Shown in pieces: positions 1-64,000 of a stretch of 64,000 nucleotides of DNA (positions within the stretch are counted from its first letter, which is position 1; the number at the start of each line of letters is the position of its first letter). The position numbers were made by a program, and so were the translations under genes. Below the pieces are notes generated by a model. That model saw nothing but the letters and a program-made list of their open reading frames with translations. It did not search any database and had not been told where the DNA came from. The stretch covers positions 124,001 to 188,000 of the forward strand of contig CASFDK010000044.1 in the NCBI GenBank assembly GCA_949293415.1. The letters run 5' to 3'. The DNA comes from an uncultured Verrucomicrobiota bacterium. GTDB taxonomy: Bacteria; Verrucomicrobiota; Verrucomicrobiia; Opitutales; Intestinicryptomonadaceae.

Positions 1-2706
1 CAGTTTTTCGGCGCGTTCGCCGTTGAGCTTGAGCGCGTAAACCGCGTAATTTTTCGGACGGAACAGACGCGAGAAGAAGCCCTGTTCGGGCAGCTTGAAT
101 TCGGCGGACAGCCTGCCCGTGCGCACGATAATCGGCGGCTTGCCCACCGTTATGAGCGTCATTCTGTCGGGCGAAAGTTCGCAGCCTGTGGACGCGTTGT
201 CGGTATTGTAGACAAGCACCATCCGCGAACTTTCGCCGAGCGGCTTGTTGTCGACAGACGTTATCGCAACCGACGCGGGCACGCTCGAAGACTTCACGAA
301 AAGCCTGTCGAGTTTTACGTTCTTGGTGTTGTCCTTGAGCACGGCGGCCTCGGTTTTCGGCGTTATGACATCGACCGTACCCGCGTTGAAATCTACGGTG
401 ATTTCGTTCGTGTCGCTCTGGTAGAGGTTCTTTGCGGGGTCGGAAATGTTGTCTTTGGGAAGGATGCCTGCCATCCGCAGATTTGTCGCGGCGGCGGAGA
501 TGTCGAAGGTCTTTTTCTCGGTCTTCGGATCGGGATTTGCGCCGTTGCCCCAGATGTTTTTAGCCGAACCCGCAGGCTTGAGCCTGAGGTCGGCGGGCTT
601 TACCGCGACGCCCTTGAGTTCGTCGATTTTCCGCGCCGAGGGGAAATCGATTCCGAAGCCCGTCATCAGCGCGATTTTCGCCTGCTCGTGGTTCATGCCG
701 CGCAACATCAGGGGCGAAGATTCCACGTACTCCTTGTTGTATACGACATCTACCCTGTGCGGGCTCGGCTTTACGTCGCCGCGGTAGAAAAGCATTGCCG
801 AAAGGAATTCGTTGGCGCGGTACACGGGCGAATTGTAGACCTCGAAACTGCCGAGATGTCCGCGCTTGCGTGCGGAAACCGCCTCGTCGTGGATTGTCAG
901 ATTGTCGTAGTCTTGGAACGCCGAAAATGCGGGGAAGAAAACGCCAGTTTCGTGCTTGTACTGGTTCCAGTGCGAGTGCTGGTATTCGGTCAAAACGTAC
1001 GGACGACCCGCTATGCGCTTGTTGGCCGCGTGAAGCCAGAACGCAGCCGAGTAGTCGGGCGAAAGCGAGCTGTACTGCGCCACGCGCGATCCCTCGCTCA
1101 TAAAGTGGCTCGGGTGGCAAAAGTAGACATTGTTCGCCATATAGCTGCCCGCCTCCGCGCTGAGCAGGTAAACGTCGGAGCGGATTACGCAGTTGTGCTG
1201 GTGCAACGGGGCTTTCATGCCCACTTCGTTGCGCACGACATTTTCGCAGAACCGCTGTAATTCGCGCGAGCAGTCTATGACAAACTGCGCCACCGCCGCG
1301 GGATTTCTGTGCTTTACGTTGTCGAAGGGGGAAAGTTGGTCGAAGTTCTTGAACGATGTTTTCCACTCTTTATTGAGCTTGGCGATGTTGCCGTATTTTT
1401 TCGCCGCCCATTTGCGGAACGCGGCGTCGCCGAACGCCCTGCCCTTTGCGGTCATTCCCGAGTGGAACGGATAGAGGGTATCGAGCTCGTTGAAATATTC
1501 GATTGTGGCAATCGACGGGTCGTCTTTCCACGCCTTTCCCGTATAGGGGTTGACATGCTCGAGCTGCATATGCACAAACTTGCGCCAAGCTTCGCGCGCG
1601 GCGGGGTCGCCGAAGATAAAGCGGCTTTTCGTGTCGAAGCGGTCGCTCCAGTCGAAACCGACTTCGCCGATGTCGTGGCTTGCAAGCATCCAGTGCGTGT
1701 AGATGCCCTCGCGGGCGAGCGCGAAAATCAGGTAGTCGTAAAGGTCGCGGATGTTCTTCTTCATCTTGAAGGGCGCGTCGAATTCGTACGGATACATCGA
1801 AATGCGCCAGCGGAGCATATTATAGCCCTGTTTGCGGAACTTTTTGACGTACTTGTCGATGTCTTCGTGTGTTTTCAATTCGTTCGGGAAGCGGTTTCCG
1901 GGGCGCGAGTTTGTGCCCTTGAATTTTACGCGTTCGCTCGGTTTGTCGGCAAAGGCGAAATGTCCGTCTTTGTTGACGATTAGCCTGCCGAATTTGCCCG
2001 CGGGAGCTTCGGTCATCAAGCCCGAAAGGTCGAGCGCGGAACCTTCGACAATCTCGAGATTGTCCGTATCGACGGGCTTCCACTCCTGCCCGCCGAGCTT
2101 GTAGACCAAGCCCGTGTTGACCTTGACATTCGAAAGCGTGACTGCCGCGATGTTCCAAGTATAGTGGTTGTACGGGTTGAAGACTATCTTCTCCACGCCG
2201 CCCGCTCGGATTTGGTTGATGGGAACCGCCAAAATGTACAGATACGGCTCTTTGCCGCCGCCGTAGACCGCCTTTGCGTTTTCCAAAACCTCCCTCTTTG
2301 AAAACACGCCCGTTGCTTTGCCGACTTTGGCATAGTAGCGTTCCTGACTGCGCGGATTCGAAACTATGATTTCGGCGAGATTATTTTTTGCATTTTCCTT
2401 TATCATCCTTTCGCCGCGGTTCGAAAGTATGTACATATACTTGTACGAATCGCCATTTTTGGGAAATTCGATTGCAATGTTGCGGCGGTCGTTGAGGCGC
2501 ATAACGCCGTCGGAAATTTTGAAGTCTATGCCGCCGAAGTTGCGGACTTCGCCAGCTTTCAAGCCGCAAATCGGCGCGAACTCCCCGTCGATTTGCGCGG
2601 AAAGCGGAGTGTCGGCGGGAATAGGTACGAATTTGAATTTTGCGGCGGCGAAAGTCGGCAATACCGACAATGCAAGCAACAGAAGCGATGGCAATATTTT
2701 TCCCAT
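1..2706 (-). CDS. Secreted clan GH-A glycoside hydrolase, 3' end outside the window
   Basis: An open frame of 902 codons runs from ATG at 2706 to the left edge without a stop, so the C-terminus is missing. Residues 1-22 form a signal peptide (MGKILPSLLLLALSVLPTFA). Residues about 25-230 look like a beta-sandwich accessory domain. From about 260 a TIM-barrel hydrolase follows: the acid/base candidate is Glu407 in YFNELDT and the nucleophile candidate is Glu574 in LTEYQHSHWN, both typical of clan GH-A (GH5-like cellulases, mannanases, beta-glycosidases). A further beta-rich region lies after about 700. An in-frame ATG at 2721 would add five residues. It probably acts outside the inner membrane on a plant or host glycan; family and substrate cannot be fixed from motifs alone. 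It is separated from the upstream efflux operon by a terminator. Confidence 0.8.
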   Translation of the reverse strand, partial: MGKILPSLLLLALSVLPTFAAAKFKFVPIPADTPLSAQIDGEFAPICGLKAGEVRNFGGIDFKISDGVMRLNDRRNIAIEFPKNGDSYKYMYILSNRGERMIKENAKNNLAEIIVSNPRSQERYYAKVGKATGVFSKREVLENAKAVYGGGKEPYLYILAVPINQIRAGGVEKIVFNPYNHYTWNIAAVTLSNVKVNTGLVYKLGGQEWKPVDTDNLEIVEGSALDLSGLMTEAPAGKFGRLIVNKDGHFAFADKPSERVKFKGTNSRPGNRFPNELKTHEDIDKYVKKFRKQGYNMLRWRISMYPYEFDAPFKMKKNIRDLYDYLIFALAREGIYTHWMLASHDIGEVGFDWSDRFDTKSRFIFGDPAAREAWRKFVHMQLEHVNPYTGKAWKDDPSIATIEYFNELDTLYPFHSGMTAKGRAFGDAAFRKWAAKKYGNIAKLNKEWKTSFKNFDQLSPFDNVKHRNPAAVAQFVIDCSRELQRFCENVVRNEVGMKAPLHQHNCVIRSDVYLLSAEAGSYMANNVYFCHPSHFMSEGSRVAQYSSLSPDYSAAFWLHAANKRIAGRPYVLTEYQHSHWNQYKHETGVFFPAFSAFQDYDNLTIHDEAVSARKRGHLGSFEVYNSPVYRANEFLSAMLFYRGDVKPSPHRVDVVYNKEYVESSPLMLRGMNHEQAKIALMTGFGIDFPSARKIDELKGVAVKPADLRLKPAGSAKNIWGNGANPDPKTEKKTFDISAAATNLRMAGILPKDNISDPAKNLYQSDTNEITVDFNAGTVDVITPKTEAAVLKDNTKNVKLDRLFVKSSSVPASVAITSVDNKPLGESSRMVLVYNTDNASTGCELSPDRMTLITVGKPPIIVRTGRLSAEFKLPEQGFFSRLFRPKNYAVYALKLNGERAEKL

Positions 2707-2812
2707 ATGTATACGTAGCATTTGTTTGTTGTTTTCGATGTGTGTACGAAACTTGGCTTGAATTTGCAAAGCAAAAATAACGAGCAGACGTTAGAGCGGC
2801 GTTTTAGGCAAG

Positions 2813-2847
2813 TAAAAAAGATCCGCCCGAATCTTCTTCGGACGGAT
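2813..2847 (-). terminator. Rho-independent terminator of the efflux operon
   Basis: On the minus strand an 11-bp stem (2837-2847 with 2821-2831, one G-T pair) with a 5-nt loop is followed by CTTTTTT. It lies 16 bp after the stop of the outer-membrane channel gene and before the glycosidase gene. Confidence 0.8.
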
Positions 2848-2862
2848 TGCCAATGCCGAATT

Positions 2863-4347
2863 TTAGAGCAGATTAGGCACGCGCGACGGCAGGGGCGACG
2901 GCGTTTCGTCGGTGCGTTTCGCATCGGGCGGACATCCGCCGATTGCGCGTATGAGTTCGACAACCGCGCGGAACTCATCGCCCTTGCTCCTAATCAGTGC
3001 AAGTTGGTTGAGCAAGGCGTATCTGTGGGCTTCGCCCGCCTGAAAATAGTCGGCAACGCCGCCCTCGTACTGGGTCTGGGCGATTTCGTCAACGCGCCGC
3101 GCGGCGTCGGCCGCGCGCTGCCTGTCGGCTGTGCGGCGTTTCGAGAGCGAAATTTTTGCAAGCGCGTCCTCCGTCTCGCGCACGGCTTTGAGCACCGCCG
3201 ACTTGTAGTTTTCGAGAGCCTCCTTGTGTTTTGCAAGCGCAACCCTTTTCTGCGCCGAAAGCCGTCCCGCCTGAAAAATCGGAATGTAGACCTGCGGGCT
3301 TACCCCCCACGCGAACGAGCTTGAATTGAGAAGCTTGGAAAACGCCGTCGATTCCGTTCCGAGCGAACTTGTAATCGAAACCGTAGGAAAGAACGCCGCC
3401 TGCGCCGCTCCTATTCTTGCGTTTGCCGCACATACGGCGCGTTCGGCGGCGGCTATGTCGGCGCGTCTTTCGAGAAGCTCCGACGGAATCACAGCGGGAA
3501 TTTCGGGCGCATTGTCGCCGAGCGGCGCGGGCGAAATTTCGATTTTCGCGGGAACCGTGCCGAGCAGATTCGCCATCATATTCTTGGCGAGAGCCGACTT
3601 CTCTAGGATGTCGGTCAGTTGGGTCTTCGCGGAAAATTCCTGTTCGACGGCTCGCTGGACGTCGGCTTCGGTAGCGGTCTGCATCTCGAACCTGTCGCGG
3701 ACGAATTTCGTTTCGGACTGGCGCACGGCAACCGTCTTTTCGAGCACTTCGCGCAGCGACTGCATTTCGCGCAGCGAGAAATAGAGCGTTGCAACCTGCG
3801 TACGCAGCGAAAGCAGCGCATTTTCGTACTGGTTCTGCAAAGCCTGCGCGTCGGCGCGCGATGCGGAGAGCATACTGCGGATTCTGCCGAAAAGGTCGGC
3901 ATCCCAAGTGAGCGTTGCGCCCACAGCCCAGTCTTCGAACTGCGTGCCGAGCGGACGCAAAATCGAACGGTCGCCCACACCAGTCTTGAACCAGTCGCCA
4001 GAGCCGACCGCGTGCGGATAGAGCGCGCCCTCTTTCATCATCGCATCTTCCCTCGCCTGTTCGACTTTGTAGAAAAGCGACTTCAAGTCGGGATTTGACC
4101 TTTCGCATTCGAGCATATACTCCGAAAGCTTTTCGTCGCCGAACATCTCCCACCATTTACCGCGCGGCAGGTTGTCCTGCGGCTTGGCGTTCTTCCACAT
4201 TCCGCCGTCGTTTTTGAAGTTTGCGAAATCGAGAACTTCGCGCTCGCCCACGGTTTTGTGCGCGCTTTCGTAGTCGGGTCCTACCGTACAGCCGCAAAGG
4301 GCGGCGACGAGCAAGATTTGCAAAATTGATTTTCGATAAATTTTCAT
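2863..4347 (-). CDS. RND efflux outer-membrane channel lipoprotein (NodT/OprM family)
   Basis: The 494-residue product is the TolC-like outer-membrane duct of a tripartite efflux pump. It starts MKIYRKS and has a lipoprotein signal with lipobox LCGC (Cys20), followed by TVGPDYES, the usual start of NodT-family channels. Two outer-membrane efflux repeats follow, including RRADIAAAERAVCAANARIG and the LNSSSFAWGVSPQVYIPIFQ stretch typical of the family. A longer reading frame opens at TTG (4356), but ATG at 4347 directly precedes the signal peptide. It is the last gene of tetR-adaptor-pump-channel, 18 bp after the pump gene. Confidence 0.9.
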   Translation of the reverse strand: MKIYRKSILQILLVAALCGCTVGPDYESAHKTVGEREVLDFANFKNDGGMWKNAKPQDNLPRGKWWEMFGDEKLSEYMLECERSNPDLKSLFYKVEQAREDAMMKEGALYPHAVGSGDWFKTGVGDRSILRPLGTQFEDWAVGATLTWDADLFGRIRSMLSASRADAQALQNQYENALLSLRTQVATLYFSLREMQSLREVLEKTVAVRQSETKFVRDRFEMQTATEADVQRAVEQEFSAKTQLTDILEKSALAKNMMANLLGTVPAKIEISPAPLGDNAPEIPAVIPSELLERRADIAAAERAVCAANARIGAAQAAFFPTVSITSSLGTESTAFSKLLNSSSFAWGVSPQVYIPIFQAGRLSAQKRVALAKHKEALENYKSAVLKAVRETEDALAKISLSKRRTADRQRAADAARRVDEIAQTQYEGGVADYFQAGEAHRYALLNQLALIRSKGDEFRAVVELIRAIGGCPPDAKRTDETPSPLPSRVPNLL

Positions 4348-4365
4348 TTCAAACAAGATTTTCCG

Positions 4366-7300
4366 TTATTGCGCATTTTCCGAATCTGACGGCGCGGGCG
4401 ACGCCTTATAGTTCTTCCGAATCAGATAGAAGAACACGGGCGTAAGAAACAGCCCGAGAACCGTCACCCCGAGCATCCCGAAAAATACGGGCGTACCGAG
4501 CGCGTTGCGAAGCTCCGAACCCGTGCCGCGCGCAAGCACCATCGGCGTTACGCCCAAGATGAATGCGAACGAAGTCATCAGAATCGGTCGGAGCCTGTTG
4601 CGCGCCGCCGATGCGACCGCCTCTACAACGCCCTCTCCGCGCTCCTGCCTCTGCTTTGCGAATTCGACAATCAGAATCGCGTTTTTGCACGCAAGCCCGA
4701 TTAGCACGATGAAGCCAACCTGAGTCATCACGTTAATGTCCATTCCCATTCCGCGCACGCCCGAAACCGAGAACAGAAGCACGAGCGGAACGATGAGAAT
4801 CACCGACAGCGGCAGTCGCCAGCTTTCGTAGAGGGCTGCGAGAATCAGAAACACGAACACCACGCATTCGGCGAACGTAAGCAGCGCGGTCGAGGAGCCG
4901 ACGCGCTTTTCCTGAAACGCCAAATCCGTCCACTCGAGGCCCATTCCGTCGGGCAGAATGTCGGAGGTTATTTTTTCGATTGCCGCGATTGCCCCGCCCG
5001 TGGAATGCCCCGTCGAAACGTTGCCCATAATTTCGGCGGCGGGGTACAAATTGTAGCGCGTGATGACTTCGGGACCTACCGTTCGGCGCAGCTTTGCGAC
5101 GCTGCCGATTTGCACGCTTTCGCCGCGCGCCGTGGGAACGCGCAGCTTCAGAATGTCGTCGGTGGAAGCGCGGTTTTGCGCGTCGGCTTGGGCTACGACG
5201 CGGTACGCCCTGTTGAGTATGTTGAAATCGTTGATGTATACCGAACCGAGATTGAAGCGGAGCGCGTCGAACAGCGAGTTCACGCCTACACCGAGCCTTT
5301 CGGCGGTCTCGCGGTCGATATCGAGCTTAAGGCGCGGTGTCGAGATTGTGAACATCGTCAGCGCGGTGGAAATCGACGGCTCGCGCGAAGCCTTTTGAAC
5401 AGCCTCCTTCACCTTCGATTCGATTTCGCGCAGTCCGTACGAGCTTCTGTCTTGAATGAAGCCCTTGAAGTCGCCGCCCATGCCTATCCCCGAGACAACG
5501 GGGGGCTTTACGGCGAAGAACGCCGCTTCGGGAATTTCGCGCTCGAAAGCCGCCATCAGCCGCGAAATGGAATCGTCGATGGCAATGCCCTTTGCGTTGC
5601 GGCTTTCTTTCGTTTCGAGCTGGATGAACATCGTCGCGCCGTTCGACATTCTTCCGAGGTTTGCGATATTCAGCCCCACAAGGCTCATATATTTCTGGGC
5701 TTCGGGAAGCGTTTCGCCTACGAGCTTTTCCGCCTTTTGCATAACCTCGGCGGTGCGCTCGAGCGTCGCGCCATCGGGCAACTGCGCGGCTATGTAGAAG
5801 TAGCAGGTATCCTGCGCGGGGATGAAGCCCTTCGGCGTAGACCTGAACAAAAACACGGTCGATACAATCAGCAAAATGTAGAGCGCCACGAAAAGTTTCG
5901 AGAACTTCAGCGTTCCGCGAACGAGCCCGCCGTAGATGTCGGCGACGCGCTCGAAGCCCCTGTTGAACATTCCGAAAAACCGTCCGAGAAAGAAATCGTA
6001 TATGCGCGTAAAAAGGTCGGGACGCCCGGAACGCGCAAGGAATATAGCCGAAACCGCGGGCGTAAGTGTCAGAGAAACTATGCCCGAAACGATTGTCGAG
6101 GCGGCAATCGTCAGCGCGAACTGCTTGTAGAATTCGCCCGTGATGCCCGAGACGAACGCGGTCGGCACGAACACCGCGCCAAGCACGAGCACGATTGCAA
6201 CAAGCGCGCCCGAAACCTGCGCCATCGCATTTTTCGTCGCGGTCTTCGCATCCGAACCGTCCCGCATATTGCGCTCGACATTTTCGACCACGACAATGGC
6301 GTCGTCCACGACAATGCCGATTGCCAGCACCAAGCCGAAAAGCGTCAGATTGTTGATTGTAAAGCCGAAGATGTGCATAAAAAAGAACGTGCCCACAATC
6401 GAAATCGGGATTGCGAAAAGCGGAATTACCGCCGCGCGCCAGTTCTGCAAAAAGAGCATCATAACGAAGACCACAAGAAGCGTTGCTTCGAGTATCGTCT
6501 GAAAAACGGCTTTGATCGACTCGGCAATGTAGACCGTGTTGTCCATACCTACGTCGTAGTCGAGCCCCTCGGGGAAATCCTTTTTCATCTCCTCCAGAAG
6601 CCTGAGCACGTTCGAAGTGGTGTCGGACGCGTTTGAGTCGGGCGTTTGGTAGACGAGCAGCGCGACGGCGTCGCCGCCTCTGTAGAACGCCGCGTTCGAA
6701 TACGAGTACGCGCCGAGCTCGAGCCGCGCGATGTCCTTGAGCTTCACAATCCGCCCGTCGCCGATTTTCCGCACGACGATTTCGCCGAACTCCGAAACGT
6801 CGGCGAGCCTGCCTTTTGTCTCGATGAGCAGTTCGTGGGCTGCGTTTGCGTCGGCAAGCGGGGACTGGTTGAGCTTGCCCGCCGCAACCTGCCTGTTCTG
6901 CGACCGGACGGCGGAATAGACTTCGAGTGGCGATATGCCGAGGTCGGCGAGTTTATTGGGGTCGAGCCACACGCGCATACTGTACTCGCGCGAGCCGTAG
7001 GCGATTACGTCGCCCACGCCGTTGACGCGCAGGATTCTGTCGCGCATACGGGTAAGGTAGTAGTTCGTTACATAGGCCGTATCGCGCGATTTGTCGGGCG
7101 AATAGATGGCTACGCCCAAGAGCAGACTCGGCGAACGCTTCGACACGCGCACGCCTATGTTGCGCACCTCTTCGGGCAGAAGCGGCTTGGCTACCTCAAC
7201 CCTGTTTTGCACGAGCACCTGCGCCGCGTTGATGTCCGTGCCAAGCTCGAATGCTATTTCGATGTTCACCGTGCCGTCGGAATTGCAGCGGCTGGTGATA

Positions 7301-7539
7301 TACATCATCTTTTCCACGCCGTTGACTTCCTGTTCGATGGGCATTACCACGTTTTCCATCAGCACTTCGGGAGACGCTCCGGGGTACGCCGCGTCGATTG
7401 CGATTGTCGGCGGAACGATGTCGGGGTACTGCGATATCGGAAGGGAGGAAAAACCGATTGCCCCCAAGAGAATTATCACCACGGAAACGACCGTAGCGAA
7501 AATCGGGCGGTCTATAAAAAAGTTGCAGAAATTTTTCAT
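4366..7539 (-). CDS. RND multidrug efflux permease, HAE1 family (AcrB/MexB-like)
   Basis: The 1057-residue proton-driven inner-membrane transporter has the normal length and layout: an N-terminal helix (FFIDRPIFATVVSVVIILLG), two large periplasmic loops, and twelve predicted membrane helices. TM4 carries the proton-relay aspartate pair in GIVVDDAIVVVENVERNM. Family motifs such as GVRVSKRSPSLLLG and the GFAF-like TSFAFILGVTPMVLARGTG segment are present. It should extrude hydrophobic compounds using the neighbouring adaptor and channel. It lies 19 bp after the adaptor gene in the same operon. Substrates cannot be predicted from the sequence. Confidence 0.95.
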   Translation of the reverse strand: MKNFCNFFIDRPIFATVVSVVIILLGAIGFSSLPISQYPDIVPPTIAIDAAYPGASPEVLMENVVMPIEQEVNGVEKMMYITSRCNSDGTVNIEIAFELGTDINAAQVLVQNRVEVAKPLLPEEVRNIGVRVSKRSPSLLLGVAIYSPDKSRDTAYVTNYYLTRMRDRILRVNGVGDVIAYGSREYSMRVWLDPNKLADLGISPLEVYSAVRSQNRQVAAGKLNQSPLADANAAHELLIETKGRLADVSEFGEIVVRKIGDGRIVKLKDIARLELGAYSYSNAAFYRGGDAVALLVYQTPDSNASDTTSNVLRLLEEMKKDFPEGLDYDVGMDNTVYIAESIKAVFQTILEATLLVVFVMMLFLQNWRAAVIPLFAIPISIVGTFFFMHIFGFTINNLTLFGLVLAIGIVVDDAIVVVENVERNMRDGSDAKTATKNAMAQVSGALVAIVLVLGAVFVPTAFVSGITGEFYKQFALTIAASTIVSGIVSLTLTPAVSAIFLARSGRPDLFTRIYDFFLGRFFGMFNRGFERVADIYGGLVRGTLKFSKLFVALYILLIVSTVFLFRSTPKGFIPAQDTCYFYIAAQLPDGATLERTAEVMQKAEKLVGETLPEAQKYMSLVGLNIANLGRMSNGATMFIQLETKESRNAKGIAIDDSISRLMAAFEREIPEAAFFAVKPPVVSGIGMGGDFKGFIQDRSSYGLREIESKVKEAVQKASREPSISTALTMFTISTPRLKLDIDRETAERLGVGVNSLFDALRFNLGSVYINDFNILNRAYRVVAQADAQNRASTDDILKLRVPTARGESVQIGSVAKLRRTVGPEVITRYNLYPAAEIMGNVSTGHSTGGAIAAIEKITSDILPDGMGLEWTDLAFQEKRVGSSTALLTFAECVVFVFLILAALYESWRLPLSVILIVPLVLLFSVSGVRGMGMDINVMTQVGFIVLIGLACKNAILIVEFAKQRQERGEGVVEAVASAARNRLRPILMTSFAFILGVTPMVLARGTGSELRNALGTPVFFGMLGVTVLGLFLTPVFFYLIRKNYKASPAPSDSENAQ

Positions 7540-7558
7540 AATCGAAACCCCCGCCGCG

Positions 7559-8695
7559 TTATTTTAACGATGACGGACGCGCGATTTCCGTCGGCACGGG
7601 CTTGACAATGCGCCCCGCCGAAGCCCGTTGCACGCCGCGCACGACCACCGCCGAATCCCTCGAAATCCCGCTTTCGACAACGCGCAAATTTTCCACCGCC
7701 GACCCGAGCGAAACCGGAATCTGCCGAACCTTGCCGCCCTCTTCGACCGCGTACACAAACCGCCCAGCAAGGTCGGTGCCGATTGCGTCCTCGGGCACGA
7801 GAAGCGCGTTTTTGCGGACGCCCTCGCGCACGCGTATTTTCCCGAACGAGCCGACCATCAGCCCGCCGTCGGGATTGCGCACGTCGGCGCGGAGCACGAG
7901 CGACGAAGTTCCCGCCCCGAGCGCGTTGTCGTAATAGACGAGCCTGCCCTTGTACGAAACGCCGTCGGAATTCATTTTTACTTCCACATCCGCGCCGTTT
8001 TTCGCGTCGATGTTTTTCAGAAGCCCCGCGTTTTTATAGCGCACCGCGTCGGCGGCATTAAGCTCGAAATACGCGCCGACAACGGAATCGTCCACGATTC
8101 TTGCAAGGCGGGTCGAAGAGGCAACCAGATTGCCCGCGTCGACGAAATTTTCGCCGATGCGCCCCGACACGGGCGCGACGACATCGGTATACTCAAGGTT
8201 GAGCCGCGCGTTGCGCTCGGCTGCCTTCGCCTCCAAGAGCTTCGCCTTTATCACAAGCAGCTCGGTCTCGCGCGTCTGGTACGCCTCCTTCGAAATTGCG
8301 TTGCGCTTGAAAAGCCCGCGGGCGCGCTGCGCGTTTTCCTCGGCGAGCGCGATTTTCGATTCCGCCGCCTTCACGTTCGCCTCTGCCGCAGCGAGAGCGG
8401 CCGCAAACGGGCGGTCGTCTATCTTGAAGAGCAGCCGACCCTTTTCGACCCTCGCGCCCTTTTCGAAACACACGCGCTCGATGTATCCGCCGACCCTTGC
8501 GCGGATTTCGACATCCTCGTTTGCGCGGATGCGCACCGAATACGAGCCTATTTCCTCCACGTCGGCAACGAGCGGCTTTGCCGTTTCCACGACCGGTACG
8601 CTTTCGGCGCGAACCGCCTGTTTTTTCTCGGCGCAGCCCGATAGCAACGCCACAGCCAAAGCCGAAACACAAACTGAATGGAACGATTTTTTCAT
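7559..8695 (-). CDS. RND efflux periplasmic adaptor (membrane fusion protein) lipoprotein
   Basis: The 378-residue adaptor links the permease to the channel. ATG at 8695 has an AAAGGT ribosome-binding site and opens a lipoprotein signal ending LLSGC (Cys21). The frame is open another 49 codons upstream, but that stretch lies inside tetR and has no signal sequence. The body has the HlyD/AcrA order: lipoyl half (RIRANEDVEIRARVGGYIER), an alpha-hairpin rich in Ala/Glu (LAAAEANVKAAESKIALAEE), the second lipoyl half (VVAPVSGRIGENFVDAGNLV), then beta-barrel and membrane-proximal domains (VPEDAIGTDLAGRFVYAVEE). It begins 11 bp after tetR. Confidence 0.92.
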   Translation of the reverse strand: MKKSFHSVCVSALAVALLSGCAEKKQAVRAESVPVVETAKPLVADVEEIGSYSVRIRANEDVEIRARVGGYIERVCFEKGARVEKGRLLFKIDDRPFAAALAAAEANVKAAESKIALAEENAQRARGLFKRNAISKEAYQTRETELLVIKAKLLEAKAAERNARLNLEYTDVVAPVSGRIGENFVDAGNLVASSTRLARIVDDSVVGAYFELNAADAVRYKNAGLLKNIDAKNGADVEVKMNSDGVSYKGRLVYYDNALGAGTSSLVLRADVRNPDGGLMVGSFGKIRVREGVRKNALLVPEDAIGTDLAGRFVYAVEEGGKVRQIPVSLGSAVENLRVVESGISRDSAVVVRGVQRASAGRIVKPVPTEIARPSSLK

Positions 8696-8706
8696 ACCTT
8701 TTTTTG

Positions 8707-9372
8707 TTATTCTAAAGTTTTTTCGAGAACCTTCGAAAGCGATTTTTCCAGCAGCGAAATTTCGGGCTCTCCCATATCGCGCCAGCCGTGCAGGCGCAGA
8801 ATCGCCTCGCTTTTCGACGAATATATGCGCACGTTCGACCACAACGCCTGCGCGAACACGACCGCCTCGCCGTGTTCCGTGCGTCCGCCCGAAGCGGTTA
8901 TGAAAAGGCGCGCCAGAAACTCGACAGGCTTTTCGTATATCGAGCCGTATACCTTCTGGAAATACTCCGACGGAGAGGCGGCTTCGCGCGACATTATAAG
9001 ACAGAGCGCGGGCACTATTTTTACCGTCGAAAACTTCCGGATTGCGTCGATTAGAAAGCGGATTGCAAGCTTGCGGGCGGCGGCGCAGTCTTTCGCGGCG
9101 CAGATTTCCGCACCCTTTTTATAATAGGGGGCAACTATTTTGTCGAAGTAGTCCGACATTCCCGCCACGACCGCGTTGTACAAGCCCTCCTTGCCGCCGA
9201 AGTGGTAGCTGATTGCCGCAACGTTCGTGCCCGATATTTTGGCGATTTCCCTAATCCGCGCGCCGTCGAGCGAGCGCAGGGCGAACTCGCCTATCGCCGC
9301 GCGGGCTATGCGCGCTTTCGGGTCGGAGTCGTCGCCCGAAAGGATTTTTTCAATGAGATTGCATTCAATCAT
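8707..9372 (-). CDS. TetR-family repressor of the efflux operon (CecR/DUF1956-like C-terminus)
   Basis: The 221-residue regulator has a TetR N-terminal helix-turn-helix (GARIREIAKISGTNVAAISY followed by HFGGKEGLY) at about residues 35-65 and a long helical ligand-binding C-terminal domain. The Asn-Val-Ala-Ala recognition helix and the length resemble the CecR (YbiH, DUF1956) subgroup, known to control drug efflux genes. It is the first gene of the efflux operon and its start codon overlaps an inverted repeat, so it likely represses itself and the pump until a ligand binds. The ligand is unknown. Confidence 0.88.
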   Translation of the reverse strand: MIECNLIEKILSGDDSDPKARIARAAIGEFALRSLDGARIREIAKISGTNVAAISYHFGGKEGLYNAVVAGMSDYFDKIVAPYYKKGAEICAAKDCAAARKLAIRFLIDAIRKFSTVKIVPALCLIMSREAASPSEYFQKVYGSIYEKPVEFLARLFITASGGRTEHGEAVVFAQALWSNVRIYSSKSEAILRLHGWRDMGEPEISLLEKSLSKVLEKTLE

Positions 9373-9392
9373 TTGTTTAAATCAAATGTTTG
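9367..9392. promoter_or_regulatory. Candidate TetR operator
   Basis: The inverted repeat CATTTG-TTTAAAT-CAAATG (9370-9388) is extended by outer CAA/TTG and overlaps the tetR start codon in the tetR-typA divergent region. Its size and symmetry suit a TetR dimer. The role is inferred from location. Confidence 0.55.
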
Positions 9393-9446
9393 ACAGTTTT
9401 CCGAGTCAAGCAATTTCGCCCCCAAAAATTATAAAAAGCAAATTCC

Positions 9447-9476
9447 TTGACTTGCCCGAACGCGCGTACTTGGATA
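9447..9476 (+). promoter_or_regulatory. typA: Possible sigma-70-type promoter of typA
   Basis: TTGACT at 9447-9452 is followed after 18 bases by TGGATA at 9471-9476, 16 bp before the typA start codon. The -35 is good and the -10 is weak. Confidence 0.3.
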
Positions 9477-9491
9477 TACGCACAAGTGAAT

Positions 9492-11336
9492 ATGCATTCG
9501 AAATTTCGCAACCTCGCAATAATCGCCCACGTCGACCACGGCAAGACGACGCTCGTCGACAGGCTTCTGAGCGCGGGCGGCGCATACCGCAAAAATCAGG
9601 CGGTAACCGAACGCGCAATGGACTCGATGGATCTCGAAAGGGAAAAGGGAATCACCATCAAGGCAAAGAACACCTCTATTCAGTGGAAGGGCTACACCGT
9701 CAACATCGTCGATACCCCGGGGCACGCCGACTTCGGCGGCGAAGTCGAACGCGTGATGAAAATGGTCGACGGCGCACTTCTGCTCGTGGATGCGTTTGAA
9801 GGCCCGCAGGCGCAGACGCGCTTCGTGCTCAAAAAGGCGCTGCAACAGGGGCTTAAGGTAGTCATCGTAATTAACAAAATCGACCGCCCGAACGCCAATC
9901 CCAAAGCCGCGCTCGACAAGGTTCTGGAGCTTTTCCTCGAACTCGGAGCAACCGAAGAACAGTTCGACGCACCCGTGCTCTACGGCTCGGCGAAAGACGG
10001 CTACTTCGCCGAATCGCTCGACGCGCCGCGTGTCGACTGCGCACCTCTGCTCGACAAAATAATAGAGTACATTCCCGAACCCGCAAACGTGGACACCGAC
10101 GCGGCAGACTTTAAAATGCTCGTCTCAAACATCGATTGGGACAACTACGTCGGACGCGTCGCAATCGGCAAGATAACATCCGGCTCGGTGCGCAAGGGCG
10201 ATACAGTCTGGCTGATGAAGGGCGACGGCTCGAAATTTCAGGGAAAGGTTCTGCGCTGTTTCGAATACTCGAAGCTCGGCACGGAAGACTCCGCCGAGGG
10301 CGTTGCGGGCAATATCGTGGGCGTTGCCGCGTTCGAAAACGTGGACATCGGGGAGACAATCTGCGCACGCGAAGACATGACGCCCCTGCCCTTCGTGGCA
10401 ATCGACCCGCCGACGGTCTCGATGGAAATTTCCATCAATGACGGTCCGCTCGCGGGGCGCGACGGCAAAAACGTGACTTCGCGCGTTGTCGGCGAAAGGC
10501 TCAAGCGCGAAATGCGCACAAACATTTCGATAAAAGTGGAGGACACCGACAGGGCGGGCGTTTTCAACATCTTCGCGCGCGGGGCAATGCAGATTGCAGT
10601 GCTCGTCGAAACCATGCGCCGCGAAAACTACGAAGTCTGCGTGTCGCGCCCGAAAGTGCTTATGCACAAGGACGAGAACGGCAGGCTTCTCGAGCCTTTC
10701 GAAACGCTCTACGTTGAAGCTCCCGAAGACTGCGTGGGCGCGGTGATGAAAATGCTCTCCGCCCGCAAGGCGCAGATTGAGGAAATGGAGGCTTCCGAAA
10801 TCAGCAAGCGCACGCATATCACGGCGAGAATGCCCACGCGCGGGCTAATAGGCTTCGAGCTCGAGCTGATGAACACAACGTCGGGGCACGGCGTGTTCTC
10901 GCACCTCTTCCGCGAATACGCGCCCTATTGCGGCGAGTTCGCGACGAACCCGTCGGGCAGGCTCGTGTCGATTGAAAACGGCGTATCGACGCGCTTTGCG
11001 CTGCTGATTCTGGAGGAGCGCGGCAGGCTTTTCGTCGAACCGCAGGAGGAAATCTACGCGGGGCAGATTGTCGGCTACGAACCGAAGGGCATCGAAATGC
11101 TCGTAAATCCGTGCCGCGAAAAGCACCTTACTAACATCAGAATGTCGTACAAGGAACAGACTGTGGTGCTCACGCCCGCCGAAAAGTTCTCGCTCGAAAG
11201 GGCTATTGAGTTCATCGAAACCGACGAGCTTGTGGAAGTCACGCCGCACAACATCAGAATGCGAAAGCGCATACTCGACGCAAACGCGCGCAACCGCGCC
11301 GTCCACCGCGAGATGAAAAAACTCGCCGACGCATAG
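9492..11336 (+). CDS. typA: Ribosome-associated GTPase TypA/BipA
   Basis: The 614-residue translational GTPase helps 50S assembly and stress adaptation. Seen in order: G1 AHVDHGKTTLVDRLL, G2 region with EREKGITIKAKNT, G3 DTPGHADFGGE, G4 NKIDRPNA, an elongation-factor domain II, domains III and V (RMPTRGLIGFELELMNTT), and the BipA-specific C-terminal domain (EFIETDELVEVTPHNIRMRK). ATG at 9492 begins the conserved MHSKFRNLAIIAHVDHG; the 15 codons open upstream are not conserved-looking. It is a single-gene unit between the divergent tetR promoter and its own terminator. Confidence 0.97.
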   Translation: MHSKFRNLAIIAHVDHGKTTLVDRLLSAGGAYRKNQAVTERAMDSMDLEREKGITIKAKNTSIQWKGYTVNIVDTPGHADFGGEVERVMKMVDGALLLVDAFEGPQAQTRFVLKKALQQGLKVVIVINKIDRPNANPKAALDKVLELFLELGATEEQFDAPVLYGSAKDGYFAESLDAPRVDCAPLLDKIIEYIPEPANVDTDAADFKMLVSNIDWDNYVGRVAIGKITSGSVRKGDTVWLMKGDGSKFQGKVLRCFEYSKLGTEDSAEGVAGNIVGVAAFENVDIGETICAREDMTPLPFVAIDPPTVSMEISINDGPLAGRDGKNVTSRVVGERLKREMRTNISIKVEDTDRAGVFNIFARGAMQIAVLVETMRRENYEVCVSRPKVLMHKDENGRLLEPFETLYVEAPEDCVGAVMKMLSARKAQIEEMEASEISKRTHITARMPTRGLIGFELELMNTTSGHGVFSHLFREYAPYCGEFATNPSGRLVSIENGVSTRFALLILEERGRLFVEPQEEIYAGQIVGYEPKGIEMLVNPCREKHLTNIRMSYKEQTVVLTPAEKFSLERAIEFIETDELVEVTPHNIRMRKRILDANARNRAVHREMKKLADA

Positions 11337-11360
11337 CGGCAAAAGCTGCGTATTTCGAAA

Positions 11361-11388
11361 ATCCCGAACGCTTCCGCTCGGGATTTTT
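11361..11388 (+). terminator. Rho-independent terminator after typA
   Basis: ATCCCGA pairs with TCGGGAT across a 10-nt loop and is followed by a T run, 24 bp after the typA stop. Confidence 0.8.
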
Positions 11389-11409
11389 TGCGCCCCCGCC
11401 CGCCGTGAG

Positions 11410-11422
11410 GTAAACAGTTTAC
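11410..11422. promoter_or_regulatory. Palindrome GTAAAC-A-GTTTAC, candidate LacI-type operator
   Basis: This perfect 13-bp palindrome lies 97 bp before the first PEP-CTERM gene. A related site overlaps the promoter of the nearby LacI gene (15496-15509), so it may be a target of that regulator. Function is inferred. Confidence 0.45.
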
Positions 11423-11519
11423 TAAAAAACGGCAAAAAATGGGTTGCACCGCCCGTTTCGGCGGGTCAGCATATTCAGTACTACAAGTTATAAAACACAA
11501 ACGAAAATATCTGCAAACT

Positions 11520-12887
11520 ATGGGAAGACACAATAAATATTCAATCGGCGCGGCGTTGCTTTCAACGCTCTGCGCATTCGCCGCAACAACGGCGGCGGCT
11601 TCGGACACGACTTACAACGCGGGGAAAATCGACAACCCCGTTTTGCTTGCTTCCGCCGACGGCTACATCGCCCTCGGCGGCACGCAAAAAGGCACTGCCG
11701 ACGCACACGACGAAGGCTACTTCCAAGTAGACGGCACTGTCGGCGCGCAATACCTAATCGTCTCGGGTTCGTGCGGCGGCTACAACACAAACGCCAACAT
11801 CTTTTTCACGAACGGTTCGACTTTGAACCTGTCGCTCAACGGCGGCGCGGCGAACCCCGCGATGAACTGGAACCCCAGCAACAAGGCAACGAATACAATC
11901 TCGTTCCTCGTAAAGAACGACGGCGACACGGCTACGGTGAACTTCACGGCATCCGACGCAACCGTTGCCCCCGTTTACTCGGGCGACAACTACGCAAGCA
12001 AATGGGTTGTCGGCAAGGGCATTACGGTAAATGCGGCAAACAACTTCTCGATTGCGGGCAACTCGGCGAATACGCGGGCGGCTGCGGAAATCGACGGCAA
12101 CATCAACGTGGGCAACCAGTTCAACAATTACGACGCAATCATAAACATCAATGCGGGCGCAAGGCTTTCGGCCAAAAAACTCGTGGCGAACGAAAAATCG
12201 CGCCTGAACGTTGCGGGAACACTCGCACTTTCAAACGCGGGGCAGGACGTAGGCTACTCGCAGCGCATAATCCAAGTAAAGGACGGCGGCAAGCTCGAAT
12301 TCAACGCAACGACTTTCACCACGACCTATTATATGATTTTCGACAAGGGTTCAAGTGTCGACGGTACACTCGGCAAGCTTATACTTAAGAGAAACGGGCA
12401 CATCGAAGTGAACCCAGACGCAAAAATCGACTTCTCGAAAACGCTCGTAACCGTGGAGGAAAGCGCGGCGCATGACAAGTCGATAAGCGTAAACAAAGGC
12501 GGCGAACTGAAAATCGGTGTGTTGGGCTTCTCGAGCAACGCGAATATGACGACAAAAATCACACTCTGGAACAACTCCACACTCGTGCTCGGCAGCCTCG
12601 ACTCGGGCGACGTAAACATCGGCACGCTCTCGGACAAATACATGCTCGACATTACCCTCAGCGAAAACGCAAGCCTGTTGCTGCTCGACTACTCCGCAGA
12701 ACGCGACGACGCAAAGCTCAAATACATAACCGTAAACGGCTCGTCCGAAAACCTCGCGTGGGTGAAAACAACATTCGAGGGCGCGGACGCGTGGAAGCTC
12801 TCCACGGCTGTTCCCGAACCCGCCGAATGGGCGGCGATCTTCGGCGCGGTCGCGTTGGCTCTGGCTGTGTACCGCCGTAGAAAATAG
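11520..12887 (+). CDS. PEP-CTERM cell-surface protein, tandem copy 1
   Basis: The 455-residue exported protein has a signal peptide (residues 1-27, ending AATTAAA). Its low-complexity body is rich in Asn, Gly, Thr and Ser with repeated beta-strand phrases (GKGITVNAANNFSIAG, NAGARLSAKKLVANEKS, NNSTLVLGSLDSGDVNIG), resembling the parallel beta-helix of autotransporter passengers. It ends with a PEP-CTERM anchor: VPEPAEWAAIFGAVALALAV plus YRRRK. The tail predicts sorting to the surface by an exosortase-type or similar system (family knowledge). The start is ATG at 11520; the frame is open 27 codons further upstream but lacks a signal there. It is paralogous along most of its length to the next gene. 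Function is unknown. Confidence 0.85.
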   Translation: MGRHNKYSIGAALLSTLCAFAATTAAASDTTYNAGKIDNPVLLASADGYIALGGTQKGTADAHDEGYFQVDGTVGAQYLIVSGSCGGYNTNANIFFTNGSTLNLSLNGGAANPAMNWNPSNKATNTISFLVKNDGDTATVNFTASDATVAPVYSGDNYASKWVVGKGITVNAANNFSIAGNSANTRAAAEIDGNINVGNQFNNYDAIININAGARLSAKKLVANEKSRLNVAGTLALSNAGQDVGYSQRIIQVKDGGKLEFNATTFTTTYYMIFDKGSSVDGTLGKLILKRNGHIEVNPDAKIDFSKTLVTVEESAAHDKSISVNKGGELKIGVLGFSSNANMTTKITLWNNSTLVLGSLDSGDVNIGTLSDKYMLDITLSENASLLLLDYSAERDDAKLKYITVNGSSENLAWVKTTFEGADAWKLSTAVPEPAEWAAIFGAVALALAVYRRRK

Positions 12888-12910
12888 CATTTCATAGCAG
12901 ATAAAAAAAA

Positions 12911-12954
12911 CACGCCCACCGAGCAGCCCCAAGTTGTCCGGTGGGCGTTTCTTT
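12911..12954 (+). terminator. Rho-independent terminator between the PEP-CTERM paralogues
   Basis: CGCCCACCG (12913-12921) pairs with CGGTGGGCG (12939-12947) and is followed by TTTCTTTTT. It shows the two paralogues are separately terminated. Confidence 0.85.
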
Positions 12955-13034
12955 TTATTTCCAGAAAGAAAAAAAGAACTTGTATTAGGCAAAGATAACT
13001 ATAGATTCATCAAACATAAACAATTCAGACAAAG

Positions 13035-14393
13035 ATGGCACACATTAAATCAAAATCGGCAACAGCCGCATTGCTTTCGGCACTCTGTGCATTTGCGGCA
13101 CAATCGGCACTGGCAAACAGAAACTTCAATGCGGGCACGGAAGAATCGCCCACAAAATTGGTCTCGGACAGCGGCTATCTTGCCTTCTACGGCAACGCAA
13201 GCAGCACCGAAACCGACTACAAAATGGCGTATTTCCAAGTAGACGGAGATATTTCGGCAACTAAGCTTATTCTCTCGAGCACGGGCAACGGGAAAATAAG
13301 CAACCACACTGTCTACTTTTCCGACGGTGCCTCGGCGACGCTCTCGGACACCGAAGCAGTCTCGTGGAACGGTTCCTCCGCAGCGACGATTTCGCTCACG
13401 ACAAAGAACGATACCGACAAGGCGACAGTCAACCTTACCAACGAAAACGTTTCGCTGTCGGTAAAATACAGCTCGGGCAACTACGCAAGCAAACTTGAAA
13501 TCGGCAAAGGCATCACAGTCAATGCCGCGGGCAACTTTGCGTTCACGGGCGGCTACAAGAGCGGCGGAACGGGCGTAAGGGCGAACAACGCCGACATCTA
13601 CGGAAAAATCAACGTCGCCAACACATTCCAACACACCGACGGGCAATTCAACCTCTACGCGGGTTCGTCGCTGACGGCAAAAAACCTCATAGCAACGGAC
13701 AATTCGGAAATCCGCGTTTTCGGCAATATGTCTATTAAGAACGCGGGGAAGGACATCGGCTATTCGAACAAAATTATCCGCGTTATGAACGGCGGCTTGC
13801 TCGAGCTTGAAGGCAGTTCATTCGCTTCTACATACTACATCATATTCGAGAAAGGGGCAAAACTCAAATCGAATCTTGGCAGACTTACACTGAAGAGAAC
13901 CGGACATATCAATGTCTTAGACGGAAATTATATCGATCTATCAGCAACGGATGTCGTCGTACAGGACGGTGTTCCCTCGGACGGACCGAGTATACTCGTC
14001 GGCAATAAATCGACCTTGAAAATCGGGACACTCGGATATTCCAATGCCAATCCGATGCAGACCAAAGTGCAAATCGGCAACAATTCAACTTTGGTTCTCG
14101 AAAAGCTCGCGATCGATGATGTAAATGTCGGTAAACTCGGCGACAAATACACGCTCAATGTAACACTGGGCGAAAACGCGAGCCTGCTGTTGCTCGACTA
14201 TGTGGCGGAACGCGACGACGCAGCACTCAAGTATATCACAATTAAGAACAACACAGATAACCTCGCGTGGATAAAAACCACGTTCGAAGGCGCGGATGCG
14301 TGGAAGCTTACGGCTGTTCCCGAACCCGCCGAATGGGCGGCAATCTTCGGCGCGGCGGCACTGGCTCTGGCGGCATACCGCCGCAGAAAGTAG
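13035..14393 (+). CDS. PEP-CTERM cell-surface protein, tandem copy 2
   Basis: The 452-residue paralogue of the preceding gene has a signal peptide (KSATAALLSALCAFAAQSALA) and the same body plan: YFQVDGDISATKLI near the N-terminus, NYASKLEIGKGITVNAAGNF in the middle, NASLLLLDYVAERDDAALKY and WIKTTFEGADAWKL before the anchor. It ends VPEPAEWAAIFGAAALALAA plus YRRRK. The first and last thirds are much closer between copies than the centre, which suggests an older duplication with a diverging surface-exposed core. Its partner gene and the LacI regulator beside it suggest carbon-source-dependent expression (inference). Confidence 0.85.
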   Translation: MAHIKSKSATAALLSALCAFAAQSALANRNFNAGTEESPTKLVSDSGYLAFYGNASSTETDYKMAYFQVDGDISATKLILSSTGNGKISNHTVYFSDGASATLSDTEAVSWNGSSAATISLTTKNDTDKATVNLTNENVSLSVKYSSGNYASKLEIGKGITVNAAGNFAFTGGYKSGGTGVRANNADIYGKINVANTFQHTDGQFNLYAGSSLTAKNLIATDNSEIRVFGNMSIKNAGKDIGYSNKIIRVMNGGLLELEGSSFASTYYIIFEKGAKLKSNLGRLTLKRTGHINVLDGNYIDLSATDVVVQDGVPSDGPSILVGNKSTLKIGTLGYSNANPMQTKVQIGNNSTLVLEKLAIDDVNVGKLGDKYTLNVTLGENASLLLLDYVAERDDAALKYITIKNNTDNLAWIKTTFEGADAWKLTAVPEPAEWAAIFGAAALALAAYRRRK

Positions 14394-14423
14394 TGCGATT
14401 TTTTCGACAGAAAAACGGCGAAG

Positions 14424-14457
14424 TCCTCCGCAATTTTGCATTGCGGGGGATTTTTTT
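14424..14457 (+). terminator. Rho-independent terminator after PEP-CTERM copy 2
   Basis: A 10-bp stem TCCTCCGCAA (14424-14433) with TTGCGGGGGA (14441-14450) is followed by seven T. The T run abuts the convergent LacI stop codon. Confidence 0.8.
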
Positions 14458-15482
14458 CAATCCACCCACGTAGGCGGAACGAGCGTCACCAAGTTCCGCT
14501 CCTCGCCCGAACGCGTGCAATTTCGATTCAGAACGTCGCAAAGCCTGCGTATTGCCACCCTGCCTACAGTGTCGTTGTTCTGTTCCATTCCGCACCAGTC
14601 GGCGACATATCCGCGCCGTTCGAGCTGCACAAGCGGAATGGCGCAAAGGTTGGGGTCTCCGAAGCCCTCTATAGTCAGTCTTTCGGAATCGAGCAGATAC
14701 AAAATCACGTCGGGTTTTGACTGCAAAAGCCAACGGCGCATTTTCGCCGCATACCCCGCGTCGGTATCCATCATCGTAAACGGTCTTACTACATCCGGCT
14801 GCGCAAGGTCGCACTGGGCGCGCATAAACCCCGCAACGAACCTGCCGTCCACAAGCCCGTCGACGTGCCTGTCGAGCACGAGCGCGGGACGCTTGAAGCC
14901 GCGTTCGAGAAGCTTCCGAACCGCCCTGTAGGTTATCGCGTAGTGGTCGGCGGAAACCATTTCGAGGGTCGGATTCTGCGTTTTGATGCCCACCGAGATG
15001 AAATAGAAATCGCGCCAGATTGCCGCAAATTCGTCGGGGAAGACGTTGTTTGCCGAATGTCCTATCACGACACCCCCGCGTATGCCGCGCGAGCGCATCG
15101 CCCTTGCGAGCGCGGACGGCTTCAAATTCGGGTCTCCCAGCCAGAACTCGTTTACGCAATAGCCCAAACGTTTAGCCTCGTCTTTGATGCCCGCATAGTA
15201 CTTGGGAAGTGTGGGATGTTTTTTCAGCGCGCGCTCGTCGGAATTGCCGTTGAGAACGGCTATCGTTTCGGAAAACTTTCCGTGCACGCCCCGCTTGATG
15301 CTCGCCATCATCGACGAGACGAGTTCGTTGCGCACATACCCCATTTCGCGGGCGGTTTTTGCCACGGTCTTGCGGGTCTGCGCCGAAACGCATTTCGAAT
15401 TTTGAAGCGCAAGCGACACCGCGCTTTTCGAAAGTCCGAGACGTTCGGCGATGTCGGCAAGTGTTGTCTTTTGCTGCGGCAT
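14457..15482 (-). CDS. LacI/GalR-family transcriptional regulator
   Basis: The 341-residue repressor-type protein has an N-terminal LacI helix-turn-helix (TLADIAERLGLSKSAVSLAL, residues about 7-26) and hinge, then a periplasmic-binding-protein-like effector domain with RGIRGGVVIGHSAN and a C-terminal GxxVRRLxD-like DTVGRVAIRRLCDVL. The ASIKRG segment after the DNA-binding domain is a type often found in Verrucomicrobiota LacI proteins. It is monocistronic and convergent with two surface-protein genes. An operator-like palindrome overlaps its upstream region. The effector is probably a sugar but is not identifiable. Confidence 0.9.
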   Translation of the reverse strand: MPQQKTTLADIAERLGLSKSAVSLALQNSKCVSAQTRKTVAKTAREMGYVRNELVSSMMASIKRGVHGKFSETIAVLNGNSDERALKKHPTLPKYYAGIKDEAKRLGYCVNEFWLGDPNLKPSALARAMRSRGIRGGVVIGHSANNVFPDEFAAIWRDFYFISVGIKTQNPTLEMVSADHYAITYRAVRKLLERGFKRPALVLDRHVDGLVDGRFVAGFMRAQCDLAQPDVVRPFTMMDTDAGYAAKMRRWLLQSKPDVILYLLDSERLTIEGFGDPNLCAIPLVQLERRGYVADWCGMEQNNDTVGRVAIRRLCDVLNRNCTRSGEERNLVTLVPPTWVD

Positions 15483-15495
15483 ATTTCCACTGTCT

Positions 15496-15509
15496 GCTAA
15501 CGCGTAAAC
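15496..15509. promoter_or_regulatory. Candidate LacI autoregulatory operator
   Basis: GCTAACGCGTAAAC is a CG-centred imperfect palindrome (core ACGCGT), 14 bp upstream of the LacI start codon. CG-centred palindromes are typical of LacI-family operators. Confidence 0.4.
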
Positions 15510-15540
15510 TTTGGCAACAAAATTGCTTTACAGTTGAGAA

Positions 15541-15583
15541 AAAAACGCAAAGAAACGCCCGCAGCCTGCAAGCCGCGGACGTT
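15541..15583 (-). terminator. Rho-independent terminator of the csoR-ATPase operon
   Basis: On the minus strand AACGTCCGC pairs with GCGGGCGTT (one G-T) and is followed by TCTTTGCGTTTTTTT, 20 bp after the ATPase stop. Confidence 0.8.
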
Positions 15584-15602
15584 CGCAAAGGCGGAAACCG
15601 CC

Positions 15603-17462
15603 CTATTTCTTCATATAGTTGCGGTCGTATAAAAGACCCGCGTTGAGTACCACGAGCACCGACCCCAAATTGTGCACGAGCGCGCCGCTAACGGGCGTAA
15701 GCATTCCCGCGACAGACAGTCCTACCGCGACAAAATTTATCGCCATCGAAAGCGAAATGTTCACCTTAATCGAACGGACGGTTGCGTTTGCGAGCCGCTT
15801 GAGATACGGAATTTTGGAGATGTCGTCGCCCATCAGCGCGATGTCGGCGGCGTCGACTGCAATGTCGCTTCCCATCGAAGCCATCGCAATGCCCACGTCG
15901 GCGGTTTTGAGCGCGGGAGCGTCGTTGACGCCGTCGCCTACCATACACACGATGCGCCCCTCCGACTTCAAGCCTTCAATCCGCGCAACTTTGTCGGCGG
16001 GTTTCAGCTCGGAAAACACTTTGACTATTGCGCATTTTTTCGCGAAGAATTCGGCAGCCCTGCGATTGTCGCCCGTCAGTAAAACGGTCCGCACACCGTC
16101 CGCCGAAAGCTCGGAAACCACCGCAGCCGAAACCTCGCGCGGCTCGTCCGACAACGCAAAAATCCCCGCGAATTTCCCGTCCACAGCGACGAAAACAAGA
16201 GCCTTGCCGTCCGCGCCGAACGCAGCGGCAACTTCGCCCGCTTCGGTCGGAATGCCGATTTTGTTTTCCGCAAGCCAACGCAAATTTCCGCAGACAACCG
16301 CCCTGCCGCCGACATCCGCGCGGATTCCGCCGCCCGCCGACATCGAGAAATCGGCAACATTTCCGAGTTCCACGCCGTCCGACTTCGCTCGGGCGCAGAT
16401 TGCCGCCCCGAGCGGGTGCTCCGAAAACGACTCCGCCGAAGCCGCAAGCGCGAGAATTTCGCCCGACGAAAAACCGTCCGCCGTGTAGATATCGCAAACA
16501 CTGGGTTTGCCGCGCGTGAGAGTTCCCGTTTTGTCGAAAGCCGCGCAATCGACCTTCCCCATCGACTCCAACGCCGCGCCCGATTTTACGATTACACCGT
16601 ATTTCGCCGCCTGCCCGATTGCCGCCATCACCGAAGTGGGCGTAGCCAACACGAGCGCGCACGGGCAGAAGACAACAAGTACGGTCACCGCGCGGGAAAT
16701 GTCGCCCGTAATAAAGTATACCGCAACGGCAATCGCGAGCGCGGCGGGCACGAGGTAGGAAGCCCATTTGTCGGCGATTCGCTCCGTCGGCGACTTGTTC
16801 GCCCCAGCCTCGCGGACGAGCGCAATCAGCTTTTCGAGCGAAGAATTTTTGCCCGCGCCGCCCACCTTGAAATCGAACGCACCGTACCTGTTTGTCGTGC
16901 CGCAATAAACTGTATCGCCGCCCTTTTTATCGACGGGGATGGATTCGCCGCTTACGAGCGACTGGTCCACGGAAGTCTCGCCCGAGACTATCACGCCGTC
17001 CGCGGGAATCGTCTCACCCGCAAGCACGCGCACGATGTCGCCGACGGCAAGCTCGGCGGCGGGAACTTCGAGCGTCGAACCGCCCGAAACTTTCCGTGCC
17101 ACGGCGGGCACGAGCGAAACCAACTTCGCTATGCCGCGCTTTGCGCGCTCCACGGTCTTGTCTTCGAGAATCTCGCCGACTGCCATAATGAATACAATCT
17201 CGCCCGCTGCGAAAACCTCGCCTATCGCAATCGACGCGACAGTCGCCAAGGCAATCAGAAAAGGCGACGAAATCTTGCGCCTTTCCACGATGTGCTCGAA
17301 CGCCTCGCGGAAAATCGGCAGTCCGCAAATTGCAACGGTTATCCACGCGGGGTCGAAAACGGGGCTGTAGCCCGCCGTCACGAATGCGAAACTCGCGGCA
17401 AGAAACGCGCCGCCTGCGAGCGTCGCCCAACCGCCTTCCAATGTTTCGAATAACCTTTCCAT
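15603..17462 (-). CDS. Heavy-metal P1B-type ATPase exporter
   Basis: The 619-residue metal-exporting P-type ATPase lacks any N-terminal HMA domain; the sequence begins directly with membrane helices. Seen: actuator motif VSGESIPVDK, the metal-binding helix motif CPCALVLATPTS, phosphorylation site DKTGTLTRG (Asp phosphorylated), nucleotide-domain SEHPLGAAI, and GDGVNDAPAL. The last helices read VHNLGSVLVVLNAG, which is neither the CopA MxxSS form nor the ZntA DxG form, so metal specificity is not settled. It sits 3 bp after csoR and should be co-transcribed and metal-induced. CsoR context argues for Cu(I); zinc, cadmium or manganese cannot be excluded. Confidence 0.9.
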   Translation of the reverse strand: MERLFETLEGGWATLAGGAFLAASFAFVTAGYSPVFDPAWITVAICGLPIFREAFEHIVERRKISSPFLIALATVASIAIGEVFAAGEIVFIMAVGEILEDKTVERAKRGIAKLVSLVPAVARKVSGGSTLEVPAAELAVGDIVRVLAGETIPADGVIVSGETSVDQSLVSGESIPVDKKGGDTVYCGTTNRYGAFDFKVGGAGKNSSLEKLIALVREAGANKSPTERIADKWASYLVPAALAIAVAVYFITGDISRAVTVLVVFCPCALVLATPTSVMAAIGQAAKYGVIVKSGAALESMGKVDCAAFDKTGTLTRGKPSVCDIYTADGFSSGEILALAASAESFSEHPLGAAICARAKSDGVELGNVADFSMSAGGGIRADVGGRAVVCGNLRWLAENKIGIPTEAGEVAAAFGADGKALVFVAVDGKFAGIFALSDEPREVSAAVVSELSADGVRTVLLTGDNRRAAEFFAKKCAIVKVFSELKPADKVARIEGLKSEGRIVCMVGDGVNDAPALKTADVGIAMASMGSDIAVDAADIALMGDDISKIPYLKRLANATVRSIKVNISLSMAINFVAVGLSVAGMLTPVSGALVHNLGSVLVVLNAGLLYDRNYMKK

Positions 17463-17465
17463 GTC

Positions 17466-17738
17466 TTATATCTTTATAAATTGCTCTATCGCCTTCGAAA
17501 GGTGCTCAAGCGCGTCCTCTCCGTGCCCCTCGTTTATTGCGTCGCGCACGCAGTGGTGCAGATGCCCCTCTAGCACCGACTGCCCCGCCTTGTGCAGGGC
17601 GGCCTTCGCCGCGCCTATCTGAATGAGTACGTCTTCGCAGTCCTTTTCCGACTCAATCATTTTGATTATGCCGCCAATCTGCCCCTGAACCCTCTTCAGA
17701 CGCCCGACGACCTTTTCCGAATCTATGCAGCTTTTCAT
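17466..17738 (-). CDS. csoR: CsoR-family metal-responsive repressor
   Basis: The 90-residue all-helical DUF156 repressor has the metal triad Cys34, His59 and Cys63, with the same 25- and 4-residue spacing as the Cu(I) site of CsoR (Cys-His-Cys). That separates it from the Ni/Co repressor RcnR and from FrmR. The conserved GRLKRVQGQIGGIIKMIE opening helix is present. It is the first gene of a two-gene operon with the ATPase, and a CsoR-type operator lies 21 bp upstream of its start codon, so it is autoregulated. Confidence 0.92.
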   Translation of the reverse strand: MKSCIDSEKVVGRLKRVQGQIGGIIKMIESEKDCEDVLIQIGAAKAALHKAGQSVLEGHLHHCVRDAINEGHGEDALEHLSKAIEQFIKI

Positions 17739-17751
17739 ATCTTCAAATTCA

Positions 17752-17775
17752 ATACCCTATACCCGTAGGGGGTAT
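17752..17775. promoter_or_regulatory. CsoR operator
   Basis: ATACCC-GTAGG-GGGTAT (17759-17775) is the canonical 17-bp inverted repeat of CsoR sites. An extra ATACCC half-site lies at 17752-17757. The site is directly upstream of csoR. Confidence 0.85.
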
Positions 17776-17925
17776 TTAAAGTTTGTCAAATATTTTTTTT
17801 AGAAAAAATCCGCTTTTTTAATTGTCCAAGCCGCAATTTTGTACATTTTTGTAGGGAACAGCCTTTAAGGTCGAAAAAAGTTTGATACACAAAGAAAACT
17901 CAATTTTCTAACATTTCATATAATT

Positions 17926-19107
17926 ATGAAAGACAGACTCTCAGTTTGGGCACAAAATATAGCACCGTCGCCGACGCTCGCAGTCGACGCCAAAGCCAAG
18001 AAGTTGAAAGCCGAAGGCCGCGATGTCTGCGGTTTCGGCGCGGGAGAACCCGACTTCGACACGCCGCAATTCATCAAAGACGCGTGCATAAAGGCAATCA
18101 AAGACGGCAAAACAAAATACATAGCCTCGTCGGGGCTGCCCGAACTCAGGGAAAGGCTCGTAGACTTCTACGGTCAAACAAAGAATATCCGCAATATATC
18201 GGCGGCGAACATCATAGTTTCCCCCGGGGGAAAATTCAGCTGCTACTTGGCGCTCAAGGCGGTAGTCTCGCCCGAAGACGAAGTTATCATCCCCGCCCCG
18301 TTCTGGGTCAGCTATCCAGAAATGGTCAAGCTATGCGGCGGCAAACCCGTCATCGTAAAGGCGACCGAAGAAAACGATTTCAAGCTCGCGCCGGCGCAAC
18401 TCGAAGCGGCTATCACGCCCAAGACGAAGCTGCTCGTGCTCAACAGCCCCTCGAACCCGACCGGCTCGGTCTACACGAAAGAGGAAATCGAGGCGTTGAT
18501 GGAGGTAGTGCTCAGGCACGACATCTTGGTGATGTCCGACGAAATCTACTCGTTCCTGACCTACGACGGCATAAAGGCTTTCAGCCCCGCGGGCGTTTCC
18601 GAAGAGGCGCGCAACCACACAATTATGGTTTCGGGCTTCAGCAAGGCCTATTCGATGACGGGCTGGAGGCTCGGCACTATGTGTGCGCCCGACGATATCG
18701 CAAACGCCGTTACAAAGCTCCAAAGCCAGACCACTTCCAACGCAACGACATTCGCGCAGTTCGGCGCGCTCGAGGCAATCAAAAACCCCGAAGCGGCAAG
18801 GGAATCGCTCGCGGCTATGCTCAAGGTTTTCGACAACCGCAGACTCACGCTCTGGGAAGGCCTCAACTCGATTGACGGCATTTCGTGCCGCAGGGCAAAG
18901 GGCGCATTCTACCTCTTCCCGAACGTCTCGAAATTCGGGATGTCGTCAACGGATTTCTGCTCGAAACTACTCGAACAGCAGCTTGTCGCGGTAGTCCCCG
19001 GAATCGCGTTCGGCTCGGACGAAAATATCCGCTTCAGCTACGCGGTCGCCGACGAGACAATCGCAAAGGGTATCGAAAGAATGAAAAGATTCTGCTCGCA
19101 GCTCTAA
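17926..19107 (+). CDS. aspC: Aspartate aminotransferase, class I PLP enzyme (Ib type)
   Basis: The 393-residue enzyme interconverts aspartate plus 2-oxoglutarate with oxaloacetate plus glutamate. It has the fold-type I signature: [14 protein letters not shown] near the N-terminus, [22 protein letters not shown], the Asp-x-x-Tyr pair in [12 protein letters not shown], and the PLP lysine in [15 protein letters not shown]. Length and motifs match the Bacillus/Thermus-type (Ib) enzymes, which can also act on prephenate in some lineages. It is probably co-transcribed with tsaE, 28 bp downstream. No clear promoter was seen in the 187 bp between it and csoR beyond the CsoR site. Confidence 0.93.
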
Positions 19108-19135
19108 GTTTCGGGCGGCATCGATAACATGAAAA

Positions 19136-19600
19136 ATGACGGGGTCATTGAAAGAAAACGGAAGTTTTGACGAAACCCGCTTTGTGTCCGAATCCGCCGA
19201 ACAAACCCGCGCATTTGCGGCGGATTTCGCAAAATCTCTCGGAGTCGATGCGTTCGTCGCCCTTTCGGGCGATTTGGGCGCGGGCAAAACAACTTTCGTA
19301 AAGGGAATGGCTGAGGGCTTCGGAATTACCGCAAGAGTCAAAAGCCCGTCATTCAATATAATGTCGCTCTACGACGCGCCCGATGGGCGGAAACTTGCGC
19401 ACATAGACGCATACAGACTCGGGGATTCGCAGAATTTCGAAAATCTCGCCCTCGACGAAGTCGCCCCGCCCCCGCGCTGCGTTTGTGTGGAGTGGTGGCA
19501 AAACGTCGCCGACGCAATTCCGCAGGACGCGATAAAAGTGGATATGTCGATAGACGACTGCGGCAACCACGTCATAAAAATTACACGCCCACGCAAGTAG
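19136..19600 (+). CDS. tsaE: TsaE, tRNA t6A37 biosynthesis ATPase
   Basis: The 154-residue P-loop ATPase drives the TsaBDE complex that makes N6-threonylcarbamoyladenosine in tRNA. Visible motifs are the Walker A SGDLGAGKTTFVKG, the switch segment VKSPSFNIMSLYD, the Walker B-like HIDAYRL and the C-terminal VEWW. The N-terminal extension of about 20 residues is ordinary. An overlapping ATG at 19129 is in another frame and hits a stop. It ends 1 bp before the convergent crcB gene, with no terminator between. Confidence 0.94.
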   Translation: MTGSLKENGSFDETRFVSESAEQTRAFAADFAKSLGVDAFVALSGDLGAGKTTFVKGMAEGFGITARVKSPSFNIMSLYDAPDGRKLAHIDAYRLGDSQNFENLALDEVAPPPRCVCVEWWQNVADAIPQDAIKVDMSIDDCGNHVIKITRPRK

Positions 19601-19601
19601 G

Positions 19602-19967
19602 CTACCAGAACAGTTTGTACGCCGACAAAAACAGAACCATCCCGAACGCAAACGTTGCGGATGCGTAGACGGCACAAGCCCCGTAGCGGCGTGTCGAAAC
19701 CATATCGGCAATCTGGAACGCCAGCGACGAGAAAGTCGAAAGCGTGGCGCAAAAACCCGTTTCGGCAAGCAAATCGAACCAACGCGGAAGTCCGTGCCGC
19801 GCCGAAAGCGACATCAAAACGCCGAGCAGAAACGACGCGCACATGTTCGCCGCAAACGTCCCGAACGGACGCCCGTTTTTGTCGAACCTCGAGGCAAGCG
19901 CAAAACGAACAAGCGCACCCGATGCACCCCCTAATGCGACGCACAAAACCGAAAACAACGCGCTCAT
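19602..19967 (-). CDS. crcB: CrcB/FluC fluoride channel subunit, second gene of a pair
   Basis: The 121-residue protein has four membrane helices. FluC features are GGASGALVRFALAS at the N-terminus, GTFAANMCASFLLG in helix 2 (pore Asn) and GFCATLSTFSSLAF in helix 3 (the S/TFS phenylalanine motif). FluC exports fluoride as a dual-topology dimer. Its start overlaps the stop of the upstream crcB by 4 bp, so the two are translationally coupled and probably form a heterodimer of oppositely oriented subunits, as in Gram-positive pairs. Confidence 0.88.
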   Translation of the reverse strand: MSALFSVLCVALGGASGALVRFALASRFDKNGRPFGTFAANMCASFLLGVLMSLSARHGLPRWFDLLAETGFCATLSTFSSLAFQIADMVSTRRYGACAVYASATFAFGMVLFLSAYKLFW

Positions 19968-20494
19968 TCCGCCCTCCGCTTTCCGTTTTTACCAAAGCCG
20001 CCGCGCAACTTGGCGACCGCCGCAACGCCCCTGTCAAGATGCAGTTTTTTTGCGGCGCGGGCAACCGCCCTGCGGCGTTCGCGCAAAAAATCGCGGTGTT
20101 CCCTCAATCGGGAGGCCAAAAACTTCGCGGCAAAAACCGTAAGCACACAAAGTACAAAATTCGCCGACAAATTTGCCGCAAAGGCGAAATATCTGTCGGA
20201 AGCAAGCAACACGACCGAATCGCGCGAAAAACTCGCGAAAATCGAAAGCCCTCCGCAGAAGCCAACTGAAACCATATTGACTATATCGGGATGTATGTGC
20301 CGCCGCAATTCCGCCGCCGAAGCCAACAAGAACGACCCGATGATATTGCACAAAAACACCGCCGCAAGCTGGTTCCCGAAAAGTCCGAAAACGCCCAGAC
20401 GCGCCAACGCCCCCAATGCGCCGCCGACCGCGACCGCCAGAATATGCGCCTTTTGGACGTATACAAACCCCAAAACTGTCTTTGCTATTTTCAC
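19964..20494 (-). CDS. crcB: CrcB/FluC fluoride channel subunit, first gene of a pair
   Basis: The 176-residue product opens with GTG at 20494, since no ATG precedes helix 1. Helix 1 reads AVAVGGALGALARLGVFG, helix 2 FLCNIIGSFLLAS with the pore Asn, and helix 3 GFCGGLSIFASFSRD, where the usual TTFSTF is altered to LSIFASF. A basic C-terminal tail of about 45 residues (LREHRDFLRERRRAVARAAK) extends beyond the channel core and is unusual for FluC. It is the first of two coupled channel genes. No fluoride riboswitch was recognised upstream. Confidence 0.82.
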   Translation of the reverse strand: MKIAKTVLGFVYVQKAHILAVAVGGALGALARLGVFGLFGNQLAAVFLCNIIGSFLLASAAELRRHIHPDIVNMVSVGFCGGLSIFASFSRDSVVLLASDRYFAFAANLSANFVLCVLTVFAAKFLASRLREHRDFLRERRRAVARAAKKLHLDRGVAAVAKLRGGFGKNGKRRAE

Positions 20495-20557
20495 GGCGAA
20501 AGCCGTAAGTAAAGTACCGCCGCAAACCGATGTCCATAAAAAATTGCGTTAGCTTGC

Positions 20558-20585
20558 TTGACACGGAGCATCGATGGTAAATACT
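20558..20585 (+). promoter_or_regulatory. cstA: Possible sigma-70 promoter of cstA
   Basis: A perfect -35 TTGACA (20558-20563) is followed after 16 bp by AATACT (20580-20585), about 90 bp before the cstA start. Confidence 0.35.
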
Positions 20586-20675
20586 CTACAACCGTTTGCA
20601 TTCGAATTGCGGCGGGAAAAACCTCCGACAATGCGTGTGCATTTGCCATCACATATCAACTCAGGAAAAAATTAA

Positions 20676-22169
20676 ATGCTGTATTTCTTTTTAGGACTCG
20701 CCCTGCTCGTCTTGGGATACTATACCTACGGACGCTATATCGAAAAAATTCTCGCCCCCGACGACCGCAAAACGCCCGCCGTGGCAAACTACGACGGCGT
20801 GGACTTCGTGACCCTCCCGCATTGGAAGAATATGCTCATCCAACTGCTCAACATCGCGGGAGTCGGGCCCGTCATCGGCGTGATTCTGGGCATAAAATTC
20901 GGCGACATCGTGTTTCTCATCATCCCCATAGGCAACATCCTTGCGGGCGCAACGCACGATATGCTCTCGGGTATGATGTCGATGCGCCACGGCGGCATAA
21001 ACCTGCCCGCGCTGATAAAACAAAATCTCGGCAACGCCTATTATAAATTCTTCTCGTGGTTCACGATTCTGCTTTTGTTGCTCGTGGTTGCGGTATTCAT
21101 AAACGTGCCCGCAAACCTAATCGACAAGGCATTCCCGCAATACGAGATTTTCTGGCTGACGGTAGGGGCTATCTTTCTCTACTACATCGTGGCGACCCTG
21201 TTCCCAGTTGACAAAATCATAGGCAAGATCTACCCGTTCTTCGGGCTGATGTTGCTTGTTGGCACGGTCTCGGTCTTCGTGTCGATATGCGCACACCTCG
21301 TATCGAATCCCGACCTGCTCTCCGAAACGCCGAAATTCGCCGAAATGAAATGGTGCGCCGAAAACGGACATCCGGTTGTGCCGCTACTTTTCGTGACAAT
21401 CGCCTGCGGGATAATATCGGGCTTCCACGCAACACAGTCGCCGATAGTCGCCCGCACCGTCGCGAGCGAAAAACAGGCGCGTTCCACATTCTACGGAATG
21501 ATGGTGCTCGAAGGGCTGATTGCGATGATTTGGGCGGCGGCGGGGCTTGCCGTCTACAACCTCGTCCCCGAATACTTCGCAAAGTCGCCGACCGACGTTC
21601 TCATCTACGTAACGCAACACTTCCTCGGCAGCTGGATGGGCGTTGTAACGGTCTTCGCCGTCGTGATTCTGGCAATCACTTCGGGCGACACGGCGATGCG
21701 CAGCGCGCGCCTTAGCATAGCCGAAATGTTCGGCGTTCGGCAAAAGCCCATCCTCAACAGATTTTTGACCACTCTGCCGCTGATAGTGCTTACAATCGGA
21801 CTTCTTGCGTGGTCGCAAATCAGCGTCGAAACATTCAACAACCTCTGGAACTACTTTGCGTGGGGCAACCAAGTCCTTGCGGCTTCCACGCTGCTAGCCG
21901 CATCGGTCTGGCTCTTCAGGCTCTCGAAAAACGGCTACGTCGCCCTGCTTCCGGGGATGTTTATGGCCTTTATCGTGCTTTCGTACATACTCTGGATTTC
22001 CCCGCGCCACGGCGGACCGTTCGGCTTCGGGCTCGACCTCGTTCTGGCGTACGGAATCGGCGCAATACTGACAATCACGCTTGCCGCTTGGGTCTTCATC
22101 CGCGCAAAAAAGGCTGCAAAACCGCAGTGCGAGCCGACTTGCGAACAATCCGCCCCCCAAGAAGACTGA
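20676..22169 (+). CDS. cstA: CstA-family peptide/pyruvate transporter
   Basis: The 497-residue membrane protein has about 13 hydrophobic helices. The family core is clear: a helix-1 YYTYGRYIEK, the VAGVGPVIG-like IAGVGPVIGVILGIKFGD, GNILAGATHDMLSGMMSMRH, and SGFHATQSPIVARTVASEKQ. Short CstA forms of this length are typical of anaerobes and import peptides or pyruvate during carbon limitation (family knowledge). It has an AGGA ribosome-binding site and heads a run of five close genes, the next starting 1 bp after its stop. Confidence 0.93.
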   Translation: MLYFFLGLALLVLGYYTYGRYIEKILAPDDRKTPAVANYDGVDFVTLPHWKNMLIQLLNIAGVGPVIGVILGIKFGDIVFLIIPIGNILAGATHDMLSGMMSMRHGGINLPALIKQNLGNAYYKFFSWFTILLLLLVVAVFINVPANLIDKAFPQYEIFWLTVGAIFLYYIVATLFPVDKIIGKIYPFFGLMLLVGTVSVFVSICAHLVSNPDLLSETPKFAEMKWCAENGHPVVPLLFVTIACGIISGFHATQSPIVARTVASEKQARSTFYGMMVLEGLIAMIWAAAGLAVYNLVPEYFAKSPTDVLIYVTQHFLGSWMGVVTVFAVVILAITSGDTAMRSARLSIAEMFGVRQKPILNRFLTTLPLIVLTIGLLAWSQISVETFNNLWNYFAWGNQVLAASTLLAASVWLFRLSKNGYVALLPGMFMAFIVLSYILWISPRHGGPFGFGLDLVLAYGIGAILTITLAAWVFIRAKKAAKPQCEPTCEQSAPQED

Positions 22170-22170
22170 T

Positions 22171-22671
22171 ATGCTCGACTGGCAGATAAAACCGCTTGCA
22201 AAAAAGTCCGCGCTTTCCGACCGCGAAATAAAGGCGGGCGATACCGTCGTCTGTGCCGTGTTCATAAACCAACTCGGACAGCTCGACCGAATCGACGCCC
22301 ACAAGGACGAATTCGACGACTCGAAGGTCGAGGGACGCGTAATCGGCAAGTGGGAACGCACCGTCGGCGAACACCCCGAAGCCGACGAACGCGCCGCCCG
22401 CAGAATGTCGCTCGAAAGCTCGGAGGACTTCTTCGTGTCGCTGTTCGACACAAACACGGCGGTCGAAACCGACGAAGTGGATGTCGTAAAACAAATGCTC
22501 GCCCTGCTGCTCGAGCGCAAGCGCATACTGCGCCCCGTGGGCAGACCCTCGGGCGGCTTCCAGAAATACATCCAGCCGTCGACAAAGCGCGAATTCCTCG
22601 TGCCGCAGAAAAACCTCGACGAAGACCTTGTAATCAAAATCCAAAACCAACTCGGAAGAATAATAATATGA
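22171..22671 (+). CDS. Conserved hypothetical protein
   Basis: The 166-residue soluble, acidic protein begins MLDWQIKPLAKKSALSDREI. A small N-terminal motif SALSDREIKAGDTVVCAVF recalls short Verrucomicrobiota/Planctomycetota proteins with a (T/S)GRxxxxGD start, and the C-terminal part holds a helix ML ALLLERKRILRP. There is no signal or membrane segment. ATG at 22171 lies 1 bp after cstA; a longer frame would begin within cstA. Its 3' end overlaps the next gene by 4 bp (ATGA), so translation is coupled. The function is not recognised; context links it to cstA and envelope genes. Confidence 0.7.
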   Translation: MLDWQIKPLAKKSALSDREIKAGDTVVCAVFINQLGQLDRIDAHKDEFDDSKVEGRVIGKWERTVGEHPEADERAARRMSLESSEDFFVSLFDTNTAVETDEVDVVKQMLALLLERKRILRPVGRPSGGFQKYIQPSTKREFLVPQKNLDEDLVIKIQNQLGRIII

Positions 22672-23168
22672 GAAAATTTATCGGAACAATAGCCGCATTC
22701 GCCGCCGCGCTGACCATCTGCGGCTGCGCATCGACCGAAATCAAAGACCTCGTCACATTCCACGTTGCAACGAGCATAAACCTCCAAAGCACGGCGGCGC
22801 GCGAGAAAATCAAAATGCCCTCGACGGGCTTCGAACTGGTCTCGACAATCGAACCGTTTATGTACAACAAAGACCTCGTGCGCGTCGACGTTGCGCAAGT
22901 CGAGTTGCCGCAGGGCGGAACGGTAAAGGGCTTCTACTTTCTGGCGGACGACCGAGGCACGCGACGCCTGTTTTCGGCGTCGGCAACAAACCTCAACAAC
23001 TTCATCGTCGTAAAACTAAACGGCAAACCGATTGCCCTCAGACAGATCGACGGAATCATCTCCGACGGCAAAATTTTCGCCATCGCCGACGTTCCCGAAG
23101 ATGCCGACCTACATAAAATGGCGGACGACATCAACGAGGCAATCCTGCAATCGCACGAACTCGATTAA
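22668..23168 (+). CDS. Hypothetical lipoprotein
   Basis: The 166-residue product has a lipoprotein signal (MRKFIGTIAAFAAALTICGC, lipobox ICGC). The mature part contains FHVATSINLQSTAAREKIKM, a GGTVKGFYFLADDRGTRRLF segment and a helical end. The ATG overlaps the preceding stop by 4 bp; the much longer open frame starting at 22350 is antisense-like text over the previous gene and should not be used. No known domain was recognised. It is probably anchored in the envelope beside the M23 peptidase 27 bp downstream. Confidence 0.75.
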   Translation: MRKFIGTIAAFAAALTICGCASTEIKDLVTFHVATSINLQSTAAREKIKMPSTGFELVSTIEPFMYNKDLVRVDVAQVELPQGGTVKGFYFLADDRGTRRLFSASATNLNNFIVVKLNGKPIALRQIDGIISDGKIFAIADVPEDADLHKMADDINEAILQSHELD

Positions 23169-23195
23169 CAAAACCCGCATTTCTATCTATAAATT

Positions 23196-24185
23196 ATGGG
23201 AAAAATCATTGCTTTTTCGGCAATTCTATTAACCGCCATCGCCACACGCGCCGACATCGTCTGGCCCACTCCCTCGAAAGACTTCGCACAGGGCAAACCG
23301 GCAACCGAATTCCTCCAACCCACCGTCAGCGGCAATCCGATGAGCGGCGCATTCGGAGATGTCCGCAACAACGGATACCGCTTCCACGAGGGAATCGACA
23401 TCAAGCCGATATCGCGCAACCGCAGGGGCGAACCGCTCGACGACATCTACGCGGCAATCGACGGGAAAATCGTGCTTGTCAATAAAATCGCGGGCAACAG
23501 CGGCTACGGCAGATACGTTGTTATGACCCACCCGTCCTGCGATGTCGAAGTATACACGCTATACGCGCACCTTTCGGAAATCGATCCGAACATCTCGGTA
23601 GGCTCGACAGTCAAGGCGGGTACGCGCCTCGGCAAAATGGGACGCAGCGCAAGCTACAGCATCAGACGGGCGCAGGCACACCTGCACTTCGAAATCGGTC
23701 TTATGCTCAGCGACCGCTTCGACAAGTGGTATACCGACTCCAAACGCTACCGACAGAAGAATTTCTTCGGCAACTATAACGGAATAAACCTGATGGGCTT
23801 CGACCCACTCGACTTCTACAACAAGGCAAAGGCGGGCGAAGTCAACGACGGCTTCAGGGGACACATACAGTCGCTGCCCGTGGCGTTCATAGCGCGCATC
23901 TATACGCGCCGCACGCCCGATTTTGTCAAAAAATATCCGAAACTCGTATCCAACGACGGACAAAAATACGGCTGGGACATCTCGTTCACGTGGTTCGGTA
24001 TGCCCACAAAATTCGAAAGAATTAAAAATCCGCGCGCTGGGGCGAAAAACGGCGACGTTGAAATAATCAAATACAACCCCGCGGAAATGAAACATAAATG
24101 CCGCCGAATGATAGAGCTGGATAAAAAGGGCAATGTGGTAATCCGCAACGAACTCAAAGACCAACTCAACCGTATCTTCCCGTAA
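23196..24185 (+). CDS. M23-family (LytM) metallopeptidase
   Basis: The 329-residue exported protein has a signal peptide (MGKIIAFSAILLTAIATRA). The M23 domain covers about residues 65-180, with zinc ligands in HEGIDI (His, Asp) and AHLHFEI (His) and the catalytic His in YAHLSE, so it is predicted active against peptidoglycan cross-bridges or peptides. A C-terminal region of about 140 residues has no recognised domain. It follows the lipoprotein by 27 bp and precedes a VOC protein by 45 bp in the cstA gene run. Confidence 0.9.
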   Translation: MGKIIAFSAILLTAIATRADIVWPTPSKDFAQGKPATEFLQPTVSGNPMSGAFGDVRNNGYRFHEGIDIKPISRNRRGEPLDDIYAAIDGKIVLVNKIAGNSGYGRYVVMTHPSCDVEVYTLYAHLSEIDPNISVGSTVKAGTRLGKMGRSASYSIRRAQAHLHFEIGLMLSDRFDKWYTDSKRYRQKNFFGNYNGINLMGFDPLDFYNKAKAGEVNDGFRGHIQSLPVAFIARIYTRRTPDFVKKYPKLVSNDGQKYGWDISFTWFGMPTKFERIKNPRAGAKNGDVEIIKYNPAEMKHKCRRMIELDKKGNVVIRNELKDQLNRIFP

Positions 24186-24230
24186 AAAAAACTTGCGAAA
24201 ACCGAAAACGCGAATTTAAATGTAAAAACT

Positions 24231-24548
24231 ATGAGAACACTGGCACATATTGGTATTCCGATTAACGAAAAACCCGCAAAGGGAACATATCTCGAAGGGG
24301 CGAAGCTCTACATAACCGACCCCGCCGACACGAAAAACAACCTTGAATTTTTGTACTTCGAGAAAGACTGCCCGATGCCCGAAATCGTGAAGAAATCGAC
24401 ACACATCGCCTACGCGGTGGACGACATCGACGCGGAACTCAAGGGCGCAAAAATCCTGATTCCGCCGTTCCAGCCCCTCCCGAACGTAAAAGCGGCATTC
24501 ATAGAGGAAGACGGCATTCCGATCGAACTGATGCAAATCTCGAAGTAG
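24231..24548 (+). CDS. VOC (glyoxalase/bleomycin-resistance) superfamily protein
   Basis: The 105-residue protein has one vicinal-oxygen-chelate module pair. It starts with the strand RTLAHIGIPI and ends with AFIEEDGIPIELMQI, where the Glu is the usual metal ligand, and has HIAYAVDDIDAELK in the middle. It is shorter than most (about 120-140), close to glyoxalase-like single-repeat proteins that act as dimers. The substrate is unknown. It is the last gene before a terminator. Confidence 0.8.
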   Translation: MRTLAHIGIPINEKPAKGTYLEGAKLYITDPADTKNNLEFLYFEKDCPMPEIVKKSTHIAYAVDDIDAELKGAKILIPPFQPLPNVKAAFIEEDGIPIELMQISK

Positions 24549-24620
24549 ATTGCAACATACGCGGCGGGTCTTCAAAACAAAGCCCAATCCGCCGTGAAAG
24601 ATTTTGCAAATTTCCGATAC

Positions 24621-24648
24621 AAAAGGCGCGACAATGATCGCGCTTTTT
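24621..24648 (+). terminator. Rho-independent terminator of the cstA gene run
   Basis: AAGGCGCGA pairs with TCGCGCTTT across a 6-nt loop and runs into a T tract, 72 bp after the VOC gene. Confidence 0.8.
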
Positions 24649-24768
24649 TGTGCCCACCACGACAAACTTGGGTTAACATAGGATAAAACGGTAAAGTTAT
24701 CGGCGGCGTTTCTCCGCCGTTTGGGTTATGGGCTTGCTTATTTGTTCGGGGCGGTTTATGGTTTCTTT

Positions 24769-25713
24769 ATGTTAAGAAATTTTAAGTTTGTATTGTTCTT
24801 CTGCGCGGCGGCTTTTTTGGCGGGTTGTTCTTCTCCCAAGAAGGTCGTTTTTGTTTCGGGCAATTCAATCCATCTTTGGGGCGATCACGAGCACGTCATT
24901 ATGTGCGACGAGCTTTGCGATATGGTCAACGAAGCATCGAACGGCAAGGTTCGCGCCGTCCATCTCGACACGCAGAAAACTTCCGACCTCTCCACTCTCG
25001 ACGATGCCGACGCAATCGTAATTTCCACCGAGGGCGAAAAAAACCATCCGTTCGCGGGCAAGACCGATATCCTCAAAAAGCTCAATGCAAAGGGCGTGAA
25101 CATCGGTGCGTTCCACTACACTCTTATGTTCGACGCGCCCGAGGACAACGCCGCGTTCGACGAGCTTATAGGCGGGCACTACCAAAAGGGGTATTCCTAC
25201 AATCCGTTTTACGATGCGCGTTTCGAGCTTGATTCGTCGCGTCCCGAGCACCCCGCCCTGCGCGGGGTAAAATCTTTCGGCTACTACGACGAATGGCACT
25301 TCAGCATTTACTTCACGAAGAATCCCGCGCAGAAAATCACTCCGCTTTTGAAGACAAAAGTACCCGACAAAATCCGCCGCCGCCGCAGTGCGCCGCAGAC
25401 GGTTCGGGACGGGCTTGGCAAAGACAGGCTCGAAACCGTTGCGTGGGTTGTGGAGAATCCGAACGGCACGCGCGGCTTCGGCATTATGGGCGGTCACGTT
25501 CCGTGGACGCTCGCGCAAAAAGATTACCGCAAGCTTGTGCTCAACACGATATTTTGGCTTGCGGGTGTCGATATTCCCGAAGCGGGCTATGACGCGTCCG
25601 TTCCGACCTTCGACTCGCTCGTTTCGAAAATCACGAAGCCAAAGCGCGGCGACTACCAGTATTACATTAAAGATTGGCGCGATTTCGACACGGCGGCGCG
25701 CGCCGAAAAATAG
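24769..25713 (+). CDS. ThuA-like domain lipoprotein
   Basis: The 314-residue product has a lipoprotein signal (MLRNFKFVLFFCAAAFLAGC). The body has the ThuA (trehalose-utilisation) class I glutamine-amidotransferase-like fold: VVFVSGNSIHLWGDHEH, DADAIVISTEGE, GAFHYTLMFD, and RGFGIMGGHVPWTLAQKDYR before LNTIFWLAGVDIP. ThuA proteins are common in planctomycetes and verrucomicrobia and are linked to sugar metabolism; the biochemical role is poorly defined. A TTG at 24721 would extend it by 16 residues but the lipoprotein signal fixes ATG at 24769. It is 42 bp upstream of the xylanase gene, so the two are probably co-transcribed. Confidence 0.85.
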   Translation: MLRNFKFVLFFCAAAFLAGCSSPKKVVFVSGNSIHLWGDHEHVIMCDELCDMVNEASNGKVRAVHLDTQKTSDLSTLDDADAIVISTEGEKNHPFAGKTDILKKLNAKGVNIGAFHYTLMFDAPEDNAAFDELIGGHYQKGYSYNPFYDARFELDSSRPEHPALRGVKSFGYYDEWHFSIYFTKNPAQKITPLLKTKVPDKIRRRRSAPQTVRDGLGKDRLETVAWVVENPNGTRGFGIMGGHVPWTLAQKDYRKLVLNTIFWLAGVDIPEAGYDASVPTFDSLVSKITKPKRGDYQYYIKDWRDFDTAARAEK

Positions 25714-25755
25714 GAATTTACACCGGACAAAAAAACAATCAAAAATCATCCAATT

Positions 25756-27366
25756 ATGAGAATATCTACTATTATGAGGAACATGTCGGTTCTCGCGCTT
25801 TGCGCGGTTTCGGCGTTTGCGTCGGATATCAAGATTCCGAAAAACGGCGCGGAGGACACACAGGGAATTATGGCGAAGTCGTACTGGGAGCAATGGAACG
25901 ACGACGTAAATGCGCGCATCGACCGCGACATCGAAGCCAACCGCAAAGCCGACGCATCGCTAAACGTGGGTAAAATCGCGGCGGGCACAAAAGTGAAAGT
26001 TGCGCAGATTTCGCACGATTTCTATTTCGGCGCGCACATTTTCAATTACGACCAGCTCGGCGACAAAACGCTCAACGCAAAATACAAGTCGCTTTACGGC
26101 ACGCTGTTCAACTCGGCGACGGTCGCCTTCTATTGGGGCAAGTTCGAAATGCAGGACGGGCGCATGCGCACCGCGGGCGAGTATTGGGACACTCAGGATT
26201 TCTGGGCGAATATCGACAATCCCAAGACGCAAATCCACTGGCGTCGCCCGCCGACCGACCCCGTTATCGACTATCTTAAAGACAGGGGTGTTCGCATTCA
26301 CGGACACGCGCTAGTATGGGGCAATAAAACATATCAAATCCCCGTGTGGCTATACGACAAGTGCCTGACGGTCGGCGAACGCGAAAAGTTCGCAAAACTC
26401 ATCAAATCGCCGATGAAAGACGGAGTGAGAGTCGTCCGCGAGCAGTACACTTCGCTCTACAACAAAATGTCGGTCGCCGAGCTTGACGCATACATTCCCG
26501 AGTTCGGCAAAAATCTAAAGCGGCAGTTCGCGCGCCGCATAACTCGCCTTGCCGAATATTACGGCGACAAAATCGAAAGCTGGGACGTCGTCAACGAGAG
26601 CCTTGAAGACTTCGCCGACGGACATATGAACGTTGGCGGAATTTTCTCGAAGGGTGTCCGCTACGGGTTTTTGCCCGCCGATTACGCCTACGACGGCTTC
26701 CAAACTGCCCAAAAGGCATTTCCGCCGAACGTAAAGCTCAACATCAACGAAAATCCCTACGGGCCCTTCCGTCTCGAAAAATACGACACGCAAATTGCCG
26801 ATCTCATTTCGCGCGGCTGTAAAATCGACGTTGTAGGATGGCAAATGCACCTCTTCAAGCCCGAGGTCGTACAGCTTATCGCCGACGGCAAACCCACGGA
26901 CAATAAACACTACCAGCTCGACATGCTGAAAATTTCGCCCAAGCATATGTGGGAGGCTTTCGAAATGGTCGAACGCGCAAACCGCCCGATTCATATGAGC
27001 GAAATTACAATCAGCGCGCCCGACAATACCGAACGCGGAAAAATGATACAGGCTATCATTACGCGAAATCTCTACAGAATGTGGTTCAGCCGCAAGTCGG
27101 TTGTCGGCGTAACGTGGTGGAACGTTGTCGACGACTGCGGAGCCCCCGGAGAACCCGCAATTTCGGGGCTTTTCACCCGCGAGATGAACCCCAAGCCCGC
27201 CTACTACGCGCTGTCGGAGCTTGTGGAAAAGGAGTGGAAGACCAATCTTGAACTCGAACCCAACGCAAACGGCGAGATAAAATTCAGGGGCTTCAAGGGC
27301 AAATACCGCGTATCTTGGACAACCGAAAAGGGCGCGGAAAAATTCGCCTATATTACCGTAAAGTAG
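25756..27366 (+). CDS. Secreted GH10 endo-beta-1,4-xylanase
   Basis: The 536-residue enzyme has a signal peptide (MSVLALCAVSAFA after a short basic lead). The GH10 barrel spans about residues 170-480: RIHGHALVWGNKTYQIPVWL, the acid/base Glu in WDVVNESLEDF, NINENPYGPF, and the nucleophile Glu in IHMSEITISAPD. An N-terminal region (residues 25-170) with a carbohydrate-binding-like beta pattern and a short C-terminal beta domain (GEIKFRGFKGKYRVSW) flank it. It should cleave xylan. It pairs with the ThuA-like gene and ends in a strong hairpin. Confidence 0.93.
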   Translation: MRISTIMRNMSVLALCAVSAFASDIKIPKNGAEDTQGIMAKSYWEQWNDDVNARIDRDIEANRKADASLNVGKIAAGTKVKVAQISHDFYFGAHIFNYDQLGDKTLNAKYKSLYGTLFNSATVAFYWGKFEMQDGRMRTAGEYWDTQDFWANIDNPKTQIHWRRPPTDPVIDYLKDRGVRIHGHALVWGNKTYQIPVWLYDKCLTVGEREKFAKLIKSPMKDGVRVVREQYTSLYNKMSVAELDAYIPEFGKNLKRQFARRITRLAEYYGDKIESWDVVNESLEDFADGHMNVGGIFSKGVRYGFLPADYAYDGFQTAQKAFPPNVKLNINENPYGPFRLEKYDTQIADLISRGCKIDVVGWQMHLFKPEVVQLIADGKPTDNKHYQLDMLKISPKHMWEAFEMVERANRPIHMSEITISAPDNTERGKMIQAIITRNLYRMWFSRKSVVGVTWWNVVDDCGAPGEPAISGLFTREMNPKPAYYALSELVEKEWKTNLELEPNANGEIKFRGFKGKYRVSWTTEKGAEKFAYITVK

Positions 27367-27400
27367 AACGCTAAAAGACGAACGGCAACATTTCGCCTCC

Positions 27401-27443
27401 GCGCCCGCGATTCCGTGCCACAGATCGCGGGCGCGATTGTTTT
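27401..27443 (+). terminator. Rho-independent terminator after the xylanase gene
   Basis: GCGCCCGCGAT (27401-27411) pairs perfectly with ATCGCGGGCGC (27424-27434), followed by a short T-rich stretch. Confidence 0.75.
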
Positions 27444-27511
27444 CGGCAGACCCGCCCGACATCCAATCTAAACGCCGATAAACGCCCCCACTGCCCCGAC
27501 GGCATACGGCA

Positions 27512-27541
27512 CAAAAAAGGCGCAAGCATTGTTGCGCCGTT
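27512..27541 (-). terminator. Terminator of the gltBD-regulator operon
   Basis: On the minus strand GGCGCAA (27532-27538) pairs with TTGCGCC (27519-27525) followed by TTTTTTG, 23 bp after the regulator stop. Confidence 0.8.
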
Positions 27542-27563
27542 CAAGAATCGACATACACGCGAC

Positions 27564-29090
27564 CTATTTGTATAATTCGGGGTTTATTCCGAGTTTCTTT
27601 ATTTTATAGAGAATTATTCTTTGGGTTGCGCCGAGATGTTTTGCGGCGGCGGAGGCGTTGCCCTTTTTCAGTTTCAACGCCTCGACGATAAGTTCCTTTT
27701 CGAAGCTCGACACAAGCGATTCGTAGTCGCCGCCCGTTGCCGTCGGCGCGAGCGATGTCTCGGTAATTTCCGCGGTCTGCAGCGACGGCGGCAGATTGTA
27801 GCCGCTTATCACGTTGTCGGAGGTATTGAGCACGGCGTATTCTATGCAATTCTCGAGTTCGCGCACATTCCCCGGCCAATAGTACGATGTCATCATATTT
27901 ATTGCGGGAGTCGAAATGCGCACAATCTGTTTCGAGTGGATTGCAGTGTATTTGCGCAGAAAATATTCGGCGAGCAGAACGATGTCGCTCTTTCGATTGC
28001 GTAGGGCGGGCATATAAATCGGGAAGACGTTCAGGCGGTAGTACAAGTCTTCGCGGAAAGAGCCCGAATGAATCATCTCTTCGAGATTGCGGCTCGTCGC
28101 CGCGATTATTCGCACGTCAACCTTGCGCTCCTCGTTTCCGCCTACGCGGTAGAAGGTGTGTTCCTGAATGAAACGCAGAAGTTTCAGTTGCATCGGCAGG
28201 GAAAGGTCTCCGATTTCGTCGAGAAAGAGCGTGCCCTTGTCGGCGAGTTCCGCCAGACCGATTTTACGGTTGACAGCTCCGGTAAAAGAGCCTTTTTCGT
28301 GTCCGAACAGTTCGCTTTCAATAAGTCCCTCGGGAAGCGCGGCGCAGTTTACCACGATGAACGGATTGTCCCTGCGCAGCGAGTTGCGCTGGATTGCCTT
28401 CGCCACAAGCTCCTTGCCCGTGCCCGATTCGCCGCGAATGAGAACGGTTGCGTTCGATGCGGCGACCTTCGAAATCATCATGTAGACCTTTTTCATATTG
28501 CTGCTGTTGCCGATGATTTCGGTCGGGCGCAGCTTGTTCTCGAGCTCGAGCTTGAGGGCGCGGCTTTCGCTCAAAAGTTTTTCCTTTTCCTCGTGCTCCG
28601 AATATGCGGCGAATATTGCGTCCGCCATAATGTTTGCGATGGTCTCGAGCAGGTGGTAGTCCGCCTTGAGGTCGGTGTCTTTTTCGACTTTTCTGTCTAT
28701 GCTCAGCGTTCCGATAACGTCGTCTTTATAGACAATCGGCACGCAGATAAACGCCACGTTTTTTTCGCCGTCGCGCGCACGGGTACGGTTGAGAAAGCCC
28801 TTTTCCTTGGAGATGTCGGGGATGATTTTGCCCCGCCCCGTCGCGGCGACCTGCCCGGTGATTCCCTCGCCTACGCGGTAAAGCCCCCTGTCGATTTCGG
28901 CGCGACTCAAGCTTTCGGAAGCTTCAATTATCAGAACATCGCCCTCGCGCAGAGTCAGAGTTCCGCGCAACAAGCCCATTTCGAGGTGGAGAATTTTCAG
29001 CACCTCTTTGAGCATATCCGGTACACTTGAACGCAATGCAACGAGGTGGCTTATTTTATTTAAAACCGCTATTTCGACGTGTAGACTCAT
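27564..29090 (-). CDS. NifA-like sigma-54-dependent activator (GAF-AAA+-Fis)
   Basis: The 508-residue enhancer-binding protein has an N-terminal GAF sensor (about 20-165, [14 protein letters not shown]), a central AAA+ domain with Walker A GESGTGKE (220-227), the sigma-54 contact loop as GSFTGA (267-272, usually GAFTGA), Walker [12 protein letters not shown], sensor [13 protein letters not shown] and [10 protein letters not shown], and a C-terminal Fis-type helix-turn-helix ([20 protein letters not shown]). This is NifA/FhlA architecture. No nif genes occur here. It is third in the operon gltB-gltD-regulator, 27 bp after gltD, and both the operon and divergent glutamine synthetase have sigma-54 promoters, so it probably controls ammonia assimilation, sensing 2-oxoglutarate or similar (inference). 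Confidence 0.93.
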
Positions 29091-29117
29091 TGGAGTAGTT
29101 GTGGAATATTCGAACGA

Positions 29118-30545
29118 CTACTTTATGAGATTTCTCAAATAGGAGTCAACACCGGATGCCGAATTTTTGCCCGAGCAAATCGCCTTTACGACAAGCGAAG
29201 GTCCGGTTATAGAGTCGCCCGCGGCGAAAACGCCCTCGATGTTTGTGGAGAAGTCGGGGGCGACGTTTATCATCGAGCGCGGCGTAAGCATAATGCCGAG
29301 ACTGTCGACAATTCCGTGCTGTTCGACACCCGTAAAGCCCATACTCAGAAGAATCAAATCGGCTTCGATTTTGAATTTGGAATTAGGGCGTTCGGTGAAC
29401 GATTTAGGGCGTCCGTCTGCGTCGAACTGCCAGTCGCAGGCGACCAGCGAAGCCGACTTCGCCGCGCCAGACTTTCCGTGGATTTCCTTGACGTTTACCG
29501 CCCACATACGTTTGCCGCCCTCGAGGTGGCTGCTCGACGTGCGCAGCTTGTAGGGCCATTCGGGCCACGGTGTGGAACTGTGGCGTTCCTTCGGCGGTTC
29601 GGGCATAATTTCGACCTGCGTAACCGACTTCGCGCCCTGACGGAACGCCGTTCCCATGCAGTCGCTGCCAGTGTCGCCGCCGCCGATTATCAGGACGTTT
29701 TTTCCTTTTGCGGAAATTGTCGGTGCGCGCAGCTCGCCCGAGTTTGCGCGGTTCTGCGATGTCAAAAATTCGAGCGCGAAGTGCACGCCGTCGAGATTCC
29801 GACCCGCGACGTTTTCGCCGAGTCCGCGCGGAATCTGCGTACCGAGGCAAAGACAGATTGCGTCGAATTTTCTGCGCAGGTATTCGGCGGAAATGTCCAC
29901 GCCTATTTCAATCCCGCCCTCGAAAAGGATTCCAGAGCTCGAAAGGATGTCGATGCGCCGTTCGACGACGCTTTTTGCAAGCTTGAAATCGGGAATGCCG
30001 TATCGAAGGAGTCCGCCGAAATTGTTGTTTTTTTCGAAAACCACAACCTCGTGCCCGCACTTGTTGAGCGCGTCAGCCGCCGCAAGTCCGGAGGGTCCGG
30101 AGCCGATGACCGCAACGCGCATGCCCGTGTGGCGGTAGGGTTTGTAGGGTTCGACATAGCCCTTGCGAAAGGCGTTTTCGATAATCGCGTATTCTATTTG
30201 CCGAATCGCCACGGGCGACGACGGCACCCCCGCGCAGCACGCCGCCTCGCAGAGGGCGGGGCAGACGCGCGAAGTGAATTCGGGGAACGGAGATGTTTCC
30301 GAAAGAACGTAGTAGGCGTCGCGCAGGCGGTTTTCGTTGACCGCCTTGTTGAATTCCTGAATGGAGTTCCCGAGCGGGCATCCCGCTCCGTGGCAGAACG
30401 GAATTCCGCAACCCATGCAGCGTTTCGACTGGCGTTCGACAATTTCCTCGAGGGACGGATGAACCTCGACCTCGTTGAAATCGCCCAACCTGTCGTCTCT
30501 GTAGCCCCAATCGGGGCGCGGAATATTCAGGAAATCGGATGACAT
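29118..30545 (-). CDS. gltD: Glutamate synthase (NADPH) small subunit
   Basis: The 475-residue flavoprotein supplies electrons to the large GOGAT subunit. The N-terminal cluster cysteines are in CMGCGIPFCHGAGCP and RVCPALCEAACCAG. Two nucleotide-binding folds follow: FAD (VAVIGSGPSGLAAADAL) and NADPH (KNVLIIGGGDTGSDCMG), then GVFAAGDSITGPSLVVKAI near the C-terminus. Size and motifs match the bacterial beta subunit. It starts 3 bp after gltB. Confidence 0.96.
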   Translation of the reverse strand: MSSDFLNIPRPDWGYRDDRLGDFNEVEVHPSLEEIVERQSKRCMGCGIPFCHGAGCPLGNSIQEFNKAVNENRLRDAYYVLSETSPFPEFTSRVCPALCEAACCAGVPSSPVAIRQIEYAIIENAFRKGYVEPYKPYRHTGMRVAVIGSGPSGLAAADALNKCGHEVVVFEKNNNFGGLLRYGIPDFKLAKSVVERRIDILSSSGILFEGGIEIGVDISAEYLRRKFDAICLCLGTQIPRGLGENVAGRNLDGVHFALEFLTSQNRANSGELRAPTISAKGKNVLIIGGGDTGSDCMGTAFRQGAKSVTQVEIMPEPPKERHSSTPWPEWPYKLRTSSSHLEGGKRMWAVNVKEIHGKSGAAKSASLVACDWQFDADGRPKSFTERPNSKFKIEADLILLSMGFTGVEQHGIVDSLGIMLTPRSMINVAPDFSTNIEGVFAAGDSITGPSLVVKAICSGKNSASGVDSYLRNLIK

Positions 30546-30548
30546 AAC

Positions 30549-33500
30549 CTAAACGTGCTTGATTGTTTCTTTTACTTCGTCGCCGCCGACGAGCTTTCCG
30601 AGAACTTTTCTGTATTCAATCGGGAAGACCTTTACGAATTTCGGCAGCTCGTTTTCCCAGTTGTCGAGAATCGCCTTTGCGCGCTTCGAACCCGTGGAGA
30701 TTTGGAAGTCTTCGACAAGCGCGCGCAATTCGTGGTCGTCCGCCGAATCTTCTACAACGCTTTCCAAGTCGACCGACTGCAGGTTGCAGCGCATATCGAA
30801 ATTGCCGAGTTCGTCGTAGACGTACGCGAAGCCGCCCGTCATACCCGCCGCGAAGTTGAAGCCCGTCGGACCGAGACATACCACGCGCCCGCCGGTCATA
30901 TACTCGCAGCAGTGGTCGCCCACGCCCTCGACTACGAAAGTCGCGCCGCTGTTTCTGATTGCGAAACGCTCTCCCGCCTTGCCGTTGACGAACACCTTGC
31001 CGCTCGTCGCGCCGTAGCCGATAACGTTGCCGGCTATGACGTTCGAAGAGCTGTCGAGCTTCGAATCCTTCGGCAGACGCACGACGATTGTGCCGCCCGA
31101 AAGGCTCTTGCCCATATAGTCGTTGGCTTCGCCCTCGAGGACGAATGTCGCGCCCGATGCGAGGAACGCGCCGAAGCTCTGTCCCGCAACACCCGAGAAG
31201 TTTATCTTGATTGTGTCGGCGGGAAGTCCGACGTGTCCGTACTTGCGGGCGATGTGGTTTGCTAGCATCGCGCCGACGCTTCGGTCGGAATTCCTTATCG
31301 GCATCGAGATTTCGATCGGCTCGCCGCTTTGGATGTTGGCTTCGACCTGCGCGAGAATCTTCTTGTCGTAGGCGTCCTTGAGCTCGCGCGGGGCTAGACC
31401 CGCGCTGCGGCGCGGAAGGGAGTCGTCTCCGACCCGTTCGAAAATCTTCGAGAAGTCCAGATTCTTCGACTTCCAGAATTCGATTGCCTCGTTGGTTTCG
31501 AGAAGGTCGCTTCTGCCGACCGCCTCGTCTATCGAGCGCAGACCGAGCGAAGCGAGAATTTCGCGGACTTCGTTTGCGATGAACCGCAGGAAGTTCTCGA
31601 TATGTTCGGGCTTTCCCTTGAAGCACTTTCTGAGCTTCGGGTCTTGCGTTGCAACGCCGACGGGGCATGAATTGTCGTGGCACTTGCGCATCATCACGCA
31701 GCCGAGCGTTACGAGGATTGCGGTCGCGAAACCGAATTCCTCCGCGCCGAGCAACGCGCCGATTACAACGTCGCGCCCAGTCTTCATCTGCCCGTCGACC
31801 TGTACGCGAATCTTGTCGCGCAGACCGTTGAGACGCAGTGTCTGCTGCGCTTCGGCAATGCCCAGTTCCCACGGCAAGCCCGCATACTTGATACTCGTAA
31901 GGGGCGACGCGCCCGTGCCGCCGTCGTGTCCGCTGATGAGAACGACGTCCGCCTTCGCCTTTGCAACGCCCGCGGCGACAGTGCCCACGCCGACTTCCGA
32001 AACGAGCTTTACCGATACTCTTGCCTGCTCGTTTGCGTTGCGCAGGTCGTAGATGAGCTGCGCCAAGTCTTCGATTGAGTAGATGTCGTGGTGCGGCGGC
32101 GGCGAGATGAGCGTTACGCCTGCGGTTGCGTGGCGGACACGCGCGATAATCTCGTTGACCTTGTAGCCGGGGAGCTGACCGCCCTCGCCGGGCTTTGCGC
32201 CCTGAGCAACCTTGATTTGCAGTTCCTTTGCGTTTGCCAGATATTCAGCGGTTACGCCGAAACGTCCGCTTGCAACCTGCTTGATTGCGCTGGAAATGTC
32301 GCCCTCCCTGCCGATTTTCGCATAGCGCGCGGGGTCTTCGCCGCCCTCGCCGCAGTTGCTCATACCGCCGAGCTTGTTCATCGCAAGCGCGATTGTCTCG
32401 TGCGCTTCGGGGCTGATTGAGCCGAAGCTCATCGCGCCGGTTACGAAGCGGTGTATGATTGATTCTACTGGTTCCACCTCGTCGAGCGGAATCGCCTTTG
32501 CGGGCTTGAACTTGAACAATCCGCGAAGCGTGCACAAGTGGTGCGCCTGATTGTTGATGAACTCGGCGTACTGGCGGTACTTCGACTCGTCGCCCTCGCG
32601 GACAGCCCGCTGAAGCAGCGTGATTGTCTGCGGAGTCCAGAGGTGGTGTTCGCCGTCCTTCTTGAACTTGTACTTGCCCGAGTTTTCGAGAACGTTTTCG
32701 AAGTTCGGCTTCGGATAGTGTGCGTTGTGGTAGCGAGCCAAAGACTCGCTTGCGATTTCCGTAAGACCTATGCCGCCGATGCGCGAAGCCGTGGGCGCAA
32801 AATACTTGTCCACAAGCCCGCGTCCCAAGCCGACGGCTTCGAAGACCTGCGCCTGACGGTAGCTGCGAAGTGTCGAAATACCCATCTTCGACATGACCTT
32901 GAGGATGCCCTTGCAGATTGCCTTGATGTAGTTTTCAACCGCGCCCGCCGCGTCTATACCCTTGATGCGCCCGTCTTCGACCATATTGGCGATGCTTTCG
33001 ATGGCAAGGTACGGATTGATTGCCGTTGCGCCGTACCCCAAGAGCAGGCAGAAGTGCGCAATCTCTCGCGCCTCGCCGGTTTCGGCGACGATACCCGCGC
33101 TCGTGCGCATATTTTTTTCGACTAAATGCCTGTTGACTGCGGCTACGGCAAGAAGCATCGGAATCGGCGCGTGCCCGTAGGAGAGATTCTTGTCGCTGAG
33201 TATGATTACGCTCTTGCCGTCGCGGACAGCCTGTTCGGCTTCGGAGCAAATGCGGTCGAGAGCCATTTCAAGACCGTGTGCGCCGCCCGCCGCCGAAAAT
33301 TCGGCGAGAATCCTGCGCGCTTGGAAGTTCTCCACCTTCGAAGTGCAGAGGCAGTTTACGTCGCGGTTTGCGAGAATCGGGTGCGGAAGCTTCAAGAGGT
33401 GCGCGTGCGAGGGAAGCTCGACAAGCGTGTTGCCCTGATTGCCGATGTAGGTCATAAGACTCATCACGAGCCTTTCGCGAATCGGGTCGATAGGCGGATT

Positions 33501-35078
33501 TGTTACCTGCGCAAAGAGCTGTTTGAAGTAGTCGTAGAGCAGCTGCGGCTTGTCGGACAAAACCGCGAGCGCGGCGTCGTTGCCCATCGAGCCTGTCGGC
33601 TCCTGACCGTTTTCCGCCATCGGGCGCAAAATCAAATCCATATCCTCGGACGAATAGCCGAAGAGCTTCTGTCGCTGCAGAAGGTTTTCGCCGACAATCG
33701 GGTCGGGCACGGATTCGAAAATGCCGCTGAGCGTAATGCGGTTGTCGTCAACCCATCTGCGGTAGGGCTTTGCGCGCGCGACGAGCGTCTTGATTTCCTT
33801 GTCGAATAGAATCCTGTGCTTTTCGAGGTCGAGGTAAATCATCTCGCCCGCGCCGAGCTTGCCGCGGCGCAAAACGCGCTCTTCGGGGATGTCGAGCACG
33901 CCCGTTTCCGATGCCAGAACAAACAAGCCGTCGGAACAGATTGTGTAGCGCGCGGGGCGCAAACCGTTGCGGTCGAGCAGTGCGCCCGCCCTCGTTCCGT
34001 CCGTGAACGCCAACGCCGCGGGACCGTCCCACGGTTCGGACACACCCGAATTGTATTCAAAGAATCCCGCGATGTCCTTGCTGACGTAGAAATTCTTGCC
34101 CCACGCCTGCGGAACGAGCATGAGCATTGTGTGCGCCAAAGTCCTGCCCGCCGACGCATAGAGTTCTACGGCGTTGTCGAGACAGGCGGAGTCACTCTGG
34201 TTCTCGCGGATTACGGGAATGACCTTCGAGATGTTCTCGCCGAACAGCGGCGATTCGAAGTGCGTTTCGCGCGAACGCATCTGGTTGAGGTTGCCGCGCA
34301 GCGTGTTGATTTCGCCGTTGTGCGCCAAATATCTGAACGGCTGGGCGAGCTGCCAAGTCGGGAAAGTGTTGGTGCTATAACGTTGGTGGACGAGCGCGAG
34401 CGCGCTCTTGTACGACTTGTCGAAGAGGTCGGGAAAGAACGCCTTAAGCTGCGGCGCGTTCAGCAAGCCCTTGTATACAATTGTGCGACACGAAAGCGTG
34501 CAAATGTAGAACGAATCGCCCGCCGCGGGAACTTTCGCGTCGACACCCTTTTCGATTACGCGGCGCAAAACGTAAAGGGCGCGTTCGAAATCGGCTTCGC
34601 TTCTGCCGTTGCGTCCGGATACGAAAACCTGTTCGATGCGCGGGCAGGTTGCGAGCGCAACACCGCCGATTGCCGATTCGTCGACGGGAACTTTTCTCCA
34701 AGTTATTACCGACATTCCCTCGTCGGAGATTGCCGCTTCGCAAACCGCCCTGCACTTCTCGGCAAGCTCGGCGTCGCGGGGCAGGAAAATCATACCCACG
34801 GCATAGTCGCCCGCAGGCGGAAGCGCGGGAACTTTGTTTCTGAAAAACTCGTCGGGGATTTGCGTCATAATACCCGCGCCGTCGCCCGTTTGCGAATCGC
34901 CGCCGACCGCACCCCTGTGCATAAGGCGTTCCAAAATCTGCACGCCGTCTTCGACTATCGAATGCTTTTTAACGCCGTTGATGTCGGCGACCATTCCGAC
35001 GCCGCAGGCGTCGTGTTCGTTTGCGGAATTATACAGCCCTTGAGGCTGCGGATAGTAACTGTTTTGTTCTTGTTGCAT
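30549..35078 (-). CDS. gltB: Glutamate synthase large subunit
   Basis: The 1509-residue enzyme makes two glutamates from glutamine and 2-oxoglutarate. The Ntn glutaminase domain starts at Cys25 (EHDACGVGMV), which becomes the nucleophile after removal of a 24-residue propeptide. The central region, FMN-barrel synthase domain (GAMSFGSISPEAHETIALAM, GEGGEDPARY), the 3Fe-4S cysteines (CVMMRKCHDNSCPVGVATQD) and the C-terminal beta-helix domain (GERFAIRNSGATFVVEG) are in order. The frame stays open to 35114, but that codon lies inside the sigma-54 promoter, so ATG at 35078 is the start. Confidence 0.97.
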   Translation of the reverse strand: MQQEQNSYYPQPQGLYNSANEHDACGVGMVADINGVKKHSIVEDGVQILERLMHRGAVGGDSQTGDGAGIMTQIPDEFFRNKVPALPPAGDYAVGMIFLPRDAELAEKCRAVCEAAISDEGMSVITWRKVPVDESAIGGVALATCPRIEQVFVSGRNGRSEADFERALYVLRRVIEKGVDAKVPAAGDSFYICTLSCRTIVYKGLLNAPQLKAFFPDLFDKSYKSALALVHQRYSTNTFPTWQLAQPFRYLAHNGEINTLRGNLNQMRSRETHFESPLFGENISKVIPVIRENQSDSACLDNAVELYASAGRTLAHTMLMLVPQAWGKNFYVSKDIAGFFEYNSGVSEPWDGPAALAFTDGTRAGALLDRNGLRPARYTICSDGLFVLASETGVLDIPEERVLRRGKLGAGEMIYLDLEKHRILFDKEIKTLVARAKPYRRWVDDNRITLSGIFESVPDPIVGENLLQRQKLFGYSSEDMDLILRPMAENGQEPTGSMGNDAALAVLSDKPQLLYDYFKQLFAQVTNPPIDPIRERLVMSLMTYIGNQGNTLVELPSHAHLLKLPHPILANRDVNCLCTSKVENFQARRILAEFSAAGGAHGLEMALDRICSEAEQAVRDGKSVIILSDKNLSYGHAPIPMLLAVAAVNRHLVEKNMRTSAGIVAETGEAREIAHFCLLLGYGATAINPYLAIESIANMVEDGRIKGIDAAGAVENYIKAICKGILKVMSKMGISTLRSYRQAQVFEAVGLGRGLVDKYFAPTASRIGGIGLTEIASESLARYHNAHYPKPNFENVLENSGKYKFKKDGEHHLWTPQTITLLQRAVREGDESKYRQYAEFINNQAHHLCTLRGLFKFKPAKAIPLDEVEPVESIIHRFVTGAMSFGSISPEAHETIALAMNKLGGMSNCGEGGEDPARYAKIGREGDISSAIKQVASGRFGVTAEYLANAKELQIKVAQGAKPGEGGQLPGYKVNEIIARVRHATAGVTLISPPPHHDIYSIEDLAQLIYDLRNANEQARVSVKLVSEVGVGTVAAGVAKAKADVVLISGHDGGTGASPLTSIKYAGLPWELGIAEAQQTLRLNGLRDKIRVQVDGQMKTGRDVVIGALLGAEEFGFATAILVTLGCVMMRKCHDNSCPVGVATQDPKLRKCFKGKPEHIENFLRFIANEVREILASLGLRSIDEAVGRSDLLETNEAIEFWKSKNLDFSKIFERVGDDSLPRRSAGLAPRELKDAYDKKILAQVEANIQSGEPIEISMPIRNSDRSVGAMLANHIARKYGHVGLPADTIKINFSGVAGQSFGAFLASGATFVLEGEANDYMGKSLSGGTIVVRLPKDSKLDSSSNVIAGNVIGYGATSGKVFVNGKAGERFAIRNSGATFVVEGVGDHCCEYMTGGRVVCLGPTGFNFAAGMTGGFAYVYDELGNFDMRCNLQSVDLESVVEDSADDHELRALVEDFQISTGSKRAKAILDNWENELPKFVKVFPIEYRKVLGKLVGGDEVKETIKHV

Positions 35079-35107
35079 ATTTGTTTTGGCAATTACAGCA
35101 TACACAT

Positions 35108-35123
35108 AGCACATTCCGTGCCA
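35108..35123 (-). promoter_or_regulatory. gltB: Sigma-54 promoter of gltB-gltD-regulator
   Basis: On the minus strand TGGCACG-GAAT-GTGCT has a perfect -24 element and exact spacing between the GG and GC dinucleotides; only the first base of the -12 TTGCW differs. It would start transcription near 35097, about 20 nt before ATG at 35078. Confidence 0.85.
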
Positions 35124-35264
35124 ATTTTGTCGCGTTTTTTACAACAGTTTGATTTTCAATAAAAACCGCCCAAAACACGTAATTATTACAATTTTGAAGC
35201 ACAATACCAAAATCCGATTACGACAATTTTGTAGCACACCCCGAAAATGTCATTACAAAATTGT
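35121..35264. promoter_or_regulatory. Repeated ACAAwwTTGT sites, candidate activator-binding (enhancer) elements
   Basis: ACAATTTTGA at 35188-35197 and ACAATTTTGT at 35223-35232 are both followed by AGCACA; ACAAAATTGT lies at 35255-35264 in the opposite orientation, and a degenerate CCAATTTTGT at 35121-35130. The three good sites are spaced 35 and 32 bp centre to centre, about 70-150 bp from one sigma-54 promoter and 145-220 bp from the other, typical enhancer distances. Confidence 0.55.
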
Positions 35265-35406
35265 CGCAACATATTTGTCGATAAAGCCGCAAATGACGGT
35301 TTTGAAAATTGACTTTTACGCGCAAAGCGACATTCTCGCCCCCTATATATAATATACATCGCATTTCGGGAATGAAAACGGCTCGGATACATCAAAAGCA
35401 AAAAAC

Positions 35407-35422
35407 TGGCACGCCATCTGCT
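35407..35422 (+). promoter_or_regulatory. glnN: Sigma-54 promoter of glutamine synthetase
   Basis: TGGCACG-CCAT-CTGCT matches the -24/-12 consensus with exact spacing (GG at 35408-35409, GC at 35420-35421). The expected transcription start is near 35433, 32 nt before the ATG. Confidence 0.88.
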
Positions 35423-35464
35423 TAAGATAAATCGCAGTTAAATTTCAACAAACAAAGGAAACTG

Positions 35465-37603
35465 ATGAACGCAAGAAAAGAAGCATTGACCAGAATTTCG
35501 GGAGCCCCAAAGGTCTACGAAAATCTGGAAACTCCGTACGACATCGACTCCGAATACGGTGTCGATACCTTCGGACTGAAGAGAATGGAGGCGTACCTGT
35601 CGAAGCCCATCTACCAGAGACTTCGCAAAACAATCGAACAGGGTGTAGCCCTCGACTCCGCCGTTGCCGACGACGTTGCGCACGCAATGAAAATCTGGGC
35701 GATGAGCCGCGGAGCGACGCATTACACGCACTGGTTCCTGCCCCTTACGGGCGCGAGCGCGGAAAAACACGACGCATTCCTCGACCCCACTAAAGAAGGA
35801 CACGCAATCACACGCTTCTCGGGCAAAAACCTCATCTTGGGCGAACCCGACGCGTCGAGTTTCCCCTCGGGCGGTCTGCGCTCAACTTTCGAAGCCCGCG
35901 GCTACACTGCTTGGGACCCCACAAGCCCCGCATTCATCAAGCGCGTCGGCGGCGTCGCAACGCTGTGCATCCCCACGATGTTCTGCTCGTACACGGGCGA
36001 AATGCTCGACAAAAAGACCCCGCTTCTGCGTTCCATACAGGTTCTCGGTGCGCAGACAAAACGTCTGATGAAGTGCTTCGGCATCGAAGAGGACGTGCAC
36101 GCAAACGTAACACTCGGCGCGGAACAGGAATACTTCCTCGTAGACCGCGAGCTCTACGTGCAACGCCCCGACCTCATGCAGACGGGCAGAACGCTCTTCG
36201 GCGCGCCGCCGCAAAAGCATCAGCAGCTTGAAGACCACTACTTCGGCGCAATCAAGCCGCGCATTATCAACTTTATGCACGACGTAGACTTGGAATTGTG
36301 GAGAATCGGCATCCCCGCCAAGACCCGCCACAACGAAGTCGCGCCCGCGCAGTTTGAAATCGCGCCCGTGTTCGAAGAACTGAACTTGGCGACCGACCAT
36401 AATATGATGATTATGGAAATTCTGCGCAATGTAGCGGAAAAGCACGGTCTTGTCTGCCTGCTCCATGAAAAACCCTTCTCGGGAATCAACGGCTCGGGAA
36501 AGCACAACAACTGGTCCATTTCCTACGGCGACAGAAACCTGCTCAACCCCGGCTCGAATCCGCACGAAAACGCTATATTCCTCACCACGCTCTGCGCGGT
36601 CATTCAGGCGGTCGACAAACACGCCGACCTGCTCCGCTCGGCAACGGCAGGCGCAGGCAACGACCACCGTCTGGGTGCGAACGAAGCTCCGCCCGCGATT
36701 ATCTCTATGTTCCTCGGCGAACAGCTTGCCGACATTATCGACCAAATCGAAGCGGGCGAAGCCAAGAGCTCGAAGAACAGCAAGTTCCTGAAGGTCGGCG
36801 TTGACACCCTGCCCCCGCTCCCCACGGACGCCACGGACAGAAACCGTACAAGCCCCTTCGCATTCACGGGCAACAAATTCGAATTCCGCGCGGCGGGTTC
36901 GTCGCAGTCGTGCGCAAGCCCGAATATCGTGATGAACACGATTGTTGCGGAAGCGTTCGACGAAATCTCGACGGAACTCGAAAAGCTCCCCAAGAAAGAT
37001 TTCCAAAAGGGTCTGCAAAAGATTCTGCAGGCAATCGTAAAAAAGCACAAGAGAGTCATCTTCAACGGCGACGGCTACAAGGAAAATTGGAAGAAGGAAG
37101 CCGCAAAGCGCGGTCTGCCCAACCTGCCCAATACTCCCGCGGCACTCGAACCGCTCAGAGACCCGAAGAACATCGAACTTTTCAGGAAATACGGCGTATT
37201 CAATTCGAGCGAAATGCTCTCCAGATACGAAGTATTTATGGAAGAGTACTGCAAGAAGGTTCACATCGAAACGGCTCTTGCCCTGAACATCTCCAAGACA
37301 ATCATAATGCCCGCTGCGGAAAAATACCTCTCGCAACTGGCTGCGACAGCCAAGAACGTCGCCGAAGCAAAATTCGGCAGGAACAAGGCTCTGGAGGCAA
37401 AGGGCAAACTGATAAACTCGCTTGTGGAATCGCTCGGCGCGGCGAACGAAAAGCTCGAAGCTCTGGTGGTTGCGAACGCCGAACCGCTCAAGAAATTGGT
37501 GGCAATGGGCGATGTCCGCACGATTGTGGACAAGCTGGAAGTGGAAGTCGACGACGCCCAATGGCCGCTTCCGAAGTACTCCGAACTGCTCTTCATCTAC
37601 TAA
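35465..37603 (+). CDS. glnN: Type III glutamine synthetase
   Basis: The 712-residue enzyme makes glutamine from glutamate, ammonia and ATP. Its length and signatures are those of GSIII (GlnN), not the 450-residue GSI: the N-terminal KVYENLETPYDIDSEYGVDT, the metal-site LGAEQEYFLVD, THYTHWFLPLTG, NEVAPAQFEIAPVFEE, SGKHNNWSI and a long C-terminal helical region. GSIII forms double-ring dodecamers and is common in Bacteroidota and cyanobacteria. An AAGGAAA ribosome-binding site precedes the ATG. It is divergent from gltBD and has its own sigma-54 promoter and terminator. Confidence 0.96.
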   Translation: MNARKEALTRISGAPKVYENLETPYDIDSEYGVDTFGLKRMEAYLSKPIYQRLRKTIEQGVALDSAVADDVAHAMKIWAMSRGATHYTHWFLPLTGASAEKHDAFLDPTKEGHAITRFSGKNLILGEPDASSFPSGGLRSTFEARGYTAWDPTSPAFIKRVGGVATLCIPTMFCSYTGEMLDKKTPLLRSIQVLGAQTKRLMKCFGIEEDVHANVTLGAEQEYFLVDRELYVQRPDLMQTGRTLFGAPPQKHQQLEDHYFGAIKPRIINFMHDVDLELWRIGIPAKTRHNEVAPAQFEIAPVFEELNLATDHNMMIMEILRNVAEKHGLVCLLHEKPFSGINGSGKHNNWSISYGDRNLLNPGSNPHENAIFLTTLCAVIQAVDKHADLLRSATAGAGNDHRLGANEAPPAIISMFLGEQLADIIDQIEAGEAKSSKNSKFLKVGVDTLPPLPTDATDRNRTSPFAFTGNKFEFRAAGSSQSCASPNIVMNTIVAEAFDEISTELEKLPKKDFQKGLQKILQAIVKKHKRVIFNGDGYKENWKKEAAKRGLPNLPNTPAALEPLRDPKNIELFRKYGVFNSSEMLSRYEVFMEEYCKKVHIETALALNISKTIIMPAAEKYLSQLAATAKNVAEAKFGRNKALEAKGKLINSLVESLGAANEKLEALVVANAEPLKKLVAMGDVRTIVDKLEVEVDDAQWPLPKYSELLFIY

Positions 37604-37629
37604 GCAATTTGGCAATTCAAAACACTGGG

Positions 37630-37657
37630 GAGCACCGCAAGGTGCTCTCTTTTTTTT
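37630..37657 (+). terminator. Rho-independent terminator after glutamine synthetase
   Basis: GAGCACC-GCAA-GGTGCTC followed by TCTTTTTTTT, 27 bp after the stop codon. Confidence 0.9.
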
Positions 37658-37756
37658 AAGGATTGTTTCCGCGTGTCGATATATTTTTCAAAATTCGCGG
37701 AAGCAACATTTCGGATATCGGTATGCAAATAAAAGCGGAAATACAACTGTTACGGA

Positions 37757-37788
37757 AAACCTCCCGACCGTTATCGGGAGGTTTTTTT
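37757..37788. terminator. Bidirectional hairpin between glnN and cbiO
   Basis: AAACCTCCCGA pairs perfectly with TCGGGAGGTTT over a 6-nt loop. The T run is longer on the plus strand, but the hairpin lies directly after the cbiO stop on the minus strand and can end the nickel/lar operon. Confidence 0.75.
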
Positions 37789-37792
37789 GCGC

Positions 37793-38491
37793 TTAAACAA
37801 GGAAAGCTTCCGCAAGCAGTTTTTCGTCATCCATAACCTCGGCGGTTTTGCCGAATGCGGACAGTTTGCCGTTTGAAAGCACTGCGCTATACTGGCAGAC
37901 TTTTGCGGCGAAGTCCAAATCGTGCGTGCTAAGCAGAGCGGTCTGCGGAAGACGCGCAAGCATTTGGGCGCATTCGCGGCGGCTGCGCGGGTCGAGCAAT
38001 GACGACGGCTCGTCCAAAAGCAGTACCTCGGGGCTGCACGCAAGGGCGGAGCATATGGCAGCCTTCTTTTTTTCGCCGTCGGAAAGTTCCTGCGGTCGTC
38101 TTTCCGCCAAACGGGCTATCCCGAAATCGGCAAGCAACTTTTCGGATTGCGCCCGCGCGGAGTCCTCGGATTCGCCGCGGTTCAAAGCCCCGAACATCAC
38201 GTCTTCGACGACGGTCGGGAAAAACAGCTGGTCGTCGGGGTTCTGGAAAACGAGCGCGGCTTTGCGCCGAATCAGCGAAGCGTTGCGCCTTTCCACCCGT
38301 ATTTTATCGATGAAGATTTCGCCTGCCGAGAGCGGCAAAAGCCCCATTATGGACAACAAAAGTGTTGTCTTGCCCGCGCCGTTCGCCCCCAGAACAGCGC
38401 AACGCGCGCCGCGCGGAACGCGGAACGAAACGGAATCGAGCGCGGGAGCCGCGCCGTTTCTTACAACGGAAATGTTTGCGATTTCAACCAC
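37793..38491 (-). CDS. cbiO: ECF-type cobalt/nickel importer ATPase CbiO
   Basis: The 232-residue ABC ATPase has Walker A GANGAGKTTLL, Q-loop FQNPDDQLFFPTVVEDV, signature LSDGEKKKAA, Walker B VLLLDEPSSLLD and switch His in STHDLDF. The FQNPDDQLF phrase is typical of ECF ATPases. GTG at 38491 is preceded by GGAGGG at normal spacing, and the gene overlaps the end of cbiQ by 8 bp; an ATG-like open frame upstream runs inside cbiQ. It is the last gene of the operon. Confidence 0.93.
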   Translation of the reverse strand: MVEIANISVVRNGAAPALDSVSFRVPRGARCAVLGANGAGKTTLLLSIMGLLPLSAGEIFIDKIRVERRNASLIRRKAALVFQNPDDQLFFPTVVEDVMFGALNRGESEDSARAQSEKLLADFGIARLAERRPQELSDGEKKKAAICSALACSPEVLLLDEPSSLLDPRSRRECAQMLARLPQTALLSTHDLDFAAKVCQYSAVLSNGKLSAFGKTAEVMDDEKLLAEAFLV

Positions 38492-39287
38492 AGAAAAGCC
38501 CTCCCCAAAGCCGAACGGGGTCGGCGAATCTGGCAAATGCGCAGAGGGTACAGAAAACCGCCGCAAATAAAATATCGGAAATTTTGACAGGCAATGATTT
38601 CGAGCGGTACGCCCGCGCGTCGAAGCCCCTGCATTTCATCGCCCTGTAAACCGACTCGGCCCTATCGATGCTGCGTAGCATCAGCGAGGTTATAACGTGC
38701 GGGAAATGGCGGAATTCCACGAACTTCGAATCGGGAGAGCGCAGCAAATAGGCGCGCACGACCCTGCGGGCTTCGTCCGAGATAGTCTCGAGGTAGCGCG
38801 TGGTCATCATCAGCTGCACGACTATTACGCACGGAATTTTGAATTTTCCCAACGCCGCCGAAACGTCGTTTGTCGGCGTGCACCGCGCAAAAAGCAACGC
38901 CGCCGACACGCACAAAAACGTCTTCAAAAGCAGAACCGCAAGCGATACTGTACCGCCCGAAATCGGCAGCGAAAATATTTCGCAAACACACCGCCTGTCG
39001 AGAAACGGATTCGCCGCCCCCGCAAATCCGACGAGAATCAACGCGGGCAGCGAACGCCGAAAAATTGCCCCGAACGGCACGCCCAAAACCGCACCGCCCA
39101 AAAGCGGAAGCGCGAACAGCGGAACAAGTCCCGAAATATCGTACTTTCCGAACGAGACCGTACAGGTCAGAAAAATCAGGAGCGACAAAAGTTTTGCGCA
39201 CGGATTGAGCGAACGGCAAAAATGCTCGGCGGCTGCCGCGCCCGCCGAACAAAAACCCGCCTGTGTTTTGTCAACCCGCACGTTCAC
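38484..39287 (-). CDS. cbiQ: ECF transporter transmembrane protein CbiQ
   Basis: The 267-residue T-component has five to six membrane helices and the two ATPase-coupling Ala-Arg-Gly type motifs (YLETISDEARRVVRAYLLRS and LRSIDRAESVYRAMKCRGFD). It couples CbiO to the substrate-binding CbiM. The start at 39287 overlaps the end of cbiM by 17 bp, so all three importer genes are coupled. Confidence 0.93.
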   Translation of the reverse strand: MNVRVDKTQAGFCSAGAAAAEHFCRSLNPCAKLLSLLIFLTCTVSFGKYDISGLVPLFALPLLGGAVLGVPFGAIFRRSLPALILVGFAGAANPFLDRRCVCEIFSLPISGGTVSLAVLLLKTFLCVSAALLFARCTPTNDVSAALGKFKIPCVIVVQLMMTTRYLETISDEARRVVRAYLLRSPDSKFVEFRHFPHVITSLMLRSIDRAESVYRAMKCRGFDARAYRSKSLPVKISDILFAAVFCTLCAFARFADPVRLWGGLFCG

Positions 39288-40260
39288 TCCCCCGCGCGGT
39301 TTTTACAATTCGCGAAAACGCAAGCAGCGCAAGCGCGGTCAATCCGCCGCCTACAAGCCCCGAAACCGATGTGCCCGCCGCGCTTTCGCCGTCCGAAAAG
39401 GAATAGTCGGGCAGAATTGCGGTCTTTTCCGCAAGATCTTTGCCGAACGAATGCGCGGGCGAATCGGTGCGGATTTCGGCGTTCGACGTTTCGGCAATCG
39501 ACCATTCCAAGCCGTCGGGTTTTTCCGAGGCAAGCTGCGAAAATCCCGCCCCCGCAAGCAGCGCGGCAATCAAAAAGAATCCGAACGAAACTTTGCGGGC
39601 GGGGACGAAACCCGCCTTTGAACCGTCGGCGAAAAGCGAAGGCCGCGCGTCTTTCAAAAGCGAGAGAACCGCCGCCGTCGCAAGGCCTTCGACAAGCCCA
39701 ATCGGCAGATGTATCGGCAGCATAAACGCGGCGAATGTACCGAATGGAAGTTCGGTGATGTCGGAACAGAGCGTTTCGAGCACAACCGCGAACGCGCCGA
39801 GCTGAAGCGAAACCACGCACGCGGCCACCGCCGCCACCGTCAGCCCCGTACGCGACTTGAACCTGCGCGCAATCGGCAGGAATACGAGCGGATACGCCAC
39901 AAGACACGAAAAAAACGCCATATTGAAGATGTTGCAGCCCAACGCCAAAACGCCGCCGTCGGCGAAAAAGAACGCCTGAACAATCAGCACGCACGAGAGC
40001 ACGACAAAGGCTGGATACGCGCCGAGTATTGCGGCGAGCAAAATTCCGCCCGCGATGTGCCCGCTCGAGCCCGTCATCGGAATTGCGAAATTTATCATCT
40101 GCGCGGCGAAGACAAACGCGCCCATCACCCCCGCGAGCGGAACGTTGAAATTGTCGAAGTTCTCGGATGTTTTGCGCGAAGCGAACAAAAGCAGCCCCGC
40201 TGAGACCGCCAACATTATGAGCGCCGTCCGCACCGAAAGAAGCGCGTCCGCCATATGCAT
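39271..40260 (-). CDS. cbiM: Nickel/cobalt ECF substrate-binding protein CbiM fused to a PDGLE domain
   Basis: The 329-residue protein joins a CbiM/NikM core (about 1-225: PMTGSSGHIAGGILLAAILG, GCNIFNMAFFSCL, HLPIGLVEGLATAAVL) to a C-terminal CbiN/PDGLE-type unit (residues about 235-329, SEKPDGLEWSI and two helices). In NikM/CbiM the metal sits on the N-terminal Met-His, so ATG at 40260 (MHMADALL) is chosen over the frame start at 40284. Neighbouring NPN-cofactor genes point to nickel as the metal; cobalt is possible. There is no cobalamin gene nearby. Confidence 0.9.
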   Translation of the reverse strand: MHMADALLSVRTALIMLAVSAGLLLFASRKTSENFDNFNVPLAGVMGAFVFAAQMINFAIPMTGSSGHIAGGILLAAILGAYPAFVVLSCVLIVQAFFFADGGVLALGCNIFNMAFFSCLVAYPLVFLPIARRFKSRTGLTVAAVAACVVSLQLGAFAVVLETLCSDITELPFGTFAAFMLPIHLPIGLVEGLATAAVLSLLKDARPSLFADGSKAGFVPARKVSFGFFLIAALLAGAGFSQLASEKPDGLEWSIAETSNAEIRTDSPAHSFGKDLAEKTAILPDYSFSDGESAAGTSVSGLVGGGLTALALLAFSRIVKTARGSERAG

Positions 40261-40287
40261 CGCCATTATGGGATTTACAATCATTTT

Positions 40288-41031
40288 CTACGAAATTCTA
40301 TTTACAAGGTGCGCGTTGTACGCCGCACCGAAACCGTTGTCGATATTCACAATGCTCACGCCGTTTGCGCACGAGTTTATCATAGAGAGCAGAGCGGCGA
40401 GCCCGCCGAAGTTCGCGCCGTATCCCACGCTTGTGGGCACGGCGATTACTGGCACTTTCACAAGCCCCGCAAGGACGCTCGCAAGCGCGCCCTCCATTCC
40501 CGCAATCGCAATCACGGCCGACGCGCCGCGGATTTCGTCGATGCGAGAAAGCAGTCTGTGAAGCCCAGCCACGCCGCAATCACAATACAATTTCGTGCGG
40601 CTGCCGAAAAAGTTCGCGGTAAACTCGGCCTCTTTCGCAACGCGCATATCCGACGTTCCCGCGCTGACGATTGCGATGTGCGAAGTGCCGACACGCGGAT
40701 TTTCCGCGCCTATGCGCATAATCTCGGCGGCCGGCTCGTACACCGATTCGGGAAATTCCGCCGCAAGCACCGACGCTTTTTGCGCCTCGATGCGTGTCAG
40801 GAGCACGCCGCCCTGCCTGCGCAAAATCGCGCGGCAGATGTCGGCGCATTGGGCGGCAGTTTTCGACTGTGCGAATACGACTTCTCCCATCCCCGTACGC
40901 GAAAGCCTGTCGAAGTCTGGCACGCTGTGCCCGAGATCGGACGAGAAAAAGTTTTGAATTTGCGCGTTTGCGGTCGCGCAGTCGATTTTCCCGTTTTTGA
41001 AATCGTTTAAAATTTTCGAAAAGTCGTTCAT
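40288..41031 (-). CDS. larB: LarB, pyridinium-3,5-biscarboxylate mononucleotide synthase
   Basis: The 247-residue enzyme carboxylates nicotinate adenine dinucleotide at C5 and cleaves off AMP, the first step of nickel-pincer nucleotide synthesis. The PurE-like C-terminal half is clear: AIVSAGTSDMRVAKEAEFTA, VIAIAGMEGALASVLAGLV and VIAVPTSVGYGANFGGLAAL. The N-terminal half carries the LarB-specific FAQSKTAAQCADICRAIL. The longer open frame that reaches 41625 is larE in another frame. It overlaps larE by 4 bp. Confidence 0.95.
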   Translation of the reverse strand: MNDFSKILNDFKNGKIDCATANAQIQNFFSSDLGHSVPDFDRLSRTGMGEVVFAQSKTAAQCADICRAILRRQGGVLLTRIEAQKASVLAAEFPESVYEPAAEIMRIGAENPRVGTSHIAIVSAGTSDMRVAKEAEFTANFFGSRTKLYCDCGVAGLHRLLSRIDEIRGASAVIAIAGMEGALASVLAGLVKVPVIAVPTSVGYGANFGGLAALLSMINSCANGVSIVNIDNGFGAAYNAHLVNRIS

Positions 41032-41819
41032 TGCACTACGTTCATCGAGCCGCGTTTGTAGCCCGCCAAATCGAGCGAGCAGTGTTTGAAACCGAGCGAT
41101 TGGGCGAACGCGCAAATGCGCTCCGCGCCGTCCAAGATTTTCCGGAAGTCCGACGGCACACATTCTATGCGCACGGTTTCCGATTCCACACGCGCGCGGA
41201 CAGCCAGCACGAAGTTTGCGCGCAGAAACGATTCGAACTTGTCGATTTTCGAGAGCGTCCGCACGTCGATTTTTTCGCCGTGGACGAGGCGGGTAAGCAG
41301 ACACGCATACGCGGGCTTGTCGGCGACAGCCATCCCGAAACCGTGCGCGATTTCGCGGATGTCGGACTTTCCCAAGCCGCATTCGAGAAACGGGCTTACA
41401 ACCGACAGTTCGCGCAACGCCCGCATCCCCGGTCTGTAATCGGAAAGGTCGTCGGCGTTCGTGCCGTCGCAGAGTGTGCCGAAACCGCGTTGTTCGGCTA
41501 CGGTTTTGAACTCCGAAAAAATCGCGCGCTTGCAAAGATAGCAGCGGTCGGGCGGATTGAAAAGTATCTCTTCGGGAATTTCGGAACGCGAAATTTCGGG
41601 GTGCTCCACGCCGAGTTTGCGGCAAAGCGCGGCAGCGTCGAAAATTTCGTCCGCCATCGTGTAGGGGGTACGGGCGGTCAGCGCGAGACAGTTTCCGCCG
41701 CCGAGAACTTTTGCGGCAACGGCGAGCAAAACCGAGCTGTCCAATCCGCCCGAAAGCGCGACGGCAACCCTGCCCTTCGGTTTCAGGAACGCGCCGAGTT
41801 TGTCAAGCTTCGTATTCAT
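41028..41819 (-). CDS. larE: LarE, pyridinium biscarboxylate sulfurtransferase
   Basis: The 263-residue PP-loop ATPase adenylates the two carboxylates and inserts sulfur. The PP-loop is SGGLDSS (23-29), with CYLCK and the LarE motif KPAYACLLTR. Cys173 there corresponds to the sacrificial cysteine (Cys176) of the Lactiplantibacillus enzyme, so each protein may be used up, unless it carries the 4Fe-4S-type chemistry of other homologues. Its 5' end overlaps larC by 17 bp and its 3' end overlaps larB by 4 bp. Confidence 0.95.
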   Translation of the reverse strand: MNTKLDKLGAFLKPKGRVAVALSGGLDSSVLLAVAAKVLGGGNCLALTARTPYTMADEIFDAAALCRKLGVEHPEISRSEIPEEILFNPPDRCYLCKRAIFSEFKTVAEQRGFGTLCDGTNADDLSDYRPGMRALRELSVVSPFLECGLGKSDIREIAHGFGMAVADKPAYACLLTRLVHGEKIDVRTLSKIDKFESFLRANFVLAVRARVESETVRIECVPSDFRKILDGAERICAFAQSLGFKHCSLDLAGYKRGSMNVVQ

Positions 41820-43065
41820 TTCGCACGATTCTTCCCACCTCCGCCAACGGAATGTTTTTTTCGCGGGCGATTTTTTCGCAGTCGTCGAATTCGGGCTTGA
41901 TTTTTCCCGCGCCTCCGAAATCCGAAATTTTCAGGCGAACCGTTCCGAGCGACGATTCGAAAGCGACGACTTTGCGGTGCAACGCCGCGCGGTCGATTTC
42001 CGAAATTCTAACGCCGAGCGTGGAGGTGTTCGCGAAAATGCATTCTAAAAGTTTTTGTCTGTCGGCGGCGTGCGCGAGCACGCAAAGCTTCGCGGCGGCG
42101 CGGGATTTTTTCATTGCAATCAGCTCCTGCCAGACATCCGCCGCGCCCGATTCCAGAAGGCGCGAGCGGGCATAGGCAAGCTCCTCAGGCGTCATATCGT
42201 CGATGTTTGCGGCAAGCAAAAACATTTTCTCGGTTTCGTATTCCGCCGCCGAACCGCCGCTTTCGACGAGCATAACGCGCAGGATATTCGGAAGCTCGGA
42301 CGAATCCCTATGCCCTATTCCTGTGCCCGTTGCGAGAATTTTTCCGCGCGGCGCGGCGGACTGGTTGCCGCAGAGAGCCGCGATAATCGCAGCCCCCGTA
42401 GGGGTTGTGCACTCGTGGCGCGCCCCGTTTATTTTCACCGAAAAGCCGCGCAGAATTTCGGCGGTTGCGGGCGCGGGCACGGGCAGAATGCCGTGGGCGC
42501 AACGCACCGTTCCGCCGCCGAGTTCTATTTCCGAGCAGGCGAAATTTTCAATGCCGAGCAGGTCGGCACAAATAGCCGCGCCCACAATATCGACAATGGA
42601 ATCGAGCGCGCCGACTTCGTGGAAGCACACTTCGGAAATATCCCTGCCGTGTATTTTGGCTTCGGCGGCGGCTATCCTGTCGAAAATTTTCAGCGACAGC
42701 TTTTTTGCGTTTTCCGAAATACCCGACGAGTTGACGATTTTCACGATTTCGGAATACGGTCTGTGTTCGTGCGTATGCGCGGAAAATTCGGAATGCGGGT
42801 ATGTATGTCCGTGTTCGCGGGAGTGGTCGCAGGAAGGGATACGGTTGTGCCCGCCGCAATCGGTTTTTTCGGAGAGGACGACATCCGCCCGCGTCCCGAA
42901 AATCCCCGAGCGAGAGTCTTTCGAAAATTCGATTCGCCATCCGTCCAAGTTCAGCTTGCCAAGTTCGGAGACGAGCCGCTCGGCATCCGCGCCCATATCG
43001 ACGAGCGCGCCGAGATTCATATCTCCGCTGATTCCCGCGAAGCAGTCGTAATAAAGTGTTTTCAT
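41803..43065 (-). CDS. larC: LarC, nickel-insertion cyclometallase
   Basis: The 420-residue enzyme inserts nickel into the bis-thiocarboxylate to complete the NPN cofactor, using CTP. Motifs: YYDCFAGISGDMNLGALVDM at the start, HEVGALDSIVDIVG, ELGGGTVRCAHG and ANIDDMTPE. A His-rich insert (about 79-103, DHSREHGHTYPHSEF and AHTHEH) probably binds nickel. Unlike L. plantarum, where larC1 and larC2 are joined by ribosomal frameshift, it is one uninterrupted frame. It overlaps nadD by 4 bp. Confidence 0.95.
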   Translation of the reverse strand: MKTLYYDCFAGISGDMNLGALVDMGADAERLVSELGKLNLDGWRIEFSKDSRSGIFGTRADVVLSEKTDCGGHNRIPSCDHSREHGHTYPHSEFSAHTHEHRPYSEIVKIVNSSGISENAKKLSLKIFDRIAAAEAKIHGRDISEVCFHEVGALDSIVDIVGAAICADLLGIENFACSEIELGGGTVRCAHGILPVPAPATAEILRGFSVKINGARHECTTPTGAAIIAALCGNQSAAPRGKILATGTGIGHRDSSELPNILRVMLVESGGSAAEYETEKMFLLAANIDDMTPEELAYARSRLLESGAADVWQELIAMKKSRAAAKLCVLAHAADRQKLLECIFANTSTLGVRISEIDRAALHRKVVAFESSLGTVRLKISDFGGAGKIKPEFDDCEKIAREKNIPLAEVGRIVRNEYEA

Positions 43066-43688
43066 TGCCGTGTTAATGGATTTGTTTTTCGATAAAGGCG
43101 TTTCCGCAAAACATAGTCGAGCACATTCCGCGAAAGTCCTAAAATCTCGGAGTCTCCGCGCGCCAATGCACCCCGAATTTCGCTCGACGAAACGCCGCTC
43201 GGCGCGCAGGGAATTTTCGCAATCCGTGCGTTTTGCGGAAGCTCGGCGGACGGTTCTGCCGTCTCCCCGCCTCTGTCGAAACAGGCAAATTGTACGCGGG
43301 CTGAAAGCTTCTCAACGCCCTTCCAATGAACGAGCGAAGCGAGCATATCCGCGCCCATCAGCCAATAGAGTTCGGAGTTCGGAAAGCGTTGCGCGAAAAA
43401 TTCGGCTGTGTCGGCGGCGTAGGAAATTCCATGCGAGCGCGTTTCGATGTCGGATATTTCGAAGTTTCCGCCGAAGCCGTCCAGCGCGAGTTTGAGCATT
43501 TCAGCCCTGTCGGCAAAGGACGCGAAATGCGCGTCGAATTTCGGCGGCGAAGAAGCCGCGGGAACGAATACGAGCAGGTCAAGCCCCAAGTATTCGTACG
43601 CGCGCGCCGCCATTGCTAAGTGGAATTTGTGCGGGGGGTCGAAGCTCCCCCCAAAAATTCCGATTTTTTTTGCCGTCGAGCCGTCCAT
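43062..43688 (-). CDS. nadD: Nicotinate-nucleotide adenylyltransferase NadD
   Basis: The 208-residue enzyme converts nicotinate mononucleotide and ATP into nicotinate adenine dinucleotide. It has the nucleotidyltransferase site GIFGGSFDPPHKFH, the NadD phrase LYWLMGADML, and the second motif SSSEIRGAL. Its ATG overlaps the preceding stop by one base (TAATG) and its end overlaps larC by 4 bp. Since its product is the LarB substrate, the placement is functionally meaningful. It could also be the cell's general NAD enzyme. Confidence 0.93.
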   Translation of the reverse strand: MDGSTAKKIGIFGGSFDPPHKFHLAMAARAYEYLGLDLLVFVPAASSPPKFDAHFASFADRAEMLKLALDGFGGNFEISDIETRSHGISYAADTAEFFAQRFPNSELYWLMGADMLASLVHWKGVEKLSARVQFACFDRGGETAEPSAELPQNARIAKIPCAPSGVSSSEIRGALARGDSEILGLSRNVLDYVLRKRLYRKTNPLTRQ

Positions 43689-45460
43689 TAACGAGCCGCT
43701 TTTCCCGCGAGAATCTTAAGGCATTCCTCTGGCGTTTTCGCCTTTTGGCAGGCTTTCTCGAGAGGGCACATTCCGCCGCCCGAAGCGTCGGTTATGAACG
43801 GCACACGTTTGCCGAACGACACCGTTATGCGGGCGCGGGTTAGCATATCGAACGCGGGCTTCGATATTGTTTCGGCGTACACTTCATCCGCGCCGCCCAT
43901 CGCAAGAACCGCCGCAGCAGCCTTGCCCACAACCTTGTCGGCGACGAGCGCGCCGCGCAGGAACGCCGGCTCTTCTTTGTAAAGCTTCATAAGGTCGCCG
44001 ATACCCCTGCCGTCGAAAGTGCGGATTGCGCCGTTGCCTATTACGCAGGTGTGTTTGCCCTCTTCGAGTTTCTTTTTAACATCGCCCATCAGCGCGGCTT
44101 GGCGGCGGAGATTTTTCACATATCCGTCGATTCTGCGCAGCTCTTTGGGGATGTCGATTCCCTGCGGACAGTGCGGACGGCACTGGTCGCAACCCGTGCA
44201 CTGGCTCGCCTGACGCAGTTTCGGAACGGAACGGTCGTAGCCGACAAGGTAGGCGCGGCGGGCTTTAAGATAATTTTCGTCGGTCGAAGTTTCGGGCGCG
44301 AGACGCTCGTTGATGCATTTATTGTAGTGCAGGAGAATCGCGGGTATGTCGAGCGCGTACGGACAGGGCATACAGTATTTGCAGTCGTTGCACGGAATTG
44401 TGTTGAACTGCATCATCCGCTCGGCCGTGTCTTCAAGGAACGCAAATTCGTCTTTTGTAAGCGGCTTGAGCGGCGCGAACGACTTGAGGTTGTCGCGCAA
44501 ATGCTCCATCTTCACCATCCCGCTGAGCACCGTGAGAACGTTTGGGAAGCTGCCCGCAAAACGGAACGCCCACGACGCAACGCTTCGGTTGGGCTCGCGC
44601 TGTTTGAATTCGGGAACAATCGTGTGCGGAATCGACGAGAGCCTGCCGCCAAGAAGCGGTTCCATTATGACTGCGGGAATTTTGCGCTTTGCAAGCTCGC
44701 CGTAGAGATACTCGGCGTTCGTATTGAACTCCTTTATGCGCTTGGCATGTTTCCAGTCGAGGTAGTTCAGCTGGATTTGAACGAAGTCCCACTTATACTG
44801 GTCGTGCTTCGAAAGCATATAGTCGAAGACCTTGATGTCGCCGTGGTACGAGAATCCGAGATTGCGGATTCGCCCCGCCTCGCGCTCCTTCAGCAGAAAG
44901 TCGAGAATGCCGTTATCGAAATAGCGTTTTTTGAGCATGTCCATTCCGCCGCCCATCCCGACGCCGTGCAGAAGCATATAGTCGATGTGGTCTGTACGCA
45001 GCTCCTTGAGCGAATTTTTGTACATCGCAATCGACGCCTCCCTGCTCCACGTGCTCGGCGCAAAATTCGAAAGCTTTGTTGCGATGAAATATTTACTACG
45101 CGGATGCCTGCTCAGCGCAATGCCCGTTGCGTGTTCCGACTTTCCCTTGCAATAGACCGGCGACGTATCGAAATAATTCACGCCGTGCGCGATTGCAAAA
45201 TCCACAAGAGCGTTGACCGCCTCCTGATCGATTTCGCCGTCGGACTCGCGCACGCTTCTGCCGTCGAGCGACGGCCAGCGCATACAGCCGAACCCCAGCA
45301 GCGAAACCTTTTCGCCTGTCTTGGGATTCGTGCGCATCGTCATTTCGCCGAAGTCGTCGCCGCCGCCGTTTTCGGAGCAGCCGAAGAGCGGCACCGCCGC
45401 CGCGCCGACGGACAGACCCTTGAGAAAATTCCTTCTTCCGAAAGTCTCCCTGTTTTCCAT
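43688..45460 (-). CDS. Tat-exported aldo/keto reductase - ferredoxin - DUF1893 fusion
   Basis: The 590-residue protein has three parts. Residues 1-28 form a twin-arginine signal (GRRNFLKG) ending in a lipobox-like VPLFGC. Residues about 40-330 are an aldo/keto reductase with intact tetrad Asp98 (NYFDTSPVY), Tyr103, Lys129 (IATKLS) and His165 (MLLHGV). Residues about 365-440 carry two cluster motifs, CNDCKYCMPCP and CTGCDQCRPHCP. Residues about 465-590 match DUF1893 (TM1506-like, cytidine-deaminase-like fold): HTCVIGNGAIRTFDGRGI, VADKVVGKAAAAVL, GGGMCPLEKAC. AAGGAGGA precedes the ATG. It lies 12 bp after the polyferredoxin gene and directly before nadD. Confidence 0.88.
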   Translation of the reverse strand: MENRETFGRRNFLKGLSVGAAAVPLFGCSENGGGDDFGEMTMRTNPKTGEKVSLLGFGCMRWPSLDGRSVRESDGEIDQEAVNALVDFAIAHGVNYFDTSPVYCKGKSEHATGIALSRHPRSKYFIATKLSNFAPSTWSREASIAMYKNSLKELRTDHIDYMLLHGVGMGGGMDMLKKRYFDNGILDFLLKEREAGRIRNLGFSYHGDIKVFDYMLSKHDQYKWDFVQIQLNYLDWKHAKRIKEFNTNAEYLYGELAKRKIPAVIMEPLLGGRLSSIPHTIVPEFKQREPNRSVASWAFRFAGSFPNVLTVLSGMVKMEHLRDNLKSFAPLKPLTKDEFAFLEDTAERMMQFNTIPCNDCKYCMPCPYALDIPAILLHYNKCINERLAPETSTDENYLKARRAYLVGYDRSVPKLRQASQCTGCDQCRPHCPQGIDIPKELRRIDGYVKNLRRQAALMGDVKKKLEEGKHTCVIGNGAIRTFDGRGIGDLMKLYKEEPAFLRGALVADKVVGKAAAAVLAMGGADEVYAETISKPAFDMLTRARITVSFGKRVPFITDASGGGMCPLEKACQKAKTPEECLKILAGKAAR

Positions 45461-45472
45461 AAAAAATCCTCC

Positions 45473-47023
45473 TTAAATTACGCTGTGAACGGGGTTCGAC
45501 TCCACGCATATAGCCGCCACGGGACGCGCGGGACACAAGTTTTCGCACGCGCCGCAGCCTATGCAGCGCGCTTCGTCGACGACGGGAACTTTACGCGATT
45601 TCGGGTTCTTCGGGTCCTTGGCAACCATCGTGATGGCAGCGGTCGGACACTGCCTGAAACAGTTGTCGCACTGCATATTGTCGGTGTTTACAATGCAACG
45701 CTCGGAGAACCAGACCGCCCTGCCCACTTGCACCGAGGACTTTTCGGCAACGCTTATCGGCAGAATCGCGCCCGCAGGACAGACCTGCGAACACTTCACG
45801 CAGTCGGTAGCGCAATAGCCGCGCTCGTAGGACATTTCGGGCTGCATAAAGTCGGAAAGTTTCGCCGACGGCTCGAGCACGCCGGACGGGCACGCCGATA
45901 CACACAGCTGGCACGCCGTGCATTTTTCCGAAAAGTTTTTCACGCTAACCGCCCCCGCAGGCACGATTTTCGTGTGGCGTTCGGGAGGGCGGCGTTTCCT
46001 GATAGGCGCGAGACCTCCGTCGTTTATTTTCTCTTCGGCGTTCGCGGCAACCGAGCCGCCTATCGTAAGCAAAGCCGCAAAAAAGCCCCTGCGACCGTTG
46101 CGAGAAAGCGCGGCGGGCTTTTTCGGTTCGGATGAAAATTTTGCGGCATCCGGTAGCTTCCTTGCGTTCGCATTCGGCTTCGCCGCGGGCTTCGATTTTC
46201 CGCGGTATCCGAATGAATAGGAAATCGCGGACTGCCTGCATTTGCCGATACAGTCGAAACAGTCGACACAACGCGAATAGTCGATTTTGTGTTCCTCGGA
46301 ATTTATGCACTGCGCCTTGCAGTTACGCGCGCACAGTCCGCACGAATTGCATTTGGACGTGTCGATAACGGGTCTGAAAAGCGCGAATTTCGAGAAAAGC
46401 CCGAGCACCGTTCCCACGGGACAAACAGTGTTGCAATAGGTGCGGCCGCCACGCCACGCGAGAAAACCGACGACCATAAACGTCGCAACCGCCACCGCAA
46501 ACACGCCGATTCCCTTGAACCACACGTCGACGGAATAAAAGGCGTAGCTGTCGGCGTGCGAAGCAAGAAAAGCCAAAACATTGTTGCCCGCAACCCATAT
46601 CGGCGCAAAAAGATTCGCGGCGATTCTGCCGTACGCGCTATAGGGGGCAATCAGCGAGGCAGCCGAAACGAAACCCGCCGCGACCGCCGCCGCAAAGAGG
46701 GCGAGAAAGCCGATTCTCAAATACGTCTTCGGTTTTGTATATTTCATTCGGTTGCGCTTGCGCCTATCCGCCAGTTTGAAAAAGACATCCTGCAACACTC
46801 CGAGCGGGCAGACGACGGAACAGTAAATCCTGCCGAACAACAGCGTCAGCAATACCAACGCCGCAACTACCGCAAAGTTGGCGGCAAAGAGCGCGGGCAA
46901 AAACTGGACTTTCGCAGTCCATCCCAACCACGCCCGAACCGCGCCCGTGAAGTCGAGGAACAACAGCGACACCGCGACAAAAAACAGCGCAGCCAAAACA
47001 ATTCTAATCTTCTTTAACATCAT
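45473..47023 (-). CDS. Membrane polyferredoxin with internal Tat-like segment (NapH-NapG-like fusion)
   Basis: The 516-residue protein has a NapH-like N-terminal half (1-280): about four membrane helices, CSVVCPLG (67-74) and CNTVCPVG (197-204) loops, and ferredoxin clusters CNSCGLCARNC and CVDCFDCIGKC. At 308-328 lies a twin-arginine-like segment SRNGRRGFFAALLTIGG followed by ANA. The C-terminal half (330-516) is NapG-like with four cysteine clusters (CTACQLCVSACP, CATDCVKCSQVCP, CDNCFRQCP, CIGCGACENLCP). It should carry electrons from the membrane, probably quinol, to a periplasmic partner. It is the first gene of the nine-gene operon, upstream of the exported reductase. Confidence 0.88.
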   Translation of the reverse strand: MMLKKIRIVLAALFFVAVSLLFLDFTGAVRAWLGWTAKVQFLPALFAANFAVVAALVLLTLLFGRIYCSVVCPLGVLQDVFFKLADRRKRNRMKYTKPKTYLRIGFLALFAAAVAAGFVSAASLIAPYSAYGRIAANLFAPIWVAGNNVLAFLASHADSYAFYSVDVWFKGIGVFAVAVATFMVVGFLAWRGGRTYCNTVCPVGTVLGLFSKFALFRPVIDTSKCNSCGLCARNCKAQCINSEEHKIDYSRCVDCFDCIGKCRQSAISYSFGYRGKSKPAAKPNANARKLPDAAKFSSEPKKPAALSRNGRRGFFAALLTIGGSVAANAEEKINDGGLAPIRKRRPPERHTKIVPAGAVSVKNFSEKCTACQLCVSACPSGVLEPSAKLSDFMQPEMSYERGYCATDCVKCSQVCPAGAILPISVAEKSSVQVGRAVWFSERCIVNTDNMQCDNCFRQCPTAAITMVAKDPKNPKSRKVPVVDEARCIGCGACENLCPARPVAAICVESNPVHSVI

Positions 47024-47215
47024 AATCGCCTTTCAGACCGTCGGAGTGTCGGAGAATACGCCCAAGTTTCCAATCGAAAAGCGAGGGAGAAGCCATCCAA
47101 TACATCCGATTTTTTCTATCGAAGAAAGATTATCAAAATCGGCGAAATTTGTAAATATACATTTCAACCTAAAATCTGCCCGATTCTATCGAAGAAATAA
47201 ATTCGGCAAACCGCC

Positions 47216-47860
47216 CTACTTCACGTTCTGAAGTCTGAACGGCGAAAGAATCAACCGCTTCGACTTCACGGCATCGAGCACGATTTTCTCGGCCTGCGCC
47301 CTGCGGTCGGACTCTTTGGAGTTTGCCGACTCCTCGCACATTCTGCGTCCCTCGCGGTTGTTCCACAAATCCATACAACGCGCGCCCATCGTGTTGATGT
47401 TCGATATTTCGTAGGCGTCGGTAAATTTTTTCGCACGGGCGGAACCTACCTTGTCGGCGAGCCTGAAACTGAAATACGCGTGCCTAAAAGCGTCGGCTTC
47501 GTTGTCGACTGCAATCACGTTCGGGAAGAGTTCTGCGACTTTTTTTACGGCTTCGTCCTTGAGCTTGCTCGCATAATAAGTCGCCTCGGGATCGAAGAAC
47601 GCCGTAAAATATATTCCCCTGCCGTCGGGATTGAATTCAAGCTCCCTGTAAATTTCCCCGAGAGAGAGCGATTTTTTATGGAAACGCTGGGGCGGTTCGA
47701 GCTTGATTTCTGAGTCGTTCCGACCCTCGAGCATAGCGGCCTCGCGCCTGCCCGCAAGGAGCTCCTCCTCGGTTTCGGGCATACTGACACACCCCGAAAG
47801 CAACGACACCAAAGAGAGCAAAACCACACCCAAAATATGAAAAAATCCGCGGATACCCAT
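47216..47860 (-). CDS. Lipoprotein with AFRHA/MDLWNN motif (DUF6973-like)
   Basis: The 214-residue lipoprotein opens MGIRGFFHILGVVLLSLVSL and has lipobox LLSGC (Cys24). The frame is open 29 codons further; ATG at 47878 is an alternative. The mature part has NEADAFRHAYFSFRLADKVG and, 30 residues later, MDLWNNREGRRM. The spacing of AFRHA and NN-x-x-G resembles the DUF6973-type proteins, often found in exported or toxin-associated proteins; I am not certain of this assignment. It is monocistronic with no obvious functional neighbour. Confidence 0.7.
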   Translation of the reverse strand: MGIRGFFHILGVVLLSLVSLLSGCVSMPETEEELLAGRREAAMLEGRNDSEIKLEPPQRFHKKSLSLGEIYRELEFNPDGRGIYFTAFFDPEATYYASKLKDEAVKKVAELFPNVIAVDNEADAFRHAYFSFRLADKVGSARAKKFTDAYEISNINTMGARCMDLWNNREGRRMCEESANSKESDRRAQAEKIVLDAVKSKRLILSPFRLQNVK

Positions 47861-48189
47861 AGTTAATTTAGACAACATCCATACCAAATTGTTCAATCCA
47901 ATCCGAAATTTCAAATACACAACTGATAAATTCCAAAGACCCCTCATGAAACCGCCCTAATTTGCGCACATCGTCAAAGATAGCGGATGAGGATAAAAGG
48001 AGTAGAAAGAGGGAGACAAAGAGGACGGAAACGCGCGGTTAAAGCGCATAGTAGCCGACCAGATGCTCGACATAACAATACTTCGAAATACGATACACTT
48101 TGCGCATAGGACAATAAATTGAAATAATGTAAATTACAAAAAACACTGTCGTCCGAAAAATTTGCCGTTTTTGAAAATGCGGATTTTAT
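47861..48189. other. Divergent intergenic region before the third PEP-CTERM gene
   Basis: A 330-bp A/T-richer stretch between the lipoprotein gene and the third PEP-CTERM gene. Apart from a short palindrome TGTAA-A-TTACA at 48128-48138 I see no reading frame, RNA or repeat in it. Confidence 0.5.
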
Positions 48190-48219
48190 TTGACGAAAAT
48201 ATTTTGGATACGATATCGT
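48190..48219 (+). promoter_or_regulatory. Possible promoter of the third PEP-CTERM gene
   Basis: TTGACG (48190-48195) and TATCGT (48214-48219) are separated by 18 bp. Transcription would begin at or just before the ATG at 48226, so the message could be almost leaderless. Confidence 0.35.
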
Positions 48220-48225
48220 AATTTA

Positions 48226-49122
48226 ATGAAAATGAAAAAATCACTTACCATACTTGCAACATTTGCGGCGGCGATTTCCGCGCAGGCTGTCGACGATTCC
48301 CTCGGGCTCGACGCGACAATCAGCGACTCGGTCTCGTACGAAAACCGCTTGGCTCTCGGCGGCAGCAACGCCACGCTACTGATTACGTCGACGGGCGAGC
48401 TGAGCACCCCCCAAGGCATTCTCATTCAGGGTAATAATGTCACAATCGACGTTGCGGCGGGCGGCAAAATTTTGACGAAATCCATTCTGATGTATCAGGG
48501 CGGCACAATGAAAATAAAATTCGGCGACGCAACTTCGATTATGAACGAAGACGGAACAAAGGGCACAATTTTTACGAACCGCAAATCGCAACTGACTTTC
48601 GACCTCTCCGCCGTGAAAAATGCCTCGGCAATGACCATCGGAACGGTTTCGACAACGCCCCTTTCGACGGTAAAATTCGAGCTCGGAAGCGGCACATATA
48701 CTGCCGAAATCAAGCAAAATTACGACTGGAACGCCATTGTGCCCGACTCGGCAAAACAGCTTATCGAAATAGACAATTTCGAAAACAATAAAATCTCCCT
48801 TACGGGCACATTCACGATTGTCGAACGCGAATCGGCTTCGTATTTGCGCTTCACGCTCACCGAAAGCGAAGTGAACAACATCCGCGCGAACACGTCCGAA
48901 GGACAGGCTTACCTCGATGCGCACCAAAACGAAGACGGAACTTATTTCGCCGATTCGACACTTTTGGGCTATGACGCAATGGGAAATAAGCTCGCAAGCG
49001 GATGGTCCATCGACGCAAACGGCTTCCTTTACAATGCCGCGGCAGTTCCTGAACCCGCCGAATGGGCGGCAATCTTCGGCGCGGTTGCGTTGCTTCTTGC
49101 GGCTTGCCGCAGGCGCGGATAG
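48226..49122 (+). CDS. PEP-CTERM cell-surface protein 3
   Basis: The 298-residue exported protein has a signal peptide (MKMKKSLTILATFAAAISAQ) and a beta-rich, Thr/Ser/Asn-rich body (NATLLITSTGELSTPQGILI, GNNVTIDVAAGGKILTKS), and ends VPEPAEWAAIFGAVALLLAA plus CRRRG. The tail is almost identical to those of the tandem pair; the body is not closely related. A conserved GWSIDANGFLYNAAAVPEP segment before the anchor is shared in form with the fourth family member (KWSIDSNNYLIYVPEP), suggesting a common C-terminal module. The function is unknown. Confidence 0.85.
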   Translation: MKMKKSLTILATFAAAISAQAVDDSLGLDATISDSVSYENRLALGGSNATLLITSTGELSTPQGILIQGNNVTIDVAAGGKILTKSILMYQGGTMKIKFGDATSIMNEDGTKGTIFTNRKSQLTFDLSAVKNASAMTIGTVSTTPLSTVKFELGSGTYTAEIKQNYDWNAIVPDSAKQLIEIDNFENNKISLTGTFTIVERESASYLRFTLTESEVNNIRANTSEGQAYLDAHQNEDGTYFADSTLLGYDAMGNKLASGWSIDANGFLYNAAAVPEPAEWAAIFGAVALLLAACRRRG

Positions 49123-49149
49123 TGTAGCGGTTCTTCAACCAATTCGGAG

Positions 49150-49180
49150 CCGTCGGGGAATTTTTCCCGACGGTTTTTTT
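49150..49180 (+). terminator. Rho-independent terminator after PEP-CTERM 3
   Basis: CCGTCGGGGA and TCCCGACGG form a stable stem followed by TTTTTTT. Confidence 0.85.
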
Positions 49181-49182
49181 GT

Positions 49183-49572
49183 GTTTTCGAAAAGAAACGC
49201 CAAACACAAAAAACATCATCAAACAGAAATATTTCGTAAAAACAAAACTTTCACACGCAAACTTCAACATCGCAATTTTCGCGAAAACCGTTATTATTGC
49301 GCGGTATCTTAAATATAAAATGTTGACTTTATTTTTCGGTGTGCAAGAATTGGCACTTGTAGACCGATTATTTCGGGTTGGTTATCTCGCAACTGCGCTC
49401 TGCCGTCCGCGTTTCTCTCGGTCTTTCGCCTTTCGATCGGGAAAGGCTCGGGGAATGTCCGCCCCCGCAGATACCGCCTGCCGCGGCCGCGTCCGTTCGG
49501 ATGCGCAGAACCGCGTAAACGGGTCGGTCGGCGGACAAACAAAAAAACGGAAACAACGAAAGACAATAAACT
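49183..49572. other. Leader region of ppdK
   Basis: This 390-bp region has no convincing reading frame. A TTGACT at 49323-49328 may be a -35 element (with a weak AGAATT 17 bp later), which would leave a long, G/C-rich leader of about 210 nt. I see no recognised riboswitch. Confidence 0.4.
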
Positions 49573-52353
49573 ATGGCAAAAAAAGTTGCTGCAAAAAAAC
49601 CCCAAAAGAAAGCTTCCGCAAAATCGGCGGCAAACGCAAAAAATAAAAAGTATACCTACCTGTTCGGCGTAAAAACCGACGGCGACGCAAAAATGCGCAA
49701 TCTCCTCGGCGGCAAGGGCGCAAACCTCGCCGAAATGGCGCGAATCGGTCTGCCAGTTCCCCCCGGCTTCACAATCACAACCGAAGTCTGCACCTATTTC
49801 TACGAAAACGGGAAGAAATACCCGTCGTGCCTCGACGCGCAAGTCAAGGCGGGCGTACAGTCGGTCGAAAAGCAGATGGGCAAAATCTTCGGCGACGAAA
49901 AAGACCCCCTGCTCTTCTCCGTCCGCTCGGGTGCGCGCGAGTCTATGCCGGGGATGATGGACACAATCCTCAACCTCGGGCTCAACGACAAAACCGTCGA
50001 AGGGCTCGCCGCAAAAACCCAAAATCCGCGCTTCGCGTGGGACTGCTACCGCCGCTTCATCCAAATGTACGGCGACGTTGTAATGGGCGTTCAGGCGCGC
50101 AACGAAGCCGATGTCGAACCCTTCCACCACGTTATGGAGGGCTTGAAGTCGGAAGTCGGCGCAAGGCTCGACACCGACCTTACGGTCGACGCGCTCAAGG
50201 AACTTGTCAAACGCTACAAGGCGCTTATCAAACAGCGCGCGGGTAAGTCGTTCCCGCAGGATGTCTACGAACAGCTCTGGGGCGCAATCGGCGCGGTCTT
50301 CGGCTCGTGGATGAACGAAAGGGCAATTCTCTACCGCCAGAAATACAACATTCCCGCATCGTGGGGCACGGCGGTAAACGTGCAGACAATGGTCTTCGGC
50401 AACAAGGGCGAAACGAGCGCAACGGGCGTTGCCTTCACGCGCGACCCCGCAAACGGCGAAAACCAGTTCTACGGCGAATACCTCATCAACGCACAGGGCG
50501 AGGATGTGGTTGCGGGTGTGCGCACACCGCACAAAATCGCAGAACTGTCAAAGGAAATGCCGAAAGCGTTCAAGGAACTTCTGGCAATACGCAAAAAGCT
50601 CGAAAACCATTTCAAAGATATGCAGGACTTCGAATTTACAATCGAAGAAAACAAACTGTATATGCTTCAGACGCGCAACGGCAAACGCACGGGTATGGCG
50701 GCGGTGCGCATCGCTGTCGAAATGAACAAGGAACGTTTTATGGACGAAAAGACGGCGGTTCAGAAAATCCCCGCCGACTCCATCTCGAGCCTGCTCGTTC
50801 CGGTATTCGACCCTGCGGCGGTCAAAAAGGCAAAGGTCGTGGCAAAAGGTCTCGCGGCGGGTCCGGGGGCTGCATCGGGCGAAGTGGTGTTCACGGCGGC
50901 TCAGGCGGAACTCGTAGCATCGCGCGGGCGCAAGTCGATTCTCTGCCGCGAGGAAACGTCGCCCGAAGACCTGCGCGGCATGATTGCCGCCGAAGGCATT
51001 CTGACATCGCGCGGGGGCGTAAGCTCGCACGCGGCACTGGTCGCGCGCCAAATGGGCAAGGTCTGCATCTGCGGCGCAAGCGACATCGTGATGGACTACC
51101 AGAAACGCCTGATGACCGTGGGCGACTACATCGTCAAGGAAGGCGACTACATTTCAATCGACGGTACGACGGGCGAAATTTTCCTCGGCGAAATCGGAAC
51201 CGCGCCGAGCGAAGTAATCCGCGTGCTCTCGGGCAAAATGAAGCCCGCCAAGAGCTACACTTACCGACTCTTCGAAACGGTGATGAAGTGGGCGGACAAA
51301 TACCGCAAACTCGGCATCCGCACAAACGCCGACACCCCCGAACAGGCGAAGCGCGCAGTGCAATTCGGCGCGGAGGGCATCGGGCTTTGCCGCACCGAAC
51401 ATATGTTCTTCGAGGGCGACAGAATCGACGCAGTGCGCGAAATGATTCTTGCAAGCGACCTCAACGAACGCGAAAAGGCGCTCAAGAAGCTCCTGCCCTA
51501 CCAGAGAAAAGACTTCGAGGGAATCTTCAAGGCAATGGAGGGTCTACCCGTAACAATCAGACTGCTCGACCCGCCGCTGCACGAATTTCTCCCGCACGAA
51601 AGCGCGGCGCGCAACGCGCTCGCCGAAAAGATGAACCTGCCGCCCGAAATTCTGGCGGAACGCTGCAAGGCTCTCGAAGAACAGAATCCGATGCTCGGAC
51701 ACCGCGGCTGCCGTCTCGGCAACAGCTTCCCCGAAATCACAAAGATGCAGGCGCGCGCGATATTCGAAGCGGCGGCATCGCTGATTAAAAAGGGCAAGAA
51801 GGTGAAGGTCGAAATTATGGTGCCGCTCGTGGGCTTCGTGCAGGAACTCAAATTCCAAGCGGCGACCATCGGGGAAGTCTGCGAACAGGTGATGAAAGAG
51901 AAGAAAGTCAGGATAGACTATATGCTCGGCACTATGATCGAAGTTCCGCGCGGCGCACTCACGGCGGACGAAATCGCGGAAGTGGCGCAGTTCTTCTCGT
52001 TCGGCACAAACGACCTCACGCAAACGGGTCTGGGAATGAGCCGCGACGACGCGGGTAGCTTCCTCGGACGCTACAAGGAACTCGACATCCTGCCGAAAAA
52101 CCCGTTCGCGTCAATCGACGTAAACGGCGTCGGACAGCTCGTAAGAATCGGCGCGGAAAAGGGACGCTCAGTGCGCAAGGATCTGAAGCTGGGTATCTGC
52201 GGCGAACACGGCGGAGACCCCGACTCGATAACATTCTTCAACGACGTAGGCTTGAACTACGTAAGTTGCTCGCCGCCGAGAGTGCCCGTAGCGCGCCTTG
52301 CGGCGGCACAAGCCGCCCTGAAAGCGGAAGCGGCGAAGAAGTCGAAGAAATAG
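49573..52353 (+). CDS. ppdK: Pyruvate, phosphate dikinase
   Basis: The 926-residue enzyme interconverts pyruvate, ATP and phosphate with PEP, AMP and pyrophosphate. The order is normal: ATP-grasp domain ([40 protein letters not shown]), the swivelling phosphohistidine domain with the catalytic His in [18 protein letters not shown], and the PEP/pyruvate barrel ([49 protein letters not shown]). A Lys/Ala-rich N-terminal extension of about 25 residues precedes the core. It points to a pyrophosphate-based or reversible lower glycolysis, as in many anaerobes (inference). Confidence 0.97.
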
Positions 52354-52378
52354 AAACGGCGAAATCCAATCAATACAA

Positions 52379-52409
52379 ACGCGAGCTCAAAAGAGCCCGC
52401 GTTTTTTTG
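52379..52409 (+). terminator. Rho-independent terminator after ppdK
   Basis: ACGCGAGCTC-AAAA-GAGCCCGCGT (one mismatch) followed by TTTTTTT. Confidence 0.85.
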
Positions 52410-52566
52410 CGCACAAGACAATCAAATTACAAGGATAAGCACCGACACAAAATACCGCGAAAGATTCCCCATTCCACTCCATCCGAAAATGAGTAAAGTT
52501 TGTACGATTAACTCCCGCCAATGGGAACAAAACTTGTCCGTAAAAAGATATGACAGGCGCGAGCCG

Positions 52567-53698
52567 CTATTCGTCTTCGGTTAGGTAGTTCTTGTTTCGG
52601 GTTGTGGGGCCTCCCGCCCTCAGCCACGCGTTTATGAACAGGTCGATATCGCCGTCCATCACCGCCTGCAGGTTGCCCGTTTCCGCGCCAGTCCTCAGGT
52701 CTTTCACCATTTGGTAGGGTTGGAAAACGTAGCTGCGTATCTGGTTACCCCACGAAATTTCGCCCTTTTCGCCGTAGAATCTGTCCATCTCGGCGCGTTT
52801 CTGGTCGAGCAGTTTTTCGTAGAGTCGGCTCTTGAGGATTTTCATTGCGCTCGCCTTGTTCTTGAACTGCGAACGTTCATTCTGGCACGCCACAACTATC
52901 CCCGACGGAATATGCGTTATGCGCACCGCACTTTCGGTCTTGTTGACGTGCTGCCCGCCCTTGCCGCTCGAACGATATGTGTCGATTTTCAAGTCTTCCT
53001 CTTTGATGTCCATATCGATGTCGTCCTCGATTTCCGCGATGACATCGACCGATGCGAAAGACGTGTGCCTGCGCTTGTTCGCGTCGAACGGGCTGATTCG
53101 CACAAGTCTGTGCACGCCGCGCTCCGCCTTTGCGTAGCCGTATGCGTTCGCCCCGACTATTCTGAAAGTAATGCGCGAGACCCCCGCCTCTTCGCCGTCT
53201 TGTACGTCTTCGATTTCCACTTTGAAGCCGCGCCGTTCGCCCCATCGCATATACATTCTGAAGAGCATTTCAGCCCAGTCGCAGCTTTCGGTGCCGCCCG
53301 CGCCCGCGTGGATTGTCATAATGGCGTTCGACGAATCGAGCGGTCCGCAGAGGAACGACTCAATCTCGATTTTGTCCAAATCGGAATGGAGCTTGCGCGT
53401 TTCTTCGGCAAGTTCTACGGCGAGAGCCTCGTCGGGCTCGGACTCTTCGGCGAGTTCGAAAAGCGCGTTGAGGTCGTCGACTCTCTGTTTGAGAGCCGTT
53501 TGCGGCGCGACAATCCCCTTCAGGTGCGTCATTTCGGCGACAACCTGTTGGGCTTCGCTCTGGTTGTCCCAAAAGTCCTGACGCGCCATCTGTTTTTCAA
53601 GCTCCGCTATGCGGGCGCACTTTGCGGGGACGTCAAAGAAACCTCCATAGATACCCCGCCCTGCGAGAGATATCCTCGGCGGTGGCTTTCACTTCCAT
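52567..53698 (-). CDS. prfB: Peptide chain release factor 2, programmed +1 frameshift
   Basis: RF2 releases peptides at UGA and UAA. The domain set is complete: the codon-recognition motif SPF ([15 protein letters not shown]) and the catalytic GGQ ([14 protein letters not shown]). The main frame opens at 53589, but the true N-terminus is in the other frame: [20 protein letters not shown] from ATG at 53698, then CTT TGA C at 53638-53632. GGAGG lies three bases before CTT, exactly as in the E. coli prfB frameshift site. After +1 slippage the frame continues [19 protein letters not shown], giving about 376 residues, close to normal RF2. In-frame ATGs at 53710 and 53719 are alternative starts. 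Confidence 0.95.
53632..53647 (-). promoter_or_regulatory. prfB: prfB programmed frameshift signal
   Basis: On the minus strand GGAGG-TTT-CTT-TGA-C: internal Shine-Dalgarno, slippery CUU codon, in-frame UGA and following C. RF2 scarcity at this UGA promotes +1 slippage, an autoregulatory circuit known from E. coli. Confidence 0.95.
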
Positions 53699-53841
53699 AT
53701 CGACTATCATATGTCCCATTTTCGGAATCGGCGGCACATTATCAACACAAAAAAGCTTGAAATCGGAAAATACTTGGGAATACTTATAAACAAGAGGCGT
53801 TCGATGTCCGAGCGCGTTTTAATTTCAGAAAAAAATACGAT

Positions 53842-54228
53842 ATGTCGGAAGAAATCCCCCAAGAAAAACCCTCCGTTTCGAACGGAGCAGCTCCCGTTTC
53901 GCCCGCGCCCGCAGCGGCTGCGCCCGCAACGCCCGTTTCCGCTCCCGCGCCCAAGCCCGCTGCGCCTGCGGTCGAACTGCCAAAGGCGAAGTTCGTAGCT
54001 GTGGCGAAGCCCGCAACGCCCGTTTCCGCTCCCGCGCCCAAGCCCGCTGCGCCTGCGGTCGAACTGCCCAAGGCGAAGTTCGTAGCTGCGGCGAAGCCCG
54101 CATCGGTTACCGCGCCGAAAAATGTTGTTAATGTCGAAGAAAAAACGTCGATACTTTCGGTAGCGGTTGACGTTGTCGCCGCCGCGGTTGCCGTAGCGTT
54201 TGCGGTACTGATTATTCTCGACATCTAA
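53842..54228 (+). CDS. Small Ala/Pro-rich membrane-anchored protein with tandem repeats
   Basis: The 128-residue protein has no N-terminal signal. Residues 10-100 are Ala/Pro/Lys/Val-rich and disordered, including two copies of a 29-residue repeat (residues 29-86; ATPVSAPAPKPAAPAVELP then KAKFVA). A single C-terminal helix (SILSVAVDVVAAAVAVAFAV plus LIILDI) would anchor it with the N-terminus in the cytoplasm, or the reverse. No enzymatic domain is recognised. It is 13 bp upstream of trxA and probably shares its transcript. Composition resembles TonB-like or periplasm-spanning linkers. Confidence 0.75.
   Translation: MSEEIPQEKPSVSNGAAPVSPAPAAAAPATPVSAPAPKPAAPAVELPKAKFVAVAKPATPVSAPAPKPAAPAVELPKAKFVAAAKPASVTAPKNVVNVEEKTSILSVAVDVVAAAVAVAFAVLIILDI
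53926..54099 (+). repeat. Two 87-bp in-frame direct repeats
   Basis: Copies at 53926-54012 and 54013-54099 differ at only two bases, one of them changing Val to Ala. Each encodes 29 residues of the small protein. Confidence 0.95.
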
Positions 54229-54241
54229 CAAAGGAAAAGTT

Positions 54242-54559
54242 ATGTCAAAAGTTATCCACTTGAACGAAAAAAATTTCGACGAAACGGTTTCCTCATCGAA
54301 GCCCGTTTTGGTTGACTTTTGGGCACCGTGGTGTGGACCGTGCAAAATGTTGGGTCCGACGATTGACGCGCTCGCCGAAGAAGTTGACGACTCCGTCGGC
54401 GTGGCGAAAGTCAATGTCGACGAATCCCCCGACCTTGCCCAGCGTTTCGGTATAAGTGCGATTCCCACTCTGCTTATATTCAAAAACGGGCAACCCGTAG
54501 GAACAGCAGGCACAAGATCGAAAGACGACCTAAAAAAACAACTACTCCTCTACGTCTAA
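54242..54559 (+). CDS. trxA: Thioredoxin
   Basis: The 105-residue cytoplasmic disulfide reductase has the canonical active site WAPWCGPCKMLGP, the buried Asp in VLVDFWAPW, and the cis-proline loop ISAIPTLLIF followed by KNGQPVG. A good ribosome-binding site (AAAGGAA) precedes the ATG. It follows the small repeat protein by 13 bp. Confidence 0.97.
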   Translation: MSKVIHLNEKNFDETVSSSKPVLVDFWAPWCGPCKMLGPTIDALAEEVDDSVGVAKVNVDESPDLAQRFGISAIPTLLIFKNGQPVGTAGTRSKDDLKKQLLLYV

Positions 54560-54582
54560 TTTTTTTATATCTGTGATGCTTC

Positions 54583-54742
54583 GCGGCAACTATAGTTGCC
54601 GCTTTTTGTTTATAAGCAGGCTGCAGCCTGCACGGCTACGGAACTTCGTTCCTTCTTGTGATACTGCGGAAGCAACTATAGTTGCTTCCTTTTGTGTATA
54701 AGTTCGCATTGCGTTGCAATGGCTTTGTCAGCTCGAACTTAT
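54583..54742. repeat. Array of perfect DNA palindromes
   Basis: Within 160 bp lie: GCGGCAACTATAGTTGCCGC (54583-54602, perfect), GCAGGCTGCAGCCTGC (54616-54631, perfect), GGAAC-TTC-GTTCC (54640-54652), a 22-bp perfect palindrome at 54668-54689 sharing GCAACTATAGTTGC with the first, CATTGC-GTT-GCAATG (54707-54721), and an enclosing 9-bp stem ATAAGTTCG/CGAACTTAT (54698-54742). The two CAACTATAGTTG palindromes are each followed by a T-rich stretch and TATAAG, so the array looks like two diverged tandem units of about 85 bp. No open frame is credible. They are between trxA and the fourth PEP-CTERM gene. Confidence 0.85.
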
Positions 54743-54805
54743 TCTGTTATTTGCCGAAACGTTCGAAATCTCGTTGTTTCTCTCGGCTTTTCTGTAATAC
54801 AGCAC

Positions 54806-54836
54806 AAAAAAAGCTTCGCGGTTGCGAAGCTTTTTT
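54806..54836. terminator. Bidirectional rho-independent terminator between trxA and PEP-CTERM 4
   Basis: AAAAAGCTTCGC-GGTT-GCGAAGCTTTTT has A/T runs on both sides and serves both convergent genes. Confidence 0.9.
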
Positions 54837-54859
54837 GAATTGTTGAATTTTCAAACGCC

Positions 54860-56599
54860 CTACTTGCGGCGGCGGTAGATTGCCAAGCCAATCGCAATCG
54901 CCCCAAAAATCATTGCCCATTCCGCTGGTTCGGGGACGTAAATTAGGTAGTTGTTCGAATCAATCGACCATTTGCCGCCAGTGAGTTCGTCGCCGTTGAT
55001 GTCGTAGCCCTTAAACGTGAATTTTTTATTTGAGTCGATCGTATAAATTCCACTTTCGTCAAGCTTTGTGGCATCGATGGATGAAATTTTCACGAGACCG
55101 TTTTCGAAGTCTCTGAAAACTACGTCTAAGTAGGAATTGTCTTTTTCTTCGTCGAGGGAAAACCAAGCGATTGTCAAGCCCGCCGCGCCGTTGAGGTCGA
55201 AAATGATTTCGCAATTTTGTCCGTTGTACTGCTGTTTGAAGAGTATACCTGAAAAGTTGTACGATTCGCCCGCCGCAAGCTCTACGACGTTGTTCCTTGC
55301 GCGAACAACCTTGAATCGTCCGGTGAACGAGTCGCCGCCGTCGAGCTTCACGGTAGAAAGCGAACTGTTGTCCTTAAAGGTAATGACATTACCGTCTATC
55401 TTCGAAGTTTTGTCTACGTGCAACATCGCATTGGCGGCAACGCCGAGACTGCGCAAATCTTTGAACGAAATCGTACTTCCGTTGAGAACGCTCATATTGC
55501 CCGTGATGTTTGCGACGAAAGTCTTGTTCTCGGTTGCGTTGAGAACAAGCTTAGAAGCGTCGATTAAAACCGTACCGCCGATTTGCGAAACATCAGAGTC
55601 GCCGTCGAAGGATTTCGTGTTGAGGGTCATCAACGCGCCGTTCTTGAGCGTCAGGCTGCCGCCGTTGACAACGCCGAAATTCGCCGAAGACGCGGACGAG
55701 CCGATTGTCAGCGTGCCGCCGTTCATCTCGAGGTTCGCGTTGTCCACGAACGAATTTTTCGCCGCAACGACGCTGCCGCCGTTGATGTACAAGTTCGCGC
55801 CCGCGGTAACCGACATGCCGCCCGCAGTGGTCATATTGCCGGTCGATTCCACAAACGCGTCGGTATCCGTCAAATGCAGGGAAGCTTCGGAATTGGTAGA
55901 CTGAATGCTCGTGCCCGAAATATTCACATCGCCTTTGACGATGAACTTGGAATCTTCGATGATCGGCTTGGAGTTGTCGCCGTTATATCTGCCCTTAACC
56001 GTGAGGCTATTGGCATTTACGGTAATGTTCGTACCGATTGAGAAGATTCTGCCGTATTGGCCATAGGGATTTTGTGTGTCGAAATAATTTCCATCTCTCG
56101 TGTAAAGGTCTATGGAAAGACGCTGGGCGGTATTGTTGACAGTGCCTTTTACATTTGGCATTGCCGTCTCGAGGTAATAGGAGGACGATGTAGTAGTGTA
56201 TTTCTTTTCTCCATTATCATCCGTCCATTCAAAGGCATTGAAACTGAACATAGAACCGCTTGACGATGTAATTTCGCCCATGCCAAGAGAATCATTGAAT
56301 ATCATATGGTAGTTAGCGTGAACCCCCTTACCGCCAACAGAGTACAAAAACATATCGACTCTTGCGACCCCGGAGCTGTCTTTCGGAGGGTTCATATTGA
56401 TGTAATAGTCACTCCAAGTACCTGCAGCAACTTCGTCATTACTGCGCGAATCGTCTTTAAAAACATATTGCCGATCATCTCCCGAGGGAAGATCTTTGCG
56501 GTTCACAATACTCGTATAACCGCCGAGATCAACGTAGTTAAGGGCGAACACCTGCGTTGCGAACGCGGCTGCGGAAAGGGCTAACAACAATTTTTTCAT
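54860..56599 (-). CDS. PEP-CTERM cell-surface protein 4
   Basis: The 579-residue exported protein has a signal peptide (MKKLLLALSAAAFATQVFA). The frame is open 29 codons upstream but without a signal. The body consists of beta-helix-like repeats (VNGGSLTLKNGALMTLNTKS, ANLYINGGSVVAAKNSFVDN, ANLEMNGGTLTIGSSASSAN) typical of autotransporter passenger-like surface proteins, then KWSIDSNNYLIYVPEP and the anchor AEWAMIFGAIAIGLAIYRRR. It is a longer, distant relative of the other three. Two GTAAAC half-sites (56724-56736) lie 125 bp upstream. Confidence 0.85.
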   Translation of the reverse strand: MKKLLLALSAAAFATQVFALNYVDLGGYTSIVNRKDLPSGDDRQYVFKDDSRSNDEVAAGTWSDYYINMNPPKDSSGVARVDMFLYSVGGKGVHANYHMIFNDSLGMGEITSSSGSMFSFNAFEWTDDNGEKKYTTTSSSYYLETAMPNVKGTVNNTAQRLSIDLYTRDGNYFDTQNPYGQYGRIFSIGTNITVNANSLTVKGRYNGDNSKPIIEDSKFIVKGDVNISGTSIQSTNSEASLHLTDTDAFVESTGNMTTAGGMSVTAGANLYINGGSVVAAKNSFVDNANLEMNGGTLTIGSSASSANFGVVNGGSLTLKNGALMTLNTKSFDGDSDVSQIGGTVLIDASKLVLNATENKTFVANITGNMSVLNGSTISFKDLRSLGVAANAMLHVDKTSKIDGNVITFKDNSSLSTVKLDGGDSFTGRFKVVRARNNVVELAAGESYNFSGILFKQQYNGQNCEIIFDLNGAAGLTIAWFSLDEEKDNSYLDVVFRDFENGLVKISSIDATKLDESGIYTIDSNKKFTFKGYDINGDELTGGKWSIDSNNYLIYVPEPAEWAMIFGAIAIGLAIYRRRK

Positions 56600-56723
56600 A
56601 ACAATCTTTCTGGGTGTGCGGGGTTGGGGATAATGTGCGGGGTAAATTTCGTAGAACAGGTTTGTTAGTAAGTTAAAAAAACACAAAAATGCAGACTTGC
56701 AACCATTTTTTTCGCCTTTTTTG

Positions 56724-56736
56724 GTAAACTGTAAAC
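56724..56736. promoter_or_regulatory. GTAAAC-T-GTAAAC, possible regulator site upstream of PEP-CTERM 4
   Basis: Two GTAAAC hexamers in direct orientation separated by one base, flanked by GG and CC. The half-site is the same as in the perfect palindrome at 11410-11422. Confidence 0.3.
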
Positions 56737-56800
56737 CTTAGGCTCAATACGGAACGGCGGGCATAATGCGCCCTCCCCGTCCGAACCGAGCGAAAAAAAA

Positions 56801-59800
56801 TCAGTTGCCGCCCCTGCGGAAGCCGTCGCCGCCGCCCCATTTACGTTCGCGAACCGGGATTGGCTTTGCCTTGAAGCTCGACTTCACAAGCGCGGGCTCG
56901 CCCTCGAGCCGTTTGAAAAGCGCGGGGCTGAAGGCTGTGCGCATAATGCGCTCGGAGCTCATTTCCACATAGTCGCGGTCGGACACTTTAATTTTTATCT
57001 TGTGGGCAATGTCGTCGCCCTTCGCGTCTTCGTACACGCCGTGCGATAGGATTTTCACGAAGCGCGAAGCCCTGTCGTCGGCTTCGATAAGCCATTCTAT
57101 GCCGTCGCAATAAGTGCTTACAGCCGAGGTCATACTCTGCACGCTTTCGCCGTTGAAGCGCAGTTCGGAACCGTCTTTACTCTGGCATTCGCCGATGACG
57201 CAAACGCATTCGCCGTCGCGCACCTGCGGGAAATATTCGTCGTAGGCGGCGGGAAAAAGGTTTATCGACCAGACCTTTGAGTTGTCCCTGCCCGAGAGCG
57301 TAAAATAGCACCACGGTTTGTTGTCCTTTTTAGTGAGCTTTTTGACCACGTTCGAGACCACGCCGCACGCGCGGAACGGCAGGCGTTTGAGGCGTTTTAC
57401 GGCGTCTGCGGGCGGGATGTCGTCGAGAGCGTTGTCGAAGCCCGCGTACTCGTTCATCGGGTGTCCCGAGACGTAGAAGCTGAGCAGTTCCTTTTCGGCG
57501 AACAGCCTTTCGGCGAGCGGCATCACGGGCTTCGAAGTGTCGATTGCGTTGCCCGCCATCGATTTGCCGTCGTCCATTTCGAGCATATCGAAAAGGTTTT
57601 GCTGCCCCGTGATTGCGTCGGCTTCGGCTTCGGCGGATTCCATCAGAATGGCCTCGATTGAGTTGAGCAGGTGTCCGCGGTCGATGTTGAAAGAGTCGAA
57701 CGCTCCCGTTTTTATAAGGTTTTCGAATACGCGCTTGTTGAGGGTTTTGCTGCCCATTCGCGAAACGAAATCGTAGATGTCCTTGAAGTCGCCGTTTGCG
57801 TCGCGCTCTTTGACAATCGCCTCCGCCGCAATACCGCCGATACCCTTGATTGCCGCAAGCCCGAAGCGAATCGAGCCCGCCGACTTTTCGAACATATCGC
57901 CGTCGAGGTCGGGCTTCCAGTTGGGGTCGACAATGGGGGTGAAGTTTTCGCGCGAAACGTTGATGTCGGGTCCGAGTACCTTGATGTTTATGGCTTCCGC
58001 CGATTCGATGAACTTGGACACTTTGTCCATATTGCCCAGTTCGCTCGAGAGCAACGCCGCCATAAATTCCACGGGGTAGTTCGCCTTGAGATACGCCGTG
58101 CGGTAGCTCAGCATTGCGTACGCGGCGGAGTGCGATTTGTTGAAGCCGTATTGCGCAAACTTTTCCAGAACCGCAAAGATGTCCTCCGCCTCCTTTGCGG
58201 GCATATTGTTGAATTTTTCCGCCTTGGAAATGAATATGGCCTTTTGCTGCGCCATTACTTCGGGCTTTTTTTTGCCCATCGCGCGGCGGAGAATGTCGGC
58301 CTCGCCGAGTGTGTAGCCCGCGATGATTCGCGCCGCCATCATAACCTGTTCCTGATAGACGAGCACGCCGTAGGTCTCCTGCACGAGGTCTTTCAGAAGC
58401 GGGTGCGGAACGTGCATTTTCGACGGGTCTTTTTTCGCCTCGATGAACTGGTCGATAAACTGCATAGGTCCGGGGCGGTAGAGGGCGATAAGGGCTATGA
58501 TTTCCTCGAACACGCTAAGCCCGATTCTGCGGCAGAGGCTCTGCATGCCCTCGCTTTCAAGCTGGAACACGCCCACTGTTATGCCGCTGTTGAGAAGCTT
58601 GTATGTGGCGGGGTCTTCGAGAATGATTTCCTCGATGTCGAAACTGTTGTGGCGGGTGCGGCGCACGTTGTCCTGCGCGTCGGAAATTACGGTTAGCGTC
58701 TTGAGCCCGAGGAAGTCAGCCTTAAGAAGCCCGAGCTCTTCTACGGGCGTTTTGGCGAACTGCGTCGTAAGCGTGTTTTCCTGAGTCATCATCGGCACTA
58801 CGTTGTCGAGCTTCTGGTCGCCGATGATGATGCCGCAGGCGTGCTTGCCGAGTTGGCGAATCATGCCTTCAAGAACTTCGCCCTGCTCGAAAATGTGCTT
58901 TACCTCGGGATCGTGCTCGACCTCGTTGCGGAGTTCGGCGGACATCTCCAACGCCTTTTTGAGCGTCATTTTCAGCTCGTCGGGAACCATCTTTGCGATT
59001 GCGTTCGCCCTGTCGAACGGAATGCCGTTTACGCGAGCCAAGTCGCGCACAACAGCCTTTGCTCCGAGCTTGCCGTAGGTGACGATGTTCGAAACCCTGT
59101 CCACGCCGTACTTTCGGCGTACGTATTCGATAACGTCGCCGCGCCTGCGTTCGCAAAAGTCCACGTCGAAGTCGGGCGGAGAAACGCGCTCGAGCGAGAG
59201 CATTCTTTCGAAAAGCAGATTGAAGCGTATCGGCTCGATGTCGGTGATTTTGATAAGGTATGCAATCATGCAGCCCGCGCCGCTACCTCGACCTGGGCCC
59301 ACGGGGATGCCGTTGGTTCGCGCCCAGTTGATGAAGTCGTACACGATAAGGAAGTAGTCGACAAAGCCCGCGCCCACGATAATCGAAAGTTCGTAGTCGA
59401 GCTTGTCGCGCAAGAACTGCGCCCTGTCGGCGGGCTCGTTGGGCTTTGGAACGTAGGCTTCGGGATGGTCGTAGTCTACGCCGTAGCGTTTCATCATGCC
59501 CTTTTTCGAGAGGTCGAAAAGCAGAAGCCCGTTTTTCATAAGCTCCCTGCGGCGTTCGGGCGAAAGGGAGAAGTCGTCGGGCTTGCCGTTCTGGCGCAGA
59601 ACTTCGTTCTTCTTTTTTACGTAAAGGTCGAGAATGCGGTTGAAGTTCGCTTCGTCGCGGTCGTACTTGATGTCTACGGGCTGCTCGTATTTGGGATAGT
59701 GGTTCTCGCCCATCGGAATTTTGATGTCAACGCCCTCCGCAAGCTCGACGGTGTTGTCGAGAGCCTCGTGCAATTCGGGGAAAAGCGACTCCATTTCCGC

Positions 59801-60637
59801 GCGCGTTTTGATGTAAAATTCCGTGTTCGGATAGCGCATTCGCTTCGCGTCGGAAACGAGCGCGCCCGTGTTTATGCAAAGCATGGCGTCGTGCGCGTCG
59901 GCGTCCTTTTTATAGACGTAGTGGCTGTCGTTGGTGGCTACCATCTTCAGCCCGAACTCGCGCGCGAGCTTTACGAGTCCGGGGAGAACCTTCTTGTCGG
60001 CGGGCAGAAAGTGGTTCTGGATTTCGATGTAGTAGTTTTCGCGCCCGAAAATGTCCACGAAATTTGCCGTAACCCTGCGCGCGTTTTCGTAGTCGGAATA
60101 AAGCAGATACTGCGACGCAACGCCGTTGATGCAGCCGCTTAGCGCAATCACGCCCTTGGAATATTTGGCGAGCGTCTCGAAGTCGATTCTCGGCTTGCGG
60201 TAGAAACCGCGCTCGTACGATTCGCTTGTGAGCTTGGCGAGATTCAAAAAGCCCTCGTAATTGCGGGCGAGAAGCGTCTTGTGGTGGATCTGGTACTTGG
60301 GATAGTTCTGCGGATTGAGTAGCGAGGGGTCGCTTTCGATGCCGTCGATGTCGTCGGACTTCTCTTTGTCGCGTATCGACTTCATCAGCTCCTTGATGTC
60401 GTCGTGCAGGGTGTGGTCGTTGATATAGTAGGCCTCCATCCCGATAATGGGCTTTACGCCCGCCTTGTTGGCGGCCTGATAGAAGTCGATTGCCCCGCAC
60501 ATATTGCCGTGGTCTGTGATTGCAACCGCGGGCATTCCAAGCTCTTTCACCCTGCCTATGAGAACGGGCAGCTTTGCGCAGCCGTCGAGAACCGAATAGT
60601 CTGTGTGAACGTGAAGATGTACGAAATTTGAGCCCAT
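56801..60637 (-). CDS. dnaE: DNA polymerase III alpha subunit
   Basis: The 1278-residue replicative polymerase has an N-terminal PHP domain (NFVHLHVHTDYSVLDGCAKL, AITDHGNMCG), the palm with catalytic aspartates in PPDFDVDFCERRRGDV, GPGRGSGAGC, the fingers region with MGKKKPEVM, HhH segments, and a C-terminal OB domain (PWCYFTLSGRDNSKVW). It is the DnaE type (no exonuclease insert of PolC). Between residues about 70 and 110 an Asp/Lys-rich insert (DIKELMKSIRDKEKSDDIDG) lengthens the PHP domain. It appears monocistronic. Confidence 0.97.
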   Translation of the reverse strand: MGSNFVHLHVHTDYSVLDGCAKLPVLIGRVKELGMPAVAITDHGNMCGAIDFYQAANKAGVKPIIGMEAYYINDHTLHDDIKELMKSIRDKEKSDDIDGIESDPSLLNPQNYPKYQIHHKTLLARNYEGFLNLAKLTSESYERGFYRKPRIDFETLAKYSKGVIALSGCINGVASQYLLYSDYENARRVTANFVDIFGRENYYIEIQNHFLPADKKVLPGLVKLAREFGLKMVATNDSHYVYKKDADAHDAMLCINTGALVSDAKRMRYPNTEFYIKTRAEMESLFPELHEALDNTVELAEGVDIKIPMGENHYPKYEQPVDIKYDRDEANFNRILDLYVKKKNEVLRQNGKPDDFSLSPERRRELMKNGLLLFDLSKKGMMKRYGVDYDHPEAYVPKPNEPADRAQFLRDKLDYELSIIVGAGFVDYFLIVYDFINWARTNGIPVGPGRGSGAGCMIAYLIKITDIEPIRFNLLFERMLSLERVSPPDFDVDFCERRRGDVIEYVRRKYGVDRVSNIVTYGKLGAKAVVRDLARVNGIPFDRANAIAKMVPDELKMTLKKALEMSAELRNEVEHDPEVKHIFEQGEVLEGMIRQLGKHACGIIIGDQKLDNVVPMMTQENTLTTQFAKTPVEELGLLKADFLGLKTLTVISDAQDNVRRTRHNSFDIEEIILEDPATYKLLNSGITVGVFQLESEGMQSLCRRIGLSVFEEIIALIALYRPGPMQFIDQFIEAKKDPSKMHVPHPLLKDLVQETYGVLVYQEQVMMAARIIAGYTLGEADILRRAMGKKKPEVMAQQKAIFISKAEKFNNMPAKEAEDIFAVLEKFAQYGFNKSHSAAYAMLSYRTAYLKANYPVEFMAALLSSELGNMDKVSKFIESAEAINIKVLGPDINVSRENFTPIVDPNWKPDLDGDMFEKSAGSIRFGLAAIKGIGGIAAEAIVKERDANGDFKDIYDFVSRMGSKTLNKRVFENLIKTGAFDSFNIDRGHLLNSIEAILMESAEAEADAITGQQNLFDMLEMDDGKSMAGNAIDTSKPVMPLAERLFAEKELLSFYVSGHPMNEYAGFDNALDDIPPADAVKRLKRLPFRACGVVSNVVKKLTKKDNKPWCYFTLSGRDNSKVWSINLFPAAYDEYFPQVRDGECVCVIGECQSKDGSELRFNGESVQSMTSAVSTYCDGIEWLIEADDRASRFVKILSHGVYEDAKGDDIAHKIKIKVSDRDYVEMSSERIMRTAFSPALFKRLEGEPALVKSSFKAKPIPVRERKWGGGDGFRRGGN

Positions 60638-60766
60638 ATCCGCCGAAAAAAAAATCTATCCCCACCTATAACACCCCGCAAAAACATTGCAACACTTCAA
60701 ACCCGCGCGCCGCCATTTTTTGCGCGCGCCCGAACCGGTAGCCCCTATGAGGGCTAGCGCATACGC

Positions 60767-60791
60767 AAAAGCCGCGGCTTTCGTCGCGGCT
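60767..60791 (-). terminator. Rho-independent terminator of serA-plsY-hom
   Basis: On the minus strand AGCCGCG pairs with CGCGGCT over an 8-nt loop and is followed by TTTTGCG, 30 bp after the hom stop. Confidence 0.7.
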
Positions 60792-60820
60792 CGCGGTTGG
60801 CTGAAGTTCTCCGAAAGGGA

Positions 60821-62113
60821 TTAGCCCTTTCTCAGCAGGAACGGTTCGTCATAGACGTACGGAGCTTCCCTGAGCTTGTTGCAGACGCGCTTTACGGCGG
60901 CTTCGGTTGTAGCGTGGGTCGTCAACAGAAGCCACGCTTTGCCCGCCGTCTCGTGTTTGCGCTGTTGCAGAAGCTCTATCGAAATGCCCTCCGAAGCCAA
61001 GTCCTTGGCTATCGACGCGAGCACGCCCGACTCGTCGGGAACTTCCATCCTCAGATAGAATTCGCCGGAGACCTCCTCCAAAGTCGCAAGCTTTGCGTCG
61101 GCGGAAACCGCAACGGGCGGACGCACGGGCGCGCCCGAAAGGTATTGTACGGCGTCGGCTACGTCGGCGATTACCGCGCTTGCGGTTGCGTCCTGACCCG
61201 CGCCGCGCCCGATATGCACGGTTCTGCCCACAACGTCGCCGCATAGCGAAACGGCGTTGTACACGTCGTTGACGTTTGCAACAACGTCGGATAGCGGAAG
61301 CAATGCGGGATAGACCGACGCAAAAATCGCGCCGTCCGAGTTTTTGCGAACCGACGCAACAAGCTTGATTCTGTAGCCGAAGTCGCGCGCCCAGACCATA
61401 TCTTCAAGGCGGATTCCGCGGATGCCCGTAACGAGCATATCCTTTTTCGGGTCAATCCAGACCCCGTGTGCGAGGTATGCGAGTATGCAGATTTTATGCG
61501 CCGCGTCCCATCCGTCGATGTCGAGCGATTCGTCGGCTTCGACGTATCCGAGCCTTCGAGCGTCGGCGATGACCGTTTCGTAGGAGGCATTTTCGCGCTC
61601 CATGCGCGTCAAAATATAGTTGCAGGTGCCGTTTAAAATTCCGTAGATGAGCGAAAAACGGTTGGCGACGAGCCCCTCGCGCAGAACCTTGATAATCGGG
61701 ATACCGCCCGCGACGCTCGCTTCGAAGAAATATGCGCCGCCCGACTTTTCCGCCGCTTCGAAAATCTGCGCACCCTTTTGGCAGATGACCGCCTTGTTCG
61801 CGCTGACCACAACCTTGCCGGCCTTGAGCGCGGCAACGGTGATGTCGAACGCCGCCGTCGTGCCGCCCATAAGTTCGCAAACTATGTCTATTGACGGATC
61901 GTTTACGATGTCGTAGGGGTTTTCCGTAAGCTTTTCGGCGGGGATTGCGACGGCGCGTTTTTTCGAGACGTCGCGCACGCAAGCCTTCGCCAGTTCGTAG
62001 TCGGAACCGAAACGTGAAACCATTTGGGCGCGGTTGTTTTCGAGATGTTTCCATACGCCCTGCGCCACTGTGCCCATCCCGATGAAACCGATTTTGAAAG
62101 TTTTCTTTTCCAT
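60821..62113 (-). CDS. hom: Homoserine dehydrogenase
   Basis: The 430-residue enzyme reduces aspartate semialdehyde to homoserine for threonine and methionine synthesis. Seen: NAD(P)-binding GFIGMGTVAQGVW, the catalytic segment GTCNYILTRM and ADESLDIDGWDAAHKICILA with the substrate-binding Asp/Lys, and a C-terminal ACT domain (FYLRMEVPDESGVLASIAKD) that usually mediates threonine feedback. No aspartate kinase is fused. It is the last gene of a three-gene operon. Confidence 0.96.
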   Translation of the reverse strand: MEKKTFKIGFIGMGTVAQGVWKHLENNRAQMVSRFGSDYELAKACVRDVSKKRAVAIPAEKLTENPYDIVNDPSIDIVCELMGGTTAAFDITVAALKAGKVVVSANKAVICQKGAQIFEAAEKSGGAYFFEASVAGGIPIIKVLREGLVANRFSLIYGILNGTCNYILTRMERENASYETVIADARRLGYVEADESLDIDGWDAAHKICILAYLAHGVWIDPKKDMLVTGIRGIRLEDMVWARDFGYRIKLVASVRKNSDGAIFASVYPALLPLSDVVANVNDVYNAVSLCGDVVGRTVHIGRGAGQDATASAVIADVADAVQYLSGAPVRPPVAVSADAKLATLEEVSGEFYLRMEVPDESGVLASIAKDLASEGISIELLQQRKHETAGKAWLLLTTHATTEAAVKRVCNKLREAPYVYDEPFLLRKG

Positions 62114-62116
62114 AAA

Positions 62117-62722
62117 TTAGAACCTGTTTTCAGTGCCTTTAATCAGGCGGACGATATTGCTTCTGTGCCTTACCACAATCACCACGGCGATTGCGATTGC
62201 TATATAAGTGTGGACGCCCATCGGATAGAAAAACGCCGCCGCCACGGGGAGCGCGAGGGCCATTGCAATAGAGGCAAGAGAAACGTAGCGCGTGGAATAG
62301 AATACAACCACCCATAGGACGAGCGCAACGAGAATCGCCGCCCACATAATCGCAAGCAATCCGCCTATCGTAACCGCAACGCCCTTTCCGCCGCGGAATT
62401 TTATGAACACCGAAAACGAGTGTCCGACGATTGCCGCCACAAGACCCACATATGCCAATGTCTGCGGCTCGGAAAATTCTATGCCGAAAAAATGCGCGCA
62501 GAGGGGGAAAGCCGTTGCCGCAAACCCCTTCGACGCGTCGAGAATAAAACACAAATTTCCCGCGGCTTTACCGCAGGAACGCTTGACGTTGGTCGCCCCC
62601 GGATTTCCGCTGCCGACCTTGAAAATATCGACGCCGCAGAAGCGGGCGATAATCACCGCGAACGGAATCGCCCCCAAGAGGTATCCCGCCGCGGCGACTG
62701 TGATGAAATCGACCCACGCCAT
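62117..62722 (-). CDS. plsY: Acyl-phosphate:glycerol-3-phosphate acyltransferase PlsY
   Basis: The 201-residue membrane enzyme begins phospholipid synthesis with PlsX-made acyl phosphate. It has about five helices and the three conserved loops: GSGNPGATNVKR, the GHxxS-type VGHSFSVFIKFRGGKGVA, and the C-terminal VRHRSNIVRLIKGTE. It begins 8 bp after serA and ends 3 bp before hom. Confidence 0.96.
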   Translation of the reverse strand: MAWVDFITVAAAGYLLGAIPFAVIIARFCGVDIFKVGSGNPGATNVKRSCGKAAGNLCFILDASKGFAATAFPLCAHFFGIEFSEPQTLAYVGLVAAIVGHSFSVFIKFRGGKGVAVTIGGLLAIMWAAILVALVLWVVVFYSTRYVSLASIAMALALPVAAAFFYPMGVHTYIAIAIAVVIVVRHRSNIVRLIKGTENRF

Positions 62723-62730
62723 AATCGGAA

Positions 62731-64000
62731 CTATGCGAAATCGACGACCTTAACGTCTTCGATTTGTCCCAATGCCTTGAGGTCGGCGAGAGCTTCGCCC
62801 GCGGGAATGCCGTCGAGTTCGAACGCGCTCAACGCCCTGCCCGCGCCCTCTTCGCGCGAGAGCGACATATTGGCGATGTTGCAGCCGAACTTGCCGAGAA
62901 TCGTGCCGATAATGCCGACCATTCCGGGGGTGTCCTGATTCTTCAAAACCATCACGCAGCGGCCGCAGGGATTGATTTCCATCGAGTGTGCGTCTACCTG
63001 AACGATACGCGGTTTCGCGCTCTTGCCCGTAACCGTACCCGCCGCGCTGTGCACCGTGCCCTTTTCGCAGGTAGCGACAACTTCGACAAGTTCCGCGTAG
63101 TCCACATCGGCGTTGCTGTTGATGCTTTCGACTTCGATTCCCAAATGTTTCATCTTTGCGGGAGCGTTTACGTCGTTTGCATTTTCGGCGATTTTCGAGA
63201 GATAGCCCTTCTGAACCGCGAGCGTCAAAAGTTTATTGTCGATGTTTCCGAGCTTGCCGAAGAACTTGATGGTCAGCTTCTGGACGCGTTCGGGCGAAAT
63301 CTGCTGAACGAACAAGCCGAGTTTTTCGCAGAGAACAACGTACGGCGAAATCTGCTTCATCGATTCCGCGTCGATAGAGGGCTTGTTGATTGCGTTGCGG
63401 ATTGCGCCGCTCTGGAGCGCGTCGGCGATGACCTCGGCAACTTCGATACCGCAGCTTTCCTGCGCTTCCTTCGTGGATGCGCCCAAGTGCGGGGTGAGAA
63501 CGAGGTTCGGGAAGTCGCGCAGGGGGCTGTCCTTGGCGAGGGGTTCGGATTCGTAAACGTCCAAGCCCGCAGCCGCGACTTTGCCGCTCTTGAGTGCTTC
63601 GACGAGAGCGGTTTCCTTGATGATTCCGCCGCGCGCACAGTTGAACACGCGAACGCCCTTTTTCATCAAATCGAAAGCCTTTTCGTCTATCATATACTTG
63701 GTAGCTTCGGTCAGCGGCATATGTACCGTTACATAGTCGGCGCGTTTGAATGCCTCTTCGAGCGGAACGATTTCGACGCCCAGAGTTTTTGCGCGCGCTT
63801 CCGTGAGGAACGGGTCGTACGCGAGAACTTTCATACCGAAAGCCATTGCGCGTTTTGCGACTTCCGCGCCGATGCGTCCCATACCGAGAACCGCCAGAAC
63901 CTTGTTCTTAAGTTCCGTGCCCTTGAAAGATTTTCTGTCCCACGCGCCGCTGTGGATGGATGCGTTCGCCTGCGAAATCGGGCGCGTGCCGCAAAGCATG
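62731..64000 (-). CDS. serA: D-3-phosphoglycerate dehydrogenase, N-terminus cut by the window edge
   Basis: At least 422 residues of SerA, the first step of serine synthesis, are present. The frame is still open at the right edge, and the visible start (LCGTRPISQANASIHSGAWD) corresponds to about residue 110-120 of the normal protein, so the substrate-domain start is missing. Seen: NAD-binding GMGRIGAEVAKRA, NCARGGIIKETALVEAL, the catalytic Glu-His pair region TPHLGASTKEAQE, an intervening domain, and a C-terminal ACT domain (VLKNQDTPGMVGIIGTILGK). It is the first of the serA-plsY-hom genes seen here. Confidence 0.95.
   Translation of the reverse strand, partial: MLCGTRPISQANASIHSGAWDRKSFKGTELKNKVLAVLGMGRIGAEVAKRAMAFGMKVLAYDPFLTEARAKTLGVEIVPLEEAFKRADYVTVHMPLTEATKYMIDEKAFDLMKKGVRVFNCARGGIIKETALVEALKSGKVAAAGLDVYESEPLAKDSPLRDFPNLVLTPHLGASTKEAQESCGIEVAEVIADALQSGAIRNAINKPSIDAESMKQISPYVVLCEKLGLFVQQISPERVQKLTIKFFGKLGNIDNKLLTLAVQKGYLSKIAENANDVNAPAKMKHLGIEVESINSNADVDYAELVEVVATCEKGTVHSAAGTVTGKSAKPRIVQVDAHSMEINPCGRCVMVLKNQDTPGMVGIIGTILGKFGCNIANMSLSREEGAGRALSAFELDGIPAGEALADLKALGQIEDVKVVDFA

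Follow-up and report, generated by a model that had tools for sequence, protein, structure and literature searches.

Divergent sigma-54 promoters for glutamate synthase and type III glutamine synthetase in an uncultured gut Verrucomicrobiota bacterium, with a candidate NifA/AnfA-type activator

In proteobacteria, NtrC is the usual activator of ammonia-assimilation genes. The NtrB/NtrC-RpoN regulon (glnA, glnK-amtB) resembles the locus described here in its RpoN promoters with a remote enhancer pair and in its ammonia-assimilation targets, which include P-II and Amt. The two differ in the regulator and its sites: the linked activator of our locus carries a GAF domain in place of the receiver domain, its gene lies within the gltBD operon, the putative sites are [G/T]AC-N6-GT[A/C] palindromes rather than the NtrC site, and the glutamine synthetase is of type III (GSIII).

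A second group of related systems comprises NifA, AnfA and VnfA, which have the same domain order and paired dyads upstream of a -24/-12 element. AnfA is a GAF-AAA-HTH activator with a proven binding site, TAC-N6-GTA, at R. capsulatus anfH, and two sites per promoter are required for its full activity (PMC7294313). The palindromes of our locus fit a dyad close to this one and with the same spacing. In contrast to NifA, the activator found here scores below the NifA cut-off, and the NifA site TGT-N10-ACA, although present between the promoters, is not conserved in relatives; it differs from VnfA/AnfA or redox-sensing NifA in lacking a cysteine cluster; and the targets are GS-GOGAT, GlnK and Amt instead of nitrogenase genes.

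The sigma-54 regulons predicted in a survey of 2025 include those of Opitutia, where nitrogen metabolism is weakly enriched, in some genes related to nitrogen fixation (PMC12316311). Glutamate synthase goes unmentioned in the main text of the survey, and for class Opitutia we found in its available text neither a named activator nor an enhancer site nor a promoter pair for GS-GOGAT. For Methylacidiphilum, the available text of an earlier report lists ntrB/ntrC genes with measured expression and gives no promoter wiring (PMC3404531). The open-access literature yielded no account of this activator or of the gltB/GSIII promoter pair; thus, the promoters are of a familiar kind, and the wiring of gltB, GSIII and activator is without an earlier account for the lineage in that literature. 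The reading that we hold with good confidence is that of a shared two-way RpoN region run, via the palindromes, by the gltBD-linked NifA/AnfA-type one-component activator.

Promoters in the gltB/GSIII gap

The window (the whole stretch of DNA that was analysed, 64,000 nucleotides) contains the two divergent operons on either side of a 386-bp gap. The features of this region are as follows.

27538-27519, minus strand: terminator-like hairpin 3' of the activator gene (consensus match only)
27564-29090, minus strand: gene for a NifA-like GAF-AAA+-Fis-type activator of 508 aa (Pfam PF00158, GAF, HTH_8), 27 bp past gltD
29118-30545, minus strand: gltD, glutamate synthase small subunit (TIGR01317, 519 bits, above cut-off), 3 bp past gltB
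30549-35078, minus strand: gltB, glutamate synthase large subunit (NCBIfam NF008730, 1760 bits; Pfam GATase_2/Glu_synthase/GXGXG)
35123-35108, minus strand: sigma-54 promoter of the gltB-gltD-activator operon, TGGCACGGAATGTGCT, GG-N10-GC, predicted start about 35097
35309-35314, plus strand: TTGACT, candidate -35 of a second GSIII promoter, TTTTGAAAATTGACW-type, weak and with no good -10
35407-35422, plus strand: sigma-54 promoter of GSIII, TGGCACGCCATCTGCT, GG-N10-GC, predicted start about 35433
35465-37603, plus strand: GSIII, type III glutamine synthetase of 712 aa (Pfam PF12437 GSIII_N, PF18318)

The activator gene occupies third place in the gltB operon, co-directional with gltBD, and no terminator-like hairpin was called on the minus strand between gltD and this gene. 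This gltBD-activator order is retained in G002, in G008 and in L087, an Opitutales MAG. Among named relatives, the nearest are MAGs of uncultured gut Opitutales/Verrucomicrobiota.

Each promoter element has GG-N10-GC with the TGGCAC...TGC core of a sigma-54 promoter and one mismatch to TGGCACNNNNNTTGCW. The minus-strand element is 30 nt from gltB and the plus-strand element 43 nt from GSIII; the predicted starts were derived from the usual 12-nt spacing after the -12. The original prediction placed the gltB start codon at 35078 instead of 35114, and this choice is supported, as the ATG at 35114 falls within the -24/-12 element. That ATG is upstream of the predicted transcription start, and an N-terminal extension of the 35114 type is not seen in relatives. 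Read from 35078, gltB begins MQQEQNSYYPQPQGLY.

Pattern counts say little about such elements. A loose sigma-54 pattern (two mismatches) occurs 11 times in the window against 10.6 expected, which is no enrichment. Across the 2.32 Mb genome, a pattern search finds 13 matches to the strict form TGGCAYNNNNNNTGCW and 10 to its reversed control. A lone match is therefore little proof, and the case had to rest on conservation. The outward-facing pair in the 386-bp intergenic region is itself far from chance: an outward-facing match on each strand of the gap appeared in none of 20,000 dinucleotide shuffles, with about 0.002 matches expected.

Conservation of the gltB element settles the reality of the promoters. 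The element is kept in 13 of the 13 family genomes with readable upstream DNA, which are the source genome (G000) and others of the same genus (G001, G002, G003, G005, G006, G007, G008 and G011) together with members of the same family (G014, G016, G017 and G018); presence and absence calls here and below rest on MAGs that are 79-97% complete, the gltB upstream region of G012 is unreadable at a contig end, and G010, for which no search gave a hit, is outside all counts. The gene opposite gltB is GSIII or glnK, each with its own -24/-12 element. In G008, G011 and G018 it is glnK, followed by amt and GSIII; among the readable same-genus genomes with GSIII opposite gltB, glnK carries a -24/-12 element of its own, 30-39 nt from its start. 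The GSIII element is likewise conserved in relatives that share the gene order. Among 34 family promoters, TGG, CA and TGC are nearly invariant (GG and GC being required by the search) and CTGCT is preferred on the -12 side. Two genomes of another family in the same order, L292 and L293, have a single -24/-12 element before GSIII, and neither activator nor palindromes nearby. Positions, shuffles and family conservation together bear out the divergent GG-N10-GC elements that were first proposed for this region.

The sigma factor itself is also at hand. The gene rpoN was detected in 33 of the 36 genomes searched, including the source genome, where all three sigma-54 domains were found (activator-interacting, core-binding and DNA-binding); the objection that the original prediction had named against itself, a genome without rpoN, thus falls away.

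Sigma-70-like matches also occur in the gltB/GSIII region; a search there for known RNA families found none. The TTTTGAAAATTGACW-type sequence TTTTGAAAATTGACT at 35309 is common to G004, G005, G007 and G008, and in two of the four relatives sharing the TTTTGAAAATTGACW element GSIII is without sigma-54 elements. On this comparison, the GSIII gene may have a second, housekeeping promoter at 35309.

The candidate activator and the palindromes

The more informative parts of the locus are two that the original prediction missed: the gene for the activator, and the palindromes resembling enhancers. The activator's closest profile is nifA (TIGR01817), to which it scores 459.6 bits, under the cut-off of 528.85, and its closest solved chain, matched over the full length, is 9qq6, 'Nif-specific regulatory protein' (E 8e-99). 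It carries a GAF domain, no receiver domain, an intact GSFTGA loop and intact Walker A/B motifs; this GAF-AAA+-Fis-type HTH architecture with a GAFTGA-type loop places it in the broad NifA/AnfA/VnfA family. Neither the GAF domain nor the linker has a cysteine cluster. With only three scattered cysteines (Cys116, 249 and 415), the protein is unlikely to contain an AnfA/VnfA-type iron-sulphur oxygen sensor; by analogy with the NifA family, the GAF domain probably reads nitrogen status.

The genome encodes four AAA+ activator-like proteins of this type. The sigma-54 activators with a GAFTGA-type loop are C44 (GSFTGA) and C12 (GAFTGA), the latter an orphan response-regulator activator with a receiver domain and a strong Fis-type HTH. 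In the GAF-type paralogues C43 (L076:3178-4764) and C22 (L077:2273-3853), the GAFTGA loop is gone, and these proteins have probably ceased to act with sigma-54. Thus, only the gltBD-linked activator and C12 look sigma-54-competent.

Between the two promoters, or overlapping one of them, lie the following putative sites.

35120-35133, minus strand: half-palindrome over the gltB -24 box, GCGACAAAATTGGC
35185-35206: weaker palindrome copy, ATTACAATTTTGAAGCACAATA, 35 bp from palindrome 1, lacking in most relatives
35220-35235: palindrome 1, putative activator site, ACGACAATTTTGTAGC, core ACAATTTTGT at 35223-35232, centre 106 bp from the gltB -24
35252-35267: palindrome 2, putative activator site, ATTACAAAATTGTCGC, core ACAAAATTGT at 35255-35264, centre 148 bp from the GSIII -24

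Palindromes 1 and 2 share the consensus [G/T]ACAAWWTTGT[A/C], are 32 bp apart and recur in relatives, where pairs about 29-35 bp apart are found at gltB/GSIII, at gltB/glnK and at glnK-amt. Aligned palindromes give [G/A]C[T/G]ACAAWWTTGT[A/C]G[C/T], of which the core was imposed by the search. In a genome-wide pattern search, the core ACAAWWTTGT has 13 matches against 2 for the reversed pattern. The number of palindromes per genome does not follow the presence of the activator, as G004, without it, has 12; pairs about 29-35 bp apart are a better signature than counts, and none occurs among the twelve G004 matches listed. A comparison of 11 genomes by eye shows the half-palindrome on the gltB side in 7 of them and no copy on the GSIII side. 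From this placement over the -24 box, it is a possible self-repression site.

In the mechanism that we infer, from binding of the activator at the palindromes through looping and signal to the direction of control and transcription itself, RpoN polymerase would wait at both outward-facing -24/-12 promoters of the gap. The activator made from the gltB operon would bind the palindrome pair, loop to the promoters and open both. The signal would probably be nitrogen status, received via the GAF domain either directly or through P-II. Being encoded in its own target operon, the activator would exert a self-amplifying control, which the half-site over the gltB -24 box might cap. The same activator would serve glnK-amt and probably the porin/TRAP operon described below. 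Judged from these sequences, a one-component NifA/AnfA-type activator likely takes NtrC's job for the regulon of GS-GOGAT, GlnK and Amt.

Comparison of genomes and other explanations

A different activator could be proposed: that C12, an NtrC/AtoC-like regulator, activates both sigma-54 promoters and the NifA-like gene has another role. NtrC-type activators are usual for such genes in proteobacteria, and the receiver domain, intact GAFTGA and strong HTH of C12 would suit it to the task; however, it is unlinked to nitrogen genes, the neighbouring 2.5-3 kb or so contain no evident kinase, and an NtrC-type site (TGCACC / GCAC-N7-GTGC) is absent between the promoters. Natural comparisons bear further on the choice. 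G004 retains rpoN and a regulator of the C12 type. It lacks gltB together with the orthologues of the activator and of glnK, and its GSIII has neither the sigma-54 element nor the palindromes; a C12 homologue thus persists where the promoter and its sites do not. In G009, gltB is absent and the activator is kept, with palindromes 33 bp apart directly upstream of the activator gene and a divergent TGGCATAAAACTTGCT beyond the pair. In L088 (a single MAG labelled Lentisphaeria, whose label or binning may be wrong), the activator is 62% identical and divergent from GSIII, and the gap between them contains a palindrome pair 31 bp apart and TGGCACGCGATTTGCT. The palindromes of G009 and L088 therefore accompany the GAF-type activator gene, which speaks against C12. 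The comparisons of G004, G009 and L088 favour the gltBD-linked activator, and we regard activation by C12 as very unlikely.

In two Kiritimatiellae MAGs (L091:9700-9990 and L094:6900-7160), the glt and GSIII genes likewise have sigma-54 elements arranged back to back; these again are single MAGs whose label or binning could be in error. The TTACA-N5-TGTAA-like repeats between these elements, identified by eye, are one base longer than those of the source genome.

The palindromes could instead serve an unrelated transcription factor such as a repressor, while the sigma-54 activator binds elsewhere. Such a factor would account for the similar palindrome before gdhA, where there is no -24/-12 element and which also occurs in the activator-less G004; yet a GAFTGA-less paralogue with a related HTH could read the gdhA site. 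Moreover, palindrome pairs with near-helical spacing are found upstream of sigma-54 elements family-wide, palindromes flank the activator gene in G009 and L088, and the dyad spacing is the same as AnfA's. We find an unrelated factor quite improbable. Finally, the idea that the -24/-12 elements are chance matches or pieces of ordinary sigma-70 promoters, to which the weak genome-wide enrichment of the strict pattern and the sigma-70-like matches might lend something, deserves almost no credence given the shuffles and the conservation in 13 of 13 genomes at both gltB and glnK/GSIII.

Control by the gltBD-linked activator through the palindromes would provide a testable and complete nitrogen-control wiring for uncultured gut Verrucomicrobiota, consisting of RpoN, one activator, one palindrome and about four targets; going by single MAGs, the wiring would also exist in genomes labelled Lentisphaeria and Kiritimatiellae. 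An NtrC role held by a NifA/AnfA-type activator would bear on how nitrogenase activators arose from general regulators of nitrogen, or gave rise to them.

Further targets, gdhA and P-II

In the source genome, glnK-amt has a palindrome upstream together with the sigma-54 element TGGCACGCCGTCTGCT. A porin-like gene with a gene for a TRAP-type solute-binding protein after it (L066:3950-5010) has a palindrome 119 bp upstream and the sigma-54 element TGGCACGCGGTCTGCT; on the strength of this combination, the porin/TRAP operon is a possible fourth target of the activator.

The original prediction put the whole ammonia-assimilation pathway under RpoN. This holds for GS-GOGAT, which by its promoters is very probably under RpoN control, and not for gdhA, before which no -24/-12 element was found in the genus; to judge from its upstream DNA, gdhA is apparently not RpoN-driven. 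A comparison of this DNA in 14 genomes (L274-L287) shows instead a conserved TTGAC and a TGTACAWWWWTGTA-type palindrome about 100 bp before the start (148 bp in G002). This palindrome occurs in nearly all genus members, including G004, and was not called in G014. In the source genome, the region in question is at G000:C36:52199 and 52234.

Since the palindrome is kept in G004, which has no activator, probably at least one other protein reads a similar site; our guess from the sequences is that the one at gdhA is read by such a protein, which may be a paralogue lacking GAFTGA and having a related HTH. A more specific and rather doubtful version is that the RpoN activator runs GS-GOGAT/GlnK/Amt and a GAFTGA-less paralogue runs the gdhA housekeeping promoter via the near-identical TGTACAWWWWTGTA. 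If true, a duplicated activator would have split into RpoN and non-RpoN branches that balance two ammonia routes.

The T-loop tyrosine of P-II is the normal uridylylation site. The GlnK of the amt operon (L067:5711-6052) has RGNEIEV in its T-loop versus RGSEYTV, and has lost the tyrosine of the uridylylated type; in the P-II of the amt operon, this position is I, T or R. Because the tyrosine is lost, signalling by the P-II of the regulon probably differs. A second, stand-alone P-II (L226) keeps the T-loop tyrosine, and a GlnD-type domain was found in the genome.

Elsewhere in the genome, TGGCAC-N6-TGCT elements stand about 14-20 bp before the start codons of dnaK (L068:2487-2502) and clpB (L078:2403-2418). 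They are too close for a normal leader and are perhaps chance matches.

Beyond GSIII, at 37793-43065, the window further contains a gene group with an ABC transporter of the ECF type that includes a CbiM component (Pfam). Beside the transporter are genes with Ni_insertion (LarC-like), ATP-PP-loop (LarE-like) and AIRC (LarB-like) domains (Pfam), and by these domain assignments the group probably serves a nickel-pincer cofactor and includes a nickel uptake system of its own.

Follow-up and report, generated by a model that had tools for sequence, protein, structure and literature searches.

The region directly behind trxA in the window, by which we mean the whole 64,000-nucleotide stretch analyzed here, carries two units of a palindromic repeat that is dispersed through its genome (G000, a 2.32-Mb draft in 52 contigs, 94.8% complete). 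We read this family, with a probability of about 0.6, as a REP/BIME/BOX-like mosaic of intergenic palindromes that carries predicted portable terminators and often starts at stop codons. Its stems change in sequence while pairing is kept, a T-tract lies on one side of the main hairpin, many units begin at stop codons, three of the occupied sites are empty in congeners, and the layout is common to three species. From these observations we infer that the units are probably transcribed, that they may terminate transcription, and that they have probably been mobile.

The thioredoxin gene trxA (54242-54559, + strand, from the ORF list, with a WAPWCGPC motif) ends in a TAA codon at 54557-54559, which the array directly adjoins. 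The array extends from 54560, the first base after this stop, to about 54760; the original prediction had placed it at 54583-54742, an interval that contains the core of the array but misses its true start and end. The palindromes predicted after trxA, two of them with a common core, are there: GCAACTATAGTTGC is present in two exact copies (54586-54599 and 54672-54685), far above the expectation from dinucleotide shuffles of the window, which gave a mean of 0.12 matches at up to two mismatches and in 0 of 100 cases gave two. Both copies are held in a 31-nt direct repeat, 87% identical at a spacing of 86, which bears out the proposed pair of diverged tandem units. All modules are given on the + strand. 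Unit 1, which is cut off, opens with the 5' lead TTTTTTTATATCTGTGATGCTTC (54560-54582), a lead also seen in other G000 copies, followed by hairpin 1 (54583-54602), which reads GCGGCAAC-TATA-GTTGCCGC and then TTTTTGTTTA and is terminator-like on this strand. The unit breaks off, by comparison with complete copies, after a T-tract and TATAAG (54603-54616). The next module starts at GCAGG, and the G at 54616 is common to both. Unit 2 is complete and begins with the palindromic 5' module GCAGGCTGCAGCCTGC (54616-54631), which adjoins stop codons in other arrays. There follow a small hairpin, GGAAC-TTC-GTTCC (GGAACTTCGTTCC, 54640-54652), a TGTGAT block, and a hairpin 1 whose variant stem keeps its pairing (54668-54689; GGAAGCAAC-TATA-GTTGCTTCC, then TTTTGTGTAT). 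Hairpin 2 (54698-54742) has outer arms ATAAGTTCG and CGAACTTAT, inner arms GCATTG and CAATGGC, and a tip that varies between copies; the palindrome at 54706-54723 is imperfect by one bulged base. The stretch at 54743-54760 (..GTTATTTGCCGAAAC) forms the 3' end of the region common to other copies.

As had been noted, the flanking genes are convergent and have a terminator of their own: a PEP-CTERM-type gene, whose product suggests a verrucomicrobial host, lies on the - strand (54860-56686), and a separate terminator-like hairpin with a T-tract (54807-54836) lies between the two genes, outside the repeat. The + strand of 54560-54760 has a folding energy of -66 kcal/mol (z -4.45, with 0 of 200 shuffles as good), and the region folds better than 200 of 200 shuffles on both strands. 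The C-terminus of TrxA has about the same length as in 11 congeners. Just 5' of trxA, a short ORF (53842-54228) carries ATPVSAPAPKPAAPAVELPKAKFVA twice, an internal repeat in which A, P, K, and V are abundant.

A genome search for the core, which the original prediction had asked for, found GCAACTATAGTTGC at 22 places in G000, with 0 for a reversed-pattern control, and at none in the other 27 of the 28 genomes searched. A covariance model, R1, was built from 14 copies, which match it by construction; it gave at least 71 matches in G000 of at least 30.9 bits, 42 of them strong (at least 60 bits) and 29 weaker. Because the scan scored 150 of 1172 first-look candidates, further copies may be missing from this count. 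Many strong copies carry stems other than the GCAACTATAGTTGC core type. The unit starts with at least one small hairpin module or a TTTTATATCTGTG lead and continues with the TGTGAT block, hairpin 1 with its T-tract, and hairpin 2. With optional 5' modules, two hairpins, and two lead types, this is a mosaic in the manner of BIMEs, and tandem and truncated copies are also present. Hairpin 1 is a palindrome of 20-22 nt with a stem of 8-9 pairs and a TATA loop, the loop being TATA in 63 of the 69 copies that pass the hairpin filter, and hairpin 2 stands on GCATTG...CAATNGC. The commonest perfect hairpin-1 stems are GGCGCGGC (17/71), GCGGCAAC (15/71), and GGCGCGAC (5/71), and longer and imperfect forms occur besides. 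Several copies lie near contig ends, where a repeat that interrupts assembly would be expected to lie. Five modules occurred 12, 7, 4, 2, and 7 times in 400 kb taken from three G000 contigs, and no motif of the family stood out behind the stops of the 289 genes there. A sub-family B, recognizable by the second lead type, TTTTTATATCTGTGGTT, has a distinct spacer and is often arranged in tandem (G000 loci L011, L007, L008, L103, and L104); some of its loci are near GCTTCGC...GCGAAGC terminator-like hairpins.

The fold of hairpin 1 is kept while its stem changes. Across 50 distinct windows, one of which is a poor match, 95.2% of cells are paired versus 76.9% after shuffling, and the covariation score is 0.478 versus 0.180, with all slid controls at or below 0.138. 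Three of five covariation measures exceed the shuffles and two do not: pairs changed on both sides number 5 versus 4.0 (71 of 500 shuffles as high), and further pair types number 8 versus 8.5 (449 of 500 as high). These two counts indicate that a small number of inherited stem versions carry the covariation, and not many independent events. In hairpin 2, the base GCATT...AATNGC is present in 52 of 71 copies, and the 31 distinct tips contain 143 closing pairs, where shuffles average 22.9 and reach at most 42. Several copies have broken hairpin-2 outer arms, and these arms do not appear in the RNAalifold consensus.

Hairpin 1 is GC-rich and followed by a T-tract, the form of an intrinsic terminator, and this arrangement has a direction. 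At least five T occur in the nine bases after hairpin 1 in 40 of 41 type-A copies, and at least five A before it in 0 of 41; among the other 26 copies that pass the filter, 21 have the T-tract after and two an A-run before. In the window, both copies of hairpin 1 and the GGAACTTCGTTCC hairpin score as terminator-like on the + strand. The original prediction held that the array was something other than plain termination. It is indeed more than a terminator, being a repeat family beside a trxA that has a separate terminator-like hairpin, but in both units hairpin 1 has the look of an intrinsic terminator acting in one direction. Of the 19 sense copies of type A whose start is 0-4 nt from a stop (a set that includes C41:57404 and leaves out the type-B copy C9:16822, which is counted among the stop-adjoining starts below), 18 contain a terminator-like hairpin. 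Another terminator-like hairpin follows the element in four of these 19, one of them being the next unit of the same family, compared with 54 of 136 ordinary G000 genes that have one; this difference is not significant (Fisher p = 0.135). For the congener orthologues of trxA, guaA, and fabF, a terminator finder of our own making reports a terminator-like hairpin within 300 nt in 26 of 33.

Many sense copies start right at stop codons. In guaA the protein ends ...TIEWE and the junction reads tag|GCAGG, in fabF it ends ...LLFKKL and reads taa|CAAAGG, and in trxA it reads taa|TTTTTTT. We grouped matches of at least 34.2 bits by script into 54 array starts, a few of which (e.g., C9:1813) are really later units. 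The script puts 13 of these no more than 2 nt from a called stop; hand correction raises the number to 19 by adding six starts (C31, C39, C43:198143, C43:55177, the gene at C3:26486, and window unit 1) where the script had missed the first module or a short gene. The gene calls come from a caller of our own that overlooks short genes, among them the one at C3:26486, which looks ferredoxin-like by eye. A hand tally of 42 type-A arrays places 17 at 0-1 nt from a stop, two at 3-4 nt, and three at 8-30 nt; three are read into by the upstream gene and three lie more than 190 nt behind a sense gene. For up to 14 of the 42, a maximum in view of the missed short genes, the preceding gene was called on the opposite strand, so a role in a sense 3' UTR cannot hold for all. 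The called neighbors of the 42 strong copies, with strands relative to the unit, are +/- in 14 cases, +/+ in 10, -/- in nine, and -/+ in five, and four have no called downstream gene. Of 31 listed upstream proteins, 20 were submitted to Pfam and 17 matched; the families are unrelated and mostly metabolic, and include GMP synthase, IMP dehydrogenase, beta-ketoacyl synthase, and phosphoglycerate mutase. A GCAGG module also lies 6 nt downstream of a G000 tRNA-Leu gene (L099). We considered TRR or TA before the 5' module as a target motif and dropped it; non-coding modules follow A-runs and other bases.

Orthologous loci were read in congeners for trxA (11 of 12 found), guaA (11 of 11), and fabF (11 of 12), and the array is absent behind all three genes in the 11 orthologues read for each. 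The congener proteins end at about the same point, guaA identically and trxA and fabF within one or two residues. At E <= 0.01, R1 has matches in three of 28 genomes: G000, the congener G004 (seven), and G009 (two). We left the G009 matches out of the family, since by eye they resemble ordinary terminator hairpins that belong to a different repeat. The exact module GGAACTTCGTTCC is present in two of 14 genomes of the genus, G000 and G004, and the hairpin-2 motif in three of 54 relatives: these two and G028, which belongs to another genus of the same family. Both relatives have the same module order with stems of their own, GCCACGACTATAATCGTGGC in G004 and GGCGGGTT-GGTC-AACCCGCC, with a loop other than TATA, in G028. 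In the fetched loci R1 scores reach 37.6 bits in G028 and 34.9 in G004, although these loci had been preselected by motif or model and the scores are not independent. Some G004 arrays start at the stop of a PEP-CTERM-type gene or a few bases after it, and one unit (L112:2343) starts right behind a tRNA-Leu gene whose end was taken from an Rfam match. A test for motifs behind stops gave no signal of the G000 family in 400 kb of G004. In the congener G001, the motif found behind stops was not taken as a family member but as another repeat with a coding-like look (AAGGCAAATC...). Several loci of that genome (L142, L145, L151, and L155) carry a coding-like repeat, ATGAAAGGCAAATCTAAAAAATCAACCTATTCC..., in some cases near apparent tRNA genes by eye. 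In G001, guaA and fabF (L124 and L131) end in TGA followed directly by TTTGGCGAATGCTTTTGG..., a different palindromic element that is not general behind genes: one of five further matches in 400 kb lies near a called stop. A scan of a collection of 84,980 species, with a pattern that fits 25 of the 71 G000 copies and in a collection that may lack records of G000 or very near genomes, returned one match outside G000, in Treponema; it has no hairpins, and we take it as chance.

Several explanations compete with a stop-adjoining, terminator-carrying mosaic. The original prediction suggested REP/REPIN or miniature mobile elements, or a folded non-coding RNA, and held that a repeat family might point to a RAYT transposase. 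The broader suggestion holds insofar as the family consists of dispersed intergenic palindromes of the REP/BIME/miniature-element sort; such a transposase did not turn up in the G000 draft or in the other genomes of the genus searched, and a GTAG or CGTC tag is likewise lacking, the bases before the 5' module varying through the junction list. A classical REP/REPIN mobilized by a RAYT (Y1) transposase whose gene was lost, or is missing from a draft of 52 contigs and 94.8% completeness, would fit the palindromes, the 3'-end location, and the stop-codon contact, all of which match published REP behavior (PMC3733652). We nevertheless consider it improbable, because a search for PF01797 at E <= 0.001 came back empty for all 14 genomes of the genus, G004 and its own variant of the repeat among them; a control search found the domain in five of 14 named genomes. 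One of the 14 genus genomes, the single-contig G010, also gives no match to trxA, guaA, or fabF, so its absences mean little. Since both tag and transposase were sought and neither was found, we do not file the family as REP. G000 does encode two tyrosine recombinases, which we take to be XerC and XerD. Integron attC sites, too, are found after stop codons and vary at their tips; we set this identification aside, the upstream genes being dispersed and mostly enzymes of general metabolism.

That the units are purely selfish, MITE-like elements moved by an IS transposase, with hairpins and T-tracts incidental, is unlikely. The confinement of the exact core to G000 among the 28 genomes searched, the tandem and truncated copies, and the copies close to contig ends would all suit such elements, but neither terminal inverted repeats nor target duplications were recognized by eye in the listed copies, and a one-sided T-tract with pairing-keeping stems exceeds the needs of a MITE. 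Mobility of any kind can only be inferred, since we found neither a Y1 transposase nor, by eye, a target duplication, nor an empty site within the species. The stems that change with pairing kept, the nearly constant loop, and a layout common across genera (with a loop other than TATA in G028) could instead point to a cis-regulatory or small RNA family that serves a defined regulatory purpose, such as protein binding by a TATA-loop hairpin, and not to a mobile repeat. Occupancy is not conserved at the trxA, guaA, and fabF orthologues, the upstream genes are functionally unrelated, and Rfam gives no match at gathering score in the window and only tRNAs in nine loci (at 54500-54900 there are six matches, all below gathering score). 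Such a family is thus very unlikely.

Under the reading that we favor, a mosaic repeat with portable terminators, copies would come to lie between genes, often with the 5' end directly at a gene's stop codon, as for trxA in the window. In sense copies the unit would be transcribed as a 3' UTR, hairpin 1 would end transcription, and the hairpins may shield the 3' end of the mRNA. We propose that this non-autonomous repeat could persist because an insertion that settles after a stop and brings its own terminator would be harmless or mildly useful. A more specific version, which we consider less likely than not, is that these are RAYT-independent portable terminators: they may insert precisely at stop codons (and in G004 at a tRNA 3' end), leave the stop rebuilt or intact, take over the ending of the transcript, and persist across genera of one bacterial family, with stems replaced in each species and the fold kept. 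If this is correct, a repeat family can expand in a compact genome by settling at stop codons, where an insertion is cheap, and supplying a terminator in the process; the reason for the clustering of palindromic repeats at gene 3' ends would then become testable in a genus where the known REP transposase was not found.

In the literature that we searched, no published description was recognized as this repeat family, which is not proof of its absence from print. REPs and BIMEs are palindromic mosaics found mostly between convergent or unidirectional genes; REPs lie near 3' ends, their GTAG termini often supply the TAG stop, and the verrucomicrobium Opitutus terrae is rich in GTAG repeats (PMC3733652). 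RAYTs are described in PMC2817692, and REPIN persistence is modeled in PMC8049555. The G000 repeat resembles REPs and BIMEs as a dispersed palindromic mosaic close to 3' ends, likewise mostly between convergent or unidirectional genes, and differs in having no GTAG/CGTC tag, in the failure to find a Y1 transposase in the genus, and in its longer, multi-hairpin unit with a terminator-like hairpin. Pneumococcal repeats, of which PMC3049150 describes BOX, RUP, and SPRITE, offer other parallels. BOX elements are modular, variable in length, hairpin-rich, and overrepresented between convergent genes, with terminal inverted repeats likened to ISSpn2 (PMC3049150). Compared by build only, the G000 repeat is likewise modular, variable in length, and hairpin-rich; unlike BOX, it shows no recognizable terminal inverted repeats. 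SPRITE is an AT-rich repeat that resembles a Rho-independent terminator with an 18-bp duplex (PMC3049150). The G000 repeat is also dispersed and terminator-shaped, but its unit consists of several short GC-rich hairpins with alternative stems. Finally, ribosome stalling has been reported for E. coli REPs that lie no more than 15 nt from a stop codon (PMC12306157), and the G000 repeat similarly places a hairpin just behind the stop codon; it differs in that many of its junctions lie at 0-2 nt and its unit carries a T-tract.
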